From a virus, in IMG/VR virus record IMGVR_UViG_3300042549_000779, positions 1 to 24,090 of that record: a stretch of DNA of 24,090 bases, one strand, 5' to 3'. The notes under the pieces are model-generated. The model ran no database searches and was not told where the DNA came from. It saw only the letters and a program-made list of their open reading frames with translations. The first letter of the stretch is position 1. Each line of letters begins with the position of its first letter. Positions 1 through 24,090 of the stretch are shown piece by piece. Both the position numbers and the translations under genes were made by a program.

Positions 1-439
1 GCAGGTAGGGCATAGACATCATCTTGATCCTAAAGGACGATGGAGGACAGTCACGAGGGTTCTTACTGAACTCTAACCTAGTATCCATCCTTCGGAGAAG
101 TGGTGCTATCTCGTCAGGGTAGACACAGAAGACTTCGTTGGTTAGCTGCTTGATCATAGGGATGAATCGAGAGAACTGAATCATATCTCCCCAGCCAGCC
201 TCGGACCAGATGATAACACTGCGTCCCTTGATGTTCTGTCCCGGCATCCATACCGTAGCTCTGTCGAAGTTATTTCTAGCCCCTGGGAACTTAGCATTAG
301 GATTCCAGAAGGCATCAGGTAGAGACCGAAGCTCGTGCAGTTTAAACCCGTTGGCCCAATCGCCTTTACGGATTAGGTTCTGCCCTTTCTTGTAGTCCCT
401 ATCTGCGTCACTCCAGTTTATCTTTAGTGTTCCAATCAT
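1..439 (-). CDS. Glycosyltransferase-like protein (TPR-associated GT domain family), 3' end outside window
   Basis: An open frame of 146 codons runs from the ATG at 439 off the left edge of the window. The protein has a basic N-terminal part with GQNLIRKGDWANGFKLHELR (about residues 19-38), then WMPGQNIKGRSVIIWSEAGW and GDMIQFSRFIPMIKQL (about 68-104), then FRIKMMSMPYL at the edge. This order matches the domain that follows TPR repeats in many bacterial glycosyltransferase-like proteins, whose hallmarks are an 'EQGLGDxIQFxRY' block and a 'PLxSLP' block. Here the first reads EAGWGDMIQFSRF and the second MMSMP. A GGTGA-like ribosome site precedes the ATG. The start lies 32 bases inside the DUF3310 gene in another frame. 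The family assignment rests on motif recognition only. The sugar and acceptor are unknown; virion or host-envelope glycan modification is an inference. Confidence 0.7.
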   Translation of the reverse strand, partial: MIGTLKINWSDADRDYKKGQNLIRKGDWANGFKLHELRSLPDAFWNPNAKFPGARNNFDRATVWMPGQNIKGRSVIIWSEAGWGDMIQFSRFIPMIKQLTNEVFCVYPDEIAPLLRRMDTRLEFSKNPRDCPPSSFRIKMMSMPYL

Positions 440-734
440 AATACTTGTCACCAATCTTATCGTAGTTGTCTATCATAAACTCAAGGTAGTGCTTTGCCTT
501 CTCAAGATCCTGCTTACCTGCTTTCTTGCGATGACGCTGCACATACTTAATTACATTACAGGCCCAAGGGTCTAGGCCCCAGTCAAGGAAGACATCCCAA
601 GACTGTATGTTAGTGCCCTTGTAGTGGTCTCCTCCAATCTGTTTAGTCTTGATGTAGTCATCTAGTGTCTTGACATCAGCGTGTTTGCGGTAAGCTACAT
701 ACCAGTCATTAGGTGTTGCGTTATCAATGCTCAT
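408..734 (-). CDS. DUF3310 protein (T7 gp1.7-like nucleotide kinase family)
   Basis: This 108-residue protein contains the DUF3310 signature QIGGDHYKG (about 33-41), IQSWDVFLDWGLDPWACNVI (about 44-63) and KYVQRHRKKAGKQDLEKAKH (about 64-83), followed by YLEFMID. The family includes T7 gp1.7, a nucleoside monophosphate kinase of the phage nucleotide pathway, so a role in the dNTP supply is plausible but not shown here. The ATG overlaps the end of the metallophosphoesterase gene by 11 bases, and its own end overlaps the next gene, so it is translated from the replication operon. The length is normal for the family. Confidence 0.85.
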   Translation of the reverse strand: MSIDNATPNDWYVAYRKHADVKTLDDYIKTKQIGGDHYKGTNIQSWDVFLDWGLDPWACNVIKYVQRHRKKAGKQDLEKAKHYLEFMIDNYDKIGDKYYDWNTKDKLE

Positions 735-1491
735 ACTTCTTCCTTAAATAGTTAAGACTGACAGGCATCTCATCGAAGCTGCCGTTAGTAACCTCATGCA
801 GAAGCCATATCCCGCGCCAGTACTTGTTACCCTGACTACCTAGATAGTCCTCGTCATGCAGGTAGCAGCAGCCACTAAAGAGACCAGTGATCTGCGTACC
901 ATCAGCGCGATTAGAGTAGGCTATCTGTCTGTTCTGCACATGGCCCATCACTGAGGACATATGCTTCTTAGCTAGGAGAGCCGCAGCAGAGGCTACAGCA
1001 CGCCCCATAACGCCAGAAGTAAAATAATGAGCGTACACAACCCCATCAATAACAACAGGTTCAAGGAACGGTATAACTTCCCAACCATGATGTTCGTAGT
1101 TAAGGTCGCTGAGACTAATAGTTCCATCCAGTTTAGGGTCTCCTTCGACAGCTCTGGAAATTCTTTCTTCATGATTTCCAAGAGTGAGGACCATTCTTGG
1201 TTTGTACTGTCGTTCCTTGTTTCTCTTTGCTCGATCATTATGTTCCTTAATAGGTGCTAATAGCATTTCCATAGCTTTGTTAGTAACTTCGATATCAGTC
1301 TTGTACCGTCTGCCTTCAAAGGACTTCTTACCAACATCGTAGCTAGACAGGCTAGGCATATCTGCAAAGTCCCCAATCTGTACAATCACATCAGGTTTCT
1401 TCTCTACAAGATATTGACCTACCCATGTCAGATAACTAAGATCAACACCGTCCTTGACTTGACAGTCGGGGATTATGGCATGAACAGTCAT
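724..1491 (-). CDS. Calcineurin-like metallophosphoesterase
   Basis: This 255-residue protein has the ordered metal-binding motifs of the calcineurin-like fold: IIPDCQ (Asp9, with Gln11 in the place usually held by His), QIGDFADM (Asp41, Asp44), TLGNHEER (Asn106, His107), AHYFTSG (His155) and MGHVQ (His184). No signal peptide is visible, so it is probably cytoplasmic. Phage enzymes of this type are often encoded near nucleases and polymerases and can act as phosphodiesterases or phosphatases; the substrate cannot be read from the sequence. The ATG shares one base with the stop of the preceding gene (TGATG), indicating translational coupling. Confidence 0.85.
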   Translation of the reverse strand: MTVHAIIPDCQVKDGVDLSYLTWVGQYLVEKKPDVIVQIGDFADMPSLSSYDVGKKSFEGRRYKTDIEVTNKAMEMLLAPIKEHNDRAKRNKERQYKPRMVLTLGNHEERISRAVEGDPKLDGTISLSDLNYEHHGWEVIPFLEPVVIDGVVYAHYFTSGVMGRAVASAAALLAKKHMSSVMGHVQNRQIAYSNRADGTQITGLFSGCCYLHDEDYLGSQGNKYWRGIWLLHEVTNGSFDEMPVSLNYLRKKYEH

Positions 1492-1796
1492 CAGTTAGCG
1501 TCCTTGTCTTCGTTGTCTAAAGGCTCTTCATGTACGGTTGCAATGTACTGATTAGGTCCAATAGTCTCGAATAACCCGTCCCTCTCCATCTCATAAGGAT
1601 CTTTTAGAACAACACGTTCCATCACACCGTTGTAGCCAGTAGCCTCCAAGAACTTACAGAACTCGTGGAGAATCGTAGGCCATGCAGTGAAGTCTGCAAA
1701 GTAGTGACGTGCCTTAACAGTCGTAGCCTCTGGATATGTCGTAGGCTCTTCAGTGTCAAACTCAGAATCATAAATGAATCGATAAACTTTACTCAT
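1491..1796 (-). CDS. Conserved-looking hypothetical protein, 101 aa
   Basis: I do not recognise this protein. It is acidic, especially at the end (EEPLDNEDKDAN), with an aromatic core around HYFADFTAWPTILHEFCKFL (about 31-50). No metal motif, signal peptide or membrane segment is visible. The ATG lies 8 bases inside the end of the nuclease gene, and its stop overlaps the metallophosphoesterase start by one base. It is therefore firmly embedded in the operon and very likely translated. A DNA-metabolism accessory role would be guesswork from position alone. Confidence 0.75.
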   Translation of the reverse strand: MSKVYRFIYDSEFDTEEPTTYPEATTVKARHYFADFTAWPTILHEFCKFLEATGYNGVMERVVLKDPYEMERDGLFETIGPNQYIATVHEEPLDNEDKDAN

Positions 1797-2130
1797 GCTT
1801 GCTCCTTAATAGTTCAAAAAAGTACTCTGCGTCTACCACAGCCAGGGGCTTATCTCTGTTTTGTTTGATGACACAAACAGGTTCGTAGCCTCCTGCGTTT
1901 CCTCTGGCTTGTTCGTAATAACCGTATACTGAGATAGCTGCTCTGGACTTGCATTCCAAACTAATTGGCAAGACCCGTCTGGCTGCTGGACTGAGTAACA
2001 GATCCTCCCCGGAGACGCCCATACTAACTGAGCGAACATCGTCTGCCTCCAGATTGAACTTGGCTAGTATTAGATCTCTTACCCACTTTTGCAGGTGTCT
2101 TCCTTTGGACTTGGCGCTGCTCGGTTTCAA
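1789..2130 (-). CDS. PD-(D/E)XK-like phage endonuclease, TTG start
   Basis: This 113-residue protein has a basic N-terminus (KGRHLQKWVRDLIL, about 9-22), then SVSMGVSGEDLLLSPAARR (about 34-52) and PISLECKSRAAISVYGYYEQ (about 55-74). An acidic residue in GEDL followed by a strand ending ECK is the arrangement of PD-(D/E)XK nucleases; similar small phage proteins are often annotated as Holliday-junction or endonuclease-like. A role in recombination or DNA processing fits the exonuclease just upstream. The start is TTG, chosen because an AAAGGA site lies 8 bases before it and because the conserved KGRHLQ segment needs it. This makes its first 107 bases overlap the preceding gene in another frame. 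Structure-specificity is not predictable. Confidence 0.65.
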   Translation of the reverse strand: MKPSSAKSKGRHLQKWVRDLILAKFNLEADDVRSVSMGVSGEDLLLSPAARRVLPISLECKSRAAISVYGYYEQARGNAGGYEPVCVIKQNRDKPLAVVDAEYFFELLRSKHE

Positions 2131-2380
2131 GTGTTATGTCCTTTCTTACTTTAATCCACTGCTTAGGTAGATGCATACGGGCATTGCTGTTGTCCATAGA
2201 TACTGTATTAGCGATGCACAGTGCGTCATCTGTTTCGTCAATAATCCAACCAATGCTGTGACAGAGGTGAACTTCTGCTTTAACATCTTCTTGCCATTCC
2301 ACATCTGCTACTGCGTCAACCCATTGGATGTACTGCAAAGGGCAGGTGACCAAATCTGGTTTTCGTTTCTTCGTATCCAT
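2024..2380 (-). CDS. Conserved phage hypothetical protein, 118 aa
   Basis: The N-terminal 85 residues look like a genuine folded domain, with IQWVDAVADVEWQ (about 18-30), HLCHSIGWIIDETDDALCIA (about 38-57) and NARMHLPKQWIKVRKDI (about 65-81). Proteins of this pattern are common and uncharacterised in phage replication regions. The C-terminal 35 residues are basic and low in hydrophobics and coincide with the TTG-started nuclease gene in another frame, so the tail may be under dual constraint. The ATG at 2380 lies 73 bases inside the exonuclease gene. Function unknown. Confidence 0.7.
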   Translation of the reverse strand: MDTKKRKPDLVTCPLQYIQWVDAVADVEWQEDVKAEVHLCHSIGWIIDETDDALCIANTVSMDNSNARMHLPKQWIKVRKDITLETEQRQVQRKTPAKVGKRSNTSQVQSGGRRCSLS

Positions 2381-3012
2381 AACAATTGTCCATTCTCCAG
2401 TACTCGTTTATCATCGTTGTCGTATGCTTCCAATACTGCTTTGTACATATCGGCCTCAGTGAGACAGTCCTGAAGAATCTTCTCAGCTTTCTTTGGACCT
2501 ACACCTCGAATACCAACAATGTTATCAACCCTATCGCCAGTCAGTAGCTGCGTATAGAAATGTCTGATAGCTTGTTGGTCATCGATCAGGTACTTCTTAT
2601 CCTTAATAAAATTATAATGCCAACCACGAATCATGTCAAGGTCTTTATCGATAGACATGACGATATATTCCTCAATGTCTCCAATCTCATAAGCCTTGAT
2701 ACCGATAGCGTCATCAGCCTCTTGTCCTTCTACTACGATACAACCCCACGCCTTCTCAAGGTACTCCCGAATCAGCTCATAGTGTTTGGGTTTAGCTGCG
2801 GTTCGGTTTCCCTTGTAAGGTGCGGTTACTGCTATGTCAGTCCTATAGTTCTTCTTACCTGTGAGATACCCTTGGTAGTCTCCTACATAGGGTTTCATCA
2901 CCAGTTCTTCCATGAACTCAGCACATCGTGCCAAGCAAATCTTGTCGCTAACTTCCTCGGAAGCGAATCCGATTCGGTAGCATACAATGTCGGCATCGAT
3001 GAGTGCTAACAT
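2308..3012 (-). CDS. 5'-3' exonuclease, FEN/Pol I small-fragment family
   Basis: This 234-residue protein carries the acidic active-site series of the family: LIDADIV (Asp6, Asp8), VVEGQEADDAIG (Glu95, Glu98, Asp100, Asp101), SIDKDLDMI (Asp122, Asp124) and LTGDRVDNI (Asp160, Asp163), followed by a helix-hairpin-helix GIRGVGPKKA (167-176) that binds DNA. It is expected to degrade 5' ends or flaps during replication and to recycle host DNA, as T7 gp6 does. The ATG shares one base with the stop of the upstream gene (TAATG). A consensus sigma70 promoter lies inside the coding sequence, over the SIDKDLDM segment and the residues just after it. The final 24 codons overlap the next gene. Confidence 0.9.
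   Translation of the reverse strand: MLALIDADIVCYRIGFASEEVSDKICLARCAEFMEELVMKPYVGDYQGYLTGKKNYRTDIAVTAPYKGNRTAAKPKHYELIREYLEKAWGCIVVEGQEADDAIGIKAYEIGDIEEYIVMSIDKDLDMIRGWHYNFIKDKKYLIDDQQAIRHFYTQLLTGDRVDNIVGIRGVGPKKAEKILQDCLTEADMYKAVLEAYDNDDKRVLENGQLLWIRRNENQIWSPALCSTSNGLTQ
2611..2639 (-). promoter_or_regulatory. Perfect sigma70 promoter inside the exonuclease gene
   Basis: Reading the minus strand, TTGACA (2639-2634) is followed by a 17-base spacer and TATAAT (2616-2611), a full match to the sigma70 consensus. It would start RNA at about 2604, upstream of the 118-aa gene, nuclease, metallophosphoesterase, DUF3310 and glycosyltransferase genes. It lies wholly in coding sequence, so amino-acid constraint may explain part of the match, but both hexamers and the spacing are ideal. 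Confidence 0.65.
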
Positions 3013-3245
3013 TACTTCTTGAGAAACGCAGCCATAGCTTCGAGTGCCTGTGCTGCCTGCTTCTTACTGGAGAACTCGTTGTCATTGATAGTGACAGAGC
3101 CATCAGAGGACACAGAAAACTTAAAGCATTCTCCTCCCCAGAATGAGGCAGGTAATCCGTCAACCTCTACTTCAAACACAGACTCTACTGGTGATACCTT
3201 CACATTAAACTTAGGTGTAGGTGCTGTTAATTTCTTTGCTGTCAT
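3012..3245 (-). CDS. Small hypothetical protein next to SSB, 77 aa
   Basis: I do not recognise this protein. It starts MTAKKLTAPTPKF, has a beta-rich middle with GLPASFWGGECFKFSVSSDG (about 30-49) and ends in a short helix KKQAAQALEAMAAFLKK. The ATG at 3245 is preferred over one 45 bases upstream because a purine-rich GGAAAG site sits just before it and the upstream option would run into the SSB gene. It ends one base into the exonuclease start. Its place between ssDNA-binding protein and exonuclease suggests a replication accessory role, which is inference. Confidence 0.75.
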   Translation of the reverse strand: MTAKKLTAPTPKFNVKVSPVESVFEVEVDGLPASFWGGECFKFSVSSDGSVTINDNEFSSKKQAAQALEAMAAFLKK

Positions 3246-3258
3246 CTTCTTTCCTTTC

Positions 3259-3669
3259 TTAGAGAACGTCATCGGCTGTTTCAACGGCATCAGATCCTTC
3301 GTAGACTACTAGATCTGTGACGATTAGCTTGTTAATCCCAACCCCTACACCCTTCTTGCCTTTGTACGAATACTCATAAGGCTTCAGCAGTGCAATCCCT
3401 TTAGACCCGTTACCAACCTTAGCTGTGACAGCGTTACCGTTGGTGTCCTCAGTCTTGATAGGATAGTTTACAGATTTAGCTGTAATGTACTGTCCCTTCT
3501 CAGGCTGGCCTTCTTTGGTAAGAACATTCACACCCATGCTCGATAGAGCACCTACAGCGCCTTTGGTAAGGTTACAGAGGTCTACCTGATACTTCCCTGA
3601 TAGCTGGTTAGGCGTATCCAAGAAAGCCCACATAATCTCTGCCTGTACTTTAAGCGGTTTTAATTCCAT
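3259..3669 (-). CDS. Single-stranded DNA-binding protein, T7 gp2.5-like family
   Basis: This 136-residue protein has the features of phage ssDNA-binding proteins annotated in podoviruses. These are the opening KVQAEIMWAFLDTP (about 7-20), GKYQVDLCNLTKGAV (about 25-39), a basic beta-rich core with KPYEYSYKGKKGVGVGIN (about 96-113), and an acidic end (VVYEGSDAVETADDVL) like the C-terminal tail that recruits polymerase and helicase in T7 gp2.5. The ATG is preceded by a strong AAGGAG site. A perfect sigma70 promoter ends 31 bases upstream of the ATG, and a 7-base-arm palindrome (3681-3695) lies at the expected transcript start, next to the ribosome site. High expression is expected. Family assignment is by pattern, not alignment. 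Confidence 0.75.
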   Translation of the reverse strand: MELKPLKVQAEIMWAFLDTPNQLSGKYQVDLCNLTKGAVGALSSMGVNVLTKEGQPEKGQYITAKSVNYPIKTEDTNGNAVTAKVGNGSKGIALLKPYEYSYKGKKGVGVGINKLIVTDLVVYEGSDAVETADDVL

Positions 3670-3680
3670 TTACTTCTCCT

Positions 3681-3695
3681 TTTCAAAGTTTGAAA
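3681..3695 (-). promoter_or_regulatory. 5'-terminal palindrome in the SSB leader
   Basis: On the minus strand TTTCAAA and TTTGAAA flank a single central C; as RNA this folds as a six-pair hairpin with a three-base loop. The -10 box at 3705-3700 puts the transcript start at about 3693, so the hairpin occupies the extreme 5' end, directly before the AAGGAG site of the SSB gene. It may protect the mRNA end or modulate initiation; this is inference. Confidence 0.45.
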
Positions 3696-3699
3696 TAAT

Positions 3700-3728
3700 A
3701 TTATACAGGACTCAGTGGAGCTTGTCAA
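3700..3728 (-). promoter_or_regulatory. Perfect sigma70 promoter upstream of SSB
   Basis: On the minus strand TTGACA (3728-3723), a 17-base spacer and TATAAT (3705-3700) form an exact sigma70 consensus. It overlaps the last codons of the 69-aa gene and drives the SSB gene and those downstream. Confidence 0.85.
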
Positions 3729-3921
3729 CATCTTTTGGATCAGATTTCATATCCTGAAACATGGCCATCATAAAGGCAGTGCTGAAGATACTCTTCAGTT
3801 CCTCCATCTTTTTAACCGATGTCTGCATATTAATCGTCCGATCCTTCCTGACATTGATAAATACCACATCCTCCATGTCCTTCCAAAAATCATCTTCAAA
3901 GTCTAGTGGGTTTGTGCCCAT
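3712..3921 (-). CDS. Small hypothetical protein downstream of DNA polymerase, 69 aa
   Basis: I do not recognise this protein. It starts MGTNPLDFEDDFWKDMEDVV, continues with a short basic stretch (VRKDRTINM) and ends in a methionine-rich helix (FSTAFMMAMFQDMKSD). The ATG at 3921 overlaps the polymerase end by 19 bases and has an AAAGGA site in the polymerase coding sequence. Its 3' end carries the -35 region of the SSB promoter. Small proteins at this place in T7-like replication operons are often polymerase partners, but nothing in the sequence proves that here. Confidence 0.7.
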   Translation of the reverse strand: MGTNPLDFEDDFWKDMEDVVFINVRKDRTINMQTSVKKMEELKSIFSTAFMMAMFQDMKSDPKDVDKLH

Positions 3922-5558
3922 GTCGTTCCTTTCTTGTATTCACCGTCTAGTGGGCAGCGAAGACCTAAGACTTCTCCTGCTTCCTTGATACTGCTTACTG
4001 CTAACTTACCTACTGCATCTGCATCTTCCTGACTGCATTCGATCTGCCACTCGTCATGAACATTAGCTACGAAGTGGGCATTAAGTTTCTGCTGCTGAAT
4101 CTTACTGTTTAATATGACCAAACCTTGCTTCATCACTATTGCACCAGCACTCTGCAGGAGTGTGTTAAGTGCTGCGTGTGCGGAACGAACCTGTAGTTTC
4201 CTACCGTCCAGACCTGGTAGCGTCCCTTGTTCTGATAGGCGTTCAACCTTTTCTCTAAGACTCTTGAGAGCAGGAGTGTTGCGAAGAAAATTACTGATGA
4301 GTTCCTGACCATCTTTTGCCGAACCACCAACAATCTTCCCGATTTTGGCAGGCCCCGCACCGTAGAGTAAGGCATAAATAAATGTTTTGGCTTGCGCCCT
4401 TGTTTCCAAACCTGCAGCGAGTTGGTTTTTCGTGTGTACATCGCCTTCAACGATTTCTTTTGCATAGCTTTCATCCTTCATATAGTGTGCCAACATCCGT
4501 AACTCAAGAGAACTAGCGTCTGCACCCACTAAGACCTTACCATCGTCCACTGTCCAGCAATCCCTGCACTCGTGCCCCCAAGGACTACTACTGCTAGGAA
4601 CCTGAGCCATGTTAGGGCTGTGGTGTGTCATACGTCCCGTGACTGCTCCATTGGTGATGACCTTACCGTGAACCCTGCGCTCGTCAGATACAAACTCAAG
4701 CCATGATTCAACCTGAGCCACCCGTTTCTGAATGAGTAGGTACTCTGCGATTCTCTTTGCTTCAGGAATATCAACTCCGTCAAGAACTGATTCGTCAACA
4801 ATTACAGCTCCTTTCTCAGTGTGCTTAGTAGGTTTCCATCCCTTCTCAATCAACCGCTTTGCTATCTGCTGGCGTGAACCAGGATTAAATACCTCAACAT
4901 CATCCTTCAACTGCTTGCCTGTCTTCTCACTAAACCTTTGAGTGACAATGGGCGGGAAAATGGTTTGCAGTTCCTCTTCAATGTCAGACAGTCTACGCTT
5001 CCATTGTCCAAGCAGGCACTGGGCTTTCACAGTATCAAGTTTAAAGCCATGCTTCTCCTGCTTAGTAATGACAGCCTGCACCTTGTGCTCTAGCTCGATG
5101 GACTGCTCAGAGAACCCACGCAGCTCTTGCGTCAGATATAGGTACAACTCACCACAGATTGTCACGTCTTCTTGACAGTACTCAATCATCTTATCTGTCA
5201 GGCCGCCCTCGAAATCTTCGTATTCCTTCTTGGTTCGGTTTACTAGCTTTGCGAGATTGGCTAGACTGTGTCCACCCTCTCTTGACGGGCTTGAGAGTCT
5301 TGACATAACCAGTGTGTCCCGTACTTGGCTCAGTCTGATCGAAGTCTTCCATAGTCTGTTTAGGACGGGGTAGTCGAATGATATTCCGTTGTGAGCGATT
5401 ATCAGTTTGGCTTGCTGAATAAACTTGTTGAAGTCTTGTGCGCTTGTCCATGTCCTTATTTCTTTAGTGTCAATGTCATAGGTACAGCATACCCAAATAC
5501 AGTCATGCTTTAGATTAGTTTCGATATCCAGTGCAACTCTCATGTAGGTAGATTCCAT
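3903..5558 (-). CDS. DNA polymerase, family A (T7-like), with 3'-5' exonuclease domain
   Basis: This 551-residue replicative polymerase is compact compared with T7 (about 700). The proofreading domain shows DIETN (Asp11, Glu13), AHNGISFD (Asn57, Asp62) and YCQED (Asp131). The polymerase domain shows motif A GADASSLELR (Asp347), motif B RAQAKTFIYALLYG (Arg387, Lys391, Tyr395, Tyr399) and motif C VHDEW (His501, Asp502, Glu503). All catalytic residues are present. The residue matching Klenow 762 is tyrosine, as in T7. A second in-frame ATG at 5543 (MRVALDIETN) may be the true start, since the first ATG has its AGGA too close. The start overlaps the FkbM gene. A weaker promoter lies just upstream at 5576-5604. 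Confidence 0.95.
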   Translation of the reverse strand: MESTYMRVALDIETNLKHDCIWVCCTYDIDTKEIRTWTSAQDFNKFIQQAKLIIAHNGISFDYPVLNRLWKTSIRLSQVRDTLVMSRLSSPSREGGHSLANLAKLVNRTKKEYEDFEGGLTDKMIEYCQEDVTICGELYLYLTQELRGFSEQSIELEHKVQAVITKQEKHGFKLDTVKAQCLLGQWKRRLSDIEEELQTIFPPIVTQRFSEKTGKQLKDDVEVFNPGSRQQIAKRLIEKGWKPTKHTEKGAVIVDESVLDGVDIPEAKRIAEYLLIQKRVAQVESWLEFVSDERRVHGKVITNGAVTGRMTHHSPNMAQVPSSSSPWGHECRDCWTVDDGKVLVGADASSLELRMLAHYMKDESYAKEIVEGDVHTKNQLAAGLETRAQAKTFIYALLYGAGPAKIGKIVGGSAKDGQELISNFLRNTPALKSLREKVERLSEQGTLPGLDGRKLQVRSAHAALNTLLQSAGAIVMKQGLVILNSKIQQQKLNAHFVANVHDEWQIECSQEDADAVGKLAVSSIKEAGEVLGLRCPLDGEYKKGTTWAQTH

Positions 5559-6156
5559 TTCCTATTGTGTTAAATATTTTATCATACTTTAGAAGTTTTA
5601 GCAAGTTATCAAAGTATCCTACCTTCCCATGATTCTCCACACAGATGATCTTAGGTCTACCCAACATCGTCTGGAGCACTGGGTAGTCCAGCCCTTCTAT
5701 GTCGATACACAATAAATCAGGGACACCATACTCAGCGTATAAGCTGTCTAAAGTTACAACCTTTATTGGTACTACCTTATTTAGCTTGAACTCAGGGTGC
5801 AGCTTAATAAACTGAAGCACTGTATCGTAGTCAAAGCTGTTCCTACCTGAGAAGTCATCAATCATAAAAAACTCCAACTCACCAGCCACAGGCCCTACTC
5901 CCACATTCAGTATCGTATCCCTGCCACGATGCCTGTTGAAAGCCTCTATGTGGTTTGGGTTTGCCTCCACACAGATCCCTGAGTGTCCACGTTCGTACAG
6001 AAGAGCAGTGTTACTGATATTGAAAGGATGGTGTGCCCCAACATCGAAGTAGCTGCACTTCTTAATTTCTAGTTTGTCAAGTATATTAAGAAGTATTAAG
6101 TCTTCTCCGAACTGAGAGTAGGTTCTATCACCGTATCGCTGATCAGGATGACTCAT
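5515..6156 (-). CDS. FkbM-family methyltransferase
   Basis: This 213-residue protein has the FkbM layout: SQFGEDLILLNIL (about 14-26), the SAM-binding strand SYFDVGAHHP (Asp38, Gly40), the second acidic site CVEANPNHIEAF (Glu64), and LLCIDIEGLDYPVL (Asp152, Glu154), ending in CVENHG and YFDNLLK. Such enzymes O-methylate sugars or small molecules using S-adenosylmethionine. Placed between the winged-helix gene and DNA polymerase, it is an accessory insertion in the replication operon. Its ATG forms a 4-base ATGA overlap with the preceding stop. It may act with the glycosyltransferase-like gene at the left edge on a glycan of virion or host; the substrate is unknown. Confidence 0.85.
   Translation of the reverse strand: MSHPDQRYGDRTYSQFGEDLILLNILDKLEIKKCSYFDVGAHHPFNISNTALLYERGHSGICVEANPNHIEAFNRHRGRDTILNVGVGPVAGELEFFMIDDFSGRNSFDYDTVLQFIKLHPEFKLNKVVPIKVVTLDSLYAEYGVPDLLCIDIEGLDYPVLQTMLGRPKIICVENHGKVGYFDNLLKLLKYDKIFNTIGNGIYLHESCTGYRN
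5576..5604 (-). promoter_or_regulatory. Likely moderate sigma70 promoter before DNA polymerase
   Basis: On the minus strand TTGCTA (5604-5599), a 17-base spacer and TAAAAT (5581-5576) lie within the 3' end of the FkbM gene. The spacer shares a CT-TAAA pattern with the two plus-strand promoters. The hexamers match the consensus at 4/6 and 5/6 positions, so it is weaker than the others. Confidence 0.45.
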
Positions 6157-6485
6157 GATAAAAAGCTTTCTTTAGAATACCTCATTACTCTTTGGGTTCT
6201 GCCAGACTTACCTTTCCTACGCTCTCCTGTGTCTACAATATATCCTTTATCCAGTAATGACCTGTACCGCGCAGTGATACTAGAATAAGGAAGATTCTTA
6301 AACATATTTCTTACTTCATCACTAATACAGCCCCTATCACCATAGCTTTTAATAGCGTTATAGACAAGTTCTTCTAATCGTGTAGTGTCTACGGATTCAG
6401 CAGCTTGTTTACTAGTATCTACTGAGTCTGAACGATATAAGAATAAAGGGTCTGTTCCAAATGAAAGCTGTTTATCGTCAGTCAT
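6153..6485 (-). CDS. Winged-helix DNA-binding protein, 110 aa
   Basis: After a polar N-terminus, residues about 39-105 read as a winged helix: helices LEELVYNAIKSYG and SDEVRNMFKNLPYSSITARY, then SLLDKGYIVDTGERRKGKSG, which looks like the recognition helix end and the basic wing. Small proteins of this type are common beside the primase-helicase in phages and are usually called helix-turn-helix or hypothetical. It is linked to both neighbours by 4-base ATGA overlaps and so is co-translated with the helicase. It may regulate transcription or assist replication; the target is unknown. Confidence 0.75.
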   Translation of the reverse strand: MTDDKQLSFGTDPLFLYRSDSVDTSKQAAESVDTTRLEELVYNAIKSYGDRGCISDEVRNMFKNLPYSSITARYRSLLDKGYIVDTGERRKGKSGRTQRVMRYSKESFLS

Positions 6486-8068
6486 AGCTCCTCCATCACA
6501 GTCTCGCTCATGCGTCCAGTAATCCGATCATAGTAGAGACCACAAGCAGGGCCAGTCAGTCCACTGAATCGATTCTTCAATACCCGAACCCTGGTTGTAT
6601 GCCGCTCCTTGAGATCCTCAGCCTGTCCGTTACGCTCCAGACCCAGCACCATATCCGACAACTGACCAATCGATCCTGAGCCTCGTAGGGCAGACAGAGA
6701 GGTACTTGCGCCTTCCTCGTGTCCCTTACCATCAGGCCGTTTCAGGTGAGAGACGCAGAACAGTGCTATACCAGTCTCCTGAACCACCATTCTCAGCTTG
6801 GTCATAATCTCGTCTAGGGCTTTTCGCTCGTCACCATTGTCTTGTGCAGATACCACGATACTAACGTGATCAAGAAAAATATACTTGCAATCAAGGGCCT
6901 TAGCCATGAAACGAACCCGTGTGATAATGTTGTCGATTGCAGTAGAGCCAAAGTGATCAAAAAGATACACACGACCAGTACCCAGTGTAGCGTCAAAAGA
7001 ATCTCGTAGTTCTTCATTAGTAACCTCTATGTCAGGTAGGTGTAAAGGCTTGTTAGCGTGTAGACTCATCAGGCTCTTAGCAGTGCGCTTAACAGACTCT
7101 TCCAAGAACAGCAGACCAATGTTGTCCTGAGTGTTATTGATAATGTGATACACAATCTCACGCAGAAACTGAGACTTACCCAGCCCTGAGCCAGCAGTGA
7201 TAGTCACCATCTCGCCAGTCCTGATGCCGTAGGTTAGGTCATTTAACCCACTGAACGGGTAGTTTACGTCAGACTTTTCTACTGGTTGGTTCACCAAATC
7301 CCACAATCCTGCACCATCGATGATTCCATCAGGCGTGTACCGCTCAGCCCTCCACCACAGGTCTACGAAGTCTTTTTCCTTGTTCTCTTGCGCGTACTCA
7401 CAGGAGTCTTTAATACCTGTGCGTCCTTTAAATATCTTGGCTTTAGTTCCAAGTATTTCAGCCACTGCATTAGCCGCTCCTCGGCCCGCATCATCGTTGT
7501 CAAAACAAATGACGATGTTCTCGAAGGAGTCGAGCCACTCGTAATTCGCTTTAATATCTTGGACTGCGTTGCCTGCACCATTCCTAACAGAAACCACAGG
7601 GTACTTAGAACCCAGCATCTGATACGCTGCCGCAGCATCGAACTCGCCTTCTGTAATCGTGACATACTTTCCTCCCTTGTTAAACAACTGCTGCCCGAAC
7701 AGACTACCCTTGTTCCAGTCACCCTCGATGCTGAAACGCTTGTCTTCCATGTTCCTGCGCTTGAAAGCCACCAGGGTCTCTTCCTCGTTGTAGTACGGGA
7801 AATAGTAGTAGCCATCCTTGTTACCGATGCCATAGGTCTGACAGGTAGACCGAGTTAAGTTACGGTCTATCACCTGCTCGTATGACAGATCATGCACATT
7901 AGTCACTTTAGTATTCACCTTAGTTAGTTTCTGCACTGGTTCCTCTGAGTTAGCATTTCGCCTAGCCTTACCACAACTAAAGCACCTAGTGCCCCAATCA
8001 TAGTAGGTCAGTGCATCACTACTGCCACAATCAGGACAAGGCTGGTGTGCCTTTAACTGTTCAGCCAC
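6482..8068 (-). CDS. T7 gp4-like primase-helicase
   Basis: This 528-residue fused protein has three parts. First is a zinc-binding primase domain, CPDCG and CFSCG (Cys11, Cys14, Cys29, Cys32). Second is a TOPRIM domain, with VTITEGEFDAA (Glu140) and IVICFDNDDAGRG (Asp190, Asp192). Third is a DnaB/RecA-type hexameric helicase with Walker A TAGSGLGKS (Lys298), Walker B CKYIFLDHVS (Asp400), and the downstream CVSHLKRPDGKGH and LRGSGSIGQLSDMVLGLERN blocks. It unwinds the replication fork and makes primers for the polymerase encoded downstream. The start is GTG, supported by AAAGGAG 6 bases upstream; it overlaps the preceding 56-aa gene by 8 bases. Confidence 0.95.
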   Translation of the reverse strand: MAEQLKAHQPCPDCGSSDALTYYDWGTRCFSCGKARRNANSEEPVQKLTKVNTKVTNVHDLSYEQVIDRNLTRSTCQTYGIGNKDGYYYFPYYNEEETLVAFKRRNMEDKRFSIEGDWNKGSLFGQQLFNKGGKYVTITEGEFDAAAAYQMLGSKYPVVSVRNGAGNAVQDIKANYEWLDSFENIVICFDNDDAGRGAANAVAEILGTKAKIFKGRTGIKDSCEYAQENKEKDFVDLWWRAERYTPDGIIDGAGLWDLVNQPVEKSDVNYPFSGLNDLTYGIRTGEMVTITAGSGLGKSQFLREIVYHIINNTQDNIGLLFLEESVKRTAKSLMSLHANKPLHLPDIEVTNEELRDSFDATLGTGRVYLFDHFGSTAIDNIITRVRFMAKALDCKYIFLDHVSIVVSAQDNGDERKALDEIMTKLRMVVQETGIALFCVSHLKRPDGKGHEEGASTSLSALRGSGSIGQLSDMVLGLERNGQAEDLKERHTTRVRVLKNRFSGLTGPACGLYYDRITGRMSETVMEEL

Positions 8069-8231
8069 AAGTTACTCCTTTCTGTTTTTCTTTGTGCATT
8101 AATTGTATCACATCTGCCATCACTTTTGCAACCCCCTGATCCAAGGACAGACGAGCCATAGCAGACACAGTGAACCAGTAGTGCGCTTCTTCTTGCATCT
8201 CAGCAATATATCGTTGTTCATCATCATTCAT
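8061..8231 (-). CDS. Small hypothetical protein ahead of primase-helicase, 56 aa
   Basis: The protein begins MNDDEQRYIAEMQEEAHYWF and is an acidic-then-hydrophobic helix-rich peptide ending KQKGVTCG. The ATG at 8231 has an AAAGGA site 9 bases upstream, and the stop overlaps the GTG of the primase-helicase by 8 bases. It is thus the first cistron of the transcript from the 8345-8373 promoter. I do not recognise a family. The good ribosome site, tight coupling and uninterrupted frame make it a real gene with fair confidence. Confidence 0.65.
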   Translation of the reverse strand: MNDDEQRYIAEMQEEAHYWFTVSAMARLSLDQGVAKVMADVIQLMHKEKQKGVTCG

Positions 8232-8337
8232 ACTAAATAGTCCTTTAAGTAGTTAACTAGTTATTAAAGTAGTTATTAATAATAATTATCTTTTAAGTAA
8301 TAAATAATAAATACTACTTAGATTCTTAATAATACTA
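8232..8337 (-). promoter_or_regulatory. AT-rich structured leader of the replication operon
   Basis: The 106 bases between the expected transcript start and the first ATG are extremely AT-rich. On the minus strand an AAGTAGT (8319-8313) is followed by two copies of AACTACTT (8274-8267 and 8254-8247), either of which could pair with it. The second copy touches the AAAGGA ribosome site. The 14-mer AATTATTATTAATA (8287-8274) recurs in the same orientation in the leader of the terminase operon (12728-12741). Alternative pairing could gate the ribosome site; this is inference. Confidence 0.4.
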
Positions 8338-8344
8338 AATAGAG

Positions 8345-8373
8345 ATTGTAGCATACTTAAAAGTCCTTGTCAA
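8345..8373 (-). promoter_or_regulatory. Strong sigma70 promoter for the primase-helicase operon
   Basis: On the minus strand TTGACA (8373-8368), a 17-base spacer and TACAAT (8350-8345) match the consensus at 11 of 12 positions. It overlaps the last codons of the 70-aa zinc protein gene and should start RNA at about 8338. Confidence 0.85.
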
Positions 8374-8569
8374 GATCTAGTCCACAATGAGAATCGTTCT
8401 CATCTGAGTAGTCCTCCTCATGTGCCAGATCAGACCTTTCAATGGTTTGTAAGTCTTCACTGACACTATTAAAACATCCGTTACACAGGTCTATAAACTC
8501 ACCTGTATTAGCAGACTTCCGAGTAGCCTCATAATCACTGAGGTTTTTATTGCAGCTTAAGCATCTCAT
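8357..8569 (-). CDS. Small zinc-ribbon-like protein, 70 aa
   Basis: Two CxxC knuckles, MRCLSCN (Cys3, Cys6) and LCNGCF (Cys29, Cys32), suggest a single zinc ribbon. They are followed by a very acidic tail (AHEEDYSDENDSHCGLDLDK). The ATG overlaps the DUF1289 gene end by 4 bases. The acidic tail and zinc knuckle would suit a protein that binds a host factor or nucleic acid, but no family is recognised. The 3' end contains a promoter for the next genes. Confidence 0.7.
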   Translation of the reverse strand: MRCLSCNKNLSDYEATRKSANTGEFIDLCNGCFNSVSEDLQTIERSDLAHEEDYSDENDSHCGLDLDKDF

Positions 8570-8760
8570 TTTCCGTCATCTCCATAAAGTTTGTTTAGTC
8601 TGTCCCTACATTGTACCATTATTCTGTCCTTCTCAGGGTCAGGTACTAACGACCAGTCCAGGATCTCGTCTAAGCGCCTCCCGCACCCGTAGCATATACC
8701 CCACCCCTCGACCACCTGACAGATGCCCACACAGGGCGTTTTAGGGCTTCCTAGAGGCAT
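8566..8760 (-). CDS. DUF1289 family protein, 64 aa
   Basis: The protein matches the DUF1289 pattern TPCVGICQVVEGWGICYGCG followed by RRLDEILDW, with four cysteines (10, 14, 23, 26) and then a short helical tail SLVPDPEKDRIMVQCRDRLN. DUF1289 proteins are small cysteine-rich bacterial proteins of unknown function, probably metal-binding. Presence in a phage suggests acquisition from a host. The start overlaps the end of the preceding coiled-coil gene by 20 bases. Confidence 0.8.
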   Translation of the reverse strand: MPLGSPKTPCVGICQVVEGWGICYGCGRRLDEILDWSLVPDPEKDRIMVQCRDRLNKLYGDDGK

Positions 8761-8935
8761 TGTTGTTCCTCTCGTTGATCAGTTCAAAGTTTAACTTGGT
8801 GAGTAACTCGTTAGTGTTCCTGAGTTCCTCCTCTAGTCTCTCTGTCCTAGCCCTGAGCATAAAGTTCTCACGCTCGAGTTCCGACACCATGTCGGGCAAG
8901 TCCACCTCATACGGTACACCTGAAACTTTCACCAT
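8741..8935 (-). CDS. Small coiled-coil protein, 64 aa
   Basis: After a beta-like start (MVKVSGVPYEVDLP) the rest is a predicted coiled coil with heptad spacing, MVSELERENFMLRARTERLE and EELRNTNELLTKLNFELINE (about 17-56). The ATG follows the preceding stop directly (TAAATG). GGGAGGAC lies 7-10 bases ahead as ribosome site. No family is recognised; oligomerisation is likely. Confidence 0.65.
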   Translation of the reverse strand: MVKVSGVPYEVDLPDMVSELERENFMLRARTERLEEELRNTNELLTKLNFELINERNNNASRKP

Positions 8936-9010
8936 TTATTTGTCCTCCCAATATGACCGAAGAAAGCCGAAGATAATAGAAAATAGCATCAATAGCAAGA
9001 AGTTAATCAC
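8936..9010 (-). CDS. Putative 24-aa transmembrane peptide
   Basis: A GTG at 9010 opens a 24-residue frame, MINFLLLMLFSIIFGFLRSY plus WEDK, that ends exactly where the next ATG begins. It is one hydrophobic helix with a short charged C-terminus, a plausible single-pass inner-membrane peptide. Start overlap of the GTGA type with the 48-aa membrane gene supports translation. The ribosome site is weak (GGATGG) and the frame is short, so it could be fortuitous. Confidence 0.45.
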   Translation of the reverse strand: MINFLLLMLFSIIFGFLRSYWEDK

Positions 9011-9153
9011 TTTGAAGCCATCCAGTAAAGTCCCACATTAGAGAAAGCATAACCCGCATACACCACTAGCATAGGCAGGTTACCCTTGAACCCCTGCTCC
9101 CCTGCAATGTAGGCGTATATGCACCCCGTCACTATAATGAGCCACGCAGACAT
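9007..9153 (-). CDS. Small membrane protein, 48 aa
   Basis: The frame encodes two hydrophobic segments, SAWLIIVTGCIYAYIA (about 2-17) and LPMLVVYAGYAFSNVGLYW (about 26-44), joined by GEQGFKGN. This is a small two-pass inner-membrane protein of a pattern often seen in phage genomes. The ATG overlaps the preceding TGA by one base. No function is known; a role in host-membrane modification or lysis is only a possibility. Confidence 0.65.
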   Translation of the reverse strand: MSAWLIIVTGCIYAYIAGEQGFKGNLPMLVVYAGYAFSNVGLYWMASK

Positions 9154-9422
9154 CAGAAGTCCCTCGGCTTATAGTTCTTAGCCTTCTCGATCAATGCCTT
9201 GCTGTGTAGCCCTATCAAGAAGTCCAAGTCCTTAAACACAGCCCCTAGGTCAGTCTTAGTCCTAGCGTGCATCATATGGTAGAGGATATACAATTCGTCT
9301 GTCTTCATATCGTCTATCACTTCCTGCAACTCAGACACCTTATCCTCTAGGGCCTCTACTGCGCTATAGTCAATAGTGTCCTGATCTGCGTCATTCCAAT
9401 CATCGTAATTATATTCTTGCAT
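9153..9422 (-). CDS. Hypothetical acidic coiled-coil protein, 89 aa
   Basis: The N-terminus is rich in Asp, Asn and Tyr (MQEYNYDDWNDADQDTIDYS), then a heptad-patterned helix VEALEDKVSELQEVIDDMKT (about 22-41) and a second helical half ending KALIEKAKNYKPRDF. No catalytic motif is visible and I do not recognise a family. The gene is set in the run of small early genes with 11 bases to the preceding one. Confidence 0.65.
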   Translation of the reverse strand: MQEYNYDDWNDADQDTIDYSAVEALEDKVSELQEVIDDMKTDELYILYHMMHARTKTDLGAVFKDLDFLIGLHSKALIEKAKNYKPRDF

Positions 9423-9433
9423 GGTCTAGCCCC

Positions 9434-9658
9434 TTATCTAATGGTTAAAGCATCAAAGGCACTCATTGATTCGCTAAAATAAGCATCCCTGAGCCGATCC
9501 TTTTCATAGGCTAACTTTAGCCTTTTCTCATCCTCGGCCTTTACCACATAATAGGCGAATTCAATCAAATCATCCTCGCTACCTGAGTAATTCCCAAAGT
9601 CGCTATAGTCTAGCCTTTCGTCTAAAATCTCAACCACTTCTTTATTCGTTAATAGCAT
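9434..9658 (-). CDS. Hypothetical protein, 74 aa
   Basis: The protein opens MLLTNKEVVEILDERLDYSD, is acidic in the middle (SGSEDDLIEFAYYVV) and basic-helical toward the end (KRLKLAYEKDRLRDAYFSES). It overlaps the preceding gene by 10 bases, and AGGTTTTATC precedes its ATG. No family recognised; it is probably a cytoplasmic early protein. Confidence 0.65.
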   Translation of the reverse strand: MLLTNKEVVEILDERLDYSDFGNYSGSEDDLIEFAYYVVKAEDEKRLKLAYEKDRLRDAYFSESMSAFDALTIR

Positions 9659-9978
9659 GATAAAACCTCCATTTGTTTATTAGTAAAGTTAGAGAGCCTA
9701 GATTCTATCAGGGCTTCGTGCACAGATGCAACAGCGTAGGCATCAAACCCGCCAATGTGCCATCGATAAGGCTCCAATGGTATGTGGTCTAGTTTCCAAT
9801 CGTAGACTGTAGCGACTGAGCCATCCTCGAATTCAATAAACCATTCTGCGTTGGTCTTATCGCCAATAAAGACCGTTGGCGCACCAAAGCATCGGCAAAG
9901 CTCTTCATATGTGGCGTTTACATAGCCTCGTAGACTGCTCATATTGGTCTGATCTGCGTTACATTGTTTGTGCTTCAT
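9649..9978 (-). CDS. Conserved phage hypothetical protein, 109 aa
   Basis: The core reads RGYVNATYEELCRCFGAPTV (about 17-36), GDKTNAEWFIEFEDGSVATV (about 39-58), YDWKLDHIP (about 59-67) and RWHIGGFDAYAVASVHEAL (about 72-90). This pattern, with an 'FGxPT' turn, 'EWxIxFxDGxVATxYD' strands and 'WHIGG', is familiar from uncharacterised phage proteins. No function is known. The start overlaps the previous stop (ATGA). Confidence 0.75.
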   Translation of the reverse strand: MKHKQCNADQTNMSSLRGYVNATYEELCRCFGAPTVFIGDKTNAEWFIEFEDGSVATVYDWKLDHIPLEPYRWHIGGFDAYAVASVHEALIESRLSNFTNKQMEVLSCY

Positions 9979-10154
9979 TCTTGTCCCTCCATTGAATCAA
10001 TCCCTAGATCCTCTGAAATGTAGGCCATTGCGGAACACAATTCAGACCATTGATCGTCATATTCTGAAACGCCTTCGGGTATTCCATGCTCTCTGTAAAA
10101 GTGTAAGGCATTCCATATTAATGACAAATTCCCTTCCATATCGTTAGCATTCAT
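9975..10154 (-). CDS. Small hypothetical protein, 59 aa
   Basis: The frame starts at the ATG at 10154, 7 bases after a strong GGAGG, and ends in an ATGA overlap with the 109-aa gene. The product is acidic and helical, with SLIWNALHFYREHG (about 11-24) and DDQWSELCSAMAYISEDLG (about 33-51). No family is recognised. The strong ribosome site and the coupling to both neighbours support it as a real gene. Confidence 0.7.
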   Translation of the reverse strand: MNANDMEGNLSLIWNALHFYREHGIPEGVSEYDDQWSELCSAMAYISEDLGIDSMEGQE

Positions 10155-10155
10155 G

Positions 10156-10359
10156 TTATTCCTCCGTTATTCCAGCGCATCGAATAGCCATGCCCGAAAG
10201 AACTTCGGGACTAGAGTCTTGCCCAATCTCGTAAACGACTGGAGAGCCGTCTATGGTCAGAGCCGCATACTTTTCAATTATGCCCTGATCTACACCCAGT
10301 CCAAGGGTTTCATCTAAATCACTCAATGATCCACATTCTACATAAACTAATATTTTCAT
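10156..10359 (-). CDS. Small hypothetical protein, 67 aa
   Basis: The start at 10359 (MKILVYVECGSLSDLDETLG) is chosen over an in-frame ATG 33 bases earlier because AAAGGAG lies 8 bases upstream of it. The protein has alternating beta and loop character with a DGSPVVYEIGQDSSPEVL section, and no motif that I recognise. It is likely a cytoplasmic early protein. Confidence 0.65.
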   Translation of the reverse strand: MKILVYVECGSLSDLDETLGLGVDQGIIEKYAALTIDGSPVVYEIGQDSSPEVLSGMAIRCAGITEE

Positions 10360-10376
10360 TTTTAATGCTCCTTTGA

Positions 10377-10466
10377 TTAGTCTAAATCCCATGGTTTAAA
10401 AATCATGATAACCCCAGCACAGCCCAGCAAAAGTACAGCGATACTAGCATATTCCCACATACTCAT
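10377..10466 (-). CDS. Putative 29-aa membrane peptide
   Basis: The frame begins 1 base after the GP88 stop and encodes MSMWEYASIAVLLLGCAGVI followed by MIFKPWDLD. It is a single hydrophobic helix with a short polar C-terminus. A purine-rich AAAGGGG lies in the GP88 end. A longer frame through this site runs antiparallel in reading phase to GP88 and is not credible, so only this short part is proposed. Confidence 0.5.
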   Translation of the reverse strand: MSMWEYASIAVLLLGCAGVIMIFKPWDLD

Positions 10467-10467
10467 A

Positions 10468-11112
10468 TTAAGCCCCTTTGATAGATAGAATTTTAATAAC
10501 CTTCGACATTTTCTTACCATGTGCCGGATAAGACACCAAAGGCACAGCCTTATCATAGCACGCTCTACAGCCATTGCACCTGCCCTCATGCTCATAAGCC
10601 CTACACAAAAAGCCCTTAGCCTGAGAAGGATCAGGGACAATGACTGAGCCATGCTCCGAAGTATATTCACCCATGACGCTATCCGAGGAAAAGCGAACCA
10701 TGACATTAGGCAGTTGTTGCATTTTAGAGACAATGCCCTTAAACTTCTCAAACTTCACCATGCGAGTAGGTAGCCAATGCTTTACCCACGGTGTCTGCTC
10801 CATTACTGAGAGGATCTTTTCCGCTAGTCCTAAAGAGTACATATCGCCCGAGTCGAACCAGCGGAAGTATCTTTGAGACTCTAGAGCATTGATCATTCTT
10901 TCCTCCCAGTCGCTAGCCTTCCAGTCTTCTTGATTCTCTAGCCTTGGAGCTTTGACATTAGAGAATCGATAGTTACCCGTGGTGGCATAGCATCCTGAAC
11001 AAGCGGCTACCAATTCACCGTTATCGCCTATTGAACCGGGACAAGTGTCGAGGGCTTGAAGTGACCATGACAGAATACCGTCAAGTTTTGAAGTCTTTGA
11101 GAGTTTTAACAT
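10468..11112 (-). CDS. GP88 family protein (cysteine-rich, unknown function)
   Basis: This 214-residue protein matches the phage GP88 family: KLSKTSKLDG (about 3-12), LDTCPGSIGDNGELVAACSG (about 21-40), CYATTGNYRFSNVKAPR, RYFRWFDSGDMY (about 81-92), LAEKILSVMEQTPWVKHWLP and VRFSSDSVMG. Seven cysteines, three near the N-terminus (24, 38, 41) and four near the C-terminus (170, 179, 182, 185), suggest a bound metal or Fe-S cluster. Function is not established. The ATG lies 26 bases past a hammerhead ribozyme, so its message would carry a short, self-cut 5' leader (32 bases) with a GAAGGGA ribosome site. Confidence 0.85.
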   Translation of the reverse strand: MLKLSKTSKLDGILSWSLQALDTCPGSIGDNGELVAACSGCYATTGNYRFSNVKAPRLENQEDWKASDWEERMINALESQRYFRWFDSGDMYSLGLAEKILSVMEQTPWVKHWLPTRMVKFEKFKGIVSKMQQLPNVMVRFSSDSVMGEYTSEHGSVIVPDPSQAKGFLCRAYEHEGRCNGCRACYDKAVPLVSYPAHGKKMSKVIKILSIKGA

Positions 11113-11138
11113 TTTAGAATCCCTTCGTTAGTTTACTT

Positions 11139-11190
11139 GCCTAAGACCGTATCCCTACGGTTTCGCCTCATCAAGGCTCGTCAGTTAGGC
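11139..11190 (-). ncRNA. Type I hammerhead ribozyme, copy 1 (between 74-aa gene and GP88)
   Basis: Read on the minus strand from 11190 the parts are: stem I GCCTAA; core CTGACGA (the conserved CUGANGA); stem II GCCT-TGATG-AGGC; core GAAA; stem III CCGTA-GGGA-TACGG, capped by a GNRA loop; cleavage triplet end TC (with the stem III G, a canonical GUC); then TTAGGC closing stem I. Stem I is the open helix, making it type I. Cleavage is expected after the C at 11145. All invariant nucleotides are present, including G10.1-C11.1 and A15.1-U16.1. The first base is the last base of the upstream gene's TAG stop codon. Confidence 0.9.
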
Positions 11191-11414
11191 TAGACCGGCT
11201 CTATGCTTTTGTCAACAGTATACCCTGCTTTTCCTAATCCCTCTGCAATTTCTTTAGGGAAACAATAAACCCCGTCATAATCTATCAGTGTTTTTCCGTT
11301 GAATACTAGACCGCCTGAATAGCCCCAATCAACATTGGCGCTAATCTCGAAACTGCCTAAGCGATTGTTATTTTCAGGCGTGTAGATAGTGAAGTGTTTT
11401 GTTGTAATTTTCAT
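11190..11414 (-). CDS. Small hypothetical protein flanked by two ribozymes, 74 aa
   Basis: I do not recognise this protein. It opens MKITTKHFTIYTPENNNRLG, is beta-rich with FEISANVDWGYSGGLVFNGK (about 22-41) and ends YTVDKSIEPV. No membrane segment or metal site is seen. AAAAGGAC precedes the ATG at a good distance. A hammerhead ribozyme ends 24 bases before the ATG and another begins at its stop codon, so after self-cleavage it would be a monocistronic message with a 30-base 5'-OH leader. Confidence 0.7.
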   Translation of the reverse strand: MKITTKHFTIYTPENNNRLGSFEISANVDWGYSGGLVFNGKTLIDYDGVYCFPKEIAEGLGKAGYTVDKSIEPV

Positions 11415-11438
11415 GGTGTAGTCCTTTTTAGTTAGTTT

Positions 11439-11490
11439 GCCTAAGACTGTCTCTCGACAGTTTCGCCGCTTAACGGCTCGTCAGTTAGGC
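11439..11490 (-). ncRNA. Type I hammerhead ribozyme, copy 2 (between 114-aa and 74-aa genes)
   Basis: On the minus strand from 11490: stem I GCCTAA; core CTGACGA; stem II GCCG-TTAAG-CGGC; GAAA; stem III CTGTC-GAGA-GACAG with a GNRA loop; TC; TTAGGC. It is the same size as copy 1 and exactly 300 bases away. The stems differ from copy 1 at three positions, each by a compensated pair (stem II pair 4, stem III pairs 2 and 5), while the core and stem I are identical. Cleavage is expected after the C at 11445. The upstream gene's last codon and TAA stop (GCC TAA) are themselves the 5' strand of stem I. Confidence 0.92.
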
Positions 11491-11829
11491 TGTAAATAGA
11501 TGCTGGTCGATGTTCTCGCAGTAGTCGTTAATTTTTTCCATGACTAACTGCTCGAACCCTTCGGTGATTGTGTAATCGTTGATCAAGTCCCAGCCGTCAT
11601 TTCCGTAGACTAGGAAGACTGCCGCTTTTTTGTTCTTATCAGGCGATAGAAAAACTAGGTGGATCTCGTCAACATTGAGACACATAGAGACTATGCTCTC
11701 GTAATCGCTGTCCTTCTCGAACCCGTCTCCGTAGTCGTAGCCAATACAGCCCCAGCCAGCATCGTTAGCGGTCAGTAACAGCTCTCGTGTTACCTGCTCT
11801 TCTATCTTGCGGACTATCTTGCGTTCCAT
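11485..11829 (-). CDS. Hypothetical protein, first gene of the leftward operon, 114 aa
   Basis: I do not recognise this protein. It starts MERKIVRKIEEQVTRELLLT, has GWGCIGYDYGDGFEKDSDYE (about 25-44), a hydrophobic strand pair IHLVFLSPDKNKKAAVFLVY (about 56-75) and ends ENIDQHLFTA. An AAAGGA site lies 7 bases before the ATG. Being promoter-proximal in the leftward direction, it is likely an early gene. Its GCC TAA end doubles as the 5' strand of hammerhead stem I, so the last alanine codon is constrained by the ribozyme. Confidence 0.7.
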   Translation of the reverse strand: MERKIVRKIEEQVTRELLLTANDAGWGCIGYDYGDGFEKDSDYESIVSMCLNVDEIHLVFLSPDKNKKAAVFLVYGNDGWDLINDYTITEGFEQLVMEKINDYCENIDQHLFTA

Positions 11830-12536
11830 TTTGTTTCCTTTCGTTGGTTGGTATTACAGCCTCTACTCTAGGCTAAAACGGACTGCTGTGCCAAAGAATA
11901 TACTAGGGAAAACCCTTATCTTGACTACTGTGCTCAGGTATTGCCTGCCTGTGGATAAATACCTGACTAGACAGTGTGGTCAAATCGGGCTGTAACCCGC
12001 ATGAATACTAGAAAAACCGCTAGCGATCCTTAGTTGATACCTGCCTAGCCTGAACAGAGAAAACCTGTCCTGAGCCTTTCTAGTGAGTTTTAGAAGTATG
12101 AATGTTTATACAGTACTGGTTACTGGTTATTTAGTGATCAGTAGCGCACCTGATTGGTGCAATAGTTTATGACTATGGATTGCATAGGTTTAGGCTATGG
12201 CTTCAGAGTGTTAAGTAGTGTCAGGTTAGTGTTACAGGGTGCACAATAGACACTCCTACTGCACAACCTGGCATGATTCTTGCATAGCAATTTCTGTGCC
12301 AAGTCTGATCAGCACTGTTGCGTAAATACAACACTATTCATTTATGCGTATATCTGCATAGACGGGGGAGGGGGTGTTGTGTAGTCTTAATTTTATGAGG
12401 ACCCTACAACACTGATGAGAAGGCAAAATAGACCCTATATATGGGTTAAATTGTCTATAAAATTACTAGATGTGGTAGTGCTATAAAGTCCTTATAAATC
12501 AATGACTTAGGTTTGTGCAGACCACCCTGGTCGTTT

Positions 12537-12560
12537 AAGAAGAAAAAGGACAGACTGTCC
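12537..12560 (-). terminator. Possible weak terminator facing left
   Basis: On the minus strand GGACA-GTC-TGTCC is followed by TTTTTCTTCTT. The stem is only five pairs, so the call is weak; the larger stem at 12563-12593 lies just before it. If active it would stop leftward RNA entering from the structural region. Confidence 0.3.
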
Positions 12561-12604
12561 AGTGCTCTCTAAGCCCTAAAGAGGGACAGAGCAGTAGAAA
12601 TAAC

Positions 12605-12633
12605 TTGACAAATCTCTAAAAATATGCTATAAT
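12605..12633 (+). promoter_or_regulatory. Perfect sigma70 promoter for the terminase operon
   Basis: TTGACA (12605-12610), a 17-base spacer ending TATGC, and TATAAT (12628-12633) match the consensus fully. The expected start is about 12640, leaving a 183-base leader before the GTG of the small terminase gene. The spacer shares the CTCTAAA core with the promoter at 16597. Confidence 0.9.
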
Positions 12634-12637
12634 ATTC

Positions 12638-12782
12638 ATGTAGTAGAAAAACAACAAGAACTAACTATATAGATCTGAGCAGTTGATCGCTTAAGAAGTG
12701 AATTGAAGTTAACAGATGTCTAATAATAATTATTATTAATATTCACTTTTAGTCTCTGATTAGTAGTTATATCCTACTACAT
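12638..12782 (+). promoter_or_regulatory. Structured 5' leader of the structural operon, with alternative helices
   Basis: ATGTAGTAG (12638-12646), at the transcript start, is perfectly complementary to CTACTACAT (12774-12782). The same downstream strand can instead pair locally, TAGTAG (12761-12766) with CTACTA (12774-12779). Inside lie AAGTGAAT (12696-12703) and ATTCACTT (12741-12748), complementary over eight bases, and an 18-bp perfect AT palindrome (12721-12738). The region ends about 30 bases before the GAGGAG ribosome site of the small terminase gene. These pairings are read directly; switching behaviour is inference. Confidence 0.5.
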
Positions 12783-12822
12783 ACAAAAACAAATGATGTA
12801 AAACTATATAGAGGAGAATTTA

Positions 12823-13242
12823 GTGTCAAACACTGAACCTCTGTCTGATGTGTCTGTGTCCCCTTCAAAGAGGAAACGCGGCAGACCCCGTAAGGCAGAC
12901 ATTGAAGCCAAGAAGAATAGAAATGCAGTAGGAAGACCTCCTGGAGAGGCCGCTAGGATAAAAGAATTCTATGCTCGTTTACTGTCCACCAGTGGCGAGA
13001 AAGTAATTGAGACTGTCCTTCGTAAAGCGATGGACGATGGTGATAAGGATCAGGTTGCTTGTCTTAAGATGTGTATTGACAGACTGCTACCGATTAGTCA
13101 CTTTGAGAAGCAGGGACAGGGCAGGTCTAACGCAATACAGGTACAGATTGTTACCACTGGTACACCCCAAATAGCTGCCAGAGAAACTGAACAGATTGAT
13201 TATGAAGTGATAGACGTAGACTCGGAGGAGCAGCGTGGCTAA
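12823..13242 (+). CDS. Terminase small subunit (putative)
   Basis: This 139-residue protein has two AT-hook-like elements near the N-terminus, KRKRGRPRKAD (about 16-26) and AVGRPPGE (about 35-42). Helices follow: RIKEFYARLLSTSGEKVIET (about 45-64) and DKDQVACLKMCIDRLLPISH. The tail is acidic. It lies immediately before the large terminase gene with an 8-base overlap, the usual place of the DNA-recognition subunit that binds the packaging site. The GTG start has a GAGGAG site 6 bases upstream. No strong family motif beyond position and DNA-binding elements is visible. Confidence 0.75.
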   Translation: MSNTEPLSDVSVSPSKRKRGRPRKADIEAKKNRNAVGRPPGEAARIKEFYARLLSTSGEKVIETVLRKAMDDGDKDQVACLKMCIDRLLPISHFEKQGQGRSNAIQVQIVTTGTPQIAARETEQIDYEVIDVDSEEQRG

Positions 13243-14497
13243 CCTTAGAGTCGAACTACATCCTAAACAGACAGAAGTATTTAATGATAATCATAGGTTT
13301 AAGGTAGTAGCTGCTGGTAGACGGTTTGGTAAGTCAAGGCTTGCAGCTTGGACCCTCATCATTGAAGGACTAAAAAGTAAAGAGAAGGATGTATTCTATG
13401 TTGCTCCGACTTTTCAGCAAGCTAAAGACATTATGTGGACGGTTCTTAAGGAACTTGGACATGAAGTTATCAAAACTGTCCACGAGAATACGGCGGTAAT
13501 AACTTTAGTAAATGATAGAAAGATTTACCTTAAAGGATCTGATCGTCCTGATACTATGCGTGGTGTTGGTCTTGCTTACGTTGTAATTGACGAGTATGCG
13601 GATATGAAGCCGCAAGTGTTTGAGCAGATCCTTAGACCAGCATTAAGTGATGTAAAGGGTGGCGCACTGTTCATTGGAACCCCAAAGGGCAGGAATCACT
13701 TCTACGAGTTGTACCAGATGGCCCAAAAGGATGAAGATGAAGATTGGTCCTCGTTTCACTTTACTTCTTTTGATAACCCTCTACTCGATCCTAAAGAGAT
13801 TGGGGCGGCAAAGAAGTCAATGTCTTCCTTCAGTTTTAGACAGGAATACCTTGCTAGTTTCGAGGCCGCTGCGTCAGACCTATTTAAGGATGAATGGATT
13901 AAGTATGTTGATTCTGATGATCTGCCTGATGACGGTGCTTATTACATCGCTGTTGATTTGGCTGGCTTTGAAGATGTAAGCAAGCAGGCTGGCAACAAGA
14001 GGAAGAATCTTGATGAGTCTGCTATAGCTGTGGTTAAGGTTTGTCAAGATGGTTGGTTTGTAGATACTATAGTGGCGGGTCGATGGGATATCAAAGAAAC
14101 AGCTTTAAAAATATTAGACACAGCAAAAAGTTACGATGTCAGATTAATAGGTATAGAGCGGGGAATGGCAAAGAATGCCGTACTCCCGTACCTACAAGAC
14201 TTGATGAGAAGGAAGAACTATTTCTTGTCAGTGATAGATCTGACTCATGGCAACAAGAAGAAGACGGACCGTATAGTATGGGCTTTACAGGGTCGCTTCG
14301 AGCATGGAAGGATTAGTTTAGTTAGAGGCGAGTGGAACAAGCAGTTTGTGGATCAGCTTCTAAACTTCCCTAACCCACAGGTCCATGATGACTTAATTGA
14401 TGCCTTAGCCTACATCGATCAGATCGGTATCACAGAGTTTGTAGGCGTACTGGATGAAGAAGAATACGAAGCCTTAGATGACATAAGTGGCTATTAG
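13235..14497 (+). CDS. Terminase large subunit
   Basis: This 420-residue packaging ATPase-nuclease has a Walker A variant AAGRRFGKS (26-34, Lys33), Walker B LAYVVIDEYADM (Asp119, Glu120) and a coupling motif LFIGTPKGRNH (about 145-155). The nuclease domain has YIAVDLAG (Asp241), LIGIERGM (Glu308) and VHDDLIDALAY (Asp385, Asp386, Asp389). It pumps DNA into the prohead through the portal encoded next and cuts the concatemer. The GTG start is supported by GGAGGAG upstream. The length is typical for compact large terminases. Confidence 0.95.
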   Translation: MANLRVELHPKQTEVFNDNHRFKVVAAGRRFGKSRLAAWTLIIEGLKSKEKDVFYVAPTFQQAKDIMWTVLKELGHEVIKTVHENTAVITLVNDRKIYLKGSDRPDTMRGVGLAYVVIDEYADMKPQVFEQILRPALSDVKGGALFIGTPKGRNHFYELYQMAQKDEDEDWSSFHFTSFDNPLLDPKEIGAAKKSMSSFSFRQEYLASFEAAASDLFKDEWIKYVDSDDLPDDGAYYIAVDLAGFEDVSKQAGNKRKNLDESAIAVVKVCQDGWFVDTIVAGRWDIKETALKILDTAKSYDVRLIGIERGMAKNAVLPYLQDLMRRKNYFLSVIDLTHGNKKKTDRIVWALQGRFEHGRISLVRGEWNKQFVDQLLNFPNPQVHDDLIDALAYIDQIGITEFVGVLDEEEYEALDDISGY

Positions 14498-14505
14498 GAG
14501 CTAGT

Positions 14506-14592
14506 GTGGAAGAAGAATTTGAAGAAGAAGACATAGTAGATTACGAGGAACTAGAAGAAGTTGATCCATTTGGGGACACCACAGAGGACTAA
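14506..14592 (+). CDS. Putative tiny acidic protein between terminase and portal, 28 aa
   Basis: A GTG preceded by AGGAG opens a frame of MEEEFEEEDIVDYEELEEVD followed by PFGDTTED, ending two bases before the portal ATG. It is almost entirely acidic. The ribosome site and exact fit in the gap favour translation, but the length is small and composition simple. Acidic mini-proteins can act in assembly, but no role can be assigned. Confidence 0.4.
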   Translation: MEEEFEEEDIVDYEELEEVDPFGDTTED

Positions 14593-14594
14593 AC

Positions 14595-16592
14595 ATGGCT
14601 GATTTTAAAGAAGATCCTATTTCTGAAGCAGATCGTGCTCTAGTTGAGTACGTTACTACTCACTGTGATCGCTGGCGTGAGTTCAAGGAAGTAAACTACG
14701 AGAAGAAGTGGGATGAGTATGAGCGTCTGTACTACGGTATCTGGTCGGATGAGGACAAGACCCGTGAGTCTGAGCGTTCTAAGATTGTGTCTCCTGCTAT
14801 CCGTCAGGCGGTAGAGAACAAAACCTCAGAGATTATGGAGGCTACCACAGGTCGTGGTGAGTTCTTTGAGCTGCAAGACAATGCAATGGACGAGAATAAT
14901 ATGTCCGTTGATGTTGAGATGATTAAGTTACAACTCCACGAGGACATGAAGAAGACTAAGACCGATAAGGTTTGGTCTGAGGTGGATCGTAACGCTGAGG
15001 TCTATGGCCTTGGTATCGCTGAGATTCAGGTTAAGACACAGCTTGAGATGGTTCCTACCATGCAACCACTACCAGGTGGGCAAGGAGCAGCTATCGGTGT
15101 CACTGAGACAGAGCGTGTTATTGTTCCTACCAAGTCAATCCATCCTCGGAACTTCCTCTGGGACCCTAACTCAGACACGATTGATGATGCTTTGGGTGTG
15201 GCTGTTGAGGAATACACTAGCTTATTTAAGGTCGTACAAGGGATTGAGAATGGGGTCTATCGGAAGGTTAATATTGGTCCTGAGTATAGTGATAATAGTC
15301 TTGAGCCAACACAGTTGGATACACTCTATGAAGAAGATAAGGTCCGTATCCTCCGTTATTACGGCTTAGTTCCTCGTGAGTTCTTAGAGACTGTAGAGAA
15401 TAATGGTGCTGAGGTAGCGGTTCTGTTCCCTGAAGACAGCCAAGCAGCAGACTACCAAGATCTGGTAGAGGCTGTAATCGTTATCGGTAACAACCAGTAC
15501 CTACTGAAAGCTGAGGCTAATCCGTACATGATGAAGGATCGGCCTATTGTCACCTACACACCAGAGAAAGTCCCTGGTCGCTTAGTGGGTATCGGTACAG
15601 TTGAAAAGGGCTACAATATGCAAAAAGCTATTGACGCTCAACTCCGTAGTCATCTGGACTCTTTAGCACTGACTACGGCCCCTATGATGGCAGCAGACGC
15701 TACAAGGCTCCCTCGTGGTGTAAACTACAAGGTCCAGCCTGGAAAGACTTTGCTCACCAACGGTAATCCTAACGAGATCCTGTTCCCATTTAAGTTTGGA
15801 TCTACGGACGCAGGCAACATCACCACCGCCCAGCAGTTTGAGGTGATGCTCCTTCAAGCTACAGGAACCCTAGATAGTCAGGCGATGACCCGCTCTGTGG
15901 CTCAAGGAGAGGCTGGTGGAGCTTCTATGTCCCTTGCTATGTCTTCTATCATTAAGAAGAATAAGCAGGCGCTCATGAACTTCCAAGATGACTTCTTGAT
16001 CCCTCTGATTAAGAAGGTAGCCTACCGCTATATGCAGTATGACCCAGAGCGTTACCCCAGCCGTGACTTCACCTTTGTCCCTGCCAGCACTCTTGGCATG
16101 GTAGCTAGGGAGTACGAGCAGCAGCAGTTCATTGGATTGCTTCAGACCCTTGGTCCTGACAGCCCTGTCCTGCCCTTGGTCTTAAAAGGCATCATCAAAG
16201 GCTCCAGCCTGTCCAACAAGGAAGAGCTTTCGGCTGCTTTGGACCAGATGAACCAGCCTAACCCAGCCCAACAACAGATGGTAATGGCCCAACAGGAGGC
16301 TCAAATTGGACTCCTACAGGCCCAGATCGCTGAACTGCAGGGTAGAGCACAGGAAAGTCAAGCCAACGCCCAGGAGAGCCTTGCAAAGGCCCAGAAAACC
16401 AGTGTTGAGACCCAGCTCATGCCTGAGAAGATGCGGATTGATGTGATTCAGGCTTCTTCTACCAACCTTTCCAACGAGACTACGGATGATTTTGAGCGCA
16501 GGCTCAAGCTTGCCAACATAATCCTGAAGGAACGGGAGCTAAAAACCAAGGAAAACATCGTAGAAGCACAAACTGGTAGAAAAGTACAGTAA
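14595..16592 (+). CDS. Portal protein (podovirus type)
   Basis: This 665-residue protein follows the terminases, the canonical portal position, and its length fits podovirus portals. Recognisable sections include WDEYERLYYGIWSDEDKTRE, SKIVSPAIRQAVENKTSEIM (about 63-82), VPTKSIHPRNFLWDPNSDTI (about 175-195), TYTPEKVPGRLVGIGTVEKG (about 320-340) and MTRSVAQGEAGGASMSLAMS. The C-terminal 130 residues are Gln/Ala-rich with heptads (QQQMVMAQQEAQIGLLQAQI), likely the helical barrel. It forms the dodecameric DNA channel at one vertex. AGGA precedes the ATG. Confidence 0.9.
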   Translation: MADFKEDPISEADRALVEYVTTHCDRWREFKEVNYEKKWDEYERLYYGIWSDEDKTRESERSKIVSPAIRQAVENKTSEIMEATTGRGEFFELQDNAMDENNMSVDVEMIKLQLHEDMKKTKTDKVWSEVDRNAEVYGLGIAEIQVKTQLEMVPTMQPLPGGQGAAIGVTETERVIVPTKSIHPRNFLWDPNSDTIDDALGVAVEEYTSLFKVVQGIENGVYRKVNIGPEYSDNSLEPTQLDTLYEEDKVRILRYYGLVPREFLETVENNGAEVAVLFPEDSQAADYQDLVEAVIVIGNNQYLLKAEANPYMMKDRPIVTYTPEKVPGRLVGIGTVEKGYNMQKAIDAQLRSHLDSLALTTAPMMAADATRLPRGVNYKVQPGKTLLTNGNPNEILFPFKFGSTDAGNITTAQQFEVMLLQATGTLDSQAMTRSVAQGEAGGASMSLAMSSIIKKNKQALMNFQDDFLIPLIKKVAYRYMQYDPERYPSRDFTFVPASTLGMVAREYEQQQFIGLLQTLGPDSPVLPLVLKGIIKGSSLSNKEELSAALDQMNQPNPAQQQMVMAQQEAQIGLLQAQIAELQGRAQESQANAQESLAKAQKTSVETQLMPEKMRIDVIQASSTNLSNETTDDFERRLKLANIILKERELKTKENIVEAQTGRKVQ

Positions 16593-16596
16593 ATAC

Positions 16597-16625
16597 TTGA
16601 CAAAACTCTAAAGTTGTGGTATAAT
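16597..16625 (+). promoter_or_regulatory. Perfect sigma70 promoter for scaffold and capsid genes
   Basis: TTGACA (16597-16602), a 17-base spacer and TATAAT (16620-16625) lie just after the portal stop. The expected start is about 16632. It gives extra transcription of scaffold and capsid genes, which are needed in large amounts. Confidence 0.9.
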
Positions 16626-16633
16626 TAATACAT

Positions 16634-16651
16634 TGTTGTAGAAATACAACA
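16634..16651 (+). promoter_or_regulatory. 5'-terminal GAAA-tetraloop hairpin
   Basis: TGTTGTA and TACAACA form a seven-pair stem capped by GAAA, a stable GNRA tetraloop, starting about two bases after the expected transcript start and 13 bases before the AAGGAG site. It probably protects the 5' end of the abundant capsid message. Confidence 0.65.
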
Positions 16652-16672
16652 CAGTCCTTATAAGGAGAAACT

Positions 16673-16903
16673 GTGGACAAAGAATTACAAGCCTATTATG
16701 AGGCTAGATTTGACATGATGACCTCTAAGGGCTGGAAAGACCTCTTAGAAGACCTTCAAAAGGTAGCTGAAGTGTCAAGGGATTTAGACAGGTGTACCAG
16801 CGTAGAGGATCTGTACTACGCCAAAGGACAACTAGACATCCTAAACTTCATTCTTAAGCTCAAGCAATCATCTGAGGATGCTTACGAGGAGCTAACAGCA
16901 TGA
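16673..16903 (+). CDS. Small structural-region hypothetical protein, 76 aa
   Basis: This helical, acidic protein opens MDKELQAYYEARFDMMTSKG and continues KDLLEDLQKVAEVSRDLD, then VEDLYYAKGQLDILNFILKL. The pattern resembles small proteins found between portal and scaffold genes in many podovirus genomes. The GTG start has AAGGAG five bases before it. The end overlaps the next gene (ATGA). Function unknown; it is expressed from the 16597 promoter with the capsid genes. Confidence 0.75.
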   Translation: MDKELQAYYEARFDMMTSKGWKDLLEDLQKVAEVSRDLDRCTSVEDLYYAKGQLDILNFILKLKQSSEDAYEELTA

Positions 16904-17133
16904 AGCGGATATTTGAATTTAGGTGTGCTAAAGCACATCTTAGTGAGAAATTGGTAGACGATGAGACACGCAGCATAGACTGTCCTCATTGTCACAATGA
17001 AGCTTCTCGTATTATCTCGTCACCCAGAATCAGGCTAGAGGGCATCACAGGTGCGTTTCCTTCAGCGTATGATGCATGGGCTAGAAAACACGAGCAAGCA
17101 GCAAGGGCCTATCAAAAGAAAAGCGAGAGCTAA
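16900..17133 (+). CDS. FmdB-like zinc-ribbon protein, 77 aa
   Basis: The protein opens MKRIFEFRCAKAHLSEKLVD, then IDCPHCHNEASRIISS (about 26-41) and a basic helical end. FmdB-type zinc ribbons have two CxxC knuckles; here the first is degenerate (Cys followed by His rather than a second Cys), giving a possible CxxxH plus CPHC site. Such proteins recur next to capsid scaffolds in phages with no assigned role. It is coupled to the preceding gene by ATGA. Confidence 0.7.
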   Translation: MKRIFEFRCAKAHLSEKLVDDETRSIDCPHCHNEASRIISSPRIRLEGITGAFPSAYDAWARKHEQAARAYQKKSES

Positions 17134-17184
17134 TCCGATGGGTATTTTTAATTTCCTAGAATCCGTTGTGGACAGGAGGATAAT

Positions 17185-17991
17185 GTGGCAGAACTAATCG
17201 ACACGCAAGAAGAGTTATTTGATGCAGCAGACATTAAACAGGCAGATGAGCCTCAAGTAGAGCAAACTCAAGAGCCAGTAGCACAGGAGGAAACTGAAGA
17301 GGTTCTTCCACCCAAGTACAAGGGCAAGAGTCTTGATGAAATTGTCAAGATGCACCAAGAGGCTGAGAAGCTTATTGGTAGACAAGCCCAAGAAGTTGGG
17401 GAGGTGCGGAAACTTGCTGATGAACTCATTAAGCGACAACTCGACACTAGACAAGAGGTTCCTGCTACAAAAGAAGACGAGATCGATTTCTTTGAAGATC
17501 CGAAGAAGGCAGTAAATAAGGCAGTAGAAACACATCCTGCTATTCTAGAGGCAAGGCAACAAACCTTGGCTTTAAAACAGCAGCAGACGCTGACTAAGTT
17601 ACAACAGGACTTTCCTGACTTTCAGCAGACAGTAGCTGATCCCTCTTTTGCAGAGTGGATTAAAGCCTCACCAGTGCGTATGCGGTTGTATGCTGCGGCT
17701 GATGCAGACTTTGACTTTGATTCAGCGGCTGAACTATTGACAAGCTGGAGTTATGTTAAACCTAAAGCAGCCCCTGTACAGCAGGCAGTTCCTTCGCAAG
17801 AAGCGAGAGCGGCACAGAAGGCAGCAGTAAAGGCAGCGACTGTAGATGTTGGTTCTAACTCTGTTGGAAATACTTCTTCTAAGGTTTATCGAAGAGCGGA
17901 TCTAATCCGACTACAATTGGAAGACCCAGACCGATATATGCAACTACAAGATGAAATCATAGCTGCGTACTCCGAGGGTCGAGTTAAATAA
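17185..17991 (+). CDS. Capsid scaffolding protein
   Basis: This 268-residue protein is acidic and Gln-rich at the start (MAELIDTQEELFDAADIKQA). It has helical segments SLDEIVKMHQEAEKLIGRQA (about 50-69) and TLALKQQQTLTKLQQDFPDF, then an Ala-rich stretch, and a C-terminal RADLIRLQLEDPDRYMQLQD helix ending in basic GRVK. Acidic coiled body plus a small basic C-terminal hook, directly before the capsid gene, is the usual scaffold design. The GTG start is preceded by AGGAGG. The protein should fill the prohead and be lost on DNA packaging. Confidence 0.85.
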   Translation: MAELIDTQEELFDAADIKQADEPQVEQTQEPVAQEETEEVLPPKYKGKSLDEIVKMHQEAEKLIGRQAQEVGEVRKLADELIKRQLDTRQEVPATKEDEIDFFEDPKKAVNKAVETHPAILEARQQTLALKQQQTLTKLQQDFPDFQQTVADPSFAEWIKASPVRMRLYAAADADFDFDSAAELLTSWSYVKPKAAPVQQAVPSQEARAAQKAAVKAATVDVGSNSVGNTSSKVYRRADLIRLQLEDPDRYMQLQDEIIAAYSEGRVK

Positions 17992-18014
17992 CTTAATCAT
18001 TTGGGAGATTTAAA

Positions 18015-18932
18015 ATGCCTTTAGGTACTAATAACGTAACCGTAACAACAGCAGCCAAGTTTATTCCTGAGATTTGGAGTGATGAGATCATCGCTGCATA
18101 CAAGAAGAACCTGGTTCTCGCTAACGTCATCAACAAGATGAACTTCAAGGGTAAGAAAGGTGACACCGTTCACGTTCCTAAGCCCACCCGTGGTTCTGCT
18201 TCTGCTAAGGTTGCTTCTTCTCAGGTCACCCTGATTGCTGCGACTGAAGACGAGGTAGTAATCAATATCGATAAGCACTTCGAGTACAGCCGTTTGATCG
18301 AAGATATTGTCTCTGTACAGGCTCTTGCCTCGTTACGCCGTTTCTACACGGATGACGCTGGCTACGCTTTGGGCGTACAGACCGATTCAGACATCTGGAC
18401 ACTGTTCAAGTCTATCGGTAACGGTAACGGTTCGTCCTACCAGAACTCTGGTGTTTATGAGTTCAGCTCCACCACTGCTGTTGCTTACAACGGCTCTGTT
18501 GGTTCTGCATTCAATGACGCTGGTTTCCGTAAGGGAATTCAGATCCTTGACGATGCTGATACGCCAATGGATGGTCGCTCCTTTGTCATCCCGCCTGTCC
18601 TGCGTAACGACTTGATGGGTACTGCTCGTTACACTGAGCAAGCCTTCACGGGTGAGACTGGCGCAGCTAACACGATCCGTAATGGTCGGGTTGGTAACCT
18701 CTACGGTATCGAAGTCTACATCAGCTCCAATGCTCCTTCGCTGGAGTCGGGTGCTGCTCGTTTGGCTGGTCTGTTCCATCGTGATGCATTCACGCTGGTT
18801 GAGCAACTTGGTGTTCGCTCACAGACTCAGTACAAGCAAGAGTGGCTTGCTGATCTGTTGACCGCTGACACATTGTACGGTGTTAAGACTATCCGTACTG
18901 ATGCTGCAGTTGGTTTTGTAGTTCCTGCCTAG
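18015..18932 (+). CDS. Major capsid protein
   Basis: This 305-residue protein directly follows the scaffold gene. It begins MPLGTNNVTVTTAAKFIPEI and continues WSDEIIAAYKKNLVLANVIN, a start typical of HK97-fold capsid proteins of podoviruses. It then has GKKGDTVHVPKPTRGSASAK (about 45-64) and DKHFEYSRLIEDIVSVQALA, and ends GVKTIRTDAAVGFVVPA. It lacks a prohead protease-like extension. GGGAG precedes the ATG, a strong promoter lies 1.4 kb upstream and a terminator follows, all consistent with high expression. Confidence 0.9.
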   Translation: MPLGTNNVTVTTAAKFIPEIWSDEIIAAYKKNLVLANVINKMNFKGKKGDTVHVPKPTRGSASAKVASSQVTLIAATEDEVVINIDKHFEYSRLIEDIVSVQALASLRRFYTDDAGYALGVQTDSDIWTLFKSIGNGNGSSYQNSGVYEFSSTTAVAYNGSVGSAFNDAGFRKGIQILDDADTPMDGRSFVIPPVLRNDLMGTARYTEQAFTGETGAANTIRNGRVGNLYGIEVYISSNAPSLESGAARLAGLFHRDAFTLVEQLGVRSQTQYKQEWLADLLTADTLYGVKTIRTDAAVGFVVPA

Positions 18933-18951
18933 TAGCTTATAGCTAGTGGCT

Positions 18952-18985
18952 CTCCTCAGCCTCACAAGGGCTGGGGAGTTTTCTT
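18952..18985 (+). terminator. Rho-independent terminator after the capsid gene
   Basis: CTCCTCAGCC (18952-18961) pairs with GGCTGGGGAG (18969-18978) over ten positions with one G-U pair, then TTTTCTT. It lies 20 bases after the capsid stop. No promoter is visible before the next gene, so tail genes depend on read-through, lowering their expression relative to capsid. Confidence 0.85.
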
Positions 18986-19007
18986 AAGCAGATACTGTCT
19001 GTTTAAG
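18983..19007 (+). other. Second hairpin abutting the terminator
   Basis: CTTAAGCAGA and TCTGTTTAAG pair over ten positions (one G-U) around a five-base loop TACTG. It begins within the terminator's T tract and could protect read-through RNA or be a processing site ahead of the tail genes. Confidence 0.5.
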
Positions 19008-19026
19008 CAAACTAAACGGAGATTAA

Positions 19027-20169
19027 ATGGCGATCTATCGTGGTCCTGGTGGTCCAGGCGATGCAACAGCAGATGCAGCCAATGCCGCTGCACTAGCCCT
19101 ACAGTATGCTTCTCTAGCTGCTGATAGAGCCGCTGACGCTGCTGACAGTGCTGATGCCGCTGAGAATGATGCTACTGGCGCAATAGCTGCTGCTGCGTCT
19201 GCAACGGCTTCTGCGGCTGCTGCACTAGCTGCTCAACTTGCGGCAGAGACTGCAGAGACTAACGCAGAGACTGCAGAAACTAACGCACAAGCTGCTTCTA
19301 CAGCATCTATTAACATGGCTAATGGCTTTTCTGTTACAGCCACTACGCTGTCTGTTGGTTCTCCTGCTACAGCCTCTTATAATAACTCTACCTTTGCATT
19401 AACGCTAGGCGTACCTACGGGTGCAACAGGTGCTACAGGACCTACGGGACCTACAGGGCCAACTGGATCGATTGGACCAACAGGTAATACAGGCCCTACT
19501 GGAGCAACTGGCCCAACTGGTCCAACAGGATCGCCAGGGCCTACTGGTGCTACAGGGCCTACAGGACCATCTGGCCCAACTGGTCCTACTGGCAGTGCAG
19601 CTACAATTGCTGTAGGAACAACGACTACAAGTCCTGCTGGTGGTAATGCTTCTGTAACTAATAGTGGTTCATCTTCTGCTGCAGTATTTGATTTTACTAT
19701 TCCAACTGGACCCACTGGTCCCACAGGCTCAACAGGACCAACTGGTCCGACTGGTCCACAAGGTATCCAAGGTGACCCAGGCCCCACTGGCCCAACTGGA
19801 TTAACTGGTCCAACTGGACCTCAAGGTATACAAGGTGATCCAGGACCAACTGGCCCAACTGGGCCTACTGGGGCAACTGGTCCTACTGGCCCCGGTGTTG
19901 CTATTGGTGGGACCACTGGGCAGATACTACAAAAGAACAGCGCTACAGACTATGACACCTCGTGGGTAACATTTAGTTCTTTACCTAGTCAGACTGGTAA
20001 CACTGGTAAGTTCTTAAAGACTGATGGTTCTGCTGCTTCTTGGTCCACTATACCAACTAAAATACAGATCTTAATTCGTGCTGGTACAACCACAGATGTT
20101 TCACTAGCCAACGGCTATTTACCTGTTACAAACAGGGCTGGTTCAACAATTCAAGTATCAATCGTCTAA
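19027..20169 (+). CDS. Collagen-like tail fibre protein
   Basis: This 380-residue protein begins [20 protein letters not shown], a start common in podovirus tail fibre genes that attach to the virion. An Ala-rich coiled section follows (about 20-95), then two beta modules of the type SVGSPATAS...LGVPTGATG and [20 protein letters not shown]. The collagen-like G-P-T/G-A-T/G-P-Q triplets occupy about residues 129-290, interrupted by the second module. The C-terminal part [17 protein letters not shown] onward forms a tip domain ending [14 protein letters not shown]. It should form a trimer at the tail and act in adsorption. The ATG follows the terminator region, with CGGAGA before it. Confidence 0.85.
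19417..19896 (+). repeat. Collagen-like Gly-Pro-Thr triplet coding repeats
   Basis: A 9-base-periodic array of GGN CCN ACN codons encodes Gly-Pro-Thr and related triplets, in two blocks separated by a non-repeat module at about 19594-19707. Codon choice varies between units, so selection on the protein rather than recent slippage keeps the array. Two near-identical [16 protein letters not shown] units occur in the second block. Confidence 0.85.
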
Positions 20170-20178
20170 GGATAAGAA

Positions 20179-20670
20179 ATGGCTAACAGATACCCTCTAG
20201 TTCTTAACGGAACAACTGTACAAGAACTTCAGTCTGGTGATGACTTAGTTGGTTTAACAGTCGCCAACAATAAAACCCTGACGGTTAGCAACACCCTAAC
20301 CCTTGCGGGAACGGATAGCACGACCATGACGTTCCCATCGACCAGCTCATCGATTGGCTACCTAAACATTCCGCAGTCAGGGTCAGACAAGACAACGTCT
20401 TACACGCTTGCGCTTGGTGACATTGGTGAGTTTGTAGGCGTTGGTTCAGGGGGATCAATTACGATTCCTAACTCAACTTTTGCGGCTGGTGACGCAGTAT
20501 CAATCTTTAATAACACAACGGGTGCAATCACGATTACTTGCACGATCACGACAGCCTATATCGCTGGCACAGACACAGATAAGGCTACTGTCAGTTTAGC
20601 AACTCGTGGTGTAGCAACTATCCTGTTTATCTCCTCGACTGTCTGTGTTATCACAGGGAACGTGTCATAA
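20179..20670 (+). CDS. Beta-rich virion/tail protein, 163 aa
   Basis: The protein opens MANRYPLVLNGTTVQELQSG, a start seen in phage tail-associated proteins, then thin Ser/Thr-rich beta strands with TLTLAGTDSTTMTFPSTSSS. A C-terminal module LGDIGEFVGVGSGGSITIPN plus AAGDAVSIFNNTTGAITITC resembles the beta module found at the end of phage fibre proteins. It lies between two adhesin-type genes and its TAA directly abuts the next ATG, suggesting assembly with them. The precise role is unknown; tail accessory or fibre-linker is likely. Confidence 0.7.
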   Translation: MANRYPLVLNGTTVQELQSGDDLVGLTVANNKTLTVSNTLTLAGTDSTTMTFPSTSSSIGYLNIPQSGSDKTTSYTLALGDIGEFVGVGSGGSITIPNSTFAAGDAVSIFNNTTGAITITCTITTAYIAGTDTDKATVSLATRGVATILFISSTVCVITGNVS

Positions 20671-23600
20671 ATGACCGGCATCTTTCAGATTCTTCTTGCA
20701 GGGCAGGGTGCGCCTACTATCCTTGCTGACTTCCTCGTGGTTGCGGGTGGGGGTGCTGGCGGTCGTGGTAACGGCGGTGGCGGTGGTGGTGGCGCTGGTG
20801 GTTATAGAACTTCTGTTGGAACATCTGGTGGAGGCGCATCTGCCGAAACAGCTTTAAGCCTTGCAGTCGGAACTGCTTATACGGTCACTGTTGGGGCAGG
20901 CGGTGCCGGGGCTAACATTGCAGGTGCCGCCAGCAATGGCGCAAACTCCGTTTTTGGTTCCATTACCTCGCTTGGCGGCGGTGGTGGTACAGATGGCGAT
21001 TCTTTGATTGCGGCTGCAAACGGCGGCTCGGGTGGTGGTGGTGGCTCAGTTGGGACTATAGGAGCGCCGGGTAATGGCACAACGGGGCAAGGCTTTAGTG
21101 GCGGCACAGCGTCTGGTACAGCAATTAACAATACTCGGGGCGGCGGCGGCGGCGGTGCCGGGGCATTGGGCGGTAATTCTTCAGGCTCCGCAGGCGGCAA
21201 CGGTGGCGCGGGAGTTACATCGTCAATTACAGGCTCCGCTTTAGGACGGGCAGGTGGCGGCGGCGGTGGCGCTTGGAACCAGTCGGCTGGAACAGCTACT
21301 GATGGCGGTGCAGACGGCACAGGGTCAAGCACTGTCCCAACTGCGGCCCCGGCAAATCGCGGTGGCGGTGGCGGTGGTGGTGGTTATAGCAGTTCAACGG
21401 TTGCTGGCGGAAACGGCGGTTCAGGTGTCGTAATCATCAAAATCCCATCTACGCACTATGCCTCATTCTCATCTGGTGTAACTTCATCTCTCTCGACTGC
21501 TGTTGCGGGATACAACGTATATACAGTCACGGCTACTTCTACAACGAGTGAGACTGTGACTTTCCTTGCTGGCGCACCTGTTGACTTCTTGGTTATTGCT
21601 GGTGGTGGTGGCGGTGGTGGAAACAATACTGGCGGTCAAGGCGGGGGCGGCGCAGGTGGTTATCGTGATTTTTCTTCTCAAACATTAACCTTTGGAACTG
21701 CATTTACAGTAACCGTTGGTGCAGGTGGTGCTGGTGCAACGAGTGATGCTGCTGGTAGTGATGGGTCTAACTCCGTATTTAGCACCATTACATCTACTGG
21801 TGGCGGTGGAGGCGGTGCTGGAGCCGGGACTATCAATGGTAGAAATGGTGGTTCTGGCGGTGGCGCTGGTTATCAAGGAAGTGCCGGTTCTGGTAATACT
21901 CCATCCACTACACCTAGCCAAGGAAATAACGGCGGAACCGGAAATATTACTAGTGGTGGAAACTCACAAGGCGGTGGTGGCGGCGGTGCAAATGCCGTAG
22001 GTGGTAACGCATCTACAAATACCGCAGGAAACGGTGGTGCAGGAACTGCATCAAGCATAACTGGGTCGTCTGTTACGAGAGCCGGAGGCGGCGGTGGCGG
22101 TAACCAAAACCAAACTTCTGGTGGTAGTGGTGGAACAGGTGGTGGCGGCCGAGGAGCAACTTCCTCTGTTGCGCCTGTTGCTGGAACTGCTAACACAGGT
22201 GGCGGTGGTGGTGGAGGAGGAGGCGCTTCAGGTAACGGCGCTGCTGGAGCATCTGGCATTGTCATCATTAAAGTACCTGACAACGTAGGCGCAACATTCT
22301 CTGGTGGCGTTACATCTAGCCTGTCCACATCTGGTGGGTTCAACATCTACTCTGTAACTGCTACGTCTACTACATCTGAGACTGTGACGTTTGCAAGAGC
22401 GTTTACTGCTGACTTCCTCGTAATTGCGGGTGGTGGTGGAGGCGGTGATTATTTTGGCGGCGGTGGCGGTGCAGGTGGATATAGGACATCCGCAGGAACT
22501 TCTGGGGGCGGTGCGTCAGCCGAATCTAAATTAACAATTGCCCTAGGTACTTCATACACCGTCACAGTCGGTGGCGGTGGAAACGGCGCACAAACAAACG
22601 GCGCACAAGGCTCAACAGGGTCAAACTCTGTTCTTTCGTCTGTTACGTCAAGTGGTGGTGGAGGTGGTGGTGGTGCTGCTTCAAGAGATGGATTAAACGG
22701 TGGCTCTGGTGGCGGCGCAGAAGAATTTGGAACACCCGGAACAGGAACCGCAAACCAAGGTTATGGCGGCGGTGCAGGACAAACTGCAAGCCCATTTAGG
22801 GGCGGCGGTGGGGGCGGTGCTGGTTCGGCTGGTGTTGCTGGCGCAACAAGCGGAAATGGCGGCTCCGGTGTTGCTTCTTCTATTACTGGATCATCTGTAA
22901 CACGAGCCGGTGGTGGCGGCGGTGGAACGATGAGTGGGGCTGCTGGCGCTGGACAAAACGGCGGCGGTAATGGTGGTTCTGCTGCTACCGGTTCTGCGGC
23001 AACGGTCAATACCGGCGGTGGTGGCGGTGGTTCTGGTGCATCAAATGTTAACGGAGGCAACGGTGGTTCAGGCATCGTAATCTTCAAGATACCTAACGCA
23101 TATCGTGCGACATTCTCTGGCGGTGTTACCTACTCTGTATCGTCTACAAGCACAGACCTGATTTACTCAGTCACGGCTACAAGCACGACTAGCGAGACAG
23201 TTAGTTTTGTGCAAAATACCGAAACACTTACTACGGACTTCCTAGTGATTGCGGGTGGTGGGGGTGGTGGTCGAGGTAATACTGCAAACACATATAGCGG
23301 TGGTGGCGGGGGAGCAGGCGGCTATAGAACAAGTGCTGGCACTTCTGGTGGTGGGGCAAGCGCCGAGACTTCTTTAACCCTTAATGTTGGCACTGCATAT
23401 ACGGTTACGGTTGGGGGCGGCGGTGCTGGTGCAACTAGTGCAAATACTGCTGGTTCTTCAGGGGCTAATTCTGTTTTTAGTTCTGTAACCTCAACAGGTG
23501 GTGGTTATGGCGGCGCTGGATTTGGTGGCGGCGTTGGTGCTAATGGTGGTGCAGGTGGTTCAGGAGGCGGTGCTGGTAATATAAGTTCATCGCCATATCC

Positions 23601-24090
23601 AAGCGGAACAGCAGGAAGTGGAACTGCTAATCAAGGTTTTAATGGTGGAACTGCCGTTGCTGGCGGTGAAAATGCTGGCGGCGGTGGTGGGGGAGCAGGA
23701 GCAGTAGGTAATAATGGAACTTCATTAGTTGGTGCTAATGGCGGTGTTGGCGTTGCATCGACTATCACAGGTTCATCCGTAACTAGAGCCGGTGGGGGTG
23801 CTGGTGCTGGCGATACTGGAGGTACTGGAGGTACTGGGGGTGGTGGTAATGGTGGAAGACATGCTCCATCTGTAACGAATGGAGGCTCTGGAACTGCCAA
23901 CACAGGAGGTGGAGGTGGAGGCGGGGCTAGTAGTACATCATCGGCTGGCGCAGGCGGTTCTGGTATTGTAGTCATCAAGATTCCCGACACCTACACAGCG
24001 GCGTTCTCATCCGGTGTAACCTTTAGTGGTGGCTCTGCAAGCGGTGGTTTCAGGGTCTATGAAGTGACCGCAACATCTACAACCTCAGAA
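20671..24090 (+). CDS. Giant glycine-rich repeat adhesin, 3' end outside window
   Basis: An open frame of 1140 codons starts at the ATG touching the previous stop and runs off the right edge. After MTGIFQILLAGQGAPTILA come at least four copies of a unit of about 275-285 residues, beginning DFLVVAGGG (residue 20), DFLVIAGGG (305), DFLVIAGGG (581) and DFLVIAGGG (856). Each unit has a glycine-rich block, AGGYRTS, a SAETSL/YTVTVG strand pair, further glycine blocks, GIVIIK and a TATSTTSE linker. The pattern matches the phage Gly-rich (Gly_rich_2-like) domain, which may form polyglycine-II sandwiches in adhesins. It is probably the receptor-binding protein. The final bases repeat the linker, so a fifth unit likely follows. 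Confidence 0.85.
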   Translation, partial: MTGIFQILLAGQGAPTILADFLVVAGGGAGGRGNGGGGGGGAGGYRTSVGTSGGGASAETALSLAVGTAYTVTVGAGGAGANIAGAASNGANSVFGSITSLGGGGGTDGDSLIAAANGGSGGGGGSVGTIGAPGNGTTGQGFSGGTASGTAINNTRGGGGGGAGALGGNSSGSAGGNGGAGVTSSITGSALGRAGGGGGGAWNQSAGTATDGGADGTGSSTVPTAAPANRGGGGGGGGYSSSTVAGGNGGSGVVIIKIPSTHYASFSSGVTSSLSTAVAGYNVYTVTATSTTSETVTFLAGAPVDFLVIAGGGGGGGNNTGGQGGGGAGGYRDFSSQTLTFGTAFTVTVGAGGAGATSDAAGSDGSNSVFSTITSTGGGGGGAGAGTINGRNGGSGGGAGYQGSAGSGNTPSTTPSQGNNGGTGNITSGGNSQGGGGGGANAVGGNASTNTAGNGGAGTASSITGSSVTRAGGGGGGNQNQTSGGSGGTGGGGRGATSSVAPVAGTANTGGGGGGGGGASGNGAAGASGIVIIKVPDNVGATFSGGVTSSLSTSGGFNIYSVTATSTTSETVTFARAFTADFLVIAGGGGGGDYFGGGGGAGGYRTSAGTSGGGASAESKLTIALGTSYTVTVGGGGNGAQTNGAQGSTGSNSVLSSVTSSGGGGGGGAASRDGLNGGSGGGAEEFGTPGTGTANQGYGGGAGQTASPFRGGGGGGAGSAGVAGATSGNGGSGVASSITGSSVTRAGGGGGGTMSGAAGAGQNGGGNGGSAATGSAATVNTGGGGGGSGASNVNGGNGGSGIVIFKIPNAYRATFSGGVTYSVSSTSTDLIYSVTATSTTSETVSFVQNTETLTTDFLVIAGGGGGGRGNTANTYSGGGGGAGGYRTSAGTSGGGASAETSLTLNVGTAYTVTVGGGGAGATSANTAGSSGANSVFSSVTSTGGGYGGAGFGGGVGANGGAGGSGGGAGNISSSPYPSGTAGSGTANQGFNGGTAVAGGENAGGGGGGAGAVGNNGTSLVGANGGVGVASTITGSSVTRAGGGAGAGDTGGTGGTGGGGNGGRHAPSVTNGGSGTANTGGGGGGGASSTSSAGAGGSGIVVIKIPDTYTAAFSSGVTFSGGSASGGFRVYEVTATSTTSE
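20728..24090 (+). repeat. Four diverged tandem repeats of about 0.83 kb in the adhesin gene
   Basis: Unit boundaries set at the GAC TTC of each DFLV motif fall at 20728, 21583, 22411 and 23236, spacing 855, 828 and 825 bases, all in the same frame. The last unit ends at the window edge. The units are similar at protein level but have diverged at DNA level. Confidence 0.85.

Follow-up and report, generated by a model that had tools for sequence, protein, structure and literature searches.

The stretch of DNA analysed here, referred to below as the window, comprises 24,090 nt (positions 1 to 24,090 of the IMG/VR virus record IMGVR_UViG_3300042549_000779), in which the terminase, portal and major capsid genes are oriented rightward, and the replication genes and small genes form a leftward block. 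In the latter, a 114-aa gene, a 74-aa gene and a 214-aa GP88-family gene follow one another on the minus strand, and a hammerhead is found at both junctions (Table 1). Comparison of the 74-aa product with Pfam and PHROG returned no family match. The start codon of the GP88-family gene, with an AAGG ribosome-binding sequence, lies 32 nt past the cleavage site predicted for copy 2. Elsewhere in the window, a perfect sigma-70 promoter (TTGACA-17-TATAAT, with TG preceding the second hexamer) is found 5' of the terminase-portal-capsid operon and a second strong one 5' of the primase-helicase block, and an FkbM-type methyltransferase gene is located between the primase-helicase and DNA polymerase genes.

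Table 1. Features of the hammerhead region and of its surroundings in the window
Feature	Position	Strand	Remarks
114-aa ORF	11485..11829	-	phrog_4158 (function unknown); 5' of copy 1
Type I hammerhead copy 1	11490-11439	-	52 nt; predicted GUC cleavage after C17 = 11445
74-aa ORF	11190..11414	-	flanked by both hammerheads
Type I hammerhead copy 2	11190-11139	-	52 nt; predicted GUC cleavage after C17 = 11145
214-aa GP88-family ORF	10468..11112	-	PF17338, Pfam 103.5 bits; 3' of copy 2
Hammerhead-gene-hammerhead cassette	11138..11491	-	corresponds to L222 8173-8528
Perfect sigma-70 promoter	12605-12633	+	
Second strong sigma-70 promoter	8373-8345	-	
FkbM-type methyltransferase gene	5515-6156	-	PF05050

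Both elements present the type I topology, in which stem I is open and stems II and III are closed by loops. Read 5' to 3' on the minus strand, copy 1 is GCCUAA CUGACGA GCCGUUAAGCGGC GAA ACUGUCGAGAGACAGU C UUAGGC and copy 2 is GCCUAA CUGACGA GCCUUGAUGAGGC GAA ACCGUAGGGAUACGGU C UUAGGC. Copy 1 is composed of a 6-bp stem I, a 4-bp stem II with the loop UUAAG and a stem III with a GAGA loop, and in copy 2 the loops of stems II and III are UGAUG and GGGA, respectively. The stem I strands are identical in the two copies, and stems II and III differ by compensatory changes. As an earlier note on this DNA had described, both copies carry the core CUGANGA and GAAA, a GUC triplet, three stems and GNRA stem III loops; the core, including UH and the pairs G10.1-C11.1 and A15.1-U16.1, is intact in both and in 42 of 42 aligned relatives. 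The same note had placed cleavage after 11445 and 11145, and C17 falls precisely there, its position in the canonical core making these the predicted cut sites. It was verified that the three-way junction is the minimum free energy structure of both copies in single-sequence folding (z of -3.65 and -1.73), and that the pattern combining the core with UUAGGC occurs twice in the window against 0.01 matches expected by chance. The presence of two complete tandem type I hammerheads is thereby confirmed, and both are predicted to cleave themselves.

The Rfam type I covariance test that the earlier note had proposed came out negative, since Rfam 15 gave no match at the gathering score in the window and relaxing the cut-off brought up nothing but mis-threaded type III matches, whose 25.5 and 23.4 bits fall short of the 48.5 required. 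This miss is a library gap, because Rfam also reports no hammerhead of the class in 26 other loci. The class shares with the Rfam families (RF00163 for type I, RF00008 for type III and their relatives) the catalytic core, the three-way junction and the type I topology, but none of its tested members attains the gathering score. Rfam was rejected as arbiter of the class, its threshold being a property of the library rather than a biochemical criterion, and, as it failed for the whole class, a dedicated covariance model, R1, was built from 42 equal-length sequences, namely the two window copies and 40 from viral contigs. R1 assigned 73.5 bits to copy 1 (E 7.5e-17, span 11437-11492) and 72.6 bits to copy 2 (E 1.3e-16, span 11137-11192), both of which belong to its training set, and found no third copy in the window, where the next-best site scored 12.5 bits. 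In the 42-sequence alignment, 99.7% of the cells were paired, versus 67.8% in shuffled alignments and 26-34% in slid structures; double changes were observed at 12 of the 16 pairs, and neither the paired percentage nor the covariation score was matched by any of 500 shuffles. These double changes are spread across all three stems, which covary.

The missing Rfam match and the occurrence of only two copies in the window could suggest decayed or chance structures, or else intrinsic terminators or protein-binding hairpins that mimic hammerheads. Such an explanation is, however, extremely improbable considering the chance expectation of 0.01, the covariation of three stems and the invariance of the unpaired core. 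The intrinsic terminator was rejected, since no T-run follows stem III and no terminator-like site was detected on the minus strand of the cassette.

Members of the class are common across virus contigs, and bacterial genomes contain almost none. The pattern with the stem I of the window matched 113 virus contigs, and patterns leaving stem I or stem II free each matched at least 120 viral stretches, while 257 Gb of bacterial genomes contained 16 pattern matches, of which five or six were judged convincing. The bacterial assemblies with such a copy (L402, L409, L411 and L415) are those of Daejeonella, a Bacteroidia MAG, Mucilaginibacter sp. SP1R1 and a Verrucomicrobia MAG, where it may belong to a prophage or to mis-binned phage DNA. 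With a pattern that carries no pairing requirement, stem I measured exactly 6 bp in 142 of 145 among the matches listed. Additionally, the core was intact in all 59 extra copies that the model found in the same loci and that had not been selected by the scan pattern; decayed cores are thus nearly absent from the class, and since the model rewards the core some broken copies could escape it, although typical scores leave a wide margin. In multi-copy loci all copies lie on one strand; they number up to 6 in a locus and 7 in each of two phage records. The arrangement in which several hammerheads of one strand flank single genes of a phage operon was observed in the window and in about 50 other loci. 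A single unannotated copy was also found in the cultured Pelagibacter phage HTVC142P (OR420754.1, L305:663-726) between gp3 and gp4, with the gp3 stop codon within stem I and the placement typical of the class, and this cultured phage allows 5'-OH ends to be mapped in a real infection. Because annotation based on Rfam misses the class, phage genomes under-report ribozymes.

The position of the copies relative to the flanking codons is consistent. The UAA stop of the 114-aa gene is formed by nucleotides 2.3-2.1 of copy 1 stem I, and A2.7 and G2.6 of copy 2 contribute to the UAG stop of the 74-aa gene. Therefore, the location between three small genes that the earlier note had given to the copies holds as regards the junctions, but they are not purely intergenic, since the upstream stops use ribozyme nucleotides. 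Among the matches listed, the stop codon was a UAG at 2.8-2.6 in 17 contexts, a UAA or UGA ending at 2.7 in 15, a UAA at 2.3-2.1, the form of copy 1, in 15, the catalytic U4G5A6 in 19 and a UAA or UGA in loop II in 11, and the window displays two of these forms. In 83 of the 121 contexts listed, the longest upstream ORF ended between -6 and +16 nt relative to C3, compared with 10 of 64 in the antisense control, and the downstream start was found 20-50 nt past the cut in 64 of 98 contexts among the matches listed. An upstream stop before the cut combined with a downstream start after it was recorded in 94 of 125 contexts among the matches listed, and cleavage at the predicted sites would therefore spare both ORFs, in agreement with the coding-strand tandem placement that had been noted before. 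Neither the stop codons made of ribozyme nucleotides nor the behaviour as a transferable cassette discussed below was part of that earlier account. With at least 120 viral stretches per scan, invariant cores and consistent stop and start placement, the class constitutes a large testable set.

These elements probably delimit a ribozyme-bounded accessory-gene cassette in a leftward phage operon whose transcripts cut themselves into single-gene mRNAs. The polycistronic RNA would be cut once per ribozyme, just past the preceding stop and about 30 nt before the next start. In this case, cutting would free the 74-aa gene as an mRNA of 300 nt (11444-11145) whose 5'-OH leader carries its own ribosome-binding site and whose 3' end is made of the stem II and stem III hairpins and a 2',3'-cyclic phosphate, while the upstream mRNA would retain its stop codon and terminate in the same type of hairpins. 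A gene with a ribozyme at one or both ends would be independent of new neighbours, and the fusion of the stop codon with the ribozyme and the following leader would let it enter a new operon together with its own RNA separator. In addition, given the overlap of the stop codons with stem I or the core, a ribosome terminating there should keep the ribozyme from closing, and it may be conjectured that cutting is translation-gated. A broader proposal, which we advance tentatively and consider rather doubtful, is that of an RNA-level cassette system of phages, in which the stop-fused ribozyme would give expression autonomy, set the boundaries of exchange and organise the mosaic accessory regions of virulent phages, with upstream translation gating the cut through a ribosome that terminates over stem I or over the catalytic UGA.

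The transfer of such units is suggested by comparison with other phages. The window and a 10.7-kb contig, L222, share 80.6% identity over 356 nt, from outer edge to outer edge of the ribozymes and, cross-matches between ribozymes aside, this cassette is their sole strong nucleotide match, the neighbour genes being different. The L222 homolog of the 74-aa protein (78% identical, 74/74 aa), likewise encoded between two hammerheads, came from this comparison of flanks, exact peptide patterns having found no relatives. The GP88 gene of L222 lies upstream of the cassette, in an arrangement unlike that of the window, and an ArdC-like anti-restriction gene (L222:8547-9311) is found 3' of it. L418/L419 carry a 93% identical homolog of the 114-aa gene, which has the end GCCTAACCAACGAAAGG and runs into another gene without a ribozyme, and a 78-aa gene with its ribozyme precedes GP88 in L006 and a different gene in L418. 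The GP88 homologs of L002-L007 are 89-95% identical and mostly have no hammerhead upstream. As a hammerhead was located upstream of GP88 in only 1 of 80 loci with a GP88 relative, it was rejected as a fixed feature of that position. The ribozymes are dispensable, because close relatives do without them at the same junctions, and such closely related phages with and without the ribozyme are natural comparison pairs. As a separate observation, GP88-family genes (PF17338) adjoin hammerheads in three dissimilar phages (the window, L203:13265-14095 and L222:6835-7566).

Mosaicism at gene borders is common in phages. Across all loci, one-sided similarity, which stops at the junction, was found at 94%, 76% and 22% of the ribozyme junctions for best identities below 80%, of 80-95% and of 95% or more, respectively, versus 65%, 55% and 6% at small-gene junctions 150-1500 nt away and 59%, 19% and 0% at more distant ones, counts that are pairwise and non-independent, with a nearby control that is itself high in two of the three identity bands. 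Because the pairs are not independent, the excess is a tendency and not a clean-probability test; as a tendency, mosaic breakpoints are more frequent at ribozyme junctions than at gene junctions nearby. The ribozyme sequences could act as repeated short homology for cassette exchange by recombination, which would account for the breakpoints. We infer that cleavage takes place in the cell, with effects on mRNA stability or translation, and that recombination at the ribozymes underlies the mosaic pattern.

The enrichment of breakpoints, and the fact that the window cassette ends at the ribozymes, could also be expected if these were primarily DNA-level recombination sites of gene cassettes, either similar to integron attC or acting as homology islands, with self-cleavage being incidental. 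The attC R'' motif is RYYYAAC, which GCCTAAC resembles, but the 3' half reads CTTAGGC and is devoid of the G of GTTRRRY cut by integron integrases, and the identity with an integron attC site was rejected as a motif resemblance only. Moreover, stem I varies freely, with compensation, between the phages of the 42-sequence alignment, unlike a fixed recombinase site, DNA recombination alone has no need of a catalytic core that is invariant in 59 of 59 unselected copies, and none of the window proteins scanned was recognised as a tyrosine recombinase. This explanation is accordingly an unlikely one. The direct repeats CTAAC...CTAAC were observed at the insert ends of both window copies and of two relatives, and direct repeats at insert ends scored 3.67 in the whole family versus 3.52 in shuffled sequences.

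Another explanation for the spread of the units invokes excision and circularisation, in which the flanking hammerheads would free the unit RNA and its ends would be re-ligated, resulting in a circular mRNA or a retrozyme-like mobile RNA. Since the stem I strands are identical in the window, an excised RNA can base-pair through its 5' end with the copy downstream; of 88 pairs of adjacent copies, 46 can cross-pair in full, and adjacent copies resemble each other more in stem I than in stem II or III. However, context-orthologous ribozymes of different phages show the same slow change of stem I (0.75 vs 0.73), and the direction of cross-pairing is unbiased, with 13 cross-only against 15 reverse-only cases. 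Given that orthologs behave alike and that no directional bias exists, selection across copies is unsupported; this candidate, positive against random pairs, was dropped after the ortholog comparison. In addition, the scan of window proteins brought to light neither a reverse transcriptase nor an RNA ligase, and circular or spliced products had been sought in a previous study (PMC3088659), which found none. Retrozymes likewise consist of two hammerheads bracketing a mobile unit, but those are type III and belong to plant retroelements that move via circular RNA, whereas the window unit encodes a protein and shows no sign of circularisation. Circularisation thus appears improbable, and we retain the self-cutting, ribozyme-bounded cassette as the preferred reading.

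Another relevant aspect concerns the contact that could stabilise the fold. In this class, stem I is followed by a 2.7/1.7 mismatch, the identity of which tracks loop II: in loci not selected for base 1.7, this nucleotide was A in 132 cases and U in none with loops of the form U...U or U...G, and with loops ending in AA it was U in 34 of 36 and A in 2 of 36, counts that carry the shared descent of the loci and are not corrected for phylogeny. The natural members with a tetraloop combine a 6-bp stem I, a GNRA-like loop II and U at 1.7, and the window copies belong to the kind with A at 1.7 and a U-rich pentaloop, their loops ending in G, a minority form, and not in the usual U. In an engineered minimal hammerhead cited in PMC9217987, a U at 1.7, seven nucleotides after the cut, pairs with an A of the stem II tetraloop in trans-Hoogsteen geometry. 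This is the same combination found in the natural tetraloop members, and the window class has the swapped polarity, for which no natural counterpart was described in the accessible literature searched. The covariation would imply a tertiary lock of one contact with a natural A/U polarity swap, and a lock this small may be useful in ribozyme design. The type I hammerhead of Schistosoma also has an open stem I, and docking of loop II on the stem I region would be common to both; however, it uses an internal loop in stem I, whereas the class described here offers only the flanking mismatch 2.7/1.7. The cleavage rate at cellular Mg2+ may be low, because stem I is short and lacks the classical type I internal loop. 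A pseudoknot between loop II and the 3' flank, as in PMC3088659, was dropped as a candidate, since no signal was detected across the class (2.55 vs 2.51 shuffled).

The earlier note had regarded the bracketing of one gene by two type I hammerheads as a module apparently without precedent, hammerheads as such being known in phage sequences. This view is not sustained, because two hammerheads bracketing a phage gene are of a kind already reported by Perreault et al. 2011 (PMC3088659). According to that study, hammerhead clusters of types I-III are found on one strand around single genes or short blocks in prophages, with the examples of Clostridium scindens, Azorhizobium and the Agrobacterium ardA region (Fig. 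3), and single-gene mRNAs were proposed as their outcome; tandem phage-type arrays underwent cleavage in vitro, as did one array in E. coli. The same study leaves the hammerhead role in bacteria and phages as an open question, and PMC6155905 also considers the bacterial role open and the phage link persistent. The hammerheads of PMC3088659 come mainly from prophages, about 40% of them with a loop-flank pseudoknot, whereas the present class comes mostly from phage contigs and is distinguished by the lack of a pseudoknot signal, a fixed 6-bp stem I, stop-codon fusion and cassette sharing. The fixed 6-bp stem I, the stop codons built by the ribozyme and cassette sharing are not stated in the parts of that study consulted. 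Furthermore, none of the open papers searched reported the compact class or the fact that Rfam lacks it, nor the 1.7 rule, the fusion of stop codons with the ribozyme or the block shared from ribozyme to ribozyme.

An ardA gene is found downstream of hammerheads in PMC3088659, and the ArdC-like gene occupies the downstream position in L222; ribozyme clusters may therefore mark anti-defence regions. Some orthologous ribozymes (e.g., L196/L263 and L120/L180) have wholly different stems II and III together with near-identical stem I and one or both flanks, as though an exchange had replaced the interior of the ribozyme. Finally, a RAGATH-16 RNA (L214:479-549, 86 bits) was found on a virus contig that also bears a hammerhead.
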